Shown: positions 1-64,000 of the stretch, piece by piece
How positions within the stretch are numbered: position 1 is the first letter of the stretch
Layout of the letters: each line of letters begins with the position of its first letter
Source: Rubrivivax sp.
GTDB taxonomy: Bacteria; Pseudomonadota; Gammaproteobacteria; Burkholderiales; Burkholderiaceae_C
Direction: 5' to 3'
Length of the DNA: 64,000 bases
NCBI GenBank assembly: GCA_019635285.1
Contig: JAHBZS010000007.1
Span: forward strand, 62,001 to 126,000
Notes under the pieces: model-generated
Told to the model about the DNA's origin: nothing
Databases searched by the model: none
What the model saw: the letters and a program-made list of their open reading frames with translations, nothing else
Position numbers and translations under genes: made by a program

Positions 1-1156
<1,156 letters not shown>

Positions 1157-1784
1157 GCCGAGCGGCTGTAGTACACCGTGGAGCGCAGTTCGGGGTTGGA
1201 GTCGAAGGGATAGATGATGAACAGCGGGCCCTTGTCGCGCACCGCCATCGGCTTGTCGTCCAGCAGGCGCGCCACGATCACGTCGAAGCGCTGGGCATCG
1301 TCGAAGGGCAGGTCGACGCGATAGTCGTTCAGTGCGATGGCGCGCACGTTGCTGCCCTGGGCATCGCAGGCGCCCAGCACGTCACGCAGCAGCGGGCCGG
1401 TGAACTTGTGCACGCTGGAGTACCACGGCGTGCGCGTCACGAAGCTCACCTGCGGCAGCTGTTCGAGCATGGCCATGTCGAACTGCGCCGCGTTGCCGGC
1501 ATTGGGCTTGCGCACGCGGCCGGTCACGGTGAGCACCACCGCGCCCTCCGGCCGCTCGAGCGCCCGCGCCGCGGTCCAGCCGGCCGCCAGCACCGTGCCC
1601 ACCATCCGCGAGAACTGTCGCCTGGACGGGTGGCCTCCCGGTGCCGGGGAGGCGGCATCATGGTCGCCGTGGCGGGTCGTGGCGGGGGTGGAGGGTCCCT
1701 TGGACAAGACGGCGGGTGCAGTGGCGGTGATGCGCGATTCTAGGTCGGGCGCGCTGCGGCCAGAGCGCCCGCCGGGCCGCCGGC

Positions 1785-2792
1785 CTAGGCCGCGATCATC
1801 TGCACACGGCCTTTTTCCTCGTCCATCGTCTTAGCCAGCAGCTTGACCAGGGCGTACACCGTGTCGATGTGGGGCGTCGGCGTGCCGGTGAGCCGGCCCA
1901 GCTCGACCACCGAGCCGACCAGCGCGTCGATCTCCGGGGCGCGGCCGGCCTCCACGTCCTGCAGCATGCTGGTCTTGTGTTTGCCCACCTTCTCGGCGCC
2001 GCCGATGCGCTTGTCGATGCTCACGCGGAAGGTCACGCCCAGCTTGTTGGCCACGGCCTGTGCCTCGGCCATCATGGCCGCGGCCAGGTCGCGTGTCAGC
2101 GGGTACTGGCAGATGTCCACCAAGGTGGCATGCGACAGGGCGCTGACGGGGTTGAAGGTCAGGTTGCCCCACAGCTTGAGCCAGATCTCGGCGCGGATGT
2201 CCTCCAGCACCGGGCTCTTGAAGCCGGCATGGACGAAGCAGGCTGCCACGCGCTGCACGCGCTCGGTGACGCGGCCGTCCAGCTCGCCCAGCGGAAAGCG
2301 GTCGCCCTCGATGTGCTTGACCACGCCGGGGGCCACCAGCTCCGAGGCCGGGTAGACCACGCAGCCGATGATCTGCGCCGCCGGGATCGCCGCGGCGATG
2401 CGCCCGCTCGGGTCCACGCTCTTGACGACCGTGCCGTCGAGCTCGCTGCCCACGCCGTGGAAGTACCAGAAGGGCACGCCGTTCTGCATGGTGACGATCA
2501 GCGTCTGGGGGCCGAGCAGCTTGGGCAGCTCGTCGATCACCGCCTCCACCTGGTGCGCCTTCATGGCCAGCACGACGATGTCCTGCACGCCGGCCTCGGC
2601 ATAGTCGTTGGTGGCCTTGACGTGGCGGGCGACATGCTCGCTGCCGTCGTGGTCGATCAGCTTCATGCCGTTGGCGCGGATGGCCTGGAGGTTGGCGCCG
2701 CGCACCATGAAGGTGACGTCCTCGGCGGCGAGCGCGAGTTTCACCCCCACCAGCCCGCCGATGGCGCCTGCGCCGATGATTGCAATTTTCAT
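1785..2792 (-). CDS. 2-dehydropantoate 2-reductase family protein (ApbA/PanE)
   Basis: NADPH-dependent reductase of the ketopantoate reductase family, 335 residues, cytoplasmic. The N-terminal Rossmann motif GAGAIG is at residues 7-12. The C-terminal helical domain carries the family signature K-x3-N-x3-N-x3-AL (KLWGNLTFNPVSAL). The start is set at the ATG of MKIAIIGAGAIGG; upstream codons in the same frame have no family resemblance and fall in the divergent promoter region. The gene is transcribed away from the sugar-acid operon at 3065, so the paralogue may reduce a 2-keto acid other than ketopantoate. True pantothenate synthesis (panE) remains possible. The family call is secure; the substrate is not. 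Confidence 0.88.
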   Translation of the reverse strand: MKIAIIGAGAIGGLVGVKLALAAEDVTFMVRGANLQAIRANGMKLIDHDGSEHVARHVKATNDYAEAGVQDIVVLAMKAHQVEAVIDELPKLLGPQTLIVTMQNGVPFWYFHGVGSELDGTVVKSVDPSGRIAAAIPAAQIIGCVVYPASELVAPGVVKHIEGDRFPLGELDGRVTERVQRVAACFVHAGFKSPVLEDIRAEIWLKLWGNLTFNPVSALSHATLVDICQYPLTRDLAAAMMAEAQAVANKLGVTFRVSIDKRIGGAEKVGKHKTSMLQDVEAGRAPEIDALVGSVVELGRLTGTPTPHIDTVYALVKLLAKTMDEEKGRVQMIAA

Positions 2793-3835
<1,043 letters not shown>

Positions 3836-3852
3836 GCCCGAGAAAGGACCAC

Positions 3853-4719
3853 ATGAAGCTGCTACGCCATGGCGCCAAGGGCGCCGAGAAACCCGCGCTG
3901 CTCGATGCCCAGGGCCGCGTGCGCGACCTGTCGAAGGTGCTGCCCGACATCGGCGCGGCCGCGCTGGCGCCGAAGAGCCTGCAGCGGCTGCGCGACCTGG
4001 ACACCAACACCTTGCCGGTGGTCGAGCGCCCGGGGCGCCTGGCCGTGCCCTGGAGCGGCATGGGCAAGTTCGTCGCCATCGGCCTGAACTATGCCGACCA
4101 TGCGGCCGAGTCGAACCTGCCGGTGCCCAAGGAGCCGATCGTCTTCATGAAGGCCACCAGCTGTGCCGTCGGCCCCGACCACCCGGTGGTGCTGCCGCAG
4201 GGCAGCGTCAAGAGCGACTGGGAAGTCGAACTCGGCATCGTCATCGGCAGCCGCGCGCGCTATGTGTCCGAGGCCGATGCGCTCAAGCACGTGGCCGGCT
4301 ACTGCGTGGTCAACGACGTGTCCGAGCGCGAGTACCAGATCGAGCGCGGCGGCACCTGGGACAAGGGCAAGGGCTGCGACACCTTCGGCCCCATCGGCCC
4401 CTGGCTGGTGACCGCCGACGAAGTGCCCGACCCGCAGAACTTGTCGATGTGGCTCGAGGTCAACGGCCACCGCTACCAGAACGGCAGCACCAAGACGATG
4501 ATCTTCGGCGTGGCCATGCTGGTGTCGTACCTGAGCCGCTTCATGACGCTGGAAGCCGGCGACTGCATCACCACCGGCACGCCGCCGGGCGTGGGCATGG
4601 GCGTCAAGCCGAACCCGGTGTTCCTGAAGCCGGGCGACGTCATGAAGCTCGGCATCGAAGGCCTGGGCGTGCAGACGCAGACGGTGCATGCCTGGGATCC
4701 GGCCTTGATCGACGGGTGA
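3853..4719 (+). CDS. Fumarylacetoacetate hydrolase (FAH) family protein
   Basis: A 288-residue cytoplasmic enzyme of the FAH fold. It has a short N-terminal domain (about residues 1-70) and the catalytic domain from GKFVAIGLNYADHAAE onward. Metal-ligand acids are in DWEVELGIVIG, and the C-terminal half keeps the family motifs DVSEREYQ, TFGPIGPW and TGTPPGVGMG. The ATG is preceded by AAAGGA, 17 nt after the stop of the SDR gene, so the two are co-transcribed. In deoxy-sugar-acid pathways this family splits 2,4-diketo-3-deoxy acids to pyruvate and a hydroxy acid. Annotation as an ureidoglycolate lyase or other FAH member would be equally consistent with the fold; the operon favours the sugar-acid role. 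Confidence 0.87.
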   Translation: MKLLRHGAKGAEKPALLDAQGRVRDLSKVLPDIGAAALAPKSLQRLRDLDTNTLPVVERPGRLAVPWSGMGKFVAIGLNYADHAAESNLPVPKEPIVFMKATSCAVGPDHPVVLPQGSVKSDWEVELGIVIGSRARYVSEADALKHVAGYCVVNDVSEREYQIERGGTWDKGKGCDTFGPIGPWLVTADEVPDPQNLSMWLEVNGHRYQNGSTKTMIFGVAMLVSYLSRFMTLEAGDCITTGTPPGVGMGVKPNPVFLKPGDVMKLGIEGLGVQTQTVHAWDPALIDG

Positions 4720-4734
4720 CCAGGCCCACCCCCT

Positions 4735-4763
4735 GCGGCCTTCGGCCGCCCCCGTCGTGGGGG
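4735..4763. repeat. Double hairpin, REP-like intergenic element
   Basis: Two adjacent perfect hairpins: GCGGCC-TTC-GGCCGC at 4735-4749 and CCCCC-GTCGT-GGGGG at 4749-4763. They lie in the 124-bp gap between the FAH and UxaA genes. No T-run follows, so an intrinsic terminator is unlikely. The arrangement looks like the short palindromic repeats scattered in Burkholderiales genomes, and it could slow 3' decay of the upstream mRNA. Family membership is from memory, not a search. Confidence 0.45.
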
Positions 4764-4843
4764 CCACGCGGGCGGCCCGGCGCAGCCGGTGCCGCGGCCT
4801 TCGCGGGTAGAGGTGGCGGACTTCTGGATGCGGAGCGATTGAC

Positions 4844-6382
4844 ATGACCTCGAACGTGGCCTCGCCGGTGATCCGCATCCATCCCGCCGACGACGTGGTC
4901 ATCGCGCGCGTGCAGCTGCTCGGCGGCACGCGCATCGCCAGCGAAGGCGTCACCGTCGCCGGCCTGGTGCCGCCGGGGCACAAGCTGGCGGTGCGCGCCA
5001 TTGCCGCGGGCCAGCCGGTGCGGCGCTACAACCAGGTGATCGGCGTGGCCCGCGTGGACATCGCGCCGGGCCAGCATGTGCACAGCCACAACCTGGAGTT
5101 CGGCAACTTCGCGCGCGACCATGCCGTGGGGCAGGGCGTCACGCCCACCGCCTACGTGGCCGAGCCGGCCACCTTCCAGGGCATCGTGCGGCCCGACGGG
5201 CGCGTGGCCACGCGCAACTACATCGGCGTGCTGACCAGCGTCAACTGCTCGGCCACCGTGGCGCGCGCCATCGCCGACCACTTTCGACGCGACATCAATC
5301 CGCGGGCGCTGGAGCGCTTTGCGCAGGTCGACGGGGTGGTGGCGCTGACGCACGGCGCCGGCTGCGCCACCGACAGCGACGGCGAGCCGCTGCGCGTGCT
5401 GCGCCGCACGCTGGGCGGTTATGCGCGGCACCCCAACTTCGGCGCGCTGCTGATGGTCGGCCTGGGCTGCGAGACCAACCAGATCAGCGGCCTGATGCAA
5501 CAGGAAGGCCTGCACGAAAGCGACCAGCTGCAGACCTTCAGCATCCAGGACACCGGCGGCACCGCCAAGACCGTGGCGCGCGGCATCGAGCTGGTGGAAT
5601 GGATGCTGGAATCTGCCAACCGCGTCGAGCGCGAGCCGGTGCCGGCCAGCCACATCTGCGTCGGCCTGCAGTGCGGTGGCTCCGACGGCTACTCGGGCTT
5701 GAGTGCCAACCCGGCGCTGGGTGCGGCGGTGGACCGGTTGGTGCGCCACGGCGGCACCGCGATCCTGTCCGAATCGCCCGAGGTCTATGGCGGCGAACAC
5801 CTGCTGACGCGGCGCGCGGTGTCGGCCGCGGTGGCCGACAAGCTGCTGCAGCGCCTGCGCTGGTGGGAAGACTACTGCGCGCGCAACGGCGGCCAGATGG
5901 ACAACAACCCGTCGGCCGGCAACAAGGCCGGCGGGCTGACGACCATCCTGGAAAAGAGCCTGGGTGCGGTGGCCAAGAGCGGCACCACCAACCTGGTGGA
6001 CGTGTACGAGTATGCCGAGCCGGTCACCGCCAAGGGGCTGGTGTTCATGGACACGCCGGGCTACGACCCGGTGTCGGCCACCGGCCAGGTGGCCGGCGGC
6101 GCCAACCTGATCTGCTTCACCACCGGCCGCGGCTCGGCCTACGGCTGCGCGCCGGCGCCGTCGCTGAAGCTGGCCACCAACAGTGCGCTGTGGCAGAAAC
6201 AGGAAGAAGACATCGACATCAACTGCGGCGAGATCATCGACGGCAGCTGCAGCATCGACGAGATGGGCGAACGCATCTTCCGCCTGATGCTGGACACCGC
6301 CTCCGGGCGGCGCACGAAGAGCGAAAACCACGGCTACGGGCAGAGCGAATTCGTGCCTTGGCAGCTGGGGGCGGTGATGTAG
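4844..6382 (+). CDS. UxaA-family dehydratase (altronate/galactarate dehydratase type)
   Basis: A 512-residue sugar-acid dehydratase. The N-terminal SAF-type domain (about residues 8-100) is fused to the D-galactarate dehydratase/altronate hydrolase domain (about 115-510), the full two-domain form. Conserved segments include VATRNYIGVLTSVNCSA, THGAGCATDS, GLGCETNQISG, QCGGSDGYSG and DNNPSAGNKAGGLTTILEK; several Cys in the first half could hold the Fe centre. UxaA homologues act as dehydratases for aldonic or uronic acids. With the SDR and FAH genes upstream it most likely provides the first step, giving the 2-keto-3-deoxy acid. The 124-bp gap to the FAH gene contains only the hairpin element. 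Confidence 0.88.
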   Translation: MTSNVASPVIRIHPADDVVIARVQLLGGTRIASEGVTVAGLVPPGHKLAVRAIAAGQPVRRYNQVIGVARVDIAPGQHVHSHNLEFGNFARDHAVGQGVTPTAYVAEPATFQGIVRPDGRVATRNYIGVLTSVNCSATVARAIADHFRRDINPRALERFAQVDGVVALTHGAGCATDSDGEPLRVLRRTLGGYARHPNFGALLMVGLGCETNQISGLMQQEGLHESDQLQTFSIQDTGGTAKTVARGIELVEWMLESANRVEREPVPASHICVGLQCGGSDGYSGLSANPALGAAVDRLVRHGGTAILSESPEVYGGEHLLTRRAVSAAVADKLLQRLRWWEDYCARNGGQMDNNPSAGNKAGGLTTILEKSLGAVAKSGTTNLVDVYEYAEPVTAKGLVFMDTPGYDPVSATGQVAGGANLICFTTGRGSAYGCAPAPSLKLATNSALWQKQEEDIDINCGEIIDGSCSIDEMGERIFRLMLDTASGRRTKSENHGYGQSEFVPWQLGAVM

Positions 6383-6484
6383 CGCCAGGCGGCGCGTGCA
6401 GCGGGCCGGGCCGCTCGCGCCTGCGCGCCCGGGTTTTCCCCGGGTCGCGGATGTCCCTGCTGCGACGTGGGCAAGCCCCCGCCG

Positions 6485-6494
6485 GGGTATACCC
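6485..6494. promoter_or_regulatory. Perfect 10-bp palindrome GGGTATACCC upstream of acyl-CoA synthetase
   Basis: A TATA-centred perfect palindrome 33 bp before the start codon of the acyl-CoA synthetase gene, in a region otherwise rich in G and C. A CCCGGG-TTTTC-CCCGGG stem-loop lies about 40 bp upstream and may end transcription of the UxaA gene. An operator for a fatty-acid-type regulator is plausible but unproven. Confidence 0.3.
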
Positions 6495-6526
6495 GTCGAC
6501 ATTGCTGCTGTCCTGCGGAACCCGCC

Positions 6527-8266
6527 ATGTCGACCCACTCCTCAACCATCGCCTCCACCGGCTCTTCGACCGCCTCTCCCACCGAACGCCCCCACCACAA
6601 GATCTGGCCCAAGCGCCTGCCGCGCAAGCTGGTGGTGCCGCAGACCTCGCTGTGGTTCAACCTGGAGGTGGCCGCGGCGCGCTACCCCGACAAGCCGGCC
6701 TTCGTGTTCTTCGGCCAGGCGCTGACCTATGCCCGGCTGAAGACGCAGGCGGAAGCCCTGGCCGGCTGGCTGCAGGCGCAGGGCGTGGGCGCCGGCGACC
6801 GTGTCGCGCTGTACCTGCAGAACTGCCCGCAGTTCATCGTGGCGCTGTATGCGGTGTTCCGCGCCAACGCGGTGGCGGTGCCGGTCAACCCGATGAACCG
6901 CGCCGACGAGTTCGGCCACTACATCAGCGACCCCGACACCCGGGTGGTGGTCTGCGCGGCCGACCTGGCGGGCTTCGTCGCCGAGGCCGACGCCGCGCTG
7001 CCGCCGGCGCAGCGGCTGAAGGCGGTGCTGGTGACGCGCTACAGCGACGCCATGCCCGAAGGCGCGCTGGACCCCGCCGAGGCGCCGAGCCCGGCCATCG
7101 AAGCCTGGCTGCGCGCCGATCCGCCGCTGCCCGCCGGCTACGTGCGCTGGGGGGAGGCGCTGGCCGCCGGCCAGGCGCCGGGCCCGCACACCGCCGGCCC
7201 GGACGACCTGGCGCTGCTGCCCTATACCTCGGGCACCACCGGGTTGCCCAAGGGCTGCATGCACACGCACCGCACGCTGATGCACAACGCGGTGGCCGGG
7301 CAATGGAGCGAGACCGGCGCCGAGACCGTGAGCCTGGGCGTGGTGCCGATGTTCCACATCACCGGCATGATGCTGTGCGCGCTGGGCACGGTCTTCGTCG
7401 GCGCCACGCTGGTGCTGATGCCGCGCTGGGACCGCGAACTGGCCGGCCGCCTGTTCGCGCGGCACGGCATCACGCACTGGACCTGCATTCCGACGATGGT
7501 CATCGACCTGTTCGGCAGCCCCAACTACAAGCGCTTCGACCTGAGCAGCCTGCGCTACATCGGCGGCGGCGGCGCGGCCATGCCGCAGGCGGTGGCGCAG
7601 CGGCTGCAGGACGAATTCGGCCTGACCTTCGCCGAAGGCTACGGCCTCACCGAGACTGCGGCGCCCAGCCACAGCAACCCGATGGAGCGCGCCAAGCTGC
7701 AGTGCCTGGGCATCCCCTTCTTCAGCACCGACTCGCGCGTGGTCGACCCCGTGACCTTCGAGGAGGTGCCGCCAGGCCAGGACGGCGAGATCATCGTGCA
7801 CGGCCCGCAGGTCTTCCTGGGCTACTGGCGCCACCCCGAGGCCACCGCCGCGGCGTTCATCAGCTTCGAGGGCAAGCGCTTCTTCCGCACCGGCGACCTG
7901 GGCCGCATGGACGACGAGGGCTACTTCTTCATCACCGACCGGCTGAAGCGCATGATCAACGCCAGCGGCTACAAGGTCTGGCCCAGCGAGGTGGAGCTGA
8001 TGCTCTTCAAGTGCCCGCTGGTGCAGGAGGCCTGCATCATCGCCGCCAAGGACGCCTATCGCGGCGAGACCGTCAAGGCGGTGGTCGTGCTGCGCACCGA
8101 AGCCAAGGCCAGCGCCCGGCCCGAGGACGTCGTCGCCTGGGCGCGCGAGCACATGGCGGCCTACAAGGTACCGAAGATCGTCGAGTTCGTCGATGCGCTG
8201 CCCAAGTCGGGCTCGGGCAAGGTGATGTGGCGCCTGCTGCAGGACCAGGAGGCCAGCCGGTCCTGA
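6527..8266 (+). CDS. AMP-dependent acyl-CoA synthetase/ligase
   Basis: Cytoplasmic enzyme that activates a carboxylic acid to acyl-AMP and then acyl-CoA; 579 residues. The ATP-binding loop LPYTSGTTGLPKG, the motif EGYGLTET, the hinge region around RTGDLGRMDDEGYF and the C-terminal catalytic Lys in PKSGSGKVMWR are all intact. The start at MSTHSSTIAST was chosen because upstream codons lie in the palindrome-containing leader; the first 25 residues are low-complexity. The overall form fits medium- or long-chain fatty acyl-CoA synthetases, but aromatic acids cannot be excluded. It is convergent with the Liv-type transporter, 44 bp away. Confidence 0.87.
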   Translation: MSTHSSTIASTGSSTASPTERPHHKIWPKRLPRKLVVPQTSLWFNLEVAAARYPDKPAFVFFGQALTYARLKTQAEALAGWLQAQGVGAGDRVALYLQNCPQFIVALYAVFRANAVAVPVNPMNRADEFGHYISDPDTRVVVCAADLAGFVAEADAALPPAQRLKAVLVTRYSDAMPEGALDPAEAPSPAIEAWLRADPPLPAGYVRWGEALAAGQAPGPHTAGPDDLALLPYTSGTTGLPKGCMHTHRTLMHNAVAGQWSETGAETVSLGVVPMFHITGMMLCALGTVFVGATLVLMPRWDRELAGRLFARHGITHWTCIPTMVIDLFGSPNYKRFDLSSLRYIGGGGAAMPQAVAQRLQDEFGLTFAEGYGLTETAAPSHSNPMERAKLQCLGIPFFSTDSRVVDPVTFEEVPPGQDGEIIVHGPQVFLGYWRHPEATAAAFISFEGKRFFRTGDLGRMDDEGYFFITDRLKRMINASGYKVWPSEVELMLFKCPLVQEACIIAAKDAYRGETVKAVVVLRTEAKASARPEDVVAWAREHMAAYKVPKIVEFVDALPKSGSGKVMWRLLQDQEASRS

Positions 8267-8310
8267 GCCCCGGCGTCACGGCGCCGCGCCGGCGTCGGCG
8301 CTGGGCGCGC

Positions 8311-9023
<713 letters not shown>

Positions 9024-9027
<4 letters not shown>

Positions 9028-9809
9028 GCCGCGTCGTCCTCGTCGTCCTCGTCGTCTCTGCCGAGGTACGCCTCGATGACGTCGGGGTTGCTCTGGATCT
9101 GCGCGGGCGTGCCCTCGGCGATGATGCGGCCGAAGTTGAGCACCGCGATGCGCTCGCACAGGCCCATGACGAAGCGCATGTCGTGCTCGATCATGAAGAT
9201 GGTGTAGCCGCGCCTGGCGATGTTGCTGATGCCGCCCATCAGCTCGGTCTTCTCGCCGGTGTTCATGCCGGCCACCGGTTCGTCCAGCAGCAGCAGGCGC
9301 GGCTCGGTGGCCAGCGCACGGGCCAGCTCCAGCTTTCGCTGGTCACCGTAAGACAGGTTGTCGGCGATGTCCTCCGCCTTGGCCTCCAGGCCCACCCAGC
9401 TCAGCAGCTCGCGTGCCTTTTCGCGCGCGCGCGCCTCCTGGGCGCGGAACGAAGGCAGCGCGAACAGCCAGCCCGGCACGCCGTAGTCCAGGTGCGCATG
9501 CATGCCCACCACCACGTTGTCCAGCAAGGTCATGTCCTTGAACACGCGGATGTTCTGGAAGGTGCGCGCAATGCCGCGCCGCGTGATGCGGTGCGGCGGC
9601 ATGCCCAGCAGGCTCTGGCCCTGCAACTCGATGGTGCCGCCGCTGGGCGCGAGCAGGCCGGTGACCAGGTTGAAGACCGTCGTCTTGCCGGCGCCGTTGG
9701 GGCCGATCAGGCCGAAGACGCGGCCTTCGGGCACGTCGAAGCTCACGTCCTGCAGCACCTTCAGGCCGCCGAAGTGCTTGGACACGTTGTTCAGGCGCAG
9801 CATCGCCAC
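9024..9809 (-). CDS. livG: ABC transporter ATP-binding protein, LivG type
   Basis: Second ATPase subunit of the same importer, 261 residues. Walker A is GPNGAGKTT, the signature region is NLSYGDQRKLELARAL and Walker B is LLLLDEPVAGM. The Y in place of the second G of LSGGQ is normal for LivG. An unusual acidic tail (DDEDDEDD) ends the protein, encoded by a run of GAC/GAG codons. The stop overlaps the livF start. It begins 1 nt before the end of livM. Confidence 0.93.
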
Positions 9810-9810
9810 C

Positions 9811-10668
9811 TCAGTGCGCCGTGCGCGAGAACCAGCCGCGCAGGCGTTTCGGGTCCCACAGGCCCTTGGGCAGGAACAGCACGATGAGCACCAGGATGGC
9901 GCCGTTGACCATGGTGCGGAAGTCGCCCAGGCCGCGCAGCAGCTCGGGCAGCAGCGTGACGATCAGCGCGCCCAGCACCGGCCCGGCCAGGCCGCCGGTG
10001 CCGCCCAGGATGGCCATCGTCAGGATCTCCACGCCCCGGTCGAAGCCGTATTCGTTGGGTCCGATGAAGAAGGTCAGGTGCGCGTTCAGCGCGCCCGCCA
10101 GGCCGGCGATGGCCGCGCCCAGCGCAAAGGCCAGCATCTTGTGCGCGTTGACGGCGATGCCCATCAGCGACGCGGCCACCGCGTCCTCGTTGATGGCCTC
10201 GAAGGCGCGGCCGATGCGCGACACCCGCAGCCGCCACAGCGCGGCCAGCACCAGTGCCAGGGCCAGCGCCACGTGCCACCACTGCGTCAGCTGCGGAATG
10301 CCATTGAGGCCGAGCGCGCCGCCGGTCAGGCCCTCGGCGTTGAGGATCAGCACGCGCACCACCTCGCCGAAGCCCAAGGTGGCCATTGCCAAGTATACCC
10401 CCGACAGGCGCAGCGTCGGCCCGCCGATGACCAGCGCCACCAGCGTGGGGGCGAGCATGCCGCCGGCCAGCGCCACCGGGAAGGACGCGCCGGCGTTCAT
10501 CGTCAGCAGCGCCGAGGTGTAGGCGCCGATGCCCATGAAGGCCGCATTGGCCATGGCCAGCAGGCCGCAGGACAGGGTGAGCCAGATCGACAGCGCCAGC
10601 AGCGCGTTGATGCCGATGCCGAGGATCAGGTTGCTGTAGACCTGCCAGAAGGTATGCAGTCCCTCCAT
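9811..10668 (-). CDS. livM: ABC transporter permease, LivM type
   Basis: Inner-membrane permease of the HAAT importer, 285 residues with about eight or nine hydrophobic segments. The conserved loop for ATPase coupling lies around GRAFEAINEDAVAASLMGI, and the FLPKGLW segment near the end is typical. The start MEGLHTFWQ is chosen because its ATG follows the livH stop by one base (TGACATG); longer upstream frames overlap livH entirely. Confidence 0.92.
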   Translation of the reverse strand: MEGLHTFWQVYSNLILGIGINALLALSIWLTLSCGLLAMANAAFMGIGAYTSALLTMNAGASFPVALAGGMLAPTLVALVIGGPTLRLSGVYLAMATLGFGEVVRVLILNAEGLTGGALGLNGIPQLTQWWHVALALALVLAALWRLRVSRIGRAFEAINEDAVAASLMGIAVNAHKMLAFALGAAIAGLAGALNAHLTFFIGPNEYGFDRGVEILTMAILGGTGGLAGPVLGALIVTLLPELLRGLGDFRTMVNGAILVLIVLFLPKGLWDPKRLRGWFSRTAH

Positions 10669-10669
10669 G

Positions 10670-11551
10670 TCAAGCCTTGCGCTCCAGCACCTTGCCGAAC
10701 AGGCCCTGCGGGCGCAGCAGCAGCACGATGAAGAGCAGCCCGAAGGCCACCGCGTCGCGCATGGTCGAGCCGATGTAGGCCACCGACATGACCTCGGCAA
10801 AGCCCAGGAACAGCCCGCCGATCAGCGCGCCGCGGATGTCGCCCATGCCGCCCAGGATGATGACCGCGATGCCCTTGTGCAGCATCGGCTGGCCCATCAG
10901 CGGGAACACGGCGTTGGAGTACAGCGCGATCAGCACGCCGGCGACGCCGCCCAGCGCCGCGGCGACGGCAGAGGTCAGCGCGAACAGGCCTTCGACGTTG
11001 ATGCCCAGCAGCGCCGCGGCCTTGGGCGATTCGGCGATGGCGCGCAGCGCGCGGCCCAGCTGCGTGCGCCGCATGACCACGAACAGCGCCGCCATGAGCA
11101 CGAAGGACAGCAGGATGATGCCCAGCTCGAGCACGCTCATCTGCACGCCCAGGAAGTGCAGTTGCTGGTCGGGCACGACCTCGGCCGGGAAGCGCATGTT
11201 GGCCGCGCCGAACACGCCTTGCGCGGCGTTGTTCAGCAAGATGGCCAGGCCGATGGTGGCGATCATCGGGATCAGGTGCGGCGCATTGCGCCGTCGCAGC
11301 GGGCGCAGCACCAGCGTGTCGATGACCAGCCCGAGCAGCGCGCAGGCCACCATCGCCGCCGCCAGCGAGGCCCACAGCGGCCAGCCCAGGTGCAGCACGG
11401 TCTGCAGCGCGGCGTAGGCGCCGACCATGAACACCGCGCCATGCGACAGGTTGATCACGCCCAGCACGCCGAAGACCAGCGTGAAGCCGAGCGCGAACAG
11501 CGCGTACACGCAGCCCAGCGACAGCGCGTTGACCAGTTGCTGTTCGAGCAT
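10670..11551 (-). CDS. livH: ABC transporter permease, LivH type
   Basis: Inner-membrane permease, 293 residues, eight or so membrane segments. Family motifs include GVINLSHGAVFMVGAY near the N-terminus, GRALRAIAESPKAAALLGI (coupling helix) and the C-terminal RPQGLFGK. It pairs with LivM to form the channel. It starts 12 nt after the binding-protein stop. Confidence 0.93.
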   Translation of the reverse strand: MLEQQLVNALSLGCVYALFALGFTLVFGVLGVINLSHGAVFMVGAYAALQTVLHLGWPLWASLAAAMVACALLGLVIDTLVLRPLRRRNAPHLIPMIATIGLAILLNNAAQGVFGAANMRFPAEVVPDQQLHFLGVQMSVLELGIILLSFVLMAALFVVMRRTQLGRALRAIAESPKAAALLGINVEGLFALTSAVAAALGGVAGVLIALYSNAVFPLMGQPMLHKGIAVIILGGMGDIRGALIGGLFLGFAEVMSVAYIGSTMRDAVAFGLLFIVLLLRPQGLFGKVLERKA

Positions 11552-11563
11552 CGCCGCCGGCGC

Positions 11564-12718
11564 CTACTTCTCGATGACGTACTTGCCGTCCTTGGTGACG
11601 CTGACGATGGCCGCCTGCTTGGCGTCGTAGCCGGCGGGCTTGCCGTCCTTGCCGCTCACCTGGCGGAACTGGAACGGGCCGGTCGCGCCGTTGTGCGACA
11701 CACTGGGCAGCGCGTCGCGCAGCGCCTTGCGGTCGGCGTCGAGGTTGCCGCTCAGCTTGAGCTTCTGCAGCGCCTTGGCGACGATGTTCATCGCGTCGTA
11801 GGCCTGGGCGCTGAACTGGTCGGGCGCCGCCTTGTACTTCTGCGTGTAGGCGACGACGAAGTGCTGGTTCTGCGGCGTCTGGCTGCCCAGGGCCCACGGG
11901 CTGCCCACCCACAGGTTGTCGCTGGCGCCCTTGGCCAGGTCGAACACCTTCACCGAGTTCATGCCGTTGCCGCCGATGAAGGGCTGGGTGATGCCCAGCT
12001 GGCGCGCCTGCACCATGATCGGCGCGCCTTCGGCGATCAGCGCCGACAGCACGATGGCGTCGGGGTTGCTGGCCTTGATCTTGGTGAGCTGGGCCTTGAA
12101 GTCGACGTCGCCCTTGGCGAAGGTCTCGGTGGTGGTGACGGGGATCTTCAGGTCGTCCAGCGCCTTCTTGAAGGCGTCGTAGCCGCTCTTGGTGAACACG
12201 TCGTCGTTGCCGTACAGCACCGCCACCTTCTTCACGCCGGCATGCTTGGCCGCCACGCGCAGCGTCTCCGGCAGCACGTCGGCTTCGGTCACCGAGTTGC
12301 GGAACACATAGTCGCCGATGGTGGTGATGCCGTCGGCGGTGTTGGAGGTGCCGAACACCACCACCTTGGCCGCCTGGGCGATCGGGTCGGCGGCCTGCGC
12401 CGAGTTGGACAGCGTCGGGCCGAAGACCATCAGCACCCGGTCCTGGAAGATGAGCTTCTTGAAGACGTCGATGGCCTGCTCTTTCTTGCCGGCTTCGTCC
12501 TCGACCTGCAGCACCAGCTTGTTGCCGTTGACGCCGCCCGCGGCGTTGATCTCGGCCACGGCCAGATCGAAGCCGTTCTTGATGGACTGGCCGTACTGGC
12601 CCGCCGGGCCGGACAGCGCTTCGGCGGCGCCGAGCTTGATGTCGGCCGCTTGGGCGGCGATGCCGAAGGCGGCCAGGGCCGCGGCCAGGGCGCTACGGCG
12701 GAGCAGATGGGAAGTCAT
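11564..12718 (-). CDS. Periplasmic substrate-binding protein, branched-chain amino acid type
   Basis: Secreted receptor of the HAAT importer, 384 residues. A Sec signal peptide (LLRRSALAAALAAFGIAAQA) occupies about residues 4-24 with cleavage after AQA. The mature part begins IKLGAAEALSGPAGQYG, the usual two-lobe peripla_BP_6 start, and contains EDEAGKKEQA and the hinge region. The ATG is preceded by GGAGAG at a good distance. It is the first gene of the operon; a GTTTTCCC-containing AT-rich patch about 60-75 bp upstream probably holds the promoter. The ligand cannot be deduced from sequence alone. Confidence 0.9.
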   Translation of the reverse strand: MTSHLLRRSALAAALAAFGIAAQAADIKLGAAEALSGPAGQYGQSIKNGFDLAVAEINAAGGVNGNKLVLQVEDEAGKKEQAIDVFKKLIFQDRVLMVFGPTLSNSAQAADPIAQAAKVVVFGTSNTADGITTIGDYVFRNSVTEADVLPETLRVAAKHAGVKKVAVLYGNDDVFTKSGYDAFKKALDDLKIPVTTTETFAKGDVDFKAQLTKIKASNPDAIVLSALIAEGAPIMVQARQLGITQPFIGGNGMNSVKVFDLAKGASDNLWVGSPWALGSQTPQNQHFVVAYTQKYKAAPDQFSAQAYDAMNIVAKALQKLKLSGNLDADRKALRDALPSVSHNGATGPFQFRQVSGKDGKPAGYDAKQAAIVSVTKDGKYVIEK

Positions 12719-12890
12719 GCGGCACTCTCCAGGGAAGGCTGCGGTCGTGGTGGCGACGCAGCAGTTGTCAAAGGGAAAACCCCGAATTTTAGTCGAGCGT
12801 GCGACCGCGGCCTGCAGGGCCGGGTCGTTCACCGCGACGGCCGGGGCCGAAGGCGACGGGCAGGGCGGCAGTGTGCCCGGGGGGCGCTGG

Positions 12891-12999
12891 CCTTGACCAG
12901 CGCAGGGTCAGCCTTGCCTGGCCCGTGCAGGGTCAGCCTTGCCCTCTGACCCGTGCAGGGTCAGCCTTGCCCTCTGACCCGTGCAGGGTCAGCCTTGCC
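12891..12999. repeat. 28-bp tandem repeat array with a hairpin in each unit
   Basis: Four units: a degenerate 25-bp one (12897-12921), two identical 28-bp copies (12922-12949 and 12950-12977) and a partial fourth (12978-12999). Each junction forms a dyad CTGACCC-GTGCA-GGGTCAG with a 7-bp stem (12946-12964 and 12974-12992 are perfect). The array lies downstream of the DUF1415 gene and reaches into it: the stop codon sits in one hairpin and the last 12 or so codons are repeat sequence. It is not a CRISPR array because no spacers separate the units. Confidence 0.9.
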
Positions 13000-13536
13000 A
13001 ATAAGCCCGCAGCGCGGCCAGCCGGCGGGCCCCAGCGCGCGCAGCCGGCGCTGGTTGGCTTCGTAGATCGACGCCGCCTCGGGGAAGGCGGCCACGGCGC
13101 GCTCGATGCTGGCCTCGCGCAGCAGGTGCAAGGTGGGGTAGGGCGAGCGGTTGGTGGCGTTTTCGATGTCGTCGGCGCGGGTGCCGGCAAACTGGTACTG
13201 CGGGTGGAAGCTGGCGATCTGCAGCGTGCCCTCCAGCCCCATCTGCTGCAGCAGCGCGTCGGCTTCGCCCAGGAAGTCGTTGTAGTCCAGAAAGTCCTGC
13301 AGCACCCGCGGGTGCACCAGCAGCGTGGTCTCCACCTCGTCCATCGGCGTATCGCTCAGCAACTGCAGCTCGCTGCGCAGCGCGGCGAGCAACGCGTCGG
13401 TATCGGCGGCGTCGCTGCACACGTAGCGCAGCCCGCCCTTGGCCTGCACGGCCTTGGCGAAGGGGCACAGGTTCAGGCCGATCACCGCCCGCTCGACCCA
13501 GGCCCGCGTGGCGCGCAGCGCGGCGTCGGCATCCAT
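12961..13536 (-). CDS. DUF1415 family protein
   Basis: A 191-residue cytoplasmic protein of unknown function. Family features include a conserved Cys in IGLNLCPFAK, the segment TTLLVHPRVLQDFLDYNDFL and FHPQYQFAGT with NRSPYPTLHLLRE. Normal homology ends near RLRALGPAGW. The remaining tail of about 17 residues (RCGLIGKADPARVRGQG) is encoded by the 28-bp repeat array, so the native stop codon was probably overrun by repeat insertion or expansion. It starts 2 nt after the DUF924 stop, as the last gene of a tightly packed operon. The family call is firm; function is unknown. Confidence 0.88.
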   Translation of the reverse strand: MDADAALRATRAWVERAVIGLNLCPFAKAVQAKGGLRYVCSDAADTDALLAALRSELQLLSDTPMDEVETTLLVHPRVLQDFLDYNDFLGEADALLQQMGLEGTLQIASFHPQYQFAGTRADDIENATNRSPYPTLHLLREASIERAVAAFPEAASIYEANQRRLRALGPAGWPRCGLIGKADPARVRGQG

Positions 13537-13538
13537 CT

Positions 13539-14132
13539 TCAGAAGCCCGAGCCGGGCTGCTTGAGGAACTCGATCTCCTCGGGCGTCGACGGCCGCCCGA
13601 GCAGCGCGTTGCGGTGCGGAAAGCGGCCGAAGCGCGCGACGATGTCCAGATGCTTCTGCGCCCATTCCAGCAGCCCCTGCAGCGCCGGGTCGTCGCGGCC
13701 CAGCTGCGCAAAGAGGCGCACCGACGTCTGCTGGTCGGCCAGGTTTTCCGCATGCTCGAAGGGCAGGTAGGCAAACTGGCGCATCACCGTCGGCAGGGTG
13801 CGGTCCTGCCCGCTGTCGCACAGCGCGCGGGCCCCGGCCAGGGCCTGCGCATCGCCGGCGACCATGCGTGCGCTGTCGCGCAAGGTGTTGCGTGTGAACT
13901 GGTCGAGCACCACGATGCGCGCCAGCGCCCCCTGCGGCGTGGCCGCCCAGCCGTCCAGGCGGCCCTGCAGCGCGTCCTCGATCAAGGGGCCGAAGCGCGC
14001 GCGGATCGTCGCGTCGAAGGCCGGGTCCTTGCGGAACCATTCCGGCCGCGTCTGCAGATAGGTGGGCTCGCCGGGCCGGCCGAACCAGAAGTCCAGCACC
14101 TCGGCGATGCGCGGGTCGTCGTTGTCAGCCAT
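13539..14132 (-). CDS. DUF924 family protein
   Basis: A 197-residue all-helical protein of the DUF924 family, whose fold resembles TPR repeats. Key segments are VLDFWFGRPGEPTY near the start, the centre VLDQFTRNTLRD, FAYLPFEHAE and the C-terminal RFGRFPHRNALLGR. No catalytic function is established. Its ATG shares one base with the GNAT stop (TGATG), so translation is coupled. Confidence 0.9.
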   Translation of the reverse strand: MADNDDPRIAEVLDFWFGRPGEPTYLQTRPEWFRKDPAFDATIRARFGPLIEDALQGRLDGWAATPQGALARIVVLDQFTRNTLRDSARMVAGDAQALAGARALCDSGQDRTLPTVMRQFAYLPFEHAENLADQQTSVRLFAQLGRDDPALQGLLEWAQKHLDIVARFGRFPHRNALLGRPSTPEEIEFLKQPGSGF

Positions 14133-14413
14133 CAGTGCTCCAGCAGGTCCAGGGTGTCGGGGTGGCGGCGCATGTAGCTGCGCACGTAGCTGCACGACGG
14201 CCGCACGCGCAGGCCCTGCGCGCGTGCGTAGGCCAGTGCGGCCTGCACCAGCGCCGCGGCGATGCCGCGGCCTTCGGAGGCTGGCGGCACTTCGGTGTGC
14301 ACGAGGTTCATCACGTCGCCTTGCAAGCGGTAGGCGCATTCGGCGAGGCCGCCCTCGACGCGTGCCACGAAGGCGGACGCCGCAGCGTCGTGTTCGATGA
14401 CAGGCGCGCTCAT
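14132..14413 (-). CDS. Small GNAT-like N-acetyltransferase (YjdJ/PF14542 type)
   Basis: A 93-residue single-domain protein with a minimal GNAT core. The acetyl-CoA loop is in SEGRGIAAALVQAAL, followed by LRVRPSCSYVRSYMRRHPD, typical of the short Gcn5-related family. The start MSAPVIEHD overlaps the prolyl oligopeptidase stop by four bases (ATGA). A longer upstream frame of seven residues exists but would sit inside the oligopeptidase gene. The acetyl acceptor is unknown. Confidence 0.87.
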   Translation of the reverse strand: MSAPVIEHDAAASAFVARVEGGLAECAYRLQGDVMNLVHTEVPPASEGRGIAAALVQAALAYARAQGLRVRPSCSYVRSYMRRHPDTLDLLEH

Positions 14414-16467
14414 CGCGGCCCCAGCTGCTGCCACAGGAAGGCGAACTCCAGCGCCATCATGTCGGCGCGCTGGGCGTTGTCGGCCGCGCCGCCGTGGCCG
14501 CCTTCGATGTTCTCGTAGAGCAGCGCCTCATGGCCCAGCTCGCGCAGCCGCGCCGCCATCTTGCGGGCGTGACCGGGGTGCACCCGGTCGTCGCGCGTGC
14601 TGGTGGTGAACAGCACCGCCGGCAGCCGGGTGCCGGCGGGCGGCACGTTCTGGTAGGGGCTGTAACGGCGGATCCAGGCCCATTGTTCCGGTTGGTCGGG
14701 GTCGCCGTACTCGCCCATCCAGCTGGCACCGGCCAGCAGCTTGTGGAAGCGCCGCATGTCCAGCAGCGGCACCTGGCAGACCACGGCGCGGAACAGCTCC
14801 GGCCGTTGCAGCATCACCGCGCCGACCAGCAGGCCGCCGTTGCTGCCGCCCTTGATGGCCAGCCGCGCGGGTGTGGTGATGTTCGCGGCGACCAGGTCCT
14901 CGGCCACGGCGACGAAGTCGTCGTAGGCGGTCTGGCGCTTGTCCTTCAGCGCCGCCTGGTGCCAGCCGGGGCCGTACTCGCCGCCGCCGCGGATGTTGGC
15001 CACCACCTGCACGCCGCCGCGCGCATACCAGGCCACGCCGTAGCTGCCGGCGTACTGCGGCTGTAGCGGCACCTCGAAGCCGCCATAGCCGTAGAGCAGC
15101 GTCGGGTTGCGGCCGTCGGCCTGGGCGCCGGCGGGCCAGATCACGAAGTAGGGCACGCGCGTGCCGTCCTTCGACGTGGCGAAGCGCTGCTCCACGCGCA
15201 TGCCCTGGGCGTCGAAGAAGGCCGAGCGCGCCTTCAGCAGCTCGCGCGCATCGCTGCCGGCCGTGCCCAGCAGCAGCGAATCGGGGGTCAGGAAGTCGGT
15301 GTAACCCAGCAGGTAGCTCTGGCCCAGCGCATCGTCCTTGACCAGCGGGTCGTGCAGGCTCTGCGCCGACAGCGTGCCGGGGAAGGGCGCCTGCACCTCG
15401 CGCGCATGCCAGGCCGTGCCGTCGAAGCGGCGTTCCTCCAGCCGCCCGGCGACGTCGTCCAGCAGCTCCAGCAGCACCGTGGATTGCAGCAGCGCATAGC
15501 CGGCCAGCGAACGCGCCGGCGTGGGCGTGAACAAGGCCTGCCAGACCGGCCGGCCGGCGACGAAGGCGGCGGCGCCGCTGGCCAGCAGGGCGCCGCGCGG
15601 CCACGTGGTGCCGCCATCGTGCCAGTCGCTGCGCAGCGACAGCAGCACCTGGCCGTACCAGAAGCCCAGCTGCGCGTCGGCGGGCTTGGGCAGCGGCTGC
15701 AGCGCGTCGCCGACCAGCAGCGCGTCTTCGCTGCTGAAGAAGTCGGGCGCGCGGCGCAGCACGGTGCGCTCGAAGCCGGGCGTGGTGTCCACGCTGACGC
15801 TGACGGCGACATCGCTGGCCAGGCCTTCGAAGACCGTCACCGCCGCGGCCAGCGGCTGGCCGCGGCGCCAGCGCTTGATGATGCGCGGGTAGCCGGAATC
15901 GGTGAGCGAGCCGGTACCGAAGTCGGTGCCGACGAAGACCGTGTCGAGGTCCGCCCAGGCCACCTCGGACTTGGCCTCGGGCAGCGTGAAGCCGTCGTCG
16001 ACGAAGCGCTTGTCGACCAGGTCGAACTCGCGCACCACGTGCGCATCGGCGCCGCCGCGCGACAGGCTCAGCAGTGCGCGCCGGTACTGCGGCCCCAGGC
16101 ACTGCGCGCCGCCCCACACCCAGTTCTCGCCCTCGGCGGCGCCCAGCGCATCCAGGTCCAGCAGCAGTTCCCAGGCCGGCTGCGGCCGGCGGTATTCGTC
16201 CAGCGTGCAGCGCCGCCACAGGCCGCGCGGCTGGGCCGCGTCCTGCCAGAAGTTGTAGAGGTGGGCGCCGCGGCGCGTTACCGCAGGAATGCGGTCGTGT
16301 GCGTCGAGCACCGCGCGGATGCCGCTTCGCGTGCGCTCGAAGCCGGGCCAGGCTTCCAGGCGCTGGCGGGATTCGGCATTGCGCTCGCGCACCCAGGCCA
16401 GCGACTGCGCGCCCTGCACGTCCTCCAGCCACAGCCAGCGGTCGTTGTCGTCGTCGTGCGGGGTCAT
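14410..16467 (-). CDS. Prolyl oligopeptidase family serine peptidase (S9A)
   Basis: A 685-residue peptidase that cleaves short peptides, probably after proline. The N-terminal part (about residues 8-430) forms the beta-propeller, beginning DDDNDRWLWLEDVQG. The alpha/beta-hydrolase domain follows, with the nucleophile Ser542 in GGSNGGLLVG, the acid in TSTRDDRVHPGHA and His658 in EGGHGG. No signal peptide is apparent, so it is cytoplasmic. It overlaps YaeQ upstream and the GNAT gene downstream by four bases each. Confidence 0.93.
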   Translation of the reverse strand: MTPHDDDNDRWLWLEDVQGAQSLAWVRERNAESRQRLEAWPGFERTRSGIRAVLDAHDRIPAVTRRGAHLYNFWQDAAQPRGLWRRCTLDEYRRPQPAWELLLDLDALGAAEGENWVWGGAQCLGPQYRRALLSLSRGGADAHVVREFDLVDKRFVDDGFTLPEAKSEVAWADLDTVFVGTDFGTGSLTDSGYPRIIKRWRRGQPLAAAVTVFEGLASDVAVSVSVDTTPGFERTVLRRAPDFFSSEDALLVGDALQPLPKPADAQLGFWYGQVLLSLRSDWHDGGTTWPRGALLASGAAAFVAGRPVWQALFTPTPARSLAGYALLQSTVLLELLDDVAGRLEERRFDGTAWHAREVQAPFPGTLSAQSLHDPLVKDDALGQSYLLGYTDFLTPDSLLLGTAGSDARELLKARSAFFDAQGMRVEQRFATSKDGTRVPYFVIWPAGAQADGRNPTLLYGYGGFEVPLQPQYAGSYGVAWYARGGVQVVANIRGGGEYGPGWHQAALKDKRQTAYDDFVAVAEDLVAANITTPARLAIKGGSNGGLLVGAVMLQRPELFRAVVCQVPLLDMRRFHKLLAGASWMGEYGDPDQPEQWAWIRRYSPYQNVPPAGTRLPAVLFTTSTRDDRVHPGHARKMAARLRELGHEALLYENIEGGHGGAADNAQRADMMALEFAFLWQQLGPR

Positions 16468-17024
16468 CGGTCCGGTCCCATCAGCTTGTGCGGCCGCAGC
16501 TCCAGCGAGCGGTCATCGCTGCTCAGCCAGACGTGGCCATCCTGCACCGTCAGCTGCCATTGCATGCTGCGCGTGGCCAGCCGGGCCAGCGCCTGCGCCT
16601 GCTCGGCGGGGATCTGCCAGACCGTCAGGTTGCCCAGGCGCGTCAGCTTGTTGCGGATGCCCGCCCACCAGACGTCGGCGGCGCTGCCGTAGCAGTAGAT
16701 CACCACATGCTCGGCGCGCGCGCAGGCCTTGCTCAGGCGGCGCTCGTCGGGCTGGCCGACCTCGATCCCCTGCACCAGCTGGCCCGACAGGTCGTGCTGC
16801 CACAGGTCGGGCTCGTCGGCGTCCGACAGGCCGCGCGCGAACTGCAGCGCGCCGCGGTCGGTGTCCTTGGGCATGTTCAGCGCGAAGGCCAGCAGCCGCA
16901 CCAGCAGGCGCTCTTCGGTTTCGGACGGATGCAGCGCCAAGGTCAGCGCATGGTCGGCATACAGCGGCCGGTCCATGTCGGCGATCTGCAGCGTCGCCTT
17001 GTAGATCGTGGATTTGAGGGCCAT
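16464..17024 (-). CDS. yaeQ: YaeQ family protein
   Basis: A 186-residue protein of the YaeQ family, which has a PD-(D/E)XK nuclease-like fold but no established biochemical role. It begins MALKSTIYKATLQIADMDR, the standard family start, and contains EPDLWQHDLSGQ and WWAGIRNKL. It is first in the overlapping five-gene minus-strand operon. The upstream 53 bp are shared with the divergent SDR gene. Confidence 0.92.
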   Translation of the reverse strand: MALKSTIYKATLQIADMDRPLYADHALTLALHPSETEERLLVRLLAFALNMPKDTDRGALQFARGLSDADEPDLWQHDLSGQLVQGIEVGQPDERRLSKACARAEHVVIYCYGSAADVWWAGIRNKLTRLGNLTVWQIPAEQAQALARLATRSMQWQLTVQDGHVWLSSDDRSLELRPHKLMGPDR

Positions 17025-17077
17025 GGCGCGCTGGAGCAAAGGCGGCACTGTGCCACACTGCGCCGCGAGGAGCGCCC

Positions 17078-17983
17078 ATGAGCCAGAGACTGCAGCACAA
17101 GATCGCCTTCATCACCGGCGCCTGTTCGGGCATCGGCCTGGCCACCACCGAGCGCTTCATCGAAGAGGGCGCCCGCGTGCTGGCCGCGGACATCCAGGAC
17201 GACGCGGGCGCCGCGCTCGAAGCGCGCTTTGCCGGCCGGCTGAAGTACGCGCATTGCGACGTCGCCCAGCCGGCGCAGATCCAGGCGGCGATCGAGCGTG
17301 CCGTGGCCGAATTCGGCGGCCTGGACATCGTCTTCAACAACGCCGGGGCCGGCGGCCAGCGCGGCGGCATGGAGGAGATGACCGTCGAAGGCTGGGACGC
17401 GACGATGCACCTGCTGCTGCGCGCGGTGATGTGCGGCACGCTGTATGCGCTGCCGCACCTGAAGGCGCGCGGCGGCGGCGCCATCGTCAACACCTCGTCG
17501 GTGTCGGCGCTGGCCTCGGGCTTTGCGCCGGTGGCCTATTCCACCGCCAAGGCCGCGGTGCTGCACTTCAGCAAGGTGACCGCGGCCGACCTGGCGCGCC
17601 ACCGCATCCGCGTCAACGCGGTGGTGCCCGGCTTCATCGCCACGCCGATCTTCGGCGCTGGCTTCGGCATGGACCGCCAGGCCTCGCAGCAGCTGGCGGC
17701 CACGCTGGCCGAGCGCGGCGGCAGCCTGCAGCCGGCCGGCCGCACCGGCCGGCCCGAGGACATCGCCGAGGCGGTGCTCTACCTGGCCAGCGATGCCGCC
17801 GCCTTCATCACGGGCACGCACATCGTGGTCGACGGCGGCCTGACCATCGGCACGCGCGCGTCGTGGGACCCGGCCGCGCCGCGGCCGCTGCAGGAGGCGC
17901 TGGGCCTGACGCCGGAAGCGCTGCAGGCCCTGGCCCAGCAGCGCGCCGCTGCGCTCAATCCACCTTCGCCCCCGACGTCCTGA
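17078..17983 (+). CDS. SDR-family oxidoreductase
   Basis: A 301-residue short-chain dehydrogenase. The nucleotide motif TGACSGIG is at residues 13-20, Asp38 suggests NAD preference, NNAG is at 87-90, the catalytic Ser lies in NTSSVS and Tyr154-x3-Lys158 completes the triad. A C-terminal extension of about 45 residues after the usual DGG end (PLQEALGLTPEALQALAQ) makes it longer than the common 250. GAGGAG precedes the ATG. The 3' end overlaps the convergent Bug-type gene by 29 bp. The substrate is unknown. Confidence 0.87.
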   Translation: MSQRLQHKIAFITGACSGIGLATTERFIEEGARVLAADIQDDAGAALEARFAGRLKYAHCDVAQPAQIQAAIERAVAEFGGLDIVFNNAGAGGQRGGMEEMTVEGWDATMHLLLRAVMCGTLYALPHLKARGGGAIVNTSSVSALASGFAPVAYSTAKAAVLHFSKVTAADLARHRIRVNAVVPGFIATPIFGAGFGMDRQASQQLAATLAERGGSLQPAGRTGRPEDIAEAVLYLASDAAAFITGTHIVVDGGLTIGTRASWDPAAPRPLQEALGLTPEALQALAQQRAAALNPPSPPTS

Positions 17984-18926
17984 CGACCTCCTTCCACTTC
18001 AGCGTCTCGGCGGCGATGAAGTCGCCCAGCTGCTTGGGCGTGCCGCCCACCGGCGTGGCGCCCAGCTTGACGAAGCGCTCGATGACCTCGGGCTTCTTCA
18101 GGATGCGGTCGATCTCGGCGGAGAGCTTGTCGATGATCGGCTGCGGCGTGCCCGCCGGCGCGACCAGCACGAACCAGGCCTCGGCCGCATAACCCGGCAG
18201 CACGCTGGACACCGCCGGCACGCCAGGCAGCTGCGGCACCGGCTGCGGTGACGTGACGGCCAGCGCGACGATCTTGCCCGCCTGGATCAGCGGCAGCGCG
18301 GAAGGCATGTTGTCGATCGACATCTGCACCTGGCCGGCCATCAGGTCCTGCAGCATCGGGCCGCTGCCGCGGTAGGGAATGTGCGTGACGAAGACGCCGG
18401 CCTGGGTCTTGAACAGCTCGGTCGACAGGTGGCCGGTCGAGCCGTTGCCCGGCGTGCCGTAGGAGAAGCGGCCCGGCTGCGACTTCAGCAGCGCGATCAG
18501 CTGCTTCAAGTCCTTCACCGGCAGCTGCGGCGTGACCATCAGCACGTTCGGCACGCGCACCACGAAGGACACCGGCACCAGGTCCTTGGCGGTGTCGTAG
18601 GGCATCTTCGGGTACAGGAACTGGTTGATGGACTGCGTGCCCGGCGTGCCCATCAGGAAGGTGTAGCCGTCGGGCGCGGCCTTGGCCACTTCGGCGGCGC
18701 CGAGGTTGCCGCCGGCACCGGCCTTGTTCTCGACGAGGAAGGTCTGCTTGTAGGCCTGGCCCAGCTGTTCGGCGAGGATGCGCGCCGTCAGGTCGGTGGT
18801 ACCGCCGGCGGCAAAGGGCACGACGATGCGCACCGGCTTGCTGGGCCAGTCGGCTTGCGCCCAGCCGGCGCTGTGCAGGCCCGCGCCGAGCAGCGCGGCG
18901 AGCAGGGCGATGCGGCGGCGCATCAT
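17955..18926 (-). CDS. Tripartite tricarboxylate transporter (Bug/TctC) substrate-binding protein
   Basis: A 323-residue periplasmic binding protein of the Bug family, very expanded in Burkholderiales. A signal peptide covers about residues 1-27 (cleavage near GWAQA), then the mature start DWPSKPVRIVVPFAAGGTTD with the family's P-loop-like GG(T/S) region. GTPGNGSTGHL and HIPYRGSGPMLQDLMAGQV are diagnostic. No tctA/tctB membrane genes are nearby, as is usual for orphan Bug proteins. The start ATG overlaps the WS/DGAT stop (ATGA), an unusual pairing. Confidence 0.9.
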   Translation of the reverse strand: MMRRRIALLAALLGAGLHSAGWAQADWPSKPVRIVVPFAAGGTTDLTARILAEQLGQAYKQTFLVENKAGAGGNLGAAEVAKAAPDGYTFLMGTPGTQSINQFLYPKMPYDTAKDLVPVSFVVRVPNVLMVTPQLPVKDLKQLIALLKSQPGRFSYGTPGNGSTGHLSTELFKTQAGVFVTHIPYRGSGPMLQDLMAGQVQMSIDNMPSALPLIQAGKIVALAVTSPQPVPQLPGVPAVSSVLPGYAAEAWFVLVAPAGTPQPIIDKLSAEIDRILKKPEVIERFVKLGATPVGGTPKQLGDFIAAETLKWKEVVRTSGAKVD

Positions 18927-20533
18927 CCTGCGGCCCTCGCCGAACGTGCGGCGCGCGCCGCACGTGCCGTACCTGCCGCACGTGGCCGGGCCGGCGCCTT
19001 GGCCACGACGCGCAGCTTGGGCTTGGCCTTCTTCGGCGGCCTTTTTGCCGCGGCAGGGGCCGCGGCCGGCGTGGCTGCGGGCACCGGCGCTGACAGGGCG
19101 GCCGCGGACGCGGCGGCCTCGGGCAGCGGCAGCTGCTTGAAGGCGTCGAAGGCGCGCTGCATCTGCAGGGCGATGTCGCGCACGTCGGGGACGGCGCGGC
19201 GGCAGGCGATCAGGCCGAAGCACAGCTGCCCCATGTAGCTCTGCACCGTGATGTTCAGCGCCACGCCGTGGGCGGCGATCGACACCGGGTAGTAGTCCAG
19301 CATCTTGGCGCCGGCCAGGTACAGCGGCAGCTGCGAGCCGGGCACGTTGGAGATGGCCACGTTGGCCAGGCGGATGCGGTCGGCCAGCCCCGAGCGGCCA
19401 TACAGCGAGGCCAGCCCGCTGAGCAGCCAGGGGGCGCCGGGCGAGGGGAAGTCGGTGGGGATCAGCTCGCCGAAGGCGCCCATCGTGTTCTTCATCGACG
19501 AGGTGGCTTCGCGGATCTTCTGCAGCCGCAACAACGGGTCCTTCTCGTGCGTGGCCAGCTCCACCAGGCTCATCGTCACCTGGTTGTTCATGCTGGTGTC
19601 GCCCTCGGCGCGCAGCGAGACCGGCACGCCGGCAACCAGCGACGCATCGGGCAGCTCGCGCGATTCCTTCAGGTATTCGCGCAGCGCCGTGGCGCACAGC
19701 CACAGCACCAGGTCGTTGATCGACGCACCATGCGCCTTGCCCATGCGCTTGGCTTCGTCCAGCGGCAGCGACAGCGCGGCGAACACACGCTGGTTGGTGA
19801 TCGACACGTTGAAGGGCGTGCGCGGTGGCATCTTCAGCAGCTCGCGCAGCGAGCCCAGGCCGACGCGGCGCTCGGCGATGGAGTCGCGCGCCCGCTCCAG
19901 CAGCGTGCGGCCCAGCGGCAGCATCAGCTTGCCCAGCATGCGCACCTGCTGCAAGGTGTTCTGCAGTGCCGCGCCCAGCAGTTCGGCCACGCCCAGCTGG
20001 TAGCCGTGACTGCGACGCGCGCGCGGTGCCTTCACCGCGCGCGGCACCGGCCCCAGGTCGAGCATGGCATTGCCCAGCGCGACGCCGGCCTGGCCGTCGA
20101 TCGCCGCATGGTGCACCTTGGCGTAGAAGCCCATCGTGCCGTCGGCCAGGCCGTCGATCACATAGAACTCCCACAGCGGTCGGCTGCGGTCCAGCAGGCT
20201 GGAATGCAGCCGCGCGGCCAGCGCTTCCAGCTGCGCCTGCGTGCCGGGCTTGGGCAGCACGGTATGGCGGATGTGGTAGTCGAGGTCGATGTCGTCGTCT
20301 TCGATCCACACCGGGTTGGCCAGGTCGAAGGGCATCAGCGCCAGCTTGCGCGTGAACACCGGCGCCAGGTGCAGCCGCTTGCTCAGGTGCTCCTTCACGT
20401 CCTCGTACCAGTTGCCCTGGTAGCCCTCGGGCAGCTGGTAGCGGTGCAGCGAGCCGACGTGCATCGGCATCTCCGCGGTTTCCAGGTGCAGGAAGGCGCT
20501 GTCCATCGCACTTAGGTGCTGCATCTTGTCCAT
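18923..20533 (-). CDS. WS/DGAT acyltransferase (wax ester synthase / diacylglycerol acyltransferase)
   Basis: A 536-residue acyl-CoA-dependent O-acyltransferase that makes wax esters or triacylglycerol storage lipid. The catalytic motif HHAAIDG is at residues 141-147. LSAMDSAFLHLET at the start and NVPGSQLPLYLAGAKM in the C-terminal domain are standard family blocks. After about residue 465 a tail of 70 residues rich in Ala, Pro, Lys and Arg, resembling histone H1-like or PHA-phasin tails, extends beyond the usual end. GAGGAG precedes the ATG. The tail is basic and probably disordered; binding to storage granules or nucleic acid is speculation. Confidence 0.9.
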   Translation of the reverse strand: MDKMQHLSAMDSAFLHLETAEMPMHVGSLHRYQLPEGYQGNWYEDVKEHLSKRLHLAPVFTRKLALMPFDLANPVWIEDDDIDLDYHIRHTVLPKPGTQAQLEALAARLHSSLLDRSRPLWEFYVIDGLADGTMGFYAKVHHAAIDGQAGVALGNAMLDLGPVPRAVKAPRARRSHGYQLGVAELLGAALQNTLQQVRMLGKLMLPLGRTLLERARDSIAERRVGLGSLRELLKMPPRTPFNVSITNQRVFAALSLPLDEAKRMGKAHGASINDLVLWLCATALREYLKESRELPDASLVAGVPVSLRAEGDTSMNNQVTMSLVELATHEKDPLLRLQKIREATSSMKNTMGAFGELIPTDFPSPGAPWLLSGLASLYGRSGLADRIRLANVAISNVPGSQLPLYLAGAKMLDYYPVSIAAHGVALNITVQSYMGQLCFGLIACRRAVPDVRDIALQMQRAFDAFKQLPLPEAAASAAALSAPVPAATPAAAPAAAKRPPKKAKPKLRVVAKAPARPRAAGTARAARAARSARAAG

Positions 20534-20579
20534 GTGGAGTCTCCTCGTGGGTCGTTCGGTGGTGTCGTCGAGTGGCGTC

Positions 20580-21752
20580 TTATACGAGATAGCGCTGCAC
20601 CAGCAGCGACCAGTAGGCCGCGCCGGTCGCCATCGCCGCGTCGTTGAAGTCGTAGCCGGGGTTGTGCACCATGCACGAGCCGGCGCCGTCGCCGTTGCCC
20701 AGGAACAGGTAGCAGCCGGGGCGGTGCTCGAGCATGAAGGCGAAGTCCTCGCTGCCCATCACCGCCGGGCGGTCCAGCAGCACGCGCTGCGGCCCCAGCA
20801 GTTCGGTCGCCACCTGCGCCGCGAAGGCCGTCTCGGCGTCGGTGTTGACGAGCACCGGGTAGCCTTCCTGGTAGTCGATGTCGGCCACCACGCCCAGGCT
20901 GGTGGCCTGGGCGGTGGCGATGTCCACGATGCGCTGGCGCAGCAGCTTGCGCACCTCGCGATCCAGCGCGCGCACGCTCAGCTCCAGCCGCGCCGTCGAG
21001 GGGATGACGTTGTTCACCGTGCCCGACTGGAACAGCCCCACCGTGACCACCGCCGATGCCAGCGGGTCGACGTTGCGCGCCACGATGGACTGCAGCGCCA
21101 TGACGACGGCGGCGCCGGCGACGATCGGGTCGCTGCTGAAGTGCGGCATCGCCGCATGCCCGCCCTTGCCGCGCAGCTCGATGACCACGCGGTCGGCCGA
21201 GGCCAGCGACGCGCCGCTGCGAAAGCCGAGCGTGCCCACCGGCTGCCCGGGCGCGTTGTGCAGCGCGAAGATGGCATCGCAGGGGAAGCGCTCGAACAGG
21301 CCGTCCTCGACCATGCGCCTGGCGCCGCCGGCGCCTTCTTCGGCCGGCTGGAAGATCAGGTTCAGGGTGCCGTTGAAGCGCCGCGTCTGCGCCAGATGGC
21401 GCGCCGCGGCCAGCAACGTGGCGGTATGGCCGTCGTGGCCGCAGGCGTGCATCTTGCCGTGGTGGCGGCTGGCGTAGGCCAGGCCGGTGGCCTCGACGAT
21501 CGGCAGCGCGTCCATGTCGGCGCGCAGGCCGATGCACTTGGCGCCGTCGCCGTGCCGCAGCCGGCCGACCACGCCGGTGCCGCCCAGGCCGCGGTGCACC
21601 TCGTAGCCCCAGGCGGCCAGGCGCTCGGCCACCAGGTCGCTGGTGGCATGCTCCTCGAAGGCCAGTTCGGGGTGCTGGTGGATGTGGTGGCGCAGCGCGA
21701 CCATCTCCGGCAGGACGGCGGCGATTTCCTCGTGCAGCGTGAGCCTGTGCAT
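20580..21752 (-). CDS. M20 family amidohydrolase (hippurate hydrolase/aminoacylase-like)
   Basis: A 390-residue zinc amidohydrolase. Metal-ligand motifs are RADMDALP, HACGHDGHTATLL, QPAEEGAGGA and, near the C-terminus, GSEDFAFML. The dimerisation domain lies between about residues 185 and 300. The closest groups are hippurate or N-acyl-amino-acid hydrolases and IAA-amino-acid hydrolases; the substrate is not determinable here. It sits 46 bp upstream of the WS/DGAT gene on the same strand and may be co-transcribed. Confidence 0.91.
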   Translation of the reverse strand: MHRLTLHEEIAAVLPEMVALRHHIHQHPELAFEEHATSDLVAERLAAWGYEVHRGLGGTGVVGRLRHGDGAKCIGLRADMDALPIVEATGLAYASRHHGKMHACGHDGHTATLLAAARHLAQTRRFNGTLNLIFQPAEEGAGGARRMVEDGLFERFPCDAIFALHNAPGQPVGTLGFRSGASLASADRVVIELRGKGGHAAMPHFSSDPIVAGAAVVMALQSIVARNVDPLASAVVTVGLFQSGTVNNVIPSTARLELSVRALDREVRKLLRQRIVDIATAQATSLGVVADIDYQEGYPVLVNTDAETAFAAQVATELLGPQRVLLDRPAVMGSEDFAFMLEHRPGCYLFLGNGDGAGSCMVHNPGYDFNDAAMATGAAYWSLLVQRYLV

Positions 21753-21860
21753 GCGTGTGTCCTCGCGTGGAGCGGCGGCCTCGCGTGCACCTTAGCATGC
21801 CGGGCGTGCGGCCCCGGCGAGGCACAATGCGCCCCACCGCTGCCGCCCGTCGCCGAAGTC

Positions 21861-22466
21861 ATGACCGCCGAGACCGTGCCCGCCGCCCCTGCCGAGCCGG
21901 GCGCCGACGACTGCGCCGAGCAGTTGCGCGAACGTTTTCCTGCGTTGTTCGCCGGCCCGCCGCGGCCGCTGAAGCTGCGCATCCAGGCCGACATCCAGGC
22001 GCGCGCCCCGGGGGTGTTCTCCAAGGCGGCGCTGTCGGCGTTCCTGCGCCGCCATACCGGGCGCACCGGCTACCTGATCGCGCTGACCCGTGCCACGCAT
22101 CGCGTCGACCTCGACGGCGCGGAGGCGGGCGAGATCAGCGCCGAACACCGCCAGGCGGCGGTCGACGAACTGGCGCGGCGCCGCGCGCTGCAGACCGCGC
22201 GCGAAGCCGAGCAGCAGGAACACCGGCGCCGGCGTGCCGAACTGCTGCGCGCCTTCGAGAGCAGCTCGCTGAGCCCGGCGAACTTCTGCGCGCTCAAGGG
22301 CATCGGCGTGCACGAGCTGCAGCCGCTGCTGGATGCGGCGCGGCGCGAGCGCGACGAGCGCCCCCGCCACGAGCCGCGCCACGAGCCGCGCCACGACTCG
22401 CGCCATGCCATGCGCCCTGACTCCCGGCCGCCGCGCCGGCCCGGCCCCGATCGACGGCGTGGCTGA
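21861..22466 (+). CDS. ProQ/FinO-family RNA chaperone
   Basis: A 201-residue RNA-binding protein. The FinO/ProQ domain spans about residues 18-110, with LRERFPALF, RPLKLRIQADI, FLRRHTGRTGYL and R-rich helices typical of the fold. A linker follows, then a very basic tail with near-repeats RHEP/RHDS encoded by a 12-bp tandem repeat around 22368-22405. ProQ proteins bind structured sRNAs and mRNA 3' ends. The stop overlaps the start of the downstream hybrid kinase (TGATG), so the two are co-translated. Confidence 0.87.
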   Translation: MTAETVPAAPAEPGADDCAEQLRERFPALFAGPPRPLKLRIQADIQARAPGVFSKAALSAFLRRHTGRTGYLIALTRATHRVDLDGAEAGEISAEHRQAAVDELARRRALQTAREAEQQEHRRRRAELLRAFESSSLSPANFCALKGIGVHELQPLLDAARRERDERPRHEPRHEPRHDSRHAMRPDSRPPRRPGPDRRRG

Positions 22467-24382
22467 TGGGCGAGGACGAGTCCTCGACGCTGTTCGAGCT
22501 GCTGCCGATCGGCGCGTACCGCTCCAGCGTCGATGGCCGCCCGCTGCGTGCCAACGGCGCACTGGTGCGGCTGAACGGCTACGCCAGCGAGGCCGAGATG
22601 CTGGCCGCGGTGAACGACATCGGCAACGAGTGGTACGTGGATGCGCAGCGCCGCGTCGAATTCCTGCGCCTGATGCAGCGCGACGGCCAGGTCGTCGACT
22701 TCGTCTCGGAGGTCTACCGGCATCGCACGCGCGAGCGCGTCTGGGTGCGCGAGAACGCGCACGTGGTGCACGCGGCCGACGGGTCGGTGCGGTGCTATGA
22801 AGGCACGGTCGAGGACATCACGCGGCAGCGCCGGGCCGAGCTGGCGCTGCTGGCCAGCGAGCGACGCTTCCGCGCGTTCACCGAGCGCTCGCAGCTGCTC
22901 ACCGTGGTGTGCGACGCGCAGGGCACGGTGCTCTACGCCAGCCCGGCAGCGCAGAGGCTGATCGGCCACGCGCCCAAGGAGCTGCTGCACAGCCGGGTCT
23001 TCGACTGGCTGCACCCGGGGGACCTGGAGAACGCGCTGCGCGAGATGCAGGGGGTGCTCGAGTTCAGCAGCGACGACCACGAAACCGTCTGGCGCGTGCG
23101 CCACGCCGAAGGCGAATGGCGCCACCTGGCGGTGTTGGCCAACAACTGCCTGGCCGACCCGGCGGTGCAGGGTGTGGTGCTGAACATCCGTGACATCAGC
23201 GGCCGCACGCGTGCCGAGGAGGCGCTGCGCGCGCTCAATGCCGAGCTCGAGCAGCGCGTGCAGCAACGCACGCTGGAGCTGGAGCATGCGCGCGACGAGG
23301 CCGAGTCCGCCAATCGCGCGAAGTCGGAGTTTCTGTCGCGCATGAGCCACGAGCTGCGCACGCCGATGCATGCGATCCTGGGCTTCGGCCAGTTGCTCGA
23401 CACCGACCCGGCGCTGCCGCTGCCGCCGACGTCGCGGGCGCACCTGCGCGAGATCCTGCGGGCCGGCGGCAAGCTGCTGGCGCTGATCAACGAGCTGCTC
23501 GACCTGGCGCGCATCGAGGCCGGCCAGCTGCCGCTGAAGCTGGAGCCGGTGGCGCTGCAGCCGCTGCTGCACGAATGCCTGCGGGCCAGCGAGCCGCTGG
23601 CGCGCCAGCAGCGGGTGCAGCTGCCGCAGGCGTCGCACGTCGACGCCTGCGTGCTCGCCGACCGCGAGCGGCTGGAGCAGGTGCTGCTGAACCTGCTGTC
23701 CAACGCCATCAAGCACAACCGCCGCGGCGGCCACGTCGAGGTGCAGGCCGAGATCGACGGCCGCGGCGTGCGCATCTGCGTCAGCGACAGCGGGCCGGGT
23801 CTGGACGCGCAGCAGCAGGAGCGGCTGCTGCATGCCTTCGAGCGCCTGAGCCCCGCATACGGTGTCGCCGAGGACGCCGCCATCGGCCTGGCGCTGAGCA
23901 AGCGCCTCGTCGAGCTGATGGGCGGCCGCATCGGCCTGTCCAGCGAGCTCGGCCGCGGCAGCTGCTTCTGGGTGCAGCTGGAGCGCGCCGACACCGAGCG
24001 CGCGGCGCCGGCCGAGGGGCACACCGTGCTGTACATCGAGGACAACGCGGTCAACGTGCTGCTGATGCAGGCCATGCTCGAGCAGCAGACCTCGCTGCGG
24101 CTGATCAGCGCGGACCTGCCCGAGACCGGCCTGCGCCTGGCGCGCGAACAGCGGCCCGCGCTGATCCTGCTGGACATCCAGCTGCCCGGCATCGACGGCT
24201 ACGAGGTGCTGCGCAGCCTGCGCGACGATGCACGCACGCGGGACATGCCGGTGATCGCGGTGAGTGCCAACGCCTTGCGCGGCGACATCGAGCGCGGACG
24301 TGCCGCCGGCTTCGTCGACTACCTTACCAAGCCGATCGACCAGCGCCTGCTGCTGGCCACGCTGCAGCGCGTGCTGGGCTGA
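22466..24382 (+). CDS. PAS-domain hybrid histidine kinase with C-terminal receiver
   Basis: A 638-residue cytoplasmic hybrid kinase. PAS/PAC domains lie at about residues 5-118 and 130-250, followed by a short coiled coil (about 253-285). HisKA has the phospho-acceptor His295 in RMSHELRTPMHAI, the HATPase domain has NLLSNAIKHN, and the receiver carries phospho-acceptor Asp570 in LLDIQLPGIDGYEV and Lys in TKPID. No membrane segment or output domain is present, so phosphate must pass to a separate partner or be stored in the receiver. It overlaps the ProQ gene by one base. It resembles the kinase at 25969 in the receiver domain. Confidence 0.92.
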   Translation: MGEDESSTLFELLPIGAYRSSVDGRPLRANGALVRLNGYASEAEMLAAVNDIGNEWYVDAQRRVEFLRLMQRDGQVVDFVSEVYRHRTRERVWVRENAHVVHAADGSVRCYEGTVEDITRQRRAELALLASERRFRAFTERSQLLTVVCDAQGTVLYASPAAQRLIGHAPKELLHSRVFDWLHPGDLENALREMQGVLEFSSDDHETVWRVRHAEGEWRHLAVLANNCLADPAVQGVVLNIRDISGRTRAEEALRALNAELEQRVQQRTLELEHARDEAESANRAKSEFLSRMSHELRTPMHAILGFGQLLDTDPALPLPPTSRAHLREILRAGGKLLALINELLDLARIEAGQLPLKLEPVALQPLLHECLRASEPLARQQRVQLPQASHVDACVLADRERLEQVLLNLLSNAIKHNRRGGHVEVQAEIDGRGVRICVSDSGPGLDAQQQERLLHAFERLSPAYGVAEDAAIGLALSKRLVELMGGRIGLSSELGRGSCFWVQLERADTERAAPAEGHTVLYIEDNAVNVLLMQAMLEQQTSLRLISADLPETGLRLAREQRPALILLDIQLPGIDGYEVLRSLRDDARTRDMPVIAVSANALRGDIERGRAAGFVDYLTKPIDQRLLLATLQRVLG

Positions 24383-24412
24383 TCCGGCGCCCCGCGCGCA
24401 GGGCCCGTGGCC

Positions 24413-25900
24413 TCAGGCCGCCGCGGCGGGCTGTGTGCCGGCGGCGACAGCGGGGCCGGAGAACACCATCGCGCCGTCGTCGATGCGGCCGTAGCGCAGC
24501 GTCAGCAGGTCGTGCAGGTAGTTCTGCTTCAGCAGCCAGGGCGCCTTCGTGCCCCGCTTGGGCAACAGGTGCGCGGCGCGCTGCACATAGCCCGACGACA
24601 GGTCGTTCCAGGGCTGCAGCGGCATCGACGCATCGGCCAGCGTGGGCGTGCACTGCGGCAGCCCGTGCCGGCGCATGTGGTTGAGCAGCCGGCAGACGTA
24701 CTCGCAGCTCAGGTCGCATTTCAGCGTCCACGACGCATTGGTGTAGCCCATGCACGACGCCAGGTTGGGCACGCCGCTGTACATCATGGCCTTGTAGCCG
24801 ACGGTGGCGGCCATGTCGACCGGGCGGCCATCGACTTCGATCTGCATGCCGCCCAGCACCTGCATCTGCAGCCCGGTGGCGGTGACCACCAGGTCGGCCG
24901 GCAGTTCTTTGCCGGACTTCAGCTTCAGGCCGCCTTCGGTGAAGCCCTCGATTTCGTCGGTGACCATCGACGCGGTCTGGCGACGCAGGGCCAGGAAGAA
25001 GTCGCCGTCGGGCACCAGGCACAGGCGCTGGTCCCAGGGCTTGTAGCGCGGCTTGAAATGGGTGTCGATGTCGGCCTCCGGCCCCAGCCACGCCCGCACG
25101 CCGCCCAGCAGCATGCGGCTCACGCGCTCGGGGCGGCGCTTGCACAGCCGGTAGATGTACATGCCCAGCAGCACGCGCTTCCAGCGCGTCAGCCCATAGG
25201 CCAGCCGCGACGGCAGCCAGCGCCGCAGGCGATTGGCCCAGACATCCTCGGAAGGGCGCGCCACGATCCAGGTCGGCGAACGCTGCAGCAGCGTCACGTG
25301 GGCGGCGGTCTTGGCCATCTGCGGCAGCAGGGTCACCGCGGTGGCGCCGCTGCCGATGATGACCACGCGCTGGCCGCTGTAGTCCAGGTCCTGCGGCCAG
25401 TGCTGCGGGTGCACCATGCGGCCGCGGAAGCGCTCGCTGCCCTCGAAGCGCGGCAGGTGGCCCGCGTCGTAGCGGTAGTAGCCGCTGCACATGAACAGGA
25501 AGTTGCAGCTGAACTGCACGATGTCGCCGCTGCCGGCGCGCACGGCCTGCACGGTCCAGCGGGCGTCGGCCGTGGACCACGAGGCGTGCCGCACCTGCAG
25601 GCCGTAGCGGATGTGGCGCTCGACATCGTGTTCGCGCGCGGTGTCGCGGATGTACTGCAGGATGGCCGGGCCGTCGGCGATGGCCTTGGGCTGTTCCCAG
25701 GGCTTGAAGGCGTAGCCCAGCGTGTACATGTCGGAGTCGGAGCGCACGCCGGGGTAGCGAAACAGATCCCAGGTGCCGCCGAGCCGATCGCGCGCCTCCA
25801 GCAGGGCGAAGCTGCGGTCCGGGCAGCGGCGCTGCAGATGCACGGCGGCGCCGATGCCGGACAGTCCCGCGCCCACCACCAGCACATCGAAGTGTTCCAT
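24413..25900 (-). CDS. Flavin-containing Baeyer-Villiger monooxygenase
   Basis: A 495-residue FAD- and NADPH-dependent monooxygenase. The FAD-binding motif GAGLSG is at residues 10-15, and the second nucleotide motif GSGATA binds NADPH. The Baeyer-Villiger fingerprint F-x-G-x3-H-x3-WP is exact at residues 158-169 (FRGRMVHPQHWP). It inserts oxygen next to a ketone or oxidises a heteroatom; the closest group is the EthA-like subfamily. The start MEHFDVLVVG is the only one fitting the Rossmann fold. It lies between two hybrid kinases on the opposite strand, and the substrate is unknown. Confidence 0.92.
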   Translation of the reverse strand: MEHFDVLVVGAGLSGIGAAVHLQRRCPDRSFALLEARDRLGGTWDLFRYPGVRSDSDMYTLGYAFKPWEQPKAIADGPAILQYIRDTAREHDVERHIRYGLQVRHASWSTADARWTVQAVRAGSGDIVQFSCNFLFMCSGYYRYDAGHLPRFEGSERFRGRMVHPQHWPQDLDYSGQRVVIIGSGATAVTLLPQMAKTAAHVTLLQRSPTWIVARPSEDVWANRLRRWLPSRLAYGLTRWKRVLLGMYIYRLCKRRPERVSRMLLGGVRAWLGPEADIDTHFKPRYKPWDQRLCLVPDGDFFLALRRQTASMVTDEIEGFTEGGLKLKSGKELPADLVVTATGLQMQVLGGMQIEVDGRPVDMAATVGYKAMMYSGVPNLASCMGYTNASWTLKCDLSCEYVCRLLNHMRRHGLPQCTPTLADASMPLQPWNDLSSGYVQRAAHLLPKRGTKAPWLLKQNYLHDLLTLRYGRIDDGAMVFSGPAVAAGTQPAAAA

Positions 25901-25968
25901 CTGCCGTCCTCGTCCCGTCGCGCCGCCGGGGCCGGCCAGTCTAGTCGCTCGGCCGATAATGCGCGCCC

Positions 25969-28900
25969 ATGTCCGAACCGGCTTCGATCTGGCACGACGC
26001 CCCGTGCGCGGCGCTGGCGTGGGAGCGCGACGGCGCGTGGACACGCTGGCGGCTGAACCGTGCCGCCATCGATTGGTCGCTGGAACGGCAGCTGCAGGAA
26101 GCCGACTGGCAGGCGCTGGTCGATGCGGTGGCCGGCCAGGGCCCGCCACCCGACGAAGGCCGTGCGCAGGTCGGCGGCCTGGCGCTGGGCTATCGCAGCG
26201 TCGGTCTGGCCGGAGGCGGTCTGCTCTGGCTGGTGCCGGATGCGCCGGCGCCCGACGTGCGCCAGGACGAAGAACGCACGGCGGTGGAGAAGCTGGCGCT
26301 GCTGCAGGGCTTCGATCGCATCGGATTTGTGGTGCGCGACGCGCGCACCGGGGCCGGCTGGTGGGACCGGCCCATGTACCGCATCCTCGGCTTCGAGCCG
26401 GCGCTGCGGCCGCCGAGCTTCGAGCAGGCGCTGCAGCATGTGCATCCGGACGACCGCGAGGCGCTGCGGCGCTACCAGCGCGAGTCGATGCAGCAGGCGG
26501 GCCGCTACGAGACACGCTACCGGCTGCAGCTGCCCGACGGCCGGCAGCGCGACCTGCAGGCGCTGGCCGAGGTGCGCAACGGCGCCGATGGCCGGCCGGC
26601 GATGCTCTTCGGCGTGGTCATCGACGACACCGAGAGCGCCGGGCGCGTGCGCGCGCAGCAGCAGGTCAATGCGCAGCTGATGCGGGCCCTCGATCTGGCC
26701 AAGGTGCTGGTGTGGCGCATCGACCTGCGACAGGGGCGCTTCCACTTCAACGACGTGGGCCGGGATTTCATCGGCACTGCCGCGGACAGCGTGCGGCTGG
26801 AAGACATGCGCGCGCGCGTCCATCCCGAGGACCTGCCGCTGGCGGAACACGCCATCGCGCAGGCCCTGTCCGGCACCGGCGTGGTCGATTCGGAAACGCG
26901 CGTGCGCAGCGACACCGGCGGCTACCGCCACCTGCTGACGCGCCGCGCTGCCGAGCGCGACGCGCAGGGCCGCGTCGTGGCCCTGACCGGCGTCTCCCTG
27001 GACCAGACCGACCGCATCGTCGAACGCGAGCGTGCGCAGACGCTGATGCGGCGCATCCACCTGATTGCCGATGCGGCCGGCGTCGGCATCTGGAGCATCG
27101 AGAACGTGGGCGGGGGCGACACCGAGCGCGTGGTGTGGAACGAGCAGATGTTCCGCATCTACGGCCTGCCCATGGGGCAACCGGCACCGCCGGTGCAGGA
27201 GTGGATGGGCGCGCGGGTGCACGCGGAGGACCGTGGCCGCGTGGCCGACGAGCGGCGCCGTGCCCGCGCCGGCGGCCACAGCAGCTTCGAGACCAGCTTC
27301 CGCGTCGTGCGGCCCGACGGCACGCTGCGCTGGGTGGTGTGCCGCAGCCACAGCGACGAGCACGAGGGCGGCGCGCTGCTGCACGGCATCCACCTCGACG
27401 TGACGCAGCAGCACACCCTGGGCCAGGCCCTGCAACTGCAGGAGCAGCGGCTGCGACTGGCCACGCAGGTGGCCGGACTCGGCATCTGGGAGCGCGACAT
27501 CGCCACCGGCGCGGTGGCGTGGGAAGAGCAGATGTACCGGCTGCGCGGCCTGACGCCGGACGACCCCCGCGCGGCGCACGAGATCGACGAGCACATCGTG
27601 CCGGCCGAGGCGCTGGCCGAGCGCGGCCGGCGCATCCAGCGCCACCTGGAGGACCTCGAGCCGTATGCCTTCGAGTTCGAGGTGCGCTGGCCGGACGGCT
27701 CGGTGCGCTGGCTGGCCAGCACCGGCTGCGCGGTGCGCGACGAGCAGGGCCAGGCCTGCCGCATGATCGGGCTGAACTGGGACGTGACGCAGCGCCGCCT
27801 GGCCGAGGCGGCGCTGCGCGACGTGGAGGCGGCCGAGCGCGCCAGCCGGGCCAAGTCGGAATTCCTGGCGCGCATGAGCCACGAGCTGCGCACGCCGCTG
27901 AACGCCATGCTCGGCTTTGCGCAACTGCTGGAACACGACGTGGCGGACCGCCTGGAGGCGCCGCAGGTCGAGCGGCTGGCGCGCATCCGCTCGGCGGGCA
28001 CGCACCTGCTGGCGCTGATCGACGAGGTGCTGGACCTGAGCGCGGTGGAGGCCGGCGCGCTGCCGGTGGCGCTGCAGCCGGTCGACCTGGACCGCGTGCT
28101 CGACGAGGTGCGCCAATGGGTGTTGCCGATGGCCGAGGAGTGCGGGGTGTCCCTGCGCGCCGCGGACGGCGACGCGCGCGTGCTGGCCGACGAACGCCGG
28201 CTGCGCCAGGTGCTGGCCAACCTGCTGACCAATGCCATCAAGTACAACCGCCGCGGCGGGCGCGTGACGACGGCGTCGCGGCGCCTGCTGCTCGACGGTG
28301 TGCCGGGCTGGGAGCTCAGCGTGCGCGATACCGGGCGCGGCCTCAGCGCCGAACAGCAGGCGCACCTGTACGAACCCTTCAACCGGCTCGGCGCCGAGCG
28401 CGAGGGCATCGAAGGCCGCGGCATCGGGCTGATGACCGTGCACCACCTGGTGCGCCTGATGGGCGGGCGGTTGCAGGTCCGCAGCCGCAGCGGCGAAGGC
28501 AGCGACTTCCTGGTCTGGCTGCCGGCGGCGCCGCCGGCCGAGCCCGCCCCCGCGCCGTCCGCCGAGCCGGCGCCGCACGCCGCCGCGCAGGCGGCGCCGC
28601 TGTCGATGCTCTACATCGAGGACAACGCCGTCAACGTGATGCTGGTGCAGGAGATGGTGCGGCTGCGCCCGAACGTCACGCTGCACATCGCCACCGACGG
28701 CCGCAGCGGCGTGGACGCGGTGCTGGCCCGCCGGCCGCGCCTGGTGCTGGTGGACATGCAGCTGCCCGACATGGATGGCCACGAGGTCTTGCGCCGGCTG
28801 CGTGCGCAAGGCTGCGACTCGCGCCTGGTGGCGCTGTCGGCCAACGCCATGCCCGAAGCCGTGGCCCGTGCGCGGGCCTCGGGTTTCGACGACTACTGGA

Positions 28901-29007
28901 CCAAGCCGATCGACATCGGCGGCTTTCTGGCGGGCCTGGACCGGATATCGGCCGAGGCCGTCCGGCCGAAGGCTCGCCCCCCTTCTTCACACTCCATAAA
29001 GGACTGA
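25969..29007 (+). CDS. Multi-PAS hybrid histidine kinase with C-terminal receiver
   Basis: A 1012-residue cytoplasmic hybrid kinase with four PAS/PAC-type segments in about residues 100-615. The PAC-like ends are near FGVVIDDTE, ALTGVSLDQTD, GIHLDVTQQH and GLNWDVTQRR. HisKA carries His638 in RMSHELRTPLNAM, the HATPase domain has NLLTNAIKYN, and the receiver has Asp929 in LVDMQLPDMDGHEV with Lys in TKPID. An Ala/Pro linker separates the HATPase from the receiver. There are no membrane segments. The layout and receiver match the kinase at 22466, so the two are probably paralogues. The output partner is not in the window. Confidence 0.92.
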   Translation: MSEPASIWHDAPCAALAWERDGAWTRWRLNRAAIDWSLERQLQEADWQALVDAVAGQGPPPDEGRAQVGGLALGYRSVGLAGGGLLWLVPDAPAPDVRQDEERTAVEKLALLQGFDRIGFVVRDARTGAGWWDRPMYRILGFEPALRPPSFEQALQHVHPDDREALRRYQRESMQQAGRYETRYRLQLPDGRQRDLQALAEVRNGADGRPAMLFGVVIDDTESAGRVRAQQQVNAQLMRALDLAKVLVWRIDLRQGRFHFNDVGRDFIGTAADSVRLEDMRARVHPEDLPLAEHAIAQALSGTGVVDSETRVRSDTGGYRHLLTRRAAERDAQGRVVALTGVSLDQTDRIVERERAQTLMRRIHLIADAAGVGIWSIENVGGGDTERVVWNEQMFRIYGLPMGQPAPPVQEWMGARVHAEDRGRVADERRRARAGGHSSFETSFRVVRPDGTLRWVVCRSHSDEHEGGALLHGIHLDVTQQHTLGQALQLQEQRLRLATQVAGLGIWERDIATGAVAWEEQMYRLRGLTPDDPRAAHEIDEHIVPAEALAERGRRIQRHLEDLEPYAFEFEVRWPDGSVRWLASTGCAVRDEQGQACRMIGLNWDVTQRRLAEAALRDVEAAERASRAKSEFLARMSHELRTPLNAMLGFAQLLEHDVADRLEAPQVERLARIRSAGTHLLALIDEVLDLSAVEAGALPVALQPVDLDRVLDEVRQWVLPMAEECGVSLRAADGDARVLADERRLRQVLANLLTNAIKYNRRGGRVTTASRRLLLDGVPGWELSVRDTGRGLSAEQQAHLYEPFNRLGAEREGIEGRGIGLMTVHHLVRLMGGRLQVRSRSGEGSDFLVWLPAAPPAEPAPAPSAEPAPHAAAQAAPLSMLYIEDNAVNVMLVQEMVRLRPNVTLHIATDGRSGVDAVLARRPRLVLVDMQLPDMDGHEVLRRLRAQGCDSRLVALSANAMPEAVARARASGFDDYWTKPIDIGGFLAGLDRISAEAVRPKARPPSSHSIKD

Positions 29008-29011
29008 TGTC

Positions 29012-29812
29012 ATGGACGACCGCATCCGCATAACCCTGGAACAAGGCGTGGCCGACGTGCGCCTGGTGCGCGCCGACAAGATGAACGCGCTCGACGACGA
29101 GATGTTCGAGGCGCTGCGCCAGGCCGGCGAGCGCCTGAAGCACACGCCCGGCGTGCGCGCCGTGCTGCTGTCGGGCGAAGGTCGTGCCTTCTGCGCCGGG
29201 CTGGACACCGCCAACTTCGGCCGCATGGCCTCGGGCCAGCGCGGCGGCGAGCGGCTGCTGCAGGGCGAGCGCACGGCGGGCGGGGCCAACCCGCCGCAGC
29301 ACACGGTGATGGTCTGGCGCGAGCTGCCGGTGCCGGTGATCGCCGCGGTGCACGGTGTGGCCTACGGCGGCGGCTTCCAGCTGATGCTGGCCGCGGACCT
29401 GCGCTTCGTCGCGCCGGACACGCGGCTGTCGATCATGGAGATCAACTGGGGGCTGGTGCCGGACATGGGCGGCATGGCGCTGCTGCGCGGCCTGGTGCGC
29501 GACGACATCGCCCGCGAGCTGACCTACACCGGGCGCGTCTTCGACGGCCGCGAGGCCGCCCAGCTGGGCCTGGCCACGCGCGTTAGCGCCGACCCGTATG
29601 CCGACGCGCTGGCGCTGGCGCGCGAGATCGCCGCGCGTCCGCCGAAGGCCATGCGCGCCGCCAAGCGCCTGCTCGAGCTGGTGCAGCATGCCGACACCCA
29701 GACCATCCTGCTCGCCGAAAGCCGCGAGCAGGCGGCATTGATCGGCGCGCCCGAACAGGTGGAAGCGGTGACCGCCCGCTTGCAGAAGCGGCCGGCGGTG
29801 TTCGTCGACTGA
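29012..29812 (+). CDS. Enoyl-CoA hydratase/isomerase family protein
   Basis: A 266-residue crotonase-fold enzyme. The oxyanion-hole segments are GEGRAFCAGLD and HGVAYGGGFQLMLAADLRF. In the second region the position of the catalytic Glu reads EINWGLVPDMGG, and DM is a common variation. It starts just 4 nt after the upstream kinase gene, with AAGGA before the ATG, though a functional link is doubtful. It probably acts in fatty-acid or aromatic beta-oxidation. It is convergent with a second crotonase gene 8 bp away, so the two are not simple tandem copies. Confidence 0.9.
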   Translation: MDDRIRITLEQGVADVRLVRADKMNALDDEMFEALRQAGERLKHTPGVRAVLLSGEGRAFCAGLDTANFGRMASGQRGGERLLQGERTAGGANPPQHTVMVWRELPVPVIAAVHGVAYGGGFQLMLAADLRFVAPDTRLSIMEINWGLVPDMGGMALLRGLVRDDIARELTYTGRVFDGREAAQLGLATRVSADPYADALALAREIAARPPKAMRAAKRLLELVQHADTQTILLAESREQAALIGAPEQVEAVTARLQKRPAVFVD

Positions 29813-29820
29813 GCCTTTCT

Positions 29821-30615
29821 TCAGGCCGCGTAGTTCGGCCGGCGTTTGTCCAGGAAGGCTTGCATGCCTTCGGCCAGGTCGCCGTTGGCCACGGTGAGCA
29901 CCTGGTTGCGGTCTTCCATGGCCACCACGCTGGGCAGGTCGTTGCCGTCCACCGCGGCCCAGAAGCATTCCTTGGTCAGGCGCAGGCCCAGCGGCGCAGT
30001 GGCCAGCATGTCGTCGGCGAGCGCCTGGCCGGCGGCTTCCAGGCGCTCCAGCGGCACCACGTCGGAGACCAGCCCCACGCGCAGCGCGCGTTCGGCGTCG
30101 ATGAAGCGCCCGGTGTAGAGCAGCTCGGCCGCGACCGAGGTGCCCACCAGCCGCGGCAGGTGGTAGCTGGCGCCCATCTCGCAGCCCGACAGGCCGATCT
30201 TGATGAAGGCGCAGTTCATCTTCGTGCCCTCGGCGGCGATGCGCACGTCGCAGCCCAGCGCGATGGAGAAGCCGCCGCCGGCGGCATGGCCGTGCAGCAG
30301 GCCGATGATCGGCTGCGGGCAGCGGCGCATGCGCATCACCAGGCCGCTGAACTCGCGCTGGTTGCGCAGCATCGCGTCGGCGTCGGTGCCGATGGTGGCG
30401 CCGCTGCTGGCCTTGATGTCCAGCCCGGCGCAGAACATGCGGCCCGCGCCGCGCAGCACCACCACGCGCACCGCGTAGTCGCGCTCCAGGCCGGCGAAGT
30501 AGTCGTTCAGTTCGCGCAGCAGCCGCGGGTTCAGGGTGTTCAGCTGCGCGGGCCGGTTCAGCGTGACCCAGTCCGCCGCACCGCGCTTGTCGATGATCAG
30601 ATGTTCGTAGGGCAT
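29821..30615 (-). CDS. Enoyl-CoA hydratase/isomerase family protein
   Basis: A 264-residue crotonase-fold enzyme. The CoA-binding and oxyanion segments are GAGRMFCAGLD and HGHAAGGGFSIALGCDVRI. KIGLSGCEMGASYHLPRLVG occupies the catalytic region; Glu at EMGAS matches one usual catalytic acid. It is divergent from the SulP transporter gene, sharing about 80 bp of upstream DNA. It differs clearly in sequence from the neighbouring crotonase, so substrates probably differ. Confidence 0.9.
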   Translation of the reverse strand: MPYEHLIIDKRGAADWVTLNRPAQLNTLNPRLLRELNDYFAGLERDYAVRVVVLRGAGRMFCAGLDIKASSGATIGTDADAMLRNQREFSGLVMRMRRCPQPIIGLLHGHAAGGGFSIALGCDVRIAAEGTKMNCAFIKIGLSGCEMGASYHLPRLVGTSVAAELLYTGRFIDAERALRVGLVSDVVPLERLEAAGQALADDMLATAPLGLRLTKECFWAAVDGNDLPSVVAMEDRNQVLTVANGDLAEGMQAFLDKRRPNYAA

Positions 30616-30697
30616 GGCTTTGCTCGTCGTGGCCGAAGCCGCAAGTTAGCAGAACGGGCCGGCGAGGCCGGGCCGCAGCGGGGCGGTAGCATGCGGC

Positions 30698-31951
30698 ATG
30701 CAATGGCCCTTCATGCGCTGGCTGCCCGAATGGCGCATGCCGGGCACCGTGCGTGCCGACCTGCTGGCCGGGCTGACTGGCGCGGTGGTCGTGCTGCCGC
30801 AGGGCGTGGCCTTCGCCACGCTGGCCGGCCTGCCGCCGCAGTACGGCCTGTATGCGGCGATGGCACCGTGCATCGTGGCAGCGTTGTTCGGTTCGAGCCG
30901 GCTGATGGTCACCGGCCCGGCGAACGCCATCTCGCTGACGACGATGGCCGTGATCGCGCCGCTGGCCGCCGCCGGGTCGCCACAGTACGTCGGTCTGGTG
31001 CTGACGCTGAGCTTTCTGGTCGGCCTGATGCAGGTGCTGCTGGGCCTGGCGCGCGTGGGCGACCTGGTGGAGCGCGTGCCGCACTCGGTGGTGGTGGGCT
31101 TCACCGGCGGGGCGGCGGTGCTGATCATCATCAACCAGCTGCCCGCGGCGCTGGGCATCGCGCTGCCGCGCGCGCCATCGGCCTGGCACCAGCTGCAGGC
31201 GCTGGCGCCGCACCTGGGGCAGCTGCAGCTGCCGGCGCTGCTGGCCTCGGCGCTGACGGTGGCCACGGCGCTGCTGGCGCGGCCGCTGAACCGCTGGGTG
31301 CCGGCGATGCTGGTGGCGCTGCTGGTGGGCGCGCTGAGCGCCAAGCTGGTGGCCTGGCTGGCGCCCGCGTGGCCGCGCTTGAGCACCGTGCAGGCGCTGC
31401 CCGGGCCGCTGCCGCCGCTTTCCTGGCCCGACCTGTCGGTGGACACGGTACGCAGCCTGTTCGGCGCGACGCTGGTGATGACGTTGCTGGCGCTGACCGA
31501 AGCCACGGCCATCGCCAAGGCGGTGGCGCGGCAGTACCACGACACGCTGGACGGCAACCGCGAGTTCATCGGGCAGGGGCTCGCCAACCTCGTCGGGTCG
31601 TTCCTGTCGTCGATGCCCGCCAGCGGCTCGTTCAACCGTTCGGCGGTGAATACCGAGGCGGGCGCCCGCACGCCGCTGGCCGCCATCAGCGCCGCGCTGT
31701 TCCTGGTGATCATCCTGGGCGGCGTGTCGCCCCTGGCCACGCACCTGCCGCTGGCGGTGGTAGCCGGGCTGCTGTTCGTCGTCGCCCGCGGCCTGTTCGA
31801 CCTGCCGGAGATGCGCCGGCTGTGGCGCGACGAGCCGCTGGAGCGCGTGCCGCTGCTCGTCACCCTGGCCGGCACGCTTGCGCTGTCGCTGGAGTGGGCG
31901 ATCCTGCTGGGCATCACCAGCGCCTTGCTGGTCAGGCGGGCGGCGCGGTAG
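30698..31951 (+). CDS. SulP family inorganic anion transporter without STAS domain
   Basis: A 417-residue inner-membrane transporter with about 12 hydrophobic segments. The SulP signature PQGVAFATLAGLPPQYGLYAA lies near residue 30, and SGSFNRSAVNTEAGARTPLA in the later core is diagnostic. Most SulP proteins run on for 100-150 residues into a cytoplasmic STAS domain; this one stops right after the last membrane segment with RRAAR, so STAS is absent. Substrates of this class include sulfate and bicarbonate. The gene ends 13 bp before the cyclase-like/ATPase gene and could be co-transcribed with it. Confidence 0.88.
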   Translation: MQWPFMRWLPEWRMPGTVRADLLAGLTGAVVVLPQGVAFATLAGLPPQYGLYAAMAPCIVAALFGSSRLMVTGPANAISLTTMAVIAPLAAAGSPQYVGLVLTLSFLVGLMQVLLGLARVGDLVERVPHSVVVGFTGGAAVLIIINQLPAALGIALPRAPSAWHQLQALAPHLGQLQLPALLASALTVATALLARPLNRWVPAMLVALLVGALSAKLVAWLAPAWPRLSTVQALPGPLPPLSWPDLSVDTVRSLFGATLVMTLLALTEATAIAKAVARQYHDTLDGNREFIGQGLANLVGSFLSSMPASGSFNRSAVNTEAGARTPLAAISAALFLVIILGGVSPLATHLPLAVVAGLLFVVARGLFDLPEMRRLWRDEPLERVPLLVTLAGTLALSLEWAILLGITSALLVRRAAR

Positions 31952-31964
31952 ATTGCGCGGGCCG

Positions 31965-34874
31965 ATGAGCCAGCGCCTTGCCCTCCTGCTGACGGACGTC
32001 GTCGACAGCACCCAGCTCGCCGAGCGCCTGGGCGATGCCGCCGCGGCCGAGCTGAACGCTGCGCACGACCGCATGGCGCGCGACCTGCTGCGCAGCTGGC
32101 GCGGCCGCGAGATCGACAAGACCGACGGCATGCTGATGCTCTTCGACAGCGCCGCCGATGCGCTGGGCTATGCGGTGGCCTACCACGCGGCGCTGGCCGC
32201 GCTGCCGGTGCCGCTGCAGGCACGCGCCGGCTTGCATGTGGGCTCGGTGATGCTGCGCCACAACCCCCCGGAAGACGTGGCGCGCGGCGCCAAGCCGGTG
32301 GAAGTCGAAGGCATCGCCAAGCCCGTGGCGGCGCGGGTCATGTCGCTGGCGCTGGGTGGGCAGACGCTGCTCACCGCCGAGGCGCGGGATGCCCTGGGAT
32401 CGACCGGGCTGCGTCTGCAGTCGCACGGCTTCTGGCGCATCAAGGGCGTGGCCGAGCCGCTGGAACTGTTCGAGGCCGGTGGGGCGCTGGCACCGTTCAC
32501 GCCGCCGCCCGATTCGGCCAAGTCCTACCGTGTGGTTCGGCGCGAAGGCCTCTGGCTGCCGCTGCGCGAAGTGGCCAACAACCTGCCGGCGGAGCGTGAC
32601 AGCTTCGTGGGCCGGCAGGACGTACTCGTCGACCTGGCTCGGCGCTTCGAAGCTGGGACGCGCCTGGTGTCGGTGCTGGGCATCGGCGGGACCGGAAAGA
32701 CGCGCCTGGCGCTGCGCTTCGCACACACCTGGCTGGGTGATTTTCCTGGGGGTGCCTGGTTCTGTGATCTGTCGCATGCGCTGTCGCTGGATGGACTGCT
32801 GCATGCCGTCGCGCAGGGGCTCGACGTGCCGCTGGGCGAGGACGACCCGGTCGTGCAACTCGGGCGGGCGATCGCTGGCCGCGGGCGTTGCCTGGTCATT
32901 CTGGACAACTTCGAGCAGATCACGCGCTACGCCGCGTCGACGCTCGGGCGTTGGCTGGCTGGCAGCACCGACGCCAGTTTTCTGGCCACCACTCGCGAAG
33001 TGCTTGGCCTGCCCGGCGAGCAGGTGCTGGCGCTGCCGCCGCTGCAGATCGGCGATGCCGTCGACCTGTTCGTCAAGCGGGCGACTTCGGCGCACCTGAG
33101 CTTTGCAGCCGACGCGAACGAACGTCCCCTGATTGAGCAACTTGCCGGTCTGCTCGACGGCCTGCCGCTGGCCATCGAACTGGCGGCCGCGCGCACGCGC
33201 GTGCTTTCGGTGACTGCGCTGCTGGCACGCATGGATCAGCGCTTCAAGCTGTTGGCCGCTGCCGGTGGGCGGCAGGACCGCCAGGCCACCTTGCAGGCGA
33301 CGTTCGACTGGTCGTGGGATCTGCTGGGCGACGTCGAGAAGTCCGCGCTGGCGCAGCTGTCGGTCTTCGAGGGTGGCTTCACGTTGCAATCGGCGGACGC
33401 CGTGCTCGACCTCTCGGCCTGCTCGAAGGTGCCGTGGCTCGTGGATGTGCTGCAGTCCTTGGTGGACAAGTCCTTCGTGCGCATCGTGGCCACGGACCGA
33501 TTTGACCTGCTGGCCAGTGTGAAAGCCTACGCCGGGGCGCACTTGTCGACCGAGGGGCGCTTCCCTGGCAGCGGCCCTGTCGCACTGCGCCACGTGCAGG
33601 CCCGGCATGGCGCGTGGTTCGCCGCGCTGGGGCCACAGCGTGCGGTCGAGGCGGGCTGCGCCGATCTACCCAATGTCATTGCGGCCTGCCGCTGGGCCAT
33701 CCGCGAGAAGCAGGGGCAGAGCGCGGTCGGCGCGCTGCAGGGCGCTTGGGCGGCGTTGAGTCGTCATGGCCCCTTCAGCAGCGGTGCGGAACTCGCGGCG
33801 GCCGTGTGCCAGCTGCCGGGTCTGGATGAGGTTGCCGCGGCGCGCGCGCACGCCGTCCGGGCCAGCGCGCTGGAGTTTCTGGGACACACCGCGCAGGCGC
33901 GTCGGCACTGCGAAACCGCGCTCATCAGCGCGCGGGCCGGGGGTGACCTGGCATGCCAAGCCGATCTGCTGGTCCAACTGGCTGACCTGGATGGCAGCGA
34001 CAGTCGCATGGCCCCCGCCCGAGACGGGCTGAGCAAGGCGCTGGATCTGGCGCGGCAAATCGGGCATGGGGCCACGGAGTGTGCAGCCCTGAACGGTCTG
34101 GCCAACGTCGCCATCGACCAGGGGCGCATCGACGAGGCGCGTGCGTCCTACGAAGCCGGGCTCGACAGAGCCCGCGAGATCGAGGATCGAGCCTGGCAAT
34201 GTTCGTTGCTCGGCAATCTCGGCATGCTGCACGCCAACGTCGGACGCATGGACGAGGCGCGCCGCTGTCTCGAACAAGCGCTCGAACTGGCGCGTGCGCT
34301 GGCCGACCGACGCCGTGAAGGCACGCTGCTGTGCAACCTGGGCATGCTCCATCTGGTGCAGCGTCACCTTGACGAGGCCATCGACGTGTCGGAGCAGGCT
34401 TTGCGTGTCGCGCGGGAACTCGGTCACCGCCGCGTGCTGGGCATCGTGTACTGCAACCTGGGCCTGGCCGAGGAAGAGCGCGGACGCGCGGCGGAGGCGC
34501 TGGCGTACTTCGATGCCGGCCTGAAGGTGATGCGCGAGTTGGGCGACCGTCGTCACGAAGGGCAGTTTCTCGGCTATATGGGCCGCACGCGGGCGCGCCA
34601 GCGAGACTATGTCCTGGCGCGCGAGTGTTTTGCCACCGCGCATGTGCTGCTCAGCGAAGTCTCCGATGCGCTGAGCCTGGGCATCCTGCTTTGCGACCTG
34701 GCGACCTGCGAGTGGCACGCGGGGGATCCGGCGGCCGCTCGCCAGGCACTGGACAAGGCCCGTTCGATGGGCCTCTCTACCGGCGCGGGTCCCGGTTCCG
34801 AATTCGGTCAGGCTCTGGCCAGGGCGCAAGCGCTGCTCGGTCTGGCCCCGGCAGACGAGCGCCCGGCTACTTGA
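31965..34874 (+). CDS. Class III cyclase-like / ATPase / TPR multidomain protein
   Basis: A 969-residue protein with three parts. Residues 1-170 look like a class III nucleotide cyclase: metal Asp11 in LLTDVVDST and Asp54 in KTDGMLML are present, but the transition-state Asn of N-x3-R is Pro120 (KPVAARV), while Arg124 remains. Residues 225-560 form an AAA/NB-ARC-like ATPase with P-loop GIGGTGKTR at 239-247 and Walker B LVILDNFEQ. From about 630 on come tandem TPR repeats (for example LGNLGMLHANVGRMDEARRC). The family resembles signalling ATPases of the AfsR/predicted-ATPase kind. Catalytic cyclase activity is uncertain. Codon choice in the ATPase and TPR parts looks less GC3-biased than in neighbours, a possible sign of transfer. 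Confidence 0.85.
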   Translation: MSQRLALLLTDVVDSTQLAERLGDAAAAELNAAHDRMARDLLRSWRGREIDKTDGMLMLFDSAADALGYAVAYHAALAALPVPLQARAGLHVGSVMLRHNPPEDVARGAKPVEVEGIAKPVAARVMSLALGGQTLLTAEARDALGSTGLRLQSHGFWRIKGVAEPLELFEAGGALAPFTPPPDSAKSYRVVRREGLWLPLREVANNLPAERDSFVGRQDVLVDLARRFEAGTRLVSVLGIGGTGKTRLALRFAHTWLGDFPGGAWFCDLSHALSLDGLLHAVAQGLDVPLGEDDPVVQLGRAIAGRGRCLVILDNFEQITRYAASTLGRWLAGSTDASFLATTREVLGLPGEQVLALPPLQIGDAVDLFVKRATSAHLSFAADANERPLIEQLAGLLDGLPLAIELAAARTRVLSVTALLARMDQRFKLLAAAGGRQDRQATLQATFDWSWDLLGDVEKSALAQLSVFEGGFTLQSADAVLDLSACSKVPWLVDVLQSLVDKSFVRIVATDRFDLLASVKAYAGAHLSTEGRFPGSGPVALRHVQARHGAWFAALGPQRAVEAGCADLPNVIAACRWAIREKQGQSAVGALQGAWAALSRHGPFSSGAELAAAVCQLPGLDEVAAARAHAVRASALEFLGHTAQARRHCETALISARAGGDLACQADLLVQLADLDGSDSRMAPARDGLSKALDLARQIGHGATECAALNGLANVAIDQGRIDEARASYEAGLDRAREIEDRAWQCSLLGNLGMLHANVGRMDEARRCLEQALELARALADRRREGTLLCNLGMLHLVQRHLDEAIDVSEQALRVARELGHRRVLGIVYCNLGLAEEERGRAAEALAYFDAGLKVMRELGDRRHEGQFLGYMGRTRARQRDYVLARECFATAHVLLSEVSDALSLGILLCDLATCEWHAGDPAAARQALDKARSMGLSTGAGPGSEFGQALARAQALLGLAPADERPAT

Positions 34875-35328
34875 GCTTGGCCCACGGGTCGAGCTTGATC
34901 GGCGCGCTGCCGTCCTTCGGAACCAGCTTGATGTCGTACTTGAAGCAGGCATCCGCGGTATGCGGGCCGGTCTTGTTGCACTGGAATCCCTGCCCGAAGT
35001 CACGGGAGCGGCAGTTCTTGAAGACCGCGTCCGGATCGGGCTGGCTGCGGCAGCCCATCTCGGGCGGCGGCGGCGGCGGATGGCGATCGAACTGGATGCC
35101 GTCCTCCGGGAACTCATACTCGTCCGGATTGCTGCCGAAGACCCACCGTATGGCGCCGTTCTTCTCGTAAAGCGTCGCGTAGCCTTCGGGTAGCGAGATG
35201 AGGCGATGCTCGACGTTGACGGTGACGTAACGCGGATCCCTCGCCTGCGCTCCAAAGTCGCGGTCGATGGGCGCGCATCCCGCCAGCATCAGCAGAACCA
35301 GGGACGTTGCCGAAGTTGCTCTGTTCAT
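34867..35328 (-). CDS. Hypothetical lipoprotein
   Basis: A 153-residue predicted lipoprotein with a type II signal sequence (SLVLLMLAGC, lipid Cys18) and a strong GAGGAG 8-13 nt before the ATG. The mature part has a Pro run (PPPPPP) and five further Cys in the second half (CRSQPD, CRSRDF, CNKTGP, CFKYD), so disulfides are likely. I recognise no family. Its stop lies inside the end of the convergent cyclase/TPR gene by 8 bp. Confidence 0.72.
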   Translation of the reverse strand: MNRATSATSLVLLMLAGCAPIDRDFGAQARDPRYVTVNVEHRLISLPEGYATLYEKNGAIRWVFGSNPDEYEFPEDGIQFDRHPPPPPPEMGCRSQPDPDAVFKNCRSRDFGQGFQCNKTGPHTADACFKYDIKLVPKDGSAPIKLDPWAKLK

Positions 35329-35494
35329 CCGCTGCTCCTCGTTGGTGACGCCGTCATGCATGGCGGCGCGACATCTTGGGCCAAGAGGCTGAGCGTGAAA
35401 ACCCCCTGCAGCAGCGGCTGAAATGCCGGATCCACAACGTAGGGGAGTCACGCGCACGCTGAGTGCCGCTGCAGATGCAGATAAAGTCTGCACC

Positions 35495-36097
35495 ATGACC
35501 CGCCCCATCCTCGCCCTCGACGCCGACGGCGTGCTCGTCGACCTGCATGCCGGCTACGCCCGCGCCTGGCAGCGGGCCTTCGGCGTCGTGCCGGCCGAGC
35601 GCGACCCGCTGGCCTACTGGCCGATGGACCGCTGGGATGTCGAACGCGTCGACGCCGAGCAGCGCTTGCTGCTGCGCGAGCAGTTCCAGCGGCCCGAGCT
35701 CTGGGAAAGCCTGCCGGCGATGCCCGGCGCGGTCGAGGCCTGTCTGCGGCTCGACGACGCCGGCTACGAACTGGTCTGCGTCACCGCGCTGGAGTCGCGC
35801 TTCCAGAAGGCGCGCCTGAACAACTTGAAGGCGCTGGGCTTTCCGATCCGCCGCGTCATCACCACCGGGCACCAGGAGGGCGATCGCAGCCCCAAGGCCG
35901 ATGCCATCGAGAAGCTGCGCCCGGTGGCCTTCGTCGACGACTACGTCGCCTACCTGCGCGGCATTCCCACCGAGGTGCACACGGCGCTGGTGCTGCGCGC
36001 GCCCAACGGCAGCCCGAACGTCGGCAATGAGCTGAAGCTGGCCCGCTCGGTGCATCAGGACCTGGCCGCATTTGCCACCCACTGGCTGGGCAGCTGA
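35495..36097 (+). CDS. HAD-family phosphatase-like protein
   Basis: A 200-residue HAD hydrolase. Motif I is DADGVLVD at residues 9-16 (nucleophile and acid Asp), motif II Thr or Ser in VCVTALESR, and motif IV is FVDDYVAYL. No large cap domain is present, only a helical insert around residues 20-70. The start is set at MTRPILALDADG because HAD motif I normally begins within 10 residues. The substrate is unknown. Confidence 0.82.
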   Translation: MTRPILALDADGVLVDLHAGYARAWQRAFGVVPAERDPLAYWPMDRWDVERVDAEQRLLLREQFQRPELWESLPAMPGAVEACLRLDDAGYELVCVTALESRFQKARLNNLKALGFPIRRVITTGHQEGDRSPKADAIEKLRPVAFVDDYVAYLRGIPTEVHTALVLRAPNGSPNVGNELKLARSVHQDLAAFATHWLGS

Positions 36098-36191
36098 GCG
36101 ACCCCTCCCTCCTTTGGTGGATTTTCTCTGCGCGCCCTTGCGGCCATCATGGCCGCGAGGGCCGCAGAACTGGCCATAGGGAGACCCTGCC

Positions 36192-36446
36192 ATGATCTTC
36201 GATGAACGCAACGAAGGCGACTACCGCATCTATGCCGGCGCGCTGGAGGCGCCGCACGGGCAGGGCTACATCGCGGCGGTGGTGGTCAGCCGCGTGCAGG
36301 GCGCCGGCAGCACGCCGCGCGAAGCCTATCGCGACGACAGCCTGGCCTGCGGCTACCGCTGGCTGTCGCAGGCCGACGCGTTGAACTACGCGCTGAGACG
36401 CGCACGCGACGTCATCCGCCGCGAGGCGCATCGGCTGCACTGCTGA
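36192..36446 (+). CDS. Small conserved hypothetical protein
   Basis: An 84-residue soluble protein starting MIFDERNEGDYRIYAGALEA, with an alpha/beta look and a basic C-terminal helix ending RREAHRLHC. The first ATG has a modest upstream AGGGAGA. Codon usage matches that of real genes here. I recognise no family. Its 3' end overlaps the convergent WYL regulator by 35 bp. Confidence 0.62.
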   Translation: MIFDERNEGDYRIYAGALEAPHGQGYIAAVVVSRVQGAGSTPREAYRDDSLACGYRWLSQADALNYALRRARDVIRREAHRLHC

Positions 36447-37431
36447 GCGGGCCTTCGCCCGCGGGGTAGCTCGCCGCCGCGCGACGCAGCCGTTCGGCCA
36501 CCTGGCGCTGCAGCGACGCCGGCGCCAGCACGCGCACCTGGTCCCCGTGGCGCAGGATGTCCATGCTCAGCTCGGTGCTGTCGGCGTAGGGCAGGCGCAG
36601 CCGCAGGCTGCCATCGGCCAGGGTCTGCGCCTGCTGCCGCGGGTGCCATTGTTCGGTGGCGACCCATTGCGCCGCCTCGGCGCTGAATTGCAAGGTGGCC
36701 CACTTGAGGCGCCGTCCGGCAAACACGCCGTAGCCGCCGTCCAGCTCGGCCTTCACCGTGGCCAGCGGCACGTCCTTGGCGCGCTGCTCCAGCACCGAGG
36801 CCTCGCGCACCGCGTCCAGCGCGAAGCGGCGCAACCCGTCGCTGCGGTGGCACCAGGCATCCAGGTACCAGGTGTTGCGGTAGTGGGTCAGCCGCTGCGG
36901 CGAGACCTCGCGCCGGCTTTCGCTGCCGCGGGCGCGCGTGTAGTACAGCAGCTCGACGCGGCGGCGCTCCAGCAGCGCGCTGCCGATGCGTTCGAAGAAG
37001 CGGGCGTCCACCGGCCGGCGCGCGGCGGCGACGATGTTCACGCGCCGCATCAGCTCGCACGCCGCCGTGTCGTCGGCGCCCAGCATGCCGTGCAGCTTGT
37101 CCAGCAGCGGCTGCAGGTGGCGGCCGAGCACGCCTTCGGCCTCCAGGCCCTGGATCAGCTGGTGCATCGTCAGCAGGGCGTGGATCTCCCGGTCGCTGAA
37201 CCACAGGCCGGGCAGCTCGTGGGCGCGTGCCCGGCTGTCGCCGCCGAAGCGGTAGGCGTTGTCCAGCCGGTCGTAGACGATCGGTGCGTCCAGCCGCTCG
37301 CGCAGGTACTGCAGGTCGCGCTTCAGCGTCGCGCGCGACACCTCCAGCTCGGCACGCAGGGTCTCGAAGTCGATGCGGCCGCGGTTGCGGATCAGCAGTT
37401 CGATCTTGTAGAAGCGTTCGGTGCGGTCCAT
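36412..37431 (-). CDS. HTH/WYL-domain transcriptional regulator (PafB/YafY type)
   Basis: A 339-residue DNA-binding regulator. The N-terminal winged helix is at about residues 5-60 (ERFYKIELLIRNRGRIDFET). The WYL domain covers about 135-210, with the conserved patch HYRNTWYLDAWCHRSDGLR, and a C-terminal WCX region follows. WYL regulators sense nucleic-acid or nucleotide ligands and act in DNA damage, phage defence or metabolism. An in-frame ATG four codons upstream (37443) is an alternative start. No obvious target operon is adjacent except the divergent hypothetical gene at 37535. Confidence 0.88.
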   Translation of the reverse strand: MDRTERFYKIELLIRNRGRIDFETLRAELEVSRATLKRDLQYLRERLDAPIVYDRLDNAYRFGGDSRARAHELPGLWFSDREIHALLTMHQLIQGLEAEGVLGRHLQPLLDKLHGMLGADDTAACELMRRVNIVAAARRPVDARFFERIGSALLERRRVELLYYTRARGSESRREVSPQRLTHYRNTWYLDAWCHRSDGLRRFALDAVREASVLEQRAKDVPLATVKAELDGGYGVFAGRRLKWATLQFSAEAAQWVATEQWHPRQQAQTLADGSLRLRLPYADSTELSMDILRHGDQVRVLAPASLQRQVAERLRRAAASYPAGEGPLSSAADAPRGG

Positions 37432-37534
37432 CGCCGGGATCATAGCTTTGGCAGGCTCACGCCATGAGCCTGTGGCCCCGGACACTGCCGTCATGCGCCG
37501 GGCAAGGGGCCTGGCGCGTCGACCGGAGCAAACC

Positions 37535-38647
37535 ATGGCCCAGACCTTCCTTGCCTTCGATTCCCCGCCCGCCGATCTGCAGACCGGCTTCGACATCGGC
37601 TGGGACCACGCCCGCCACGGGCTGCAGGCGCCGCACTCCGGGCGGGACAGCGACGCGGTGCACCAGGGCTGGTGCGCGGGCAGGGCCTGCTTCGGCCAGC
37701 GCACGCTGACCGCATCGCGCCGCGCGCGGCTGTGGCTGGCGCTGCGCCTGCACGCCTGGCAGCACGGCCGCGTGTTCGAGCTGGCGCAGGTGACGCCGCA
37801 CTACCTGGGGCAGCTCGAGGTGCTGCGCTGCCCGGTCACGCGCCGGCCGCTCGGCGCCGCCGAGGCCTCGGTGGACCGCGTGTGCGACGCCGCCGGCTAT
37901 GCCGCCGGCAACTTGGCGATGCTCAGTGCGCAGGCCAATCGCGCCAAGGCGGACCTGGGCTGGGAAGACGCGCTGCGGCGCGCCCACCAGGCCGCGTCGC
38001 AGGCCGACGGCTGCGTGCACGGGCTCGACGCCGCGGCCTGGATGCGCGTGGCGGTGCTGATCTCCTTCGTCACGCCGCTGACGCACGAGCAGGCGGCTCG
38101 CCTGCCGCTGCGCGTGCTGCCGCCGAACCGGCTGCGGCTGCTGAATCCGGTGCAGGGGTTGCAGGCGCTGGTGACGCGCGAACTGGCACGCCCCGACGGC
38201 CCGCGGCGCCTGCGCGCACTGTCCGACCTGCTGCCCGGCGAAGCGCTGCGCGCCGACTTCGGCCGTTTTGTCAGCGCGCTGCTGCCGCGCTGCCTGGAAG
38301 CGGGCCGCGACGTGGACATGGACGCGCTGCGGCAGGCGCTGGAAGATGCCTGGGCCGACGCCCGCGTCAACCGTTGCTGGCAGCGCTTCGCGTTGCAGCT
38401 GGACGAGCCGCTGGTCGAGCAGCTGCTGGAGCGCTGCGCCGCCGCTGGGCTGGCGGGCATGCAGATGCTGCTGCACGAACGCGACACCGCCACCGAAGGC
38501 TGGGGGCTGGACACGCGGGGCCGGGTCGTCCCGCCGACGGCGCTGCGGCGCAGGGTCTTGCCAGGGACTTGCGCCGGCGCCTGGTCCGAAGGAGCGAAAA
38601 TCAGCGCTTCGCGTTCGAGGATTGCCGATGGCCGTTTACCAGCTTGA
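37535..38647 (+). CDS. Conserved hypothetical protein (Burkholderiales type)
   Basis: A 370-residue soluble protein beginning [29 protein letters not shown]. The middle has three regularly spaced Cys ([28 protein letters not shown]), and the rest is predicted helical. A GGAG sequence sits about 8 nt before the ATG. I do not recognise a domain. The gene overlaps the gamma carbonic anhydrase start by 20 bp in a different frame; its last 30 or so residues are of low quality, so the true end could be a little different. Confidence 0.66.
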
Positions 38648-39152
38648 CGATTGGGTACCGGAGATCGCCGCCAGCGCCTGGGTGGCCGACAGCGCCAGCG
38701 TCATCGGGCGCGTGCGCATGGACGAAGGCGCCAGCGTCTGGTACGGCGCCGTGCTGCGCGGCGACAACGACCAGATCACCCTGGGCCGCAACTGCAACGT
38801 GCAGGACGGCAGCGTGCTGCACACCGACCCCGGCCTGCCGTTGACGCTGGGCGAGAACGTCACCGTGGGCCACCAGGTCATGCTGCACGGCTGCCACATC
38901 GGCGACGGCACGCTCGTCGGCATCCAGGCGGTGGTGCTGAACGGCGCCAAGATCGGCCGGCGCTGCATCGTCGGCGCCGGCGCCGTGGTCACCGAAGGCA
39001 AGGAGTTCCCCGACGGGTCGCTGATCGTTGGCGCGCCGGCCAAGGTGGTACGGCCGCTGTCGGCGGCGCAAATCGACCTGTTGCAGCATATCGCCGAGGC
39101 CTACCTGGTGCAGACGCAGCGCCATCGCCGCGGCCTCAAGCGCATCGCCTAG
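38628..39152 (+). CDS. Gamma-class carbonic anhydrase family protein
   Basis: A 174-residue left-handed beta-helix protein of the gamma-CA/YrdA family. Hexapeptide repeats run from about residue 20 to 135, with the metal-binding His in [17 protein letters not shown]. The family binds Zn or Co and forms trimers; catalytic CO2 hydration is proven only for some. ATG at 38628 fits the standard [20 protein letters not shown] start. The gene ends 4 bp before hslO. Confidence 0.9.
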
Positions 39153-39156
39153 CGCG

Positions 39157-40110
39157 GTGGACGAGCTGCATCGTTTCATGTTCGAGGGCCTGCCGGTGCG
39201 CGGGCAACTCGTGCGCCTGGGCGCCGGCTGGCGCGAGATGCTGGCGCGGCGCGCGTCGAACCCCTATCCGGCGCCGGTGCGTGCGCTTTTGGGCGAGATG
39301 GCCGCGGCGGGCGTGCTGATGCAGTCGAGCATCGAGTTCGACGGCACCCTGCTGCTGCAGGTGTATGGCGATGGCCCGGTGAAGCTGGCCGTGGCGGAGG
39401 TGCGCAGCGACCTGAGCTTCCGCGCCACGGCCACGGTGGTCGGCGCGGTGGCGCCCGACGCGCGGCTCGAAGCGCTGCTCAACGTGCACGGCCAGGGCCG
39501 CTGCTCGATCACGCTCGATCCGAGCGGGCGCCTGCCCGGCCGCCAGCCATACCAGGGCGTGGTGCCGCTGCACGGCGACCGGCGCGAGCCGCTGCAGCAG
39601 CTGTCGCAGGTGCTGGAGCACTACATGCTGCAGTCCGAACAGCTGGACACCCGGCTGGTGCTGGCGGCGGACGACCACAGTGCCGCCGGCCTGATGATCC
39701 AGCGCATGCCGGGCGACGGGCCCGGCCGCGTCTCGGGCGAGCGGCGCGAGGACCAGATCGGCCTCAACGAGGACTTCAACCGCATCGCCCACCTGGCCGC
39801 CACGCTGACGCGCGACGAGCTGCTGACCTTGGACGCGGACACGCTGCTGCGCCGGCTGTTCTGGGAGGAGCGTGTGCAGCGCCACGAGCCGCGCCGGCCG
39901 CGCTTCGCCTGCAGCTGCGCGCGCGAGCGCGTGGCCGGCATGCTGCGGGGCCTGGGCCGCGAGGAAGTGGATTCGATCGTGCGTGAGCGCGGCGAGGTCG
40001 AGGTCGGCTGCGAATTCTGCGGGCGGCAGTACCGCTTCGACGCCGTCGATGCGGCGGCGCTGTTCGTGCCGCAGGTCGACCAGCCACCGGGGCAGGGCGC
40101 GCTGAACTAG
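39157..40110 (+). CDS. hslO: Hsp33 redox-regulated chaperone
   Basis: A 317-residue cytoplasmic holdase activated by oxidation. The N-terminal chaperone domain starts DELHRFMFEGLPVRGQLVRL. The C-terminal zinc switch has Cys252-x-Cys254 (CSC) and Cys285-x2-Cys288 (CEFC). I take the GTG at 39157 as the start because it matches the usual first residues of the family; an ATG at 39178 would remove the first seven. The gene follows the gamma-CA gene by 4 bp. Confidence 0.93.
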   Translation: MDELHRFMFEGLPVRGQLVRLGAGWREMLARRASNPYPAPVRALLGEMAAAGVLMQSSIEFDGTLLLQVYGDGPVKLAVAEVRSDLSFRATATVVGAVAPDARLEALLNVHGQGRCSITLDPSGRLPGRQPYQGVVPLHGDRREPLQQLSQVLEHYMLQSEQLDTRLVLAADDHSAAGLMIQRMPGDGPGRVSGERREDQIGLNEDFNRIAHLAATLTRDELLTLDADTLLRRLFWEERVQRHEPRRPRFACSCARERVAGMLRGLGREEVDSIVRERGEVEVGCEFCGRQYRFDAVDAAALFVPQVDQPPGQGALN

Positions 40111-40113
40111 CCT

Positions 40114-40137
40114 CGGCGCATCGGCGCATCGGCGCAT
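40114..40137. repeat. 8-bp tandem repeat (CGGCGCAT x3)
   Basis: Three perfect copies of CGGCGCAT between hslO and the convergent hypothetical gene; the third copy ends on the first base of that gene's stop codon. A fourth, degenerate copy follows. Short slipped repeats of this type can vary in copy number. Confidence 0.7.
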
Positions 40138-40649
40138 CAGCGCAGCTGGGCGTGCTCGCACTCGGGCACGTCGCATTTCTCGCATACCCAGGTCCAGCGC
40201 GGCATGGCGGCGTCGCGCCGGGCCAGGCGCGTCAGCAGCCCGGCGCGCGGCAGCGCGCGCTGGCGCAGCAGCGGCGTCACCGCGTCGAGCGCGGCCTCCA
40301 GCAAGGCCGGGCCGCGGCCGCGCACCGGCACCCAGGCGGCGCGCGCGGCCTGCAGTTGCAGGCGCAGGGCCGTGTCGCGGGCTTCGGCGGCGGGGTCGTG
40401 ATGCGGAGAGTCGAGCGCCAACAGCAAGGTCAGTGCAACGGGGCCGGGCGGCCCTGCGGCGGCCGGCGCCGGCGCGTCGGTGCGGCACGTCACCAGCGCC
40501 TGGGCCGGCAGGGCACTGTCCGCAGGTGCCTGAAGCCAGTCGCAGTGCAGTCCGGTTTCGAAGGCCAGGCGCGATGCCAGGGCCGCGGCGAGGGCCGTGC
40601 TGTCGGCGGGCCGTGCGCCGAGCACGGCGATCACGGTGGCCTCGGCCAT
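40137..40649 (-). CDS. Hypothetical protein with C-terminal Cys cluster
   Basis: A 170-residue protein, Ala- and Leu-rich. The N-terminus (AVLGARPADSTALAAALA) recalls a P-loop but lacks GKS/T. The C-terminus has a clear metal-type cluster, VCEKCDVPECEH (C-x2-C-x4-C-x-H), as in small zinc-binding tails. I recognise no family. It lies between hslO and ftsB, convergent with hslO. Function unknown. Confidence 0.62.
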   Translation of the reverse strand: MAEATVIAVLGARPADSTALAAALASRLAFETGLHCDWLQAPADSALPAQALVTCRTDAPAPAAAGPPGPVALTLLLALDSPHHDPAAEARDTALRLQLQAARAAWVPVRGRGPALLEAALDAVTPLLRQRALPRAGLLTRLARRDAAMPRWTWVCEKCDVPECEHAQLR

Positions 40650-40680
40650 GGCGCAGGCGGTGGCCGGCCAGCCCCGCGCG

Positions 40681-40959
40681 TCAGGGACGGCGCGCGCCCA
40701 GCTGCACCAGGATCTCGTCGGGCTTGACCATGCCGAGCTCGCTGCGCGCCTTTTCCTCGACCATCTCCAGGCCTTCCTTCAGGTCGCTGACTTCGGCGCT
40801 GAGCCGCTGGTTGCGCAGCCGCGCGGCGTCGTTGGCCTGCTGCTGAGCCTGCAGCTGCATCTGCAGCTGCACCACGTAGCTGCGTCCGCCCTTGCCGGCC
40901 CACAGCTCCGCCTGCACCAGCGCCAGCAGCAAAAGCAGCCCCGCGGGAATGAGCTTCAT
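40681..40959 (-). CDS. ftsB: Cell division protein FtsB
   Basis: A 92-residue septal membrane protein. One membrane segment (LIPAGLLLLLALVQAELW) is at about residues 3-20, followed by a coiled coil (about 28-65) and the conserved C-terminal LGMVKPDEIL. FtsB with FtsL and FtsQ activates septal peptidoglycan synthesis. Placement near eno is the typical beta-proteobacterial arrangement. The start is fixed by the membrane segment. Confidence 0.9.
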   Translation of the reverse strand: MKLIPAGLLLLLALVQAELWAGKGGRSYVVQLQMQLQAQQQANDAARLRNQRLSAEVSDLKEGLEMVEEKARSELGMVKPDEILVQLGARRP

Positions 40960-40966
40960 GACGAGG

Positions 40967-41389
40967 TCATTTGCAGAAGGCCGGGCCGGACTGACAAGGG
41001 ACCGGCCCCGTGTCGTTGCCGGAGTCCCTGAAGCCGCCCAGAATGCTCCGGTTGGCCACACGCGCGTTGTAGGCGTCGACCACGCGCTTCAGCAGTTCCG
41101 GATTGTTCTCGCCCTGCTGCGTGAAGCGCACGCGGATGGCGCCATCGTGCTGCGGCGCCAGCGTCGCCGTGATGCTGTCGCCGTCGAGCGTGCCGACGAT
41201 CAGGCCGTTGCGCCGGTCCTGCACGCCGACGACCATCTTCTGGTCGGACATGGCGCCGAACGCGGCATTGAAGGTGCGGTCGAAGCTCAGCTGGCTGTCG
41301 TCCACGGCGCCCAGCGGCTGCGTGCTGCAGCCGGGCAGCGCGCCCAGCGTGGCGATCAAGCTCAGCCCGAGCAGGTGGCGCCTGTGCAT
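40967..41389 (-). CDS. Predicted lipoprotein
   Basis: A 140-residue protein with signal sequence LGLSLIATLGALPGC, a lipobox with Cys21. The mature region resembles the neighbouring lipoprotein: a DRxxxAA(x)GAMSDQ helix, then the strand IVGTLDGDSITATLAPQ and RVRFTQQGENN. Two extra Cys lie near the C-terminus. The pair look like diverged tandem copies of one domain. Confidence 0.78.
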   Translation of the reverse strand: MHRRHLLGLSLIATLGALPGCSTQPLGAVDDSQLSFDRTFNAAFGAMSDQKMVVGVQDRRNGLIVGTLDGDSITATLAPQHDGAIRVRFTQQGENNPELLKRVVDAYNARVANRSILGGFRDSGNDTGPVPCQSGPAFCK

Positions 41390-41394
41390 CGCGG

Positions 41395-41739
41395 TCAGCG
41401 GCCCATGCGCGCGTGGTAGGACGCGAGCACGCGCTGCGAGATGTCGGCGTCCTGCGGCTGTTCGCCGCTGGTCTTGAACTCCACGCGCGTCGTGCCGTCG
41501 GCCTGCGGACGCACCGTGGCGGTGACGGTCAGCGGCCCGCGCGTGCCGACCACGCTGCCGCCGGCACGGTCCTGCGCGGCGATGCGCAGGCCCTGGTCGG
41601 ACAACGCCCCCAGCGCGGCATCGTAGGCGCGGTCGAAGGTGCTGGGCCCGTAGCTCACCGGCGCGGGGTAGGGCGCGGCCGGGTAGTAGGCGCAGCCGCC
41701 CAGCAGGGCCAGCGCCAGCAGCACGGACAGGCGACGCAT
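41395..41739 (-). CDS. Predicted lipoprotein, paralogue of the adjacent one
   Basis: A 114-residue protein with signal LSVLLALALLGGC (lipid Cys16). The mature part has FDRAYDAALGALSDQGLRI, VVGTRGPLTVTATVRPQ and RVEFKTSGEQPQD, which match the next gene's FDRTFNAAFGAMSDQKMVV, IVGTLDGDSITATLAPQ and RVRFTQQGENNPE. It lies 14 bp downstream of enolase. Function unknown. Confidence 0.8.
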   Translation of the reverse strand: MRRLSVLLALALLGGCAYYPAAPYPAPVSYGPSTFDRAYDAALGALSDQGLRIAAQDRAGGSVVGTRGPLTVTATVRPQADGTTRVEFKTSGEQPQDADISQRVLASYHARMGR

Positions 41740-41753
41740 CGGCAGCCTTGGGG

Positions 41754-43379
<1,626 letters not shown>

Positions 43380-44237
43380 TCAGCAGCTGAAGTCATTCTC
43401 AAGCAGCGGCTGGGCCTTGACGACGCGGTCCAGCGCCAGCAGCTGCTCGAGCAGTGCGTGCATGTGCTTCAGCGGCACCGCATTCGGCCCGTCGCTCAGC
43501 GCCTTGGCCGGGTCGGGATGCGTCTCCATGAACAGGCCCGCGACGCCCACCGCCACCGCGGCGCGCGCCAGCACCGGCACGAACTCGCGCTGGCCGCCCG
43601 ACGTGGTGCCCTGGCCGCCGGGCAGCTGCACGCTGTGCGTGGCGTCGAAGACCACCGGCGTGCCGGTCTCACGCATGATCGCCAGGCTGCGCATGTCGGA
43701 GACGAGGTTGTTGTAGCCGAAGCTGGCGCCGCGCTCGCAGGCCATGAAACTGTCCTCGGGCAGGCCCTTTTCGCGGGCCGCGTCGCGCGCCTTGGCGATG
43801 ACATGCTTCATGTCGTGCGGCGCCAGGAACTGGCCCTTCTTGATGTTCACCGGCTTGCCCGACTGCGCCACCGCGCGGATGAAGTCGGTCTGCCGGCACA
43901 GGAAGGCCGGCGTCTGCAGCACGTCGACGACCTGCGCCACGGCGGGGATCTCGGCTTCGCTGTGCACGTCGGTCAGCACCGGCACGCCGAGCTCGCGCTT
44001 CACCTTGGCCAGGATCTGCAGGCCGCGCTCCATGCCCGGGCCGCGGAAGCTGCTGCCGCTGGAGCGGTTGGCCTTGTCGTAGCTGCTCTTGAAGATGAAG
44101 GGGATGCCGAGCGCCGCGGTCATTTCCTTCAGCCGGCCGGCCACGTCGATCTGCAGCGTCTCGCTCTCGACCACGCAAGGCCCGGCGATCAGGAACAAAG
44201 GCTGGCGCAGGCCGACCTCGAAGCCGCACAGTTTCAC
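43380..44237 (-). CDS. kdsA: 3-deoxy-8-phosphooctulonate synthase (KDO-8-P synthase)
   Basis: A 285-residue aldolase-type TIM-barrel enzyme: phosphoenolpyruvate plus arabinose 5-phosphate to KDO 8-phosphate for lipopolysaccharide. Family segments are [47 protein letters not shown] and [18 protein letters not shown]. It follows pyrG by 28 bp. Confidence 0.97.
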
Positions 44238-44265
44238 TGCATCTCCTTGGCCTTGCGGGCGGCGC

Positions 44266-45981
<1,716 letters not shown>

Positions 45982-46061
45982 CTAGGGTGTGAAAGCGTGA
46001 TTATAGAGGCGAGGGCCGCACGCAGGCTCCGCACGGAGCGCTGCGTTAGACTGCACGCGCT

Positions 46062-46275
46062 TGCACCAGGTGCCTGCCTCCCCTGCGCGGGGCGGCGGGT
46101 CAAACGGGAAGCCGGTGCGCCGGGGATCTGTTCCCCCGGCCATTCCGGCGCTGCCCCCGCAACGGTAAGCGAGTCGCGTTCGGCACGCAGCCACTGGGTG
46201 ACCCACCTGGGAAGGCGCCGATCGTTCCGGTCCCCTACGGGAACCGGCACTCGCAAGCCCGGATACCGGCCTGAT
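46062..46275 (+). promoter_or_regulatory. Cobalamin (B12) riboswitch upstream of btuB
   Basis: The classical core of a B12 riboswitch is readable in order: CCAGGTGCC (about 46065), GGGAAGCCGGTG (about 46106), the near-invariant GCTGCCCCCGCAACGGTAA (46150-46168), GCCACTGG (46190), GGGAAGGCGC (46209) and the B12 box AAGCCCGGATACCGGCCTGA (46255-46274). Binding of adenosylcobalamin normally shuts off the downstream gene. Between the box and btuB lies a stem CCGCAC-GGGGT-GTGCGG (46326-46342) about 20 bp before the GTG start, which could be part of the expression platform. The rest of the 425 bp between pyrG and btuB contains no gene I can support. Confidence 0.95.
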
Positions 46276-46361
46276 GCACGGGAAGCTGCCGTGGCCCCGC
46301 CACGCCAGCCTTGACTTGAACCAGCCCGCACGGGGTGTGCGGTCGTGAAAGGTGTTTCCTC

Positions 46362-48242
46362 GTGTCCCCTCATTCAACACTGCGTCCCGCGCGGCTGCTG
46401 CTGGCCTGCGCGTCCCTGACTTCTTCATTGCCCGTCTGGGCCCAGGCCCAGGCCACGCCGGGCTCGGCCGTGCAGGTCATCGGCACGCGCGCGCCGACGG
46501 CGCTGAACCGCATGGTCGCCGACGTCGTGGTCATCGACCGTGACCGCATCCGCGCCACCAGCGCCGATTCGCTGGAAGACCTGCTGCGCCGCGAGGGGGG
46601 CATGCAGCTGTCGCGCAACGGCGGGCCGGGCCAGAGCGCCAGCGTGATGATCCGCGGCAGCGCCGCCAGCAACACGCTGGTGCTCATCGACGGCGTGCGC
46701 ATCGGCTCGGCCACGCTGGGCCAGACCGACCTGGCGGCCATCAGCCTGGCGCAGGTGGAGCGCATCGAGATCATGCGCGGCCCCGGCTCCAGCCTGTACG
46801 GCGCCGATGCCATCGGCGGCGTGGTCAACATCGTCACGCGGCGCGGTGACGGCGCGGCCTATGTCAGCGGCAACCTCGCCGGCGGCAACCACCGCTCGGG
46901 TGAAGCGTCGGTGGCCGTCAGCGGCTCCACCGAGGCCTTCGACTACGCGCTCGGCCTCAGCGGCGAGACCAGCGATGGCGTCTCCGCCGTGTTGCCTGGT
47001 GACCTGTTCGGCGTCTACAACCGCGACGACGACGGCTTCTCGCGCTATGGCCTGTCGCTGGCCGGCGGCTACAGCTGGCAGAAAGGGCAGCGCATCGGCC
47101 TGAGCTACAGCGCCAGCCGGCTGCGTTCGCAGTTCGACAGCGCCGAATACCCGCCGCCGAACTTCGCGCCCGATGCGTCGCCGGACTTCCGCAACCGGCT
47201 GACGACGCAGCTGACGACCCTGCAATACCAGGGCACGCTGTCCAGCGAATGGGCGAACCTGCTGCGCGCGTCGTACCAGACCGACCAACTGCAGTCCGGC
47301 GCCAACGTCGTCAGCCGCTACGACACCACGCGCCGGCAGCTCACCGCGCAGACCACCTGGACGCCGAGCGCGCAGCACCAGTGGGTGGCGGCGGTGGACC
47401 TGCTGACCGAGTCGATCCACAGCAGCGACTACCAGGCGCCCGAGCGCGACAACACCGGCCTGATCGTCGGCTACACCGGCCGCTTCGGCGCGCAGAAGCT
47501 GCAGGCCGACCTGCGCTGGGACCACAACTCGGTCTACCAGAACCAGACCACCGGCAAGCTCGGCTGGGGCATGGACCTGTCCGAGAGCTGGTCGGTGCGC
47601 GCGGTGGCCGGCACGGCGTTCCGCGCGCCGACCTTCAACGACCTGTACTTCCCCAACTTCGGCGTCACGACGCTGCAGCCCGAGCGCTCGCGCAGCGTCG
47701 AGGCCGGCCTGAACTACCAGGCCGCGCAGAGCTCGGTGGCGGCCACCGCCTACTACAACAAGGTCTCCGACCTGATCGGCTACCAGCCCGACCCGAACCA
47801 GTGCCCGCCGGGCCTGAACTTCGGCTGCGCCGCCAACACCAGCCGCGCGCTGCTGCAGGGCCTGACCCTGCAGGGGCTGCAGCAATGGGGCCAATTCCAG
47901 TTCACGCTGGCGCTGGACTGGCTGAATGCCAAGGACACCGATACCGACCAGACCCTGCCGCGCCGCGCGGCCAACCAGCAGACGCTGGCGGTGGACTGGA
48001 ACGAAGGCCCGTGGCAACTGGGCGCCACGGCACTGCGCGTCAGCCAGCGGCCGGACGCCGGCGTGATGCTGCCGGCCTATGCGCTGCTCAACCTGAACGC
48101 GCGCTGGCGCTTCGAGCGCTTCTGGCAGATCGAGGCGCGGCTGCAGAACGCCTTCGACAAGGACTACCAGCCGGCGCGCGACTATCAGGACGTGGGCCGG
48201 CAGTTCTGGCTGGGCTTGCGCTACGACGGCAAGGGGCTCTGA
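46362..48242 (+). CDS. btuB: TonB-dependent outer-membrane receptor for cobalamin (BtuB-like)
   Basis: A 626-residue outer-membrane receptor. A signal peptide (LLLACASLTSSLPVWAQA) is followed by a TonB-box-like region near SAVQVIGTR. The plug domain includes DSLEDLLRREGGMQLSR and GPGSSLYGADAIGGVVNI (about residues 60-150); the beta-barrel ends in the expected C-terminal aromatic-rich strand QFWLGLRYDGK. I choose the GTG at 46362 because AAAGGTG lies just upstream and the signal peptide follows directly; a GTG at 46335 is possible but lies in the hairpin. The upstream B12 riboswitch makes cobalamin uptake the likely role. Confidence 0.92.
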   Translation: MSPHSTLRPARLLLACASLTSSLPVWAQAQATPGSAVQVIGTRAPTALNRMVADVVVIDRDRIRATSADSLEDLLRREGGMQLSRNGGPGQSASVMIRGSAASNTLVLIDGVRIGSATLGQTDLAAISLAQVERIEIMRGPGSSLYGADAIGGVVNIVTRRGDGAAYVSGNLAGGNHRSGEASVAVSGSTEAFDYALGLSGETSDGVSAVLPGDLFGVYNRDDDGFSRYGLSLAGGYSWQKGQRIGLSYSASRLRSQFDSAEYPPPNFAPDASPDFRNRLTTQLTTLQYQGTLSSEWANLLRASYQTDQLQSGANVVSRYDTTRRQLTAQTTWTPSAQHQWVAAVDLLTESIHSSDYQAPERDNTGLIVGYTGRFGAQKLQADLRWDHNSVYQNQTTGKLGWGMDLSESWSVRAVAGTAFRAPTFNDLYFPNFGVTTLQPERSRSVEAGLNYQAAQSSVAATAYYNKVSDLIGYQPDPNQCPPGLNFGCAANTSRALLQGLTLQGLQQWGQFQFTLALDWLNAKDTDTDQTLPRRAANQQTLAVDWNEGPWQLGATALRVSQRPDAGVMLPAYALLNLNARWRFERFWQIEARLQNAFDKDYQPARDYQDVGRQFWLGLRYDGKGL

Positions 48243-48306
48243 ACGGGTCGAGTGCAAACGACAAGAAATCCGCCGCCGGTCTGAGGCCGGCAAGCGGCAC
48301 GCCTTT

Positions 48307-48927
48307 TCAGCGTCGCGCGGCGGGCGGTGCAGCTTGCTGAAGCTGCTGCAGTTCAGCCGGCGTGTTGGCGTTGAAGAATGCCGCCGCCTCATCGAAGCGC
48401 ACCGGCACGCATCGATGCTGCGCCGTCCAACGGTCGATCTTGCGCTCGCCTGAATGAAGATAGGCGACCAGGCTTTCCACCAGCCCGCTCTTCAACAGGC
48501 AGAACACGGGCTGGGTGCGCAACCGGCCGTCTTCGAGGATGGCGGCCATGGCGATGTCGGCATCGTGCGCCACCAGGGCCTGCGCCAGCTTGGCCACCAG
48601 GTCCTCGGGAAAGTCCGGCGTGTCGCAGGGCACGCTCACCAGGTAGGGGGTTTGGCAGCGCTCCAACCCGGCCAGCAGGCCCGCCAGCGGGCCGGGATAG
48701 TCGGCGCTGGCATCGGGCCACACCGGCACGCCCATCGATTCGTAGGCGCCGAGATTGCGGTTGGCGTTGATCATCAGCTCACCCACCTGCGCGCCCAGCC
48801 GCAGCAGCGCGTGCTGCGCCAGCGGCATGCCGCGGTGGGGTTGCAGCCCCTTGTCGACGCCGCCCATGCGGCTGCCGCGGCCGCCGGCCAGGACCAGGCC
48901 GGTGATGTCGTGCTTGTCGATGCCCAT
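48307..48927 (-). CDS. mobA: Molybdenum cofactor guanylyltransferase
   Basis: A 206-residue enzyme that adds GMP to molybdopterin to give the MGD cofactor. The nucleotide loop [16 protein letters not shown] is at about residues 13-28, followed by VPCDTPDFP with the metal-binding Asp and the C-terminal [10 protein letters not shown]. Its product is required by the adjacent formate dehydrogenase alpha subunit. It is convergent with btuB, 64 bp away. Confidence 0.94.
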
Positions 48928-48946
48928 GACGCTTCAGCTCGGTTTC

Positions 48947-49582
48947 TCAGCTCTCGATCAGGTCGAAGGCCTGGGCCTCCACGCGCACGAACTGGCTCGT
49001 CAGCTCCGCCACGGCCGACCAGACGGCGGCGCGCGGGTGCGCCTTCACGGCATCGCACAGCGCTTCGACCCAGGTCTGCACTTGGGCGCGAAAGAACAGG
49101 CGTTGCTGCTCCAGGTTGCACACCGCGGCGTCGTCACCGGCGATGAGGTAGCGCATGACCTCGAACACGTACGACACGTGGTCTTCGGTTTCGCCGCGCG
49201 CCGCGTCGCGCGTCAGGCCCAACCGATCCAGGTGGTCGCGCAGCCGGGCCAGTGGCAGTTCGTTCAGAAAGCCGCTGAGGTAGTACGAGCCGTAGAGAAG
49301 GATCTCGGGCTTGCCGACGCCCAGGAACAAGGCGTCGTATTCGTCGGCTGCCGCCTGCACGCTGCTGCCGCGCACGACGTCCACCAAGCCCTGCCAGGCG
49401 ATCTCCAGCGCGCCACCGCGTTGCGGCGCTTCGGTCACTGCGACGCGAAACTGCTCGAACAGCGCCGGGTTGGGCGGCGCCAGCCACAGGCTGGCGAGCA
49501 GCCCATAGAGTTCGGCGCGCTGCAGTTCTTCGCCGGCATCGGCGCTGGCGAAGACCAAGGGGGCATCGGCTGCGGCGGTCAT
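48947..49582 (-). CDS. TorD/DmsD-family molybdoenzyme chaperone
   Basis: A 211-residue all-helical protein of the TorD family. Conserved features are ELYGLLASLW, DEYDALFLGVGKPEILLYGSYYLSGF and EDHVSYVFEVMRYLI. These chaperones bind the Tat signal or apo-form of a molybdoenzyme during cofactor insertion; the nearby formate dehydrogenase alpha subunit is the obvious client. Its ATG overlaps the polyferredoxin stop (ATGA). Confidence 0.9.
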   Translation of the reverse strand: MTAAADAPLVFASADAGEELQRAELYGLLASLWLAPPNPALFEQFRVAVTEAPQRGGALEIAWQGLVDVVRGSSVQAAADEYDALFLGVGKPEILLYGSYYLSGFLNELPLARLRDHLDRLGLTRDAARGETEDHVSYVFEVMRYLIAGDDAAVCNLEQQRLFFRAQVQTWVEALCDAVKAHPRAAVWSAVAELTSQFVRVEAQAFDLIES

Positions 49583-51792
49583 CGCGGAATGTCGGTGATG
49601 CGCACTTCGTCGGGGTTGCGGTGCATGTCGATGACGCGGCAGTCGCTGCACATCTTCAGCCGCTCGGCCGCCTTGCCCTGGAAGGCCGCATGGCTTGCCA
49701 GCTTGCCGATCATGTGCTCGACCGCACGCAGCGTGCCGAAGGGTTTGGCGCAACGCACGCAGCAGTAAGGCTCCATGCGGTGGATGACGCGCGGCGCCTT
49801 GCGCGCCTTGCCAGCGTCGGCCAGCCACAGGCGTGGCTGCAGGGTGATGGCGTCTTCGGGACAGGTGGTGGCGCACAAGCCGCACTGCACGCAGTTGGCT
49901 TCGATGAAGCGCAATTCCGGTCGCTCCGGGTTGTCGGCCAGCGCCGCTCGCGGGCAGGCGCCGACGCAGCTCAGGCACATCGTGCAGCGCTCGGTGTCGA
50001 CCAGCAGGCTGCCGAAGGGCGAGCCGGTGGCCGGCAGGGCGATGTCGTCGTGGGGCTGCGGCGCCTGGGCGAGCAGATGCTCGATGGCCATCTCGAGCGT
50101 GGGGCGCTTGTCGGCCTGCACGGCAAAGCGGGCGGCGCGCGCCACCGTCTGTGCCGGTGCGGCGGCCAGCAGCGTGTCGAGCGTGCGGGCATCGCCCGCC
50201 GCCGCCGAGTCGATCAGCCGGAAGTGTTCGCCGCGGTAGCCCAGGCCGCTGACGATGGCCTGGGCCACGGCCATCTGGGCGGCCAGGGCCTGGCGATACT
50301 CGGGCGCTTCTTCGTCGCTCAGCAGCACCCAGACCTGCGATGCGCCCTGTGCCAGCGCCGCCAGCCAAAGGTCGATGCCCACGCTGGCGGTGTGCCAGAG
50401 CGCCAGCGGCAGCACGCGGGCCGGCACGCCGCGAACGGCCTTGTCGGTGCGCGCGGCGCGGCCCAGCGCGGCGACGGCGCGGGCGCCGGCGCCTTCGCTG
50501 TGCAGCAGCAGGGCCGCATCGCGGCCACCCGCCGCCGCATAGGCGCTGAGCATGCCGCGCATGCGCAGCCCCAGGTCGGCCGGGCCCGGATAGGCAAAGC
50601 TCAGCGCGCCGCTCGGACACACGGTGCTGCAGGCGCCGCAGCCCACGCACAGGTGCGGCTCGACGACGATGCCGCCGCCGGACGACGTGGGCGCCTCGGG
50701 CGTGGCCGGACGGCGCAGGCCCTTGGCCGGGGCCTTGCCCTTCATCGACGCGTCGCTGCGGATGGCCTGGGCCGAACACACGTCGATGCAGGCGCGGCAG
50801 CCGATCTGCTCGTTGCGGCTGTGCGCGCACAGTGCGGGTTGGTAGTGGAAGAACTTCGGCTTCTCGAACTCGCCGACCGCCTCGCGCAGTTCGAGCACGG
50901 CCTTGATCAGCGCCCGCGGATCCTGGGCGACGTGGAAATAGCCCTGCGGCTTCTGGTGCATCGCAAACGCCGCCTGCGCCCGCAGGTCGAGCACCAGGTC
51001 GAAGCGGGCGCCGTCCCGGCGCGGCGCGCGTGTGAAGTCGATGGCTCCGGGCGCCTCGCACACCCGCACGCATGCGCGGTGGCCCTGGCATGCGTCGAGT
51101 TGCACCTGGTAGGAAAAGTCGATCGCGCTCTCGGGGCAGGCGTCGATGCAGGCGTTGCAGCGCGTGCACAGATCCAGGTCGATCGGGTTGCCGCTTTCCC
51201 ATTCGGCGTCGAAGGCGCCAAGCCAGCCGCGCAGCGACGTCAATCGCCCGGCCTGCACCGGCAGCTCGTGCGCCTGCGGCAGTGGGCCGCCTTCGACGAG
51301 CAAGGTGGCGTCGAGCTTGTCGGACAGCATCGCGGCAGCGGCTGCGGCGGCGGCCGCGTCGCCGATCACCAGACAACGCCCGGCCGAGCGATAGCCGACG
51401 GTGGTCACCGGCTGCGCCGCCGGCGCCTGCGCCGCGGCAAGCAACGCGGCGATCTTCGGCATGGCCTCGCGCGCGTCGCGCGACCAGCCGCCGGTCTCGC
51501 GGATATTGACGAAGCGGATCGGCCTTTCTGCGACGCCGGCCGCGCCCTCGGTCTGCTCGTTCAGTTCCAGGAACAGCCGCTGCTCCTGTGTGCAGGCCAC
51601 CAGCAGCGTGTCGCCGCTGGCCGTGCTGGCCTGGGCGGCACGCTGGAACGCCGGCGCCTCGCGCCGGCACAGCGCGCTGTGCAGCGTCTCCAGGCCCTCA
51701 GGGCTGGCCTGGGGGGTCTGCGCCAGCGCCAGGCTCAGCGCCTTCGGGTCCAGCGGCATCGTGCGATTGCAGTCGCAGATCAGGGTCTTCAT
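49579..51792 (-). CDS. Multi-[4Fe-4S] polyferredoxin-like protein of the fdh accessory cluster
   Basis: A 737-residue cytoplasmic iron-sulfur protein. Cys motifs include LCTRCNACIDACP, GCRACIDVCS, HLCVGCGACSTVCP, RCTMCLSCVGACP and NCVQCGLCATTCP, plus CCVRC and CSDC near the end, so about five to six clusters. The N-terminal 130 residues (KTLICDCNRTMPLD) and a central region without Cys are typical of the family found with DUF3305, DUF3306 and TorD-like genes beside formate dehydrogenases. An electron-transfer or maturation role is inferred. Its start lies 95 bp inside DUF3306. Confidence 0.9.
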   Translation of the reverse strand: MKTLICDCNRTMPLDPKALSLALAQTPQASPEGLETLHSALCRREAPAFQRAAQASTASGDTLLVACTQEQRLFLELNEQTEGAAGVAERPIRFVNIRETGGWSRDAREAMPKIAALLAAAQAPAAQPVTTVGYRSAGRCLVIGDAAAAAAAAAMLSDKLDATLLVEGGPLPQAHELPVQAGRLTSLRGWLGAFDAEWESGNPIDLDLCTRCNACIDACPESAIDFSYQVQLDACQGHRACVRVCEAPGAIDFTRAPRRDGARFDLVLDLRAQAAFAMHQKPQGYFHVAQDPRALIKAVLELREAVGEFEKPKFFHYQPALCAHSRNEQIGCRACIDVCSAQAIRSDASMKGKAPAKGLRRPATPEAPTSSGGGIVVEPHLCVGCGACSTVCPSGALSFAYPGPADLGLRMRGMLSAYAAAGGRDAALLLHSEGAGARAVAALGRAARTDKAVRGVPARVLPLALWHTASVGIDLWLAALAQGASQVWVLLSDEEAPEYRQALAAQMAVAQAIVSGLGYRGEHFRLIDSAAAGDARTLDTLLAAAPAQTVARAARFAVQADKRPTLEMAIEHLLAQAPQPHDDIALPATGSPFGSLLVDTERCTMCLSCVGACPRAALADNPERPELRFIEANCVQCGLCATTCPEDAITLQPRLWLADAGKARKAPRVIHRMEPYCCVRCAKPFGTLRAVEHMIGKLASHAAFQGKAAERLKMCSDCRVIDMHRNPDEVRITDIPR

Positions 51793-52279
51793 CGGGGACC
51801 TGGCTCTCGGTGGTGGCCGGCGCGGGTCCGGCTTCGGTCTTGAACAACCCCAACGCTTCGGATTGAAGCATGCGGCGCAGCATGGCCGGCGGCAGGGGGT
51901 CCGGCGCGTGGTAGTCGTCGATGTAGGTGTCCAGCCCGTCCATGATGTTGAAGCGCGGGTCGCTGAAGAGCTTGCGCAGCGCCGCGTTGCGCACGCCGCC
52001 ATCGACGTTCGGCGCGACGAAGCGGGCGAAGTCGGAGTCGCGCGACAGCAGCGCGACGTCCTCCAGCGTCGGCGGCGCGGCGGCGGGCAACGGCTTGTCG
52101 TCGTGCGGCGAGACCGGCGAGATCGGCGAGATCGGCGTGGGCGTGGGGGCATGCGCCGGTGGCGGCGCCGGGCGGTCTTCGGGCGCGGCCAGCGGCGCTT
52201 CAGGCACGGGGCGACCTTCGCGGGCGCGTGCCTTGCGCTGCGACCAGCGCGACAGGAAACCGCCGTCATGCTGCTCCAT
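51698..52279 (-). CDS. DUF3306 family protein
   Basis: A 193-residue protein with an N-terminal FLSRWSQRKARAREG motif, a Pro-rich low-complexity linker (residues 25-75) and a folded segment LSRDSDFARFVAPNVDGGVRNAALRKLFSDPRFNIMDGLDTYIDDY, the family core. The tail overlaps the polyferredoxin start by 95 bp. It is found with fdh accessory genes; no function is known. Confidence 0.88.
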   Translation of the reverse strand: MEQHDGGFLSRWSQRKARAREGRPVPEAPLAAPEDRPAPPPAHAPTPTPISPISPVSPHDDKPLPAAAPPTLEDVALLSRDSDFARFVAPNVDGGVRNAALRKLFSDPRFNIMDGLDTYIDDYHAPDPLPPAMLRRMLQSEALGLFKTEAGPAPATTESQVPDEDPDLRLQSHDAAGPEGAEPGAGADPPGQP

Positions 52280-52287
52280 GGTCGATG

Positions 52288-52767
52288 TCAACGATGCTCT
52301 GGCGCGATAAAAGATGCCGGCCGCTGGCGCCGTTTCGGCGCGGGCGTGTAGTGCGCATCGACAAAGGCCTGCAGCCAGTCGCGCACCTCGGCGGGCATGG
52401 GCAGGTTGTCCACGCGCTCTTGCGCATCGAGCAGGCGCGCGGCTTCGTGGTACGACGCGGTCACCAGTTCGGGCCAGGCGCGCGACGCGTCTTCGGCGTC
52501 GATGCGCCACATCACGAACCACACCGGCTGCCCGGTGCGCAGGTTCAGGTGGTAGCCCTCGGCCTCGTCGCGGTACAGCGTCACCGGCAGGCCGGGGAAC
52601 AGCCACTGCGTGAAGCCACCGTCGTCACGCAGCGTGCGCGCTTCGGCGCCGAAGCCGCCGTCGTCGAGGCACACCTCGGCAATGCGAAAACCCCAATCCT
52701 CCCAGGGACTGGGCTGCGCGCGGCGCTCGATGAGCACGGCGACATGCAGGGTGGGGCGTTCAGCCAT
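52288..52767 (-). CDS. DUF3305 family protein
   Basis: A 159-residue protein starting MAERPTLHVAVLIERRAQPSPWEDWGF. The core has LFPGLPVTLYRDEAEGYHLNL and QPVWFVMWRID, typical of DUF3305. It is regularly encoded beside DUF3306 and formate dehydrogenases. Function unknown. It is first in the minus-strand accessory operon and shares a 203-bp upstream region with the formate dehydrogenase operon; that region has a stem GCCCC-AAGTC-GGGGC at about 52870-52885. Confidence 0.88.
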   Translation of the reverse strand: MAERPTLHVAVLIERRAQPSPWEDWGFRIAEVCLDDGGFGAEARTLRDDGGFTQWLFPGLPVTLYRDEAEGYHLNLRTGQPVWFVMWRIDAEDASRAWPELVTASYHEAARLLDAQERVDNLPMPAEVRDWLQAFVDAHYTPAPKRRQRPASFIAPEHR

Positions 52768-52970
52768 GCGGCTTCGTCGTCGAAGGGAGCACGATTCTAG
52801 GCAGGCGGCTGCAGCGGCGGCTCATTGAATGGACCGAGGGCAGGGTCATGCTGCAACGCCACATGCGACGCCCCAAGTCGGGGCAGACCTTATTGCAATG
52901 CCGGGCGTCGCGTCCGCTAATGCGTCATGCGCCCGCGGTCGGACGTGCGGGTGCGTTCAGGGAGAAGCGC

Positions 52971-53192
52971 ATGCACAAGTCCCCGCCTTCGTCGCCGCTG
53001 CTGTCGCGCCGCCGTGTTTTCGCGGGCGCCGGAACCGCGGGTGCACTGGCCGCTGCCGCCGTGGCGCTGCCACTGGGGCAGCGCGAACCCGAGGACGCTG
53101 TGGCCGCCGATGCGGCGCCGGCCGATCAAGCCGATGGGCGCTACCAGTTGACGGCGCACGTGCAGCGCTACTACCAGACCGCCAAGGTCTGA
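52971..53192 (+). CDS. Small twin-arginine protein of the formate dehydrogenase region
   Basis: A 73-residue protein, nearly all a Tat signal: LLSRRRVFAGAGTAGALAAAAVALPLG at about residues 10-35, then a short soluble tail ending HVQRYYQTAKV. This is the short Tat peptide family that precedes many fdh operons in beta-proteobacteria. Its role is unknown; I infer a link to export or assembly. The ATG is preceded by GGAGAAG, 37 bp before the alpha-subunit gene. Confidence 0.86.
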   Translation: MHKSPPSSPLLSRRRVFAGAGTAGALAAAAVALPLGQREPEDAVAADAAPADQADGRYQLTAHVQRYYQTAKV

Positions 53193-53229
53193 CCGCGCCC
53201 GCTGCCGCTCCACACCTTCAGGAGACACC

Positions 53230-56216
53230 ATGCTGCTGACTCGCAAGCCCGGCCCGGCGGGCCACACCGCTGCCCACGGCGGCGCCATGGTGTCTAGCCT
53301 GGCGCGCGGCCTGGCGCGTTCGGTGCCGACGATGGACCGCCGTGCGTTCCTGCGCCGTTCCGGCTTGGGGGTCGGTGCCGGCATGGCGGCATCGCAGTTG
53401 ACGCTGGTGAGGAAGGCCCACACGGCCGACCCGGCGGCCGCAGCGGGCGGCGCCAACAAGGTCGAGGTCAAGCGCACCGTGTGCGGCCACTGCTCGGTGG
53501 GCTGCGCGGTCGACGCGGTGGTCGAGAACGGCGTCTGGGTGCGCCAGGAACCGGTCTTCGACTCGCCGATCAACCTGGGCGCGCACTGCGCCAAGGGCGC
53601 GGCACTGCGCGAGAACGGCCACGGCGAATATCGGCTGAAGTACCCGATGAAGCTGGTCGACGGCAAGTACCAGCGCATCAGCTGGGACCAGGCGCTGAGC
53701 GAGATCAGCGCCAAGATGCTCGAACTGCGCAAGGCCAGCGGCCCCGATTCGATCTTCTTCATCGGTTCGTCCAAGCACAACAACGAGCAGTCCTACCTGA
53801 TGCGCAAGTGGGTCTCGCTGTGGGGCACCAACAATACCGACCACCAGGCGCGCATCTGCCATTCGACCACCGTAGCCGGCGTGGCCAACACGTGGGGCTA
53901 CGGTGCGATGACGAATTCGTACAACGACATGCAGAACAGCAAGGCGGCGCTGTACATCGGCAGCAATGCCGCCGAGGCGCACCCGGTGTCGATGCTGCAC
54001 ATGCTGCATGCCAAGGAGGCCGGCACCAAGCTGATCGTCGTCGACCCGCGCTTCACGCGCACGGCCGCCAAGGCCGACCAGTACATCCGCATCCGCTCCG
54101 GCTCGGACATTCCGTTCCTGTTTGGCATGCTGTACCACATCTTCAACAACGGCTGGGAGGACAAGCAGTTCATCGATGACCGCGTCTACGGCATGGACAA
54201 GGTGCGTGCTGACGTGATGGCCAAGTGGACGCCGGACAAGGTGCTGGAAGCCTGTGGCGTCGATGAAGCCACCTGCCTGCAGGCGGCGCGCACGATGGCC
54301 GAGAACCGGCCCAGCACCATCGTCTGGTGCATGGGGCAGACGCAGCACAGCATCGGCAATGCGATGGTCCGCGCCTCGTGCATCGTGCAGCTGGCGCTGG
54401 GCAACATCGGCAAGAGCGGTGGCGGGGCCAACATCTTCCGCGGCCACGACAACGTGCAGGGGGCCACCGACGTGGGTCCCAACCCGGATTCGCTGCCCGG
54501 CTACTGCGGTCTGGCCGAGGGTTCGTGGAAGCATTTCGCCAAGGCCTGGGGCGTCGATTTCGAGTGGATCAAGAAGCAGTACGCGCCGGGCATGATGAGC
54601 AAGCCCGGCATGACCGTGTCGCGCTGGATCGACGGGGTGCTCGAGAAGAACGATCTGATCGACCAGGACAACAACCTGCGTGGCCTGTTCTTCTGGGGCC
54701 ACGCGCCGAACTCGCAGACGCGCGGCCTGGAAATGAAGACGGCGATGGACAAGCTCGACCTGCTGGTCGTCGTCGACCCCTTCCCCAGTGCCACGGCCGC
54801 GATGGCAGCGATGCCGGGCAAGCCCGACGAGCTGAATGCCAACCGCGCGGTGTACCTGCTGCCGGCAACCACGCAGTTCGAGACCAGCGGTTCGGTGACC
54901 GCGTCGAACCGCTCGATCCAATGGCGCGAACGGGTGATGGAGCCGCTCTGGGAAAGCCGCACCGACCACATGATCATGTACCAGCTGGCCGACAAGCTGG
55001 GCTTCGGCAAGGAGCTGGCGGGCAACTACAAGATGGTGCCGGGCAAGGGCGGCATGATGGAGCCCGAGACCGAGTCGATCCTGAAGGAGATCAACAGCTG
55101 CGTCTGGACCATCGGCTACACCGGCCAGAGCCCGGAACGGCTGAAGGCGCACATGCGCAACATGCACGTCTTCGACGTCAAGTCGCTGCGCGCCAAGGGC
55201 GGCATCGACAAGGAGACCGGCTACTCGCTCGACGGCGACTACTTCGGCCTGCCCTGGCCGTGCTTCGGCACACCGTCGCTGAAGCACCCGGGCACGCCGA
55301 ACCTCTACGACACCAGCAAACACGTGATGCATGGCGGCGGCAACTTCCGCGCCAACTTCGGCGTTGAGCGCGACGGCGTCAGCCTGCTGGCCGCCGACGG
55401 CTCGTACTCGAAGGGGTCCGACCTGACCACCGGCTACCCCGAGTTCGACCACCTGCTGCTGAAGAAGCTGGGCTGGTGGACAGACCTGACGCCTGAAGAA
55501 CAACAGGCGGCCGAAGGCAAGAACTGGAAGACCGACCCCTCGGGCGGCATCATCCGCGTGACCATGCAGGTGCACGGCGCTATCCCTTCGGCAACGCGCG
55601 GGCGCGCGCCGTGGTCTGGAACTTCCCCGACCCGATCCCGCAGCATCGCGAAGCGCTGTACAGCACCCGCCCCGACCTGATAGCCAAGTACCCGACGCAC
55701 GACGACCGCAAGACCTTCTGGCGCCTGCCGACGCTGTTCAAGACGGTGCAGGAGCGCAATGTGGACATCGTCAAGAGCTTCCCGCTGATCATGACCAGTG
55801 GGCGGCTGGTCGAGTACGAGGGCGGCGGCGACGAGACGCGCTCGAACCCGTGGCTGGCCGAGCTGCAGCAGCACATGTTCGTCGAGATCAACCCGAGGGC
55901 GGCCAACGACCGCGGCATCCGCAATGGCGACGACGTCTGGGTGAAGACGCCGACCATGGCCGCGCGGCCCGACTTCAAAGGCCTGCGCGTCAAGGCACTG
56001 GTGACCGAGCGGGTCGGCCACGACACCGTCTTCCTGCCCTTCCACTTTGCCGGCCGCTGGGGCGGTGCGGACCTGGCGTCGTACTACCCGCAGGGCGCCA
56101 TGCCGGTGGTGCGCGGCGAGGCGGTGAACACCGGCACGACCTACGGCTACGACGCGGTGACGATGATGCAAGAGACGAAGACGACGGTGTGCCAGATCGA
56201 GAAGGCCACGGCCTGA
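53230..56216 (+). pseudogene. fdhA: Formate dehydrogenase alpha subunit, interrupted by a frameshift
   Basis: Catalytic molybdopterin/4Fe-4S subunit of a Tat-exported formate dehydrogenase. A twin-arginine signal (MDRRAFLRRS, about residues 35-44) leads into a [4Fe-4S] motif CGHCSVGCAVDAV plus the HCAKG Cys. The Mo ligand is Cys210 in HQARICHSTT, where many homologues have selenocysteine. The frame runs to residue 783 at VHG (55576-55578) and then goes off into nonsense ending at 55680. The correct sequence resumes in another frame at YPFGNARARAVVWNFPDP (55581) and continues to EKATA at 56216. One missing base after 55580 (or two extra) would restore a single protein of about 995 residues, the usual size. 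It could be a real inactivating change or a sequence error. Confidence 0.9.
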
Positions 56217-56238
56217 CGACCCCGGAAGGAGACGACCG

Positions 56239-56874
56239 ATGGCCCGAATGAAGTTCATCTGCGACGCCGAGCGCTGCATCGAATGCAACGGCTGCGTCAC
56301 CGCCTGCAAAGCCGAGAACGACGTGCCCTGGGGCATCACCCGGCGCCGCGTGGTCACGCTCGACGACGGTGTGCCGGGCGAGCGCAGCATCTCGGTGGCC
56401 TGCATGCACTGCTCCGACGCGCCGTGCATGGCGGTGTGCCCGGTGGACTGCTTCTACCGCACCGACGACGGCGTGGTGCTGCACGACAAGGACGTGTGCA
56501 TCGGCTGCGGCTACTGTTCCTACGCCTGCCCCTTCGGCGCGCCGCAGTTTCCGAGCAATGGCGCCTTCGGCCTGCGCGGCAAGATGGACAAGTGCACCTT
56601 CTGCGCCGGCGGCCCCGAAGTCAACGGCAGCCAGGCCGAGTTCGAAAAGTACGGCCGCAACCGCCTGTCCGAAGGCAAGCTGCCGATCTGCGCCGAAATG
56701 TGCTCGACCAAGGCACTGCTCGGCGGTGACGGCGATGTCGTCGCCGACATCTTCCGCATGCGCGTGGTGGCGCGCAATAGCGGCAGCGAGGTCTGGGGCT
56801 GGGGCACCGCCTACGGCAAGCCGGCGCCGGCCACGAACGGCAAGCCGACCAAGCCGAACGGAGGCAAGTCATGA
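56239..56874 (+). CDS. Formate dehydrogenase iron-sulfur (beta) subunit
   Basis: A 211-residue protein with four [4Fe-4S] motifs: CIECNGCVTACK, CMHCSDAPCMAVCP, CIGCGYCSYACP and the split CTFC...CAEMC. It carries electrons from the alpha subunit to the cytochrome b subunit. GGAGACGACC lies before the ATG and the start follows fdhA by 22 bp. A C-terminal segment rich in Pro, Asn and Lys follows residue 190. The stop overlaps the next ATG (ATGA). Confidence 0.93.
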   Translation: MARMKFICDAERCIECNGCVTACKAENDVPWGITRRRVVTLDDGVPGERSISVACMHCSDAPCMAVCPVDCFYRTDDGVVLHDKDVCIGCGYCSYACPFGAPQFPSNGAFGLRGKMDKCTFCAGGPEVNGSQAEFEKYGRNRLSEGKLPICAEMCSTKALLGGDGDVVADIFRMRVVARNSGSEVWGWGTAYGKPAPATNGKPTKPNGGKS

Positions 56875-57104
56875 AGACGCTCGTCGCAGGGATGCTGTTG
56901 GCGCTGGCGCTCGTCGGCTGCAGCGAGAGGCCGCAGAGCCTGGCCGGCCAGCAGGTCCGCGGCAGCGCGCCGGCCTGGGAGGGCCCGACCACCGCATTCA
57001 CGGCCCCGGGCTGGAAGGTCGGCGATCAGGAAAGCTGGAAGCAGCAGTTGCAGACGCGGGCCCAGGGGCAGAACGAGTTCGTGCGCATGGCCCCCGGCCG
57101 CTGA
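56871..57104 (+). CDS. Small lipoprotein of the formate dehydrogenase operon
   Basis: A 77-residue predicted lipoprotein with signal KTLVAGMLLALALVGC (lipid Cys17). The mature 60 residues contain APAWEGPTTAFTAPGWKVGDQESWKQQL and no Cys. Translationally coupled to the beta subunit by an ATGA overlap and followed by the gamma subunit after 23 bp. Such small proteins occur between beta and gamma genes in related operons; role unknown. Confidence 0.8.
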   Translation: MKTLVAGMLLALALVGCSERPQSLAGQQVRGSAPAWEGPTTAFTAPGWKVGDQESWKQQLQTRAQGQNEFVRMAPGR

Positions 57105-57127
57105 GCACTGCGCCCAAGGAGCCCACC

Positions 57128-58243
57128 ATGCGAAGTCCCCTGCGCCGCCTGTTGCAGAGTTCGGCGCTCGCGCTGTCGATGCTCGTGCTGCCCTCTGCCG
57201 TGCTGGCCCAGGCTCCGGCGGCGACGCCCGCGGCGGCGCCCGAGGCGAAGGCCGATGACAGCAACGCCGCGCGCGCCAAGAGCCAGCCCGGCAACAACGC
57301 GCCGTTCTGGCGCGGCGTGCGCAATTCGGGCGAGCAGCAGGGCACGACCAGCCTGCCCGGTGCCGAGAGGGGCACGCTGATCCAGTCCTTCGTGCAGTAC
57401 CCGGGGTCGCGCTACACCACCGCGGGCGAAGCCTGGCGCCAGGTACGCAACCAGTGGCTGCTGCCCTATGGCGGCGCGCTGCTGCTGATCGTGGCGGTGG
57501 CGATCGCGCTGTTCTATTTCGGCAAGGGCCCGCTCGGCGGGCACGTGGCCGACACCGGCCGCAAGATCGAGCGCTTCACCCCCTTCGAACGTGCGGCCCA
57601 CTGGGCGAATGCGATCGCTTTTGTGGTGCTGGCGGTCTCGGGCATCGTCATGGCCTGGGGCAAGTTCTTCCTGCTGCCCATCCTGGGTTCCACGTTGTTC
57701 GGCTGGCTGGCCTATGCGCTGAAGACGGCGCACAACTTTGCCGGCCCGCTGTTTGCGGTGTCGCTGGTCATCGTCTTCTTCACCTTCGTGCGCGACAACC
57801 TCTGGCGTCGCGAGGACACGCAATGGGTGGCCAAAGGCGGCGGCCTGTTGAGCGGCCACGAGCCGGCCTCGCACCGCTTCAACGGCGGAGAAAAGCTGCT
57901 GTTCTGGCTGGGCGTGTGCCTGCTGGGCACGGTGATCGTCGTCTCGGGGCTGGTGCTCGACGGGCTGGTGCCGGCATGGGGCGAAACGCGGGCGCAGATG
58001 CAGCTGGCGCACATGGTGCACGCCGCCGCCGCCGTGGGCATGATGGCGATGTTCATGGGCCACATCTACATCGGCACCGTGGGCATGAAGGGCGCCTACG
58101 GCGCCATGCGCACCGGTTATGTCGATGAAGGATGGGCGCACGAACACCATGCGCTGTGGGCCGAGGAGGTGCGCACGGGCAAGATTGCGGCGCAGCGCTC
58201 GAATGCACGGCCCCCACTGCGGCCCGCCAAGGAGAGCCCATGA
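57128..58243 (+). CDS. Formate dehydrogenase cytochrome b (gamma) subunit
   Basis: A 371-residue membrane protein. A signal-like segment (LLQSSALALSMLVLPSAVLAQ) is followed by a long periplasmic region (about residues 28-112). The cytochrome b core then has membrane segments near LLLIVAVAIALFYF, AIAFVVLAVSGIVMAW, FAGPLFAVSLVIVFFTF, WLGVCLLGTVIVVSGLV and AAAAVGMMAMFMGH. Haem-ligand His candidates are in FERAAHWAN, KTAHNF, QLAHMVHAA and GHIYIGT. It anchors the enzyme and passes electrons to quinone. The stop overlaps the next gene by four bases. Confidence 0.92.
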   Translation: MRSPLRRLLQSSALALSMLVLPSAVLAQAPAATPAAAPEAKADDSNAARAKSQPGNNAPFWRGVRNSGEQQGTTSLPGAERGTLIQSFVQYPGSRYTTAGEAWRQVRNQWLLPYGGALLLIVAVAIALFYFGKGPLGGHVADTGRKIERFTPFERAAHWANAIAFVVLAVSGIVMAWGKFFLLPILGSTLFGWLAYALKTAHNFAGPLFAVSLVIVFFTFVRDNLWRREDTQWVAKGGGLLSGHEPASHRFNGGEKLLFWLGVCLLGTVIVVSGLVLDGLVPAWGETRAQMQLAHMVHAAAAVGMMAMFMGHIYIGTVGMKGAYGAMRTGYVDEGWAHEHHALWAEEVRTGKIAAQRSNARPPLRPAKESP

Positions 58244-58626
58244 ACAAGCTGATGACCCTGCTCGTGCTGGCCAGCGCCAGCAGCCTGGCCGCTGCCAAGC
58301 TGCCGCCGCTGTCGGACGAAGCCAAGGCCAAGGCGGCGGAAACGGCGGCCAAGGCGGCATGGAACGACAAGGTGGGCGCCTACCAGTTGTGCTTGGCCAT
58401 GGACCGGGTGGCGGCGCGCTACTTGGCGGACGCCGCCAAGGCGGGCAAGACGCTGCATCCGACCGCCACACCGCCCTGCGTCGACCCTGGCCCGTTTGCC
58501 TATGCGCCGCCCGCGCCCGCCAAGCCGCTGGAAGCGGCCGGGGCGCATTCGCCGGCAGCCACCGCCGTCGCGCCGCCGAGCACCAAGGCCGCGGCAGCCG
58601 AATCGCCGCCCGCGAAGAAGCCCTGA
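58240..58626 (+). CDS. Hypothetical secreted protein at the end of the fdh operon
   Basis: A 128-residue protein with signal MTLLVLASASSLAAA and two Cys (YQLCLAM, PPCVDPG). The second half is Ala/Pro-rich. GGAGAG precedes the ATG, which overlaps the gamma-subunit stop. It looks like the small periplasmic proteins that end some fdh operons. No domain recognised. Confidence 0.72.
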   Translation: MNKLMTLLVLASASSLAAAKLPPLSDEAKAKAAETAAKAAWNDKVGAYQLCLAMDRVAARYLADAAKAGKTLHPTATPPCVDPGPFAYAPPAPAKPLEAAGAHSPAATAVAPPSTKAAAAESPPAKKP

Positions 58627-58654
58627 CCCGCGCCGCCGGCGCGCGCCAGCATCC

Positions 58655-59440
58655 TCAGTCGGCGTCCAGCGCCAGCGCGACGCGAGGCCGGCCGCTGGCA
58701 TCGGCCTCGATGCGGATCGCGCCGCCGAACACGCGCACGAGCGTGGCCTGTAGCGCGGCATCGGTGGGCGCGCCGTCGGCGCACAGCCGGCCGTCGGCGA
58801 GCACCAGCAGCCGGTCGGCCTGCAGCGCGACGGCCAAGTCGTGCAGCACGCTCAGCACCGCGCGCGGCCGCGCCGGGTCGCGGACTAGACGGCGGAACAG
58901 CCGGGCCAGCGCCACCTGGTGCGGCGCGTCCAGGTGCGTGGTCGGCTCGTCCAGCAGCAGCAGCGGCGCCTCGGTGGCCAGCACGCGTGCCAGCAGCACG
59001 CGCTGGCGTTCGCCGCCCGACAGCTGGTACAGCCGCCGCTCCTGCCAGGGCGTGCATTCGGTCATCGCCATCGCGCGCGCCACCGCCGCATGGTCCTCGG
59101 GCCCCGGCGTGCCCAGCAGTCCCAGGTGGGCGATGCGCCCCAGCGCCACCGTCTCGCGCACCGTCAACTCGCCGCTGACTTCGCCCTGCTGCGCCAGCCA
59201 GGCGAGGCGGCGCGCGCGCGCGGCCGGCGGCAGCGTGCGCAGATCCTGCGTTTGCAGCCGCACGCGGCCGTCGTCCGCCGGCAGCAGCCCGGCCAGCGCG
59301 CGCAGCAGCGTGGACTTGCCCGCGCCATTGGGGCCGACCAGCGCGGTCCAGCCCGGGCCGACCTGCAGGTTCAGGCCGTGCAGCACGTCGCGCGAGCCGA
59401 GGCGCACGTGCAAGTCCTCGGCCTGCAGCCAGGCCGTCAT
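58655..59440 (-). CDS. btuD: ABC transporter ATP-binding protein, cobalamin/iron-chelate type
   Basis: A 261-residue ATPase. Walker A GPNGAGKST, signature QLSGGERQRVLL and Walker B PLLLLDEPTTHLD are intact. The FecE/BtuD subgroup handles B12 or haem/siderophores. With btuC, btuF and the btuB riboswitch nearby, cobalamin is the likely cargo. Its ATG overlaps the permease stop (ATGA). Confidence 0.88.
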   Translation of the reverse strand: MTAWLQAEDLHVRLGSRDVLHGLNLQVGPGWTALVGPNGAGKSTLLRALAGLLPADDGRVRLQTQDLRTLPPAARARRLAWLAQQGEVSGELTVRETVALGRIAHLGLLGTPGPEDHAAVARAMAMTECTPWQERRLYQLSGGERQRVLLARVLATEAPLLLLDEPTTHLDAPHQVALARLFRRLVRDPARPRAVLSVLHDLAVALQADRLLVLADGRLCADGAPTDAALQATLVRVFGGAIRIEADASGRPRVALALDAD

Positions 59441-60453
59441 GGCGCCGTGCGCTGCCGCAGCAGCCGGAACAGATAGACGCCGCCGAGCACCGCGGTGACC
59501 ACGCCCACCGGCAGCTCTTCGGGGGCGATCAGGGCACGCGAGATCACGTCCGCCACGAGCAACAGCGCCGCACCCATGGCGGCGCTGCCGAGCAGCAGCC
59601 AGCCGTGCGCGCCGGGCGCGTTGCGCCGCACCAGATGCGGCGCGACCAGCCCGACGAAGGCCACCAGTCCGGCCTGGGACACGGCCAGCGCAGTGCCCAG
59701 GCTGAGCATCAGCACCAACCGCAGGCGCACTGCGCCCAAGTCCAGTCCCAGGCTGGCGGCGCTGTCCTCGCCCAGCGTCAGCGCGTCCAGCGCGCGCGCG
59801 TGGCGCCACGCCAGCCAGAGCAGCGGCGCCAGCCCGGCGGCGAGCAGCGCCAGCGCATCCCAGCCCAGGAAGCTGGTGCTGCCGAGCATGAAGACCTGCT
59901 TGCCGCGCAGCGCGTCGGGCGAGGCGACGGTGATCAGGTCGCTGACCGCGCCCAGCACCACGCCCACCACCACGCCGGCGAGCAGCAGGCGCAGCGTCTG
60001 CACCGCACCGCGCGCCAGCATCAGCGTCAACAGAACGCCGGCCAGCGCGCCGGCGAAGGCCGCCGACACCAGGCCGACACGTTCGATCCACATCGCAGTG
60101 GCCAGGCCGAGGCTGTGCCCGCCCAGCGAGGCGGCGGCGAGCACCAGCACCACGCCCAGCGCGGCGCCGGAGGCGCTGCCCAGCAGATAGGGGTCGGCCA
60201 GCGGATTTCGGAACAGCCCCTGCGAGATGGCCCCCGCCAGGCCCAGCAGCGCGCCCACCAGCGCGGCGCCCAGCGTGCGCGGCGCGCGGATCTGGCCCAG
60301 CAGCAGCGCCGCGTCGCCCCCCTGCAGGTCGGCCCAGAAGGCGCCGGGCGAGAAGCCGGCCGATCCGGTGGCCAGCCCCGCAGCGAGGCCCAGACCGATG
60401 ACCAGCGCCATCCAGGCGGCGAGCCGGCGGCGGCGTGCCGCATCGGCTTTCAT
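59437..60453 (-). CDS. btuC: ABC transporter permease, cobalamin/iron-chelate (FecCD) type
   Basis: A 338-residue permease with about ten membrane segments. Family motifs include GQIRAPRTLGAALVGALLGLAGAISQGLFRNPLADP, GS(A)SGAALG and VGLVAPHLVRRN. It overlaps the ATPase gene and the binding-protein gene (ATGA in each case), so all three are translated together. Confidence 0.9.
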   Translation of the reverse strand: MKADAARRRRLAAWMALVIGLGLAAGLATGSAGFSPGAFWADLQGGDAALLLGQIRAPRTLGAALVGALLGLAGAISQGLFRNPLADPYLLGSASGAALGVVLVLAAASLGGHSLGLATAMWIERVGLVSAAFAGALAGVLLTLMLARGAVQTLRLLLAGVVVGVVLGAVSDLITVASPDALRGKQVFMLGSTSFLGWDALALLAAGLAPLLWLAWRHARALDALTLGEDSAASLGLDLGAVRLRLVLMLSLGTALAVSQAGLVAFVGLVAPHLVRRNAPGAHGWLLLGSAAMGAALLLVADVISRALIAPEELPVGVVTAVLGGVYLFRLLRQRTAP

Positions 60454-61367
60454 CGTGCCGTTGCCTTGCCCAGACCGGCCAGGCAGTCCGCGAGCTGCGC
60501 CGCGCCTTCGCCCAGGCGCGGGCCGGGGCGCACCAGCACGTCGAACTGCGCGGCGTCGAAACCGCACAGGCGCTGCTCGCGCACGGCTGCCAGGCCGCCC
60601 CAGCCGGGCCGCCGGGCCAGCGCCGCCTGTTCGCTGCGCAGGCCCATGACGATGTCCGGCCGCGCGCGCACCACGAACTCGGGGTTCAGCTTGGGGAACG
60701 CGCCCAGAGACGCGGGCACGATGTTGCCCATGTGCAGCTGCGTCAGCGTCTCGCCGATGAACGAGGCCGGTCCCGCGGCATAGGGGCCGCCGTCGATCTC
60801 GAAGTAGACGCGCTGGCCGCGCAGCGCCGGCGGTACGCGTGCCGCTGCAGCATCGACGTCGCGCCGGATACGGTCCCAGACGCGTGCGCCGGCGTCGGGC
60901 GTACCCAGCAGCTGCGCGATCAGCTGCAACGCGCGTCGCAGGTCGTCGTGGCTGTCCGACTTCAGGCGCACGACGCGCAGGCCCAGCGCCTGCAGCCGGT
61001 CCATCGCGCGCGACGAGGTCGAGGCCAGCACCACGTCGGGCTTGAGCGCGGCGATGGCTTCGATCTGCGCGTCCTCCATGCCGCCCAGGTGCGGCAGCTC
61101 GGCGACCGGCTCCGGCCAGTTGGAATAGCGGTCCACGCCGACCAGCCGCGGCCCGGCGCCCAGCACCCAGACGATTTCGGTGAGCGAGGGCAGCATGGTG
61201 ACGATGCGCCGCGGCGGCGCGGCGAAGCGATGCTCGATGCCGCGGTCGTCGCGCACGACGATGGGCTGCGCCAGTGCGGCCGTCGCCAGCAGCAGGGCGC
61301 ACAGCGCCGACAGCCGCCGGAGCACTGGCGCAGCGCAGAGAATCGACGTGGGAGCAGATCGGCTCAT
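60450..61367 (-). CDS. btuF: Periplasmic cobalamin-binding protein (BtuF type)
   Basis: A 305-residue binding protein of the helical-backbone class. The signal peptide is at about residues 14-33 (APVLRRLSALCALLLATAALAQ). The mature part has RRIVTMLPSLTEIVWVLGAG and GMEDAQIEAIAALKPDVVLA, typical of BtuF, with GPYAAGPASFIGETL near the ligand cleft. The start is chosen at MSRSAPTS because longer frames upstream are GC-shadow sequence. First gene of the btuFCD operon. A B12-box-like match lies upstream at about 61450-61475. Confidence 0.87.
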   Translation of the reverse strand: MSRSAPTSILCAAPVLRRLSALCALLLATAALAQPIVVRDDRGIEHRFAAPPRRIVTMLPSLTEIVWVLGAGPRLVGVDRYSNWPEPVAELPHLGGMEDAQIEAIAALKPDVVLASTSSRAMDRLQALGLRVVRLKSDSHDDLRRALQLIAQLLGTPDAGARVWDRIRRDVDAAAARVPPALRGQRVYFEIDGGPYAAGPASFIGETLTQLHMGNIVPASLGAFPKLNPEFVVRARPDIVMGLRSEQAALARRPGWGGLAAVREQRLCGFDAAQFDVLVRPGPRLGEGAAQLADCLAGLGKATAR

Positions 61368-61594
61368 GACAAGGACGCAGCGAACGCGCACCGCCGCCTG
61401 CTCCGCGGCCGCGCGCCGTAGGGCGAGCGCCTGCGCGGCTCGCCACCTCGTTGGCCGGGTTCCGGGATGACGCGACGCGCACCAACGCCGGGCATGATAT
61501 CGACTGCGCGGCGTACAGCCGACCGGGGTGTCCGCAAGCACCGGTCACCCGGCTCTGGTACCTTCGCGGCTGACACAAGTTCAGGAATGCCCTC
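61368..61594. other. Divergent intergenic region between btuF and gshA
   Basis: These 227 bases hold no gene I can support. On the btuF strand, near 61455-61475, lies ATCCCGGAACCCGGCC, which agrees with the B12 box of the btuB riboswitch at about 13 of 17 positions. I could not find the other riboswitch core segments (GCCGGTG next to GGGAA, or GCTGCCCCCGCAA), so I do not call a second riboswitch. Confidence 0.5.
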
Positions 61595-63112
61595 ATGACA
61601 CGTTTGAAGGATCGCTTGCAGGCCCTGCCGGCTGCGGCGCTGAAGGGCATGCGCCGCGGCATCGAGAGGGAGAGCCTGCGCTCGCGCTCCGACGGCGCGC
61701 TGGCGGCGACGCCGCATCCGCAGGCGCTGGGCTCGGCGCTGACGCATCCGCACATCACCACCGACTACAGCGAATCGCAGCTGGAGCTGATCACCGGCGC
61801 GCATGCCGACATCGACACCTGCCTGGACGAGCTGACGCAGATCCACCAGTTCGTCTACCGCCACATCGGCGACGAGATGCTGTGGGTGGGCAGCATGCCC
61901 TGCGGGCTGCCGGCCGACGAGAACATCCCCATCGGCGTGTACGGCACCAGCAACGTGGCACGCGCCAAGAGTGTCTACCGCATGGGCCTGGGGCATCGCT
62001 ACGGGCGGCGCATGCAGACCATCTCGGGTATCCACTACAACTGGTCGCTGCCGGGGCTGAGCAACGAGGACTACTTCGGTCTGATCCGCAACTTCCGTCG
62101 CCACAGCTTCCTGCTGCTGTACCTGTTCGGCGCGTCGCCGGCGGTGTGTTCGAGTTTCGTCGCCGGGCGCGAGCACGGCCTGCAGTCGCTGAAGGGCGGC
62201 ACCTTGTACCTGCCGCATGCCACCAGCCTGCGCATGGGGCGGCTGGGCTACCAGAGCGACGCGCAGGCGTCGCTGGCCGTGTCGTACAACAGCCTGCAGA
62301 GCTACGGCGCGTCGCTGCAGCAGGCGCTGACCGTGCCGTACCCAGCCTACGAGGCGATCGGCATCCGCAACCCGGGCGGCGAATACAACCAGCTGGCCAC
62401 CACGCTGCTGCAGATCGAGAACGAGTTCTACGGCACCATCCGCCCCAAGCGCGTGATCTTCCCCGGCGAGCGGCCGCTGCACGCGCTGCGCGAACGCGGC
62501 GTCGAATACGTCGAAGTGCGCTGCATGGACTTGGACCCGTTCGTGCCCGTCGGCATCGAAGCGCCCACCATGCGCTTCATCGACCTGTTCCTGCTGCACT
62601 GCCTGCTCAGCGACAGCCCGCCGGACACGCCCCAGGAAATCGCCGCGCTGGGCCGCAACCAGCAGCGCGTGGCCGCGCGCGGGCGCGAGCCGGGGCTCAA
62701 GCTGGAGCGCGGCGACGCCGAACTGCCGCTGGTGGAGTGGGGCGCGCAGATCGTCGACGAGATGGAACTGCTGGCCAACGCCATGGACGTCGCCCTGGGC
62801 GGGCGGCGCTACCGCGATGCCTGGCAGGCGGCGTCGCGACTGCTGAACGCGCCTGAGCAATTGCCGTCGGCACGCGTGCTGGCGACCATGGGCACGGACT
62901 TCGACGGCTCCTACCTGCGCTTTACGCGCGCGCAGTCGGTGCAGACGCGCAACCTTCTGCTCGGCCTGCCTTGGAGCGAGGCGCAGCAGCGCAGCTTCGA
63001 GGCCATGGCGCGAGACTCGGTGCTGGAGCAAAAGCGCATCGAAGCCTCCGACACCATGCCCTTCGAGATCTACAGGCAAGAGTACCTGGCGCCGCAGCGA
63101 CTGGGGATCTGA
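61595..63112 (+). CDS. gshA: Glutamate-cysteine ligase
   Basis: A 505-residue ATP-dependent ligase, first step of glutathione synthesis. The N-terminal motif RGIERESLR, TTDYSESQLELIT, the core MQTISGIHYNWSLP and the C-terminal half with IRNPGGEYNQLATTLLQIENEFY and RCMDLDPFVP are all family blocks of the proteobacterial type (GCL class 1). Length fits. Start MTRLKDRLQALP at the ATG is standard. Confidence 0.95.
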   Translation: MTRLKDRLQALPAAALKGMRRGIERESLRSRSDGALAATPHPQALGSALTHPHITTDYSESQLELITGAHADIDTCLDELTQIHQFVYRHIGDEMLWVGSMPCGLPADENIPIGVYGTSNVARAKSVYRMGLGHRYGRRMQTISGIHYNWSLPGLSNEDYFGLIRNFRRHSFLLLYLFGASPAVCSSFVAGREHGLQSLKGGTLYLPHATSLRMGRLGYQSDAQASLAVSYNSLQSYGASLQQALTVPYPAYEAIGIRNPGGEYNQLATTLLQIENEFYGTIRPKRVIFPGERPLHALRERGVEYVEVRCMDLDPFVPVGIEAPTMRFIDLFLLHCLLSDSPPDTPQEIAALGRNQQRVAARGREPGLKLERGDAELPLVEWGAQIVDEMELLANAMDVALGGRRYRDAWQAASRLLNAPEQLPSARVLATMGTDFDGSYLRFTRAQSVQTRNLLLGLPWSEAQQRSFEAMARDSVLEQKRIEASDTMPFEIYRQEYLAPQRLGI

Positions 63113-63172
63113 GTTCGGGTCGTTTGCGGCGCTTTGCCGCCTTTGGTGAGTCGCCTTTCAAGGCCCGCGCGA

Positions 63173-63277
63173 GCCGAGGCTGACGGGCAAGCGCATCCGC
63201 TCATGTCCCCCGATCGCGCCGTGCACGGCGCGCTCTCCTCCTTTACTTCCCGGATGCGCTTGCCCGTCATCCTCGGC
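63173..63277 (-). repeat. 105-bp hairpin element, copy 1
   Basis: Outer stem GCCGAGG/CCTCGGC continues as a perfect 19-bp stem (63181-63199 with 63251-63269). Inside it is a big internal loop and a perfect 18-bp inner palindrome (63215-63232). Read on the minus strand, the loop strands are GGAAGTAAAGGAGGAGAG and ATCGGGGGACATGAG. Copy 2 has the same two strands with no change. Confidence 0.9.
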
Positions 63278-63392
63278 AGGCACCTGCCGGGTCTTCGCAG
63301 CGCCCAGAAACAGCACGCGCTGCGCCTCGCGGCAGTGCTCTCAGGAAGGGGTTGTTGTCTTTGCGGCCTCGGCAGTGAGCTGGCGGTGCCAA

Positions 63393-63497
63393 GCCGAGGC
63401 TGGTGGGTGAGCGCATCCGGGAAGTAAAGGAGGAGAGCGCGCCATTCATGGCGCGATCGGGGGACATGAGCGGATGCGTTCGCCCACCAGCCTCGGC
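63393..63497 (+). repeat. 105-bp hairpin element, copy 2 (opposite orientation)
   Basis: Same architecture on the plus strand: outer arms CTGGTGGGTGAGCGCATCCG and CGGATGCGTTCGCCCACCAG (two G.T/G.U pairs, otherwise complementary), loop strands GGAAGTAAAGGAGGAGAG (63420-63437) and ATCGGGGGACATGAG (63456-63470) and an inner stem at 63438-63455 whose centre differs by paired changes from copy 1. This pattern points to selection on RNA or hairpin structure. Confidence 0.9.
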
Positions 63498-63550
63498 CCG
63501 CGCAGACCTCAAAGAAACACAGCGGCCCGACGAGAGACTGCAAAGCGCCG

Positions 63551-64000
63551 CTACCTGCCGCTCGTCACCTGGAGTTGAGGAGACGACGAGGCGCCCAAAA
63601 CACGCCCGACGACGGCCGCGTCGCCGAAGCCGTGCCGGCGGAACGTTGCCAGCACCGCCTCCAGCGCCGCCGGCTCGCAGGCCACCAGCAGGCCGCCGCT
63701 GGTCTGCGGGTCGGTGAGCAAGGCGCGGTCCTCGGCGGCAAAGCCGTTGGGCAGCACCGCCTGCGCGCCGTAGCCTGCCCAGTTGCGGCCCGACGCGCCG
63801 GTGACCATGCCCTGCGCCGCCAGCGCGCGCACTCCGGGCAGCAGCGGCACCGCGCTCCAGTCGATCTGCACATCGCAGCTTGCGCCGCGCGCCATCTCCA
63901 GCGCATGGCCGGCCAGGCCGAAGCCGGTGACATCGGTCATCGCGTGCACGCCCGGCAACTCGGCCAGGTCCGGGCCGGGTGTGTTGAGCCGCGTCGTCGT
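63551..64000 (-). CDS. selD: Selenophosphate synthetase, C-terminal part (window-truncated)
   Basis: Selenide, water dikinase, making selenophosphate from selenide and ATP; the 149 C-terminal residues are visible and the N-terminus, with the active-site Cys/Sec region, lies beyond the window. [15 protein letters not shown] and [21 protein letters not shown] are the signature C-terminal blocks. The stop (TAG, 63551-63553) sits on the inverted end of the hairpin block. Selenophosphate serves selenocysteine or 2-selenouridine in tRNA; the local formate dehydrogenase uses Cys, so the tRNA route or another selenoprotein elsewhere is likely. Confidence 0.92.

Follow-up and report, generated by a model that had tools for sequence, protein, structure and literature searches.

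A dispersed bacterial repeat carrying two facing hairpins with covarying stems and a one-strand mismatch bias

Results

Two facing hairpins lie between convergent gshA and selD-like genes

Near the end of the window, that is, the whole stretch of 64,000 nucleotides that was analyzed, a gene for glutamate-cysteine ligase (gshA; PF04262, E 3.9e-145) and a selD-like gene with an AIRS_C domain (PF02769, E 1.6e-17) converge on block 63126-63551. The coordinates of this 426-bp block, its two facing hairpins of about 105 nt, and its 12-bp inverted ends (Table 1) are all as the original prediction gave them. A covariance model built from 53 copies, the two hairpins of the window not among them, found both hairpins and gave no third match in the window up to E = 1. 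Each hairpin folded on either strand with a stability z of -6.2 to -8.2, and none of 200 dinucleotide shuffles was as good.

Table 1. Features of the repeat unit in the window (window coordinates; "." marks features without strand)
Feature	Position	Strand	Basis or description
Whole repeat unit, single copy	63126..63551	.	426 bp
Left inverted end, 12 bp, GCGGCGCTTTGC	63126..63137	.	Exact reverse complement of 63540-63551
Hairpin 1, purine strand = genome - strand	63174..63276	-	Covariance model, 79.1 bits, E 4.1e-17; fold
Core of hairpin 1 (inner stem flanked by two conserved loop strands)	63201..63249	-	Pattern match
Centre separating hairpins 1 and 2	63278..63392	.	Not conserved between relatives
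Hairpin 2, purine strand = genome + strand	63394..63496	+	Covariance model, 80.8 bits, E 1.6e-17
Core of hairpin 2	63421..63469	+	Pattern match
Right inverted end, 12 bp, GCAAAGCGCCGC	63540..63551	.	Exact reverse complement of 63126-63137

The outer stem of hairpin 1, which had been described as perfect, contains one mismatch (C63180 versus T63270). The two G.U pairs ascribed to hairpin 2 are present on the + strand; on the - strand, the same two odd pairs are A.C and interrupt the predicted stem, so that the stem of hairpin 2 is unbroken on the + strand only. This difference between the strands turned out to be the informative point.

The original prediction had also considered a terminator or REP pair serving gshA and selD. 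We found no terminator-like site in 63080-63600, and in those relatives for which both genes were among the matches listed, gshA and selD lie on separate contigs; both results argue against such a service. No Rfam family matched the hairpins: region 60000-64000 gave no match up to E = 1, and the 8 matches up to E = 1 obtained for 14 loci with copies were all far below the gathering score. The sole Rfam match of the whole window at gathering score was a cobalamin riboswitch at 46051-46288 (+ strand, 94.5 bits).

The block is one copy of a dispersed, many-copy repeat

Five further places in the same genome match 377-434 bases of the block with 86-95% identity, and the likeness of the six aligned copies ends near the inverted ends of the unit. 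The block is one copy of a dispersed, many-copy repeat. The genome (4.9 Mb, 89 contigs) yielded 47 matches to the left hairpin, corresponding to approximately 21 places plus one 37-base fragment; by our reading of the matches, the places fall into two subfamilies. Both hairpins were present at 13 places, of which three are truncated where a contig stops; of the remaining 8 places, 7 sit at contig ends.

Relatives were detected by BLAST in 17 of 61 genomes including the own one, 15 of the 17 within the genus. The occurrence is patchy: a strict pattern for the core was present in 12 genomes, the own one among them, out of 399 sampled within the order (control 0), and the covariance model found the element in at least 11, again counting the own genome, out of 398 sampled within the phylum. 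These 11 span two families; the count is a lower bound, since scoring covered 10 candidates per genome and used stricter filters. Species genomes, when scanned, yielded at least 118 stretches with the element. It is found in many Burkholderiales, some Rhodocyclales, and some Lysobacterales; among the matches listed are Rubrivivax, Hydrogenophaga, Rhodoferax, Rhizobacter, Methylibium, Variovorax, Aquabacterium, Caldimonas, Sulfurisoma, a Rhodocyclales MAG, an Oxalobacteraceae strain, Luteimonas, Lysobacter, and Pseudoxanthomonas. Luteimonas terricola (145 raw matches, about 40 units by our reading) and genome G027 (75 raw matches) are very rich in the element. Plasmid and phage collections gave no match, and neither did viral contigs.

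Compensatory changes maintain the fold

The purine strand of each hairpin is the one recognized by GAAGTAAAGGAGGAG..CGGGGGACATGA. A 22-bp outer stem is followed by a G.A pair, one variable pair, an A.G pair, a GC step, and the loop strand GAAGUAAAGGAGGA; then come a variable GC-rich inner stem, the second loop strand GGGGGACAUGA, and the return arm. This order was derived from alignment A1, comprising those 53 of the 146 non-redundant copies that have a 19-nt inner part. Standard pairs occupied 94.7% of the stem cells in A1, and two-sided changes occurred at 31 of 33 pairs. We counted 523 double-change cells, versus 143 ± 10 in 500 shuffles, and sliding the structures by 1-3 columns left a pairing of only 37-41%. 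The base of the stem is variable across the 53 copies, and no tag was seen there.

The alignment to the covariance model contained 291 matches, of which 285 were full-length and 127 non-redundant. Fourteen loop positions were invariant in all 127 (U32, A34, A35, G36, G37, G39, G40, A41, G63, G64, G66, A68, C69, and A70), and G67 was kept in 126. Two non-canonical pairs swap with canonical ones: pair 28.73 was G.A in 104 cases, G-C in 18, and A-T in 2, and pair 29.72 was A.G in 107, A-T in 17, and G-C in 2. Pair 38.65 was A.G in 118 cases, G.A in 8, A.A in 1, and never G.G; the eight G.A cases may go back to a few events. A variant core, in which the A lies in the 3' instead of the 5' loop strand (AAGGGGGAG..GGAGGAC) and Watson-Crick pairs take the place of the tandem G.A pairs, occurs in L345, L353, and relatives (G360, G086).

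Rates of change per site and copy were determined among copies within one genome for three genomes. In Luteimonas (22 units), they amounted to 0.018 for the left stem, 0.037 for the right stem, 0.016 for the core, and 0.133 for the centre. The corresponding values were 0.023, 0.038, 0.013, and 0.074 in the own genome (6 units) and 0.015, 0.015, 0.037, and 0.087 in G027 (6 units). Stems and core thus change 2 to 8 times more slowly than the centre. The covariation seen in divergent relatives lends strong support to the original prediction that a folded structure is under selection.

The conserved core may be read in more than one way. Judged from its sequence, the GGNGGA/GGNGGA core possibly forms a quadruplex of two layers, in which the inner stem would be a loop; when quadruplexes were allowed during folding, by a method that disallows long loops, one was chosen in 2 of the 53 copies. 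Alternatively, every copy can be seen as keeping at least one GGAGG, a string that resembles a ribosome-binding site. The (GGA)4 RNA quadruplex of aptamer R12 is reported to consist of a tetrad and a hexad (PMC7080826). GG-N-GG-A strings are common to R12, as described there, and the hairpin core; in the latter, unlike in R12, a stem separates the two GGNGGA halves, and N is A in one of them and G in the other.

Mismatches indicate selection on one strand of each hairpin

The 146 non-redundant copies differ at more than 20% of arm positions and were chosen by their loops alone, so that their stems are unbiased by the search. On the purine strand, their outer stems contained 266 G.U but only 19 A.C mismatches, and 82 further cells were mismatched in other ways. 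The G.U to A.C ratio of the inner stem was 35:8. The bias was present in left (92:4) and right hairpins (109:8), at convergent places (43:2), and both where the purine strand is sense (61:3) and where it is antisense (54:0) to codirectional neighbours, with genes called by a simple custom coding score. It was likewise seen in the model-fitted set (239:19), where the model itself may favour G.U. Lysobacterales copies (n = 7) gave 13:3 and the other 135 copies 250:29, gaps excluded. Because the mismatches are G.U and rarely A.C, alike in sense and antisense hairpins, selection acts on one of the two strands of every hairpin. What is selected is the purine strand by itself, and each strand of the unit holds one selected hairpin, nearer its 3' end.

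As a control, we examined 500 kb of E. coli K-12 for REP hairpins, which are reported to be processed as single-stranded DNA (PMC8266576). These hairpins showed 25 G.T and 23 A.C mismatches in 108 hits, in a control that is small, with seven pairs per hairpin and a fuzzy pattern. The tagged hits (n = 63) gave 13 to 12 and stricter settings 3:5 (70 hits) or 8:9 (85 hits); a looser count, now superseded, had given 109 G.T and 101 A.C in 325 hits, many of them false. Taken together, the G.U bias of the purine strand and the E. coli control lean towards RNA, without proving it; a new structured RNA was among the options of the original prediction. Single-stranded DNA is also compatible, and G.T is better tolerated than A.C in DNA as well.

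Among recent changes within the three genomes, 16 led from Watson-Crick pairs to G.U, 6 to A.C, and 9 to other mismatches, while 22 gave Watson-Crick pairing where the majority sequence has G.U. The recent bias (16:6) is weaker than the long-run one (266:19), as purging would give, although the numbers are small and non-independent.

It might be argued that the hairpins are functionless palindromes kept by template switching (quasipalindrome correction), with strand-biased mutation producing the G.U excess. Copying from arm to arm would imitate compensatory change, the weaker bias of recent changes would fit, and hairpins are indeed lost through deletions ending at the arms (L455, L441). Against this stand the 14 unpaired loop positions that are identical in 127 of 127 divergent copies, with one more in 126, the replacement of tandem G.A pairs by Watson-Crick pairs, the slower change of core and stems than of the centre in three genomes, and a bias that is stronger in the long run than recently. 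We therefore consider this explanation very improbable.

The hairpins reside within at least two kinds of unit ends

In Luteimonas terricola, the end pattern GGNTCWTCTCCSRAYT gave 64 matches with at most one mismatch, and the reversed control gave 0. Facing pairs of this pattern delimit units of approximately 400 bp with terminal inverted repeats of 16 bp, the ends lying 35-80 bp beyond the hairpins. The 8-bp flanks of 18 candidate units, one of which (in L432) looks like a chance pair, agreed at 0.729, versus 0.359 ± 0.065 for shuffled partners (0/500); those in L203 and L219 are perfect repeats other than single-base runs. Five Ts within 20 bp were found at 18 of 36 ends, versus 0.6% of stretches from the same loci, and by eye many units adjoin the T-tract of an intrinsic terminator hairpin. 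The ends, the flank duplications, and the T-rich sites thus characterize the unit as a miniature transposon with a preference for T-tracts. The Luteimonas ends may be similar to the ends of ISL3-type insertion sequences; a literature search on this point found nothing.

Three Rubrivivax-type genomes have outer ends that differ from the Luteimonas ends, reading CGGC..TTGCGG.CGTTCG in G018 and G027. No target duplication was detected among 13 units in G018, 7 candidates in G027, or 15 candidates in G000 (several of these 15 being chance pairs). The best z values of the duplication scan were 2.3, 2.6, and 3.8 at differing lengths and offsets in the three Rubrivivax-type genomes, compared to 5.6 in Luteimonas; movement in G018, G027, and G000 is consequently indicated solely by the dispersal of copies. 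The hairpin module occurs inside at least two kinds of ends. A hairpin-type mobile element, one of the options in the original prediction, agrees well with the dispersed copies of 86-95% identity in the own genome and with the terminal inverted repeats and 8-bp target duplications in Luteimonas.

Neighbouring model matches faced each other in 103 of 107 pairs. Of the 291 listed model matches, 79 stood alone, partly because loci are cut and because A2 includes 150 of 171 matches. Several units depart from the usual arrangement. One spacer of G527 (L355, 1311-1755) contains three hairpins, two in the same direction followed by one facing them. In G018 (L295-L306, L313), ends of the same kind enclose one hairpin of the family and a different long nested palindrome (GCAAAGGTGGGCTGGGGCTGGCTGTGGCGC...), and the inner stems of these composite units bear additional palindromes. 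In L455 and L441 of Luteimonas terricola, one hairpin or parts of both are deleted up to the arms, and the ends are intact.

No clean empty site was found for the window locus or for one R. gelatinosus unit compared with R. benzoatilyticus. At the window locus, gshA and selD were on separate contigs in the relatives for which both were listed. The orthologous spacer in R. benzoatilyticus is occupied by another palindromic repeat of similar length (GGGGTCAGGTCTCACGAGACCTGACCCC, present twice; L395, approximately 1170-1500), as if this spacer attracted palindromes.

The units, at 273-594 bp in the listed sets, are too short for a transposase. No facing Luteimonas ends 1-4 kb apart were seen by eye among the 64 end matches. 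In Rubrivivax gelatinosus (L058, 1728-4341), facing hairpins lie 2.5 kb apart with small unrecognized ORFs between them; we inspected these by eye for an autonomous element and recognized no transposase. A reverse transcriptase was considered and rejected: RVT_1 was found in 5 of 12 element-bearing genomes and was not found in G018, G024, G027, G061, G208, G285, and G465. RAYT was dismissed as the mobilizer. Its domain, Y1_Tnp, was found in 7 of 11 element-bearing and 3 of 9 other genomes, some of which are incomplete, and was not found in G000, G018, G024, and G061.

The main rival to our interpretation is a giant REP/BIME-like element, the hairpins of which would serve as recognition sites for a putative endonuclease or transposase that binds them as folded single-stranded DNA, on one strand, with the facing pair moving like REPINs. 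Facing pairs in which each strand has one selected hairpin are arranged as in BIMEs, the predominance of facing neighbours conforms to it, and the tolerance of DNA for G.T over A.C would permit the bias. TnpA-REP is moreover reported to be active on the REP but not on its complement and to need stem mismatches (PMC8266576). Three results weigh on the other side: the lack of a Y1_Tnp match in 4 of 11 element-bearing genomes, which also speaks against the REP-pair part of the gshA/selD proposal; the absence of the mismatch bias from E. coli REPs (25:23); and the Luteimonas unit, which ends well beyond the hairpins, at inverted repeats with target duplications. We regard the REP/BIME-like element as a real possibility, with a chance of somewhat above one in four.

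Most copies lie downstream of genes

Spacers bearing the element were codirectional in 68 cases, convergent in 38, and divergent in 7, whereas element-free spacers of 60-1500 bp from the same loci were codirectional in 124, convergent in 36, and divergent in 56. Thus, the element lies mostly downstream of genes. A superseded count had given 61 codirectional, 36 convergent, and 5 divergent places, with 8 inside and 32 at an edge. We looked for a gene common to the neighbourhoods and rejected the idea, as the largest clusters covered just 8, 5, 5, and 5 of 80 loci. Ten neighbour proteins inspected by eye were presumably transporters, a biotin carboxylase, an aldehyde dehydrogenase, and products of other metabolic genes. 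A biotin-carboxylase-like gene, so named by eye, occurs near the element in 5 of 80 loci (L090, L095, L099, L116, L119); in L099 and L116, it is situated about 100 bp downstream of the element.

The location at gene ends and the high stability of the hairpins would suit an RNA in 3' UTRs that serves the host, acting as a bidirectional terminator or as a block to 3' exonucleases for the flanking genes. However, antisense hairpins match sense ones in their bias (54:0 and 61:3) and in how well they pair, and the equally strong selection on antisense copies makes a host terminator or regulator less likely. Furthermore, the block lacks a terminator-like site, many Luteimonas units are already beside the T-tract of an intrinsic terminator, the element occurs patchily, and the same context is expected of any repeat that avoids promoters. 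A host-serving RNA is therefore improbable in our estimation, the giant REPIN-like element being the main rival.

Discussion

Our best explanation, in which we have about even confidence, is a MITE-like, non-autonomous repeat with facing, strand-selected hairpins as passengers, which most likely act as RNA and benefit the element. A putative transposase, of the DDE type in Luteimonas, would move the unit in trans via its outer ends. These ends would be the cutting sites and the hairpins a conserved passenger, because the same module occurs with two or more kinds of ends. In transcripts reading through into the unit from either side, the hairpin would act as RNA, and every transcript would bear, towards its far end, a single hairpin of the selected kind. 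The core, with its tandem G.A pairs and GGNGGA/GGNGGA, would be bound by a cellular factor. The likely gain would fall to the element, e.g., through tolerable insertions at the 3' ends of genes, rather than to one neighbouring gene. More tentatively, we propose that a strand-specific module, consisting of a long covarying hairpin with a GGNGGA/GGNGGA core that is perhaps a two-layer quadruplex looped by a hairpin, is carried in facing pairs by unrelated miniature transposons of Burkholderiales and Lysobacterales and acts as RNA via a factor; the chance of this being correct is, in our opinion, a little below one in three.

Small mobile repeats are usually thought to be maintained by their ends, whereas here an internal folded module is maintained. 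Its maintenance across many genera, by pair-wise replacement, on one strand, in either gene orientation, and within differing ends suggests that something in the cell reads the fold. The dozens of natural variants can be used to ask which structure lets a repeat persist, that of RNA or that of single-stranded DNA, and the count of G.U versus A.C mismatches offers a simple test for the working strand in other palindromic repeats.

To our knowledge, no MITE has been described with an internal, one-strand covarying module inside different kinds of ends. Prokaryotic MITEs (PMC10969869) and the pneumococcal BOX, RUP, and SPRITE repeats (PMC3049150), as far as described there, resemble the present element in being short and transposase-free, in the terminal inverted repeats and target duplications that it has in Luteimonas, and in their stable folds and location at gene ends. 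Unlike all of these, the present element has an internal module that covaries over many genera, on one strand, and within differing ends.

REPINs and BIMEs are similar in being non-coding, intergenic, many-copy inverted pairs with hairpins whose irregularities are conserved, compensatory changes, and one special strand (PMC3116915, PMC8266576). REPs are reported to comprise 20-50 nt in these sources, whereas each half of the present element is a hairpin of approximately 100 nt with a variable 22-bp stem and a conserved inner loop. Unlike in REPIN/RAYT systems, Y1_Tnp went undetected in several element-rich genomes, and the strong G.U bias was not seen in E. coli REPs. The GTAG- and CGTC-tagged REPs are likewise palindromic and commonly form dimers, and those of the CGTC kind are reported to be without a dedicated transposase; the source gives stems of 5-13 bp and loops of 2-20 bp (PMC3733652), compared to 22 bp plus an inner stem here, and the alignment revealed no tag at the stem base of our element. 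Mitochondrial double-hairpin or repetitive hairpin-forming elements also consist of two hairpins, are dispersed, and are suspected of mobility by a mechanism described as not known (PMC2800124); they differ in being mitochondrial.

The published candidate Burkholderiales-1 comes from the same order, was rated ambiguous as an RNA, and has no Rfam number (PMC2864571). Listed but unexplained in that study, it may be the same motif. The available portions of the open-licence literature on bacterial repeats, hairpin elements, and structured RNAs yielded no description of the motif. We rate the family as belonging among the mobile, hairpin-bearing bacterial repeats. What is new here is the bias for G.U over A.C in the stems of the purine strand, which is alike in hairpins sense and antisense to their neighbours.
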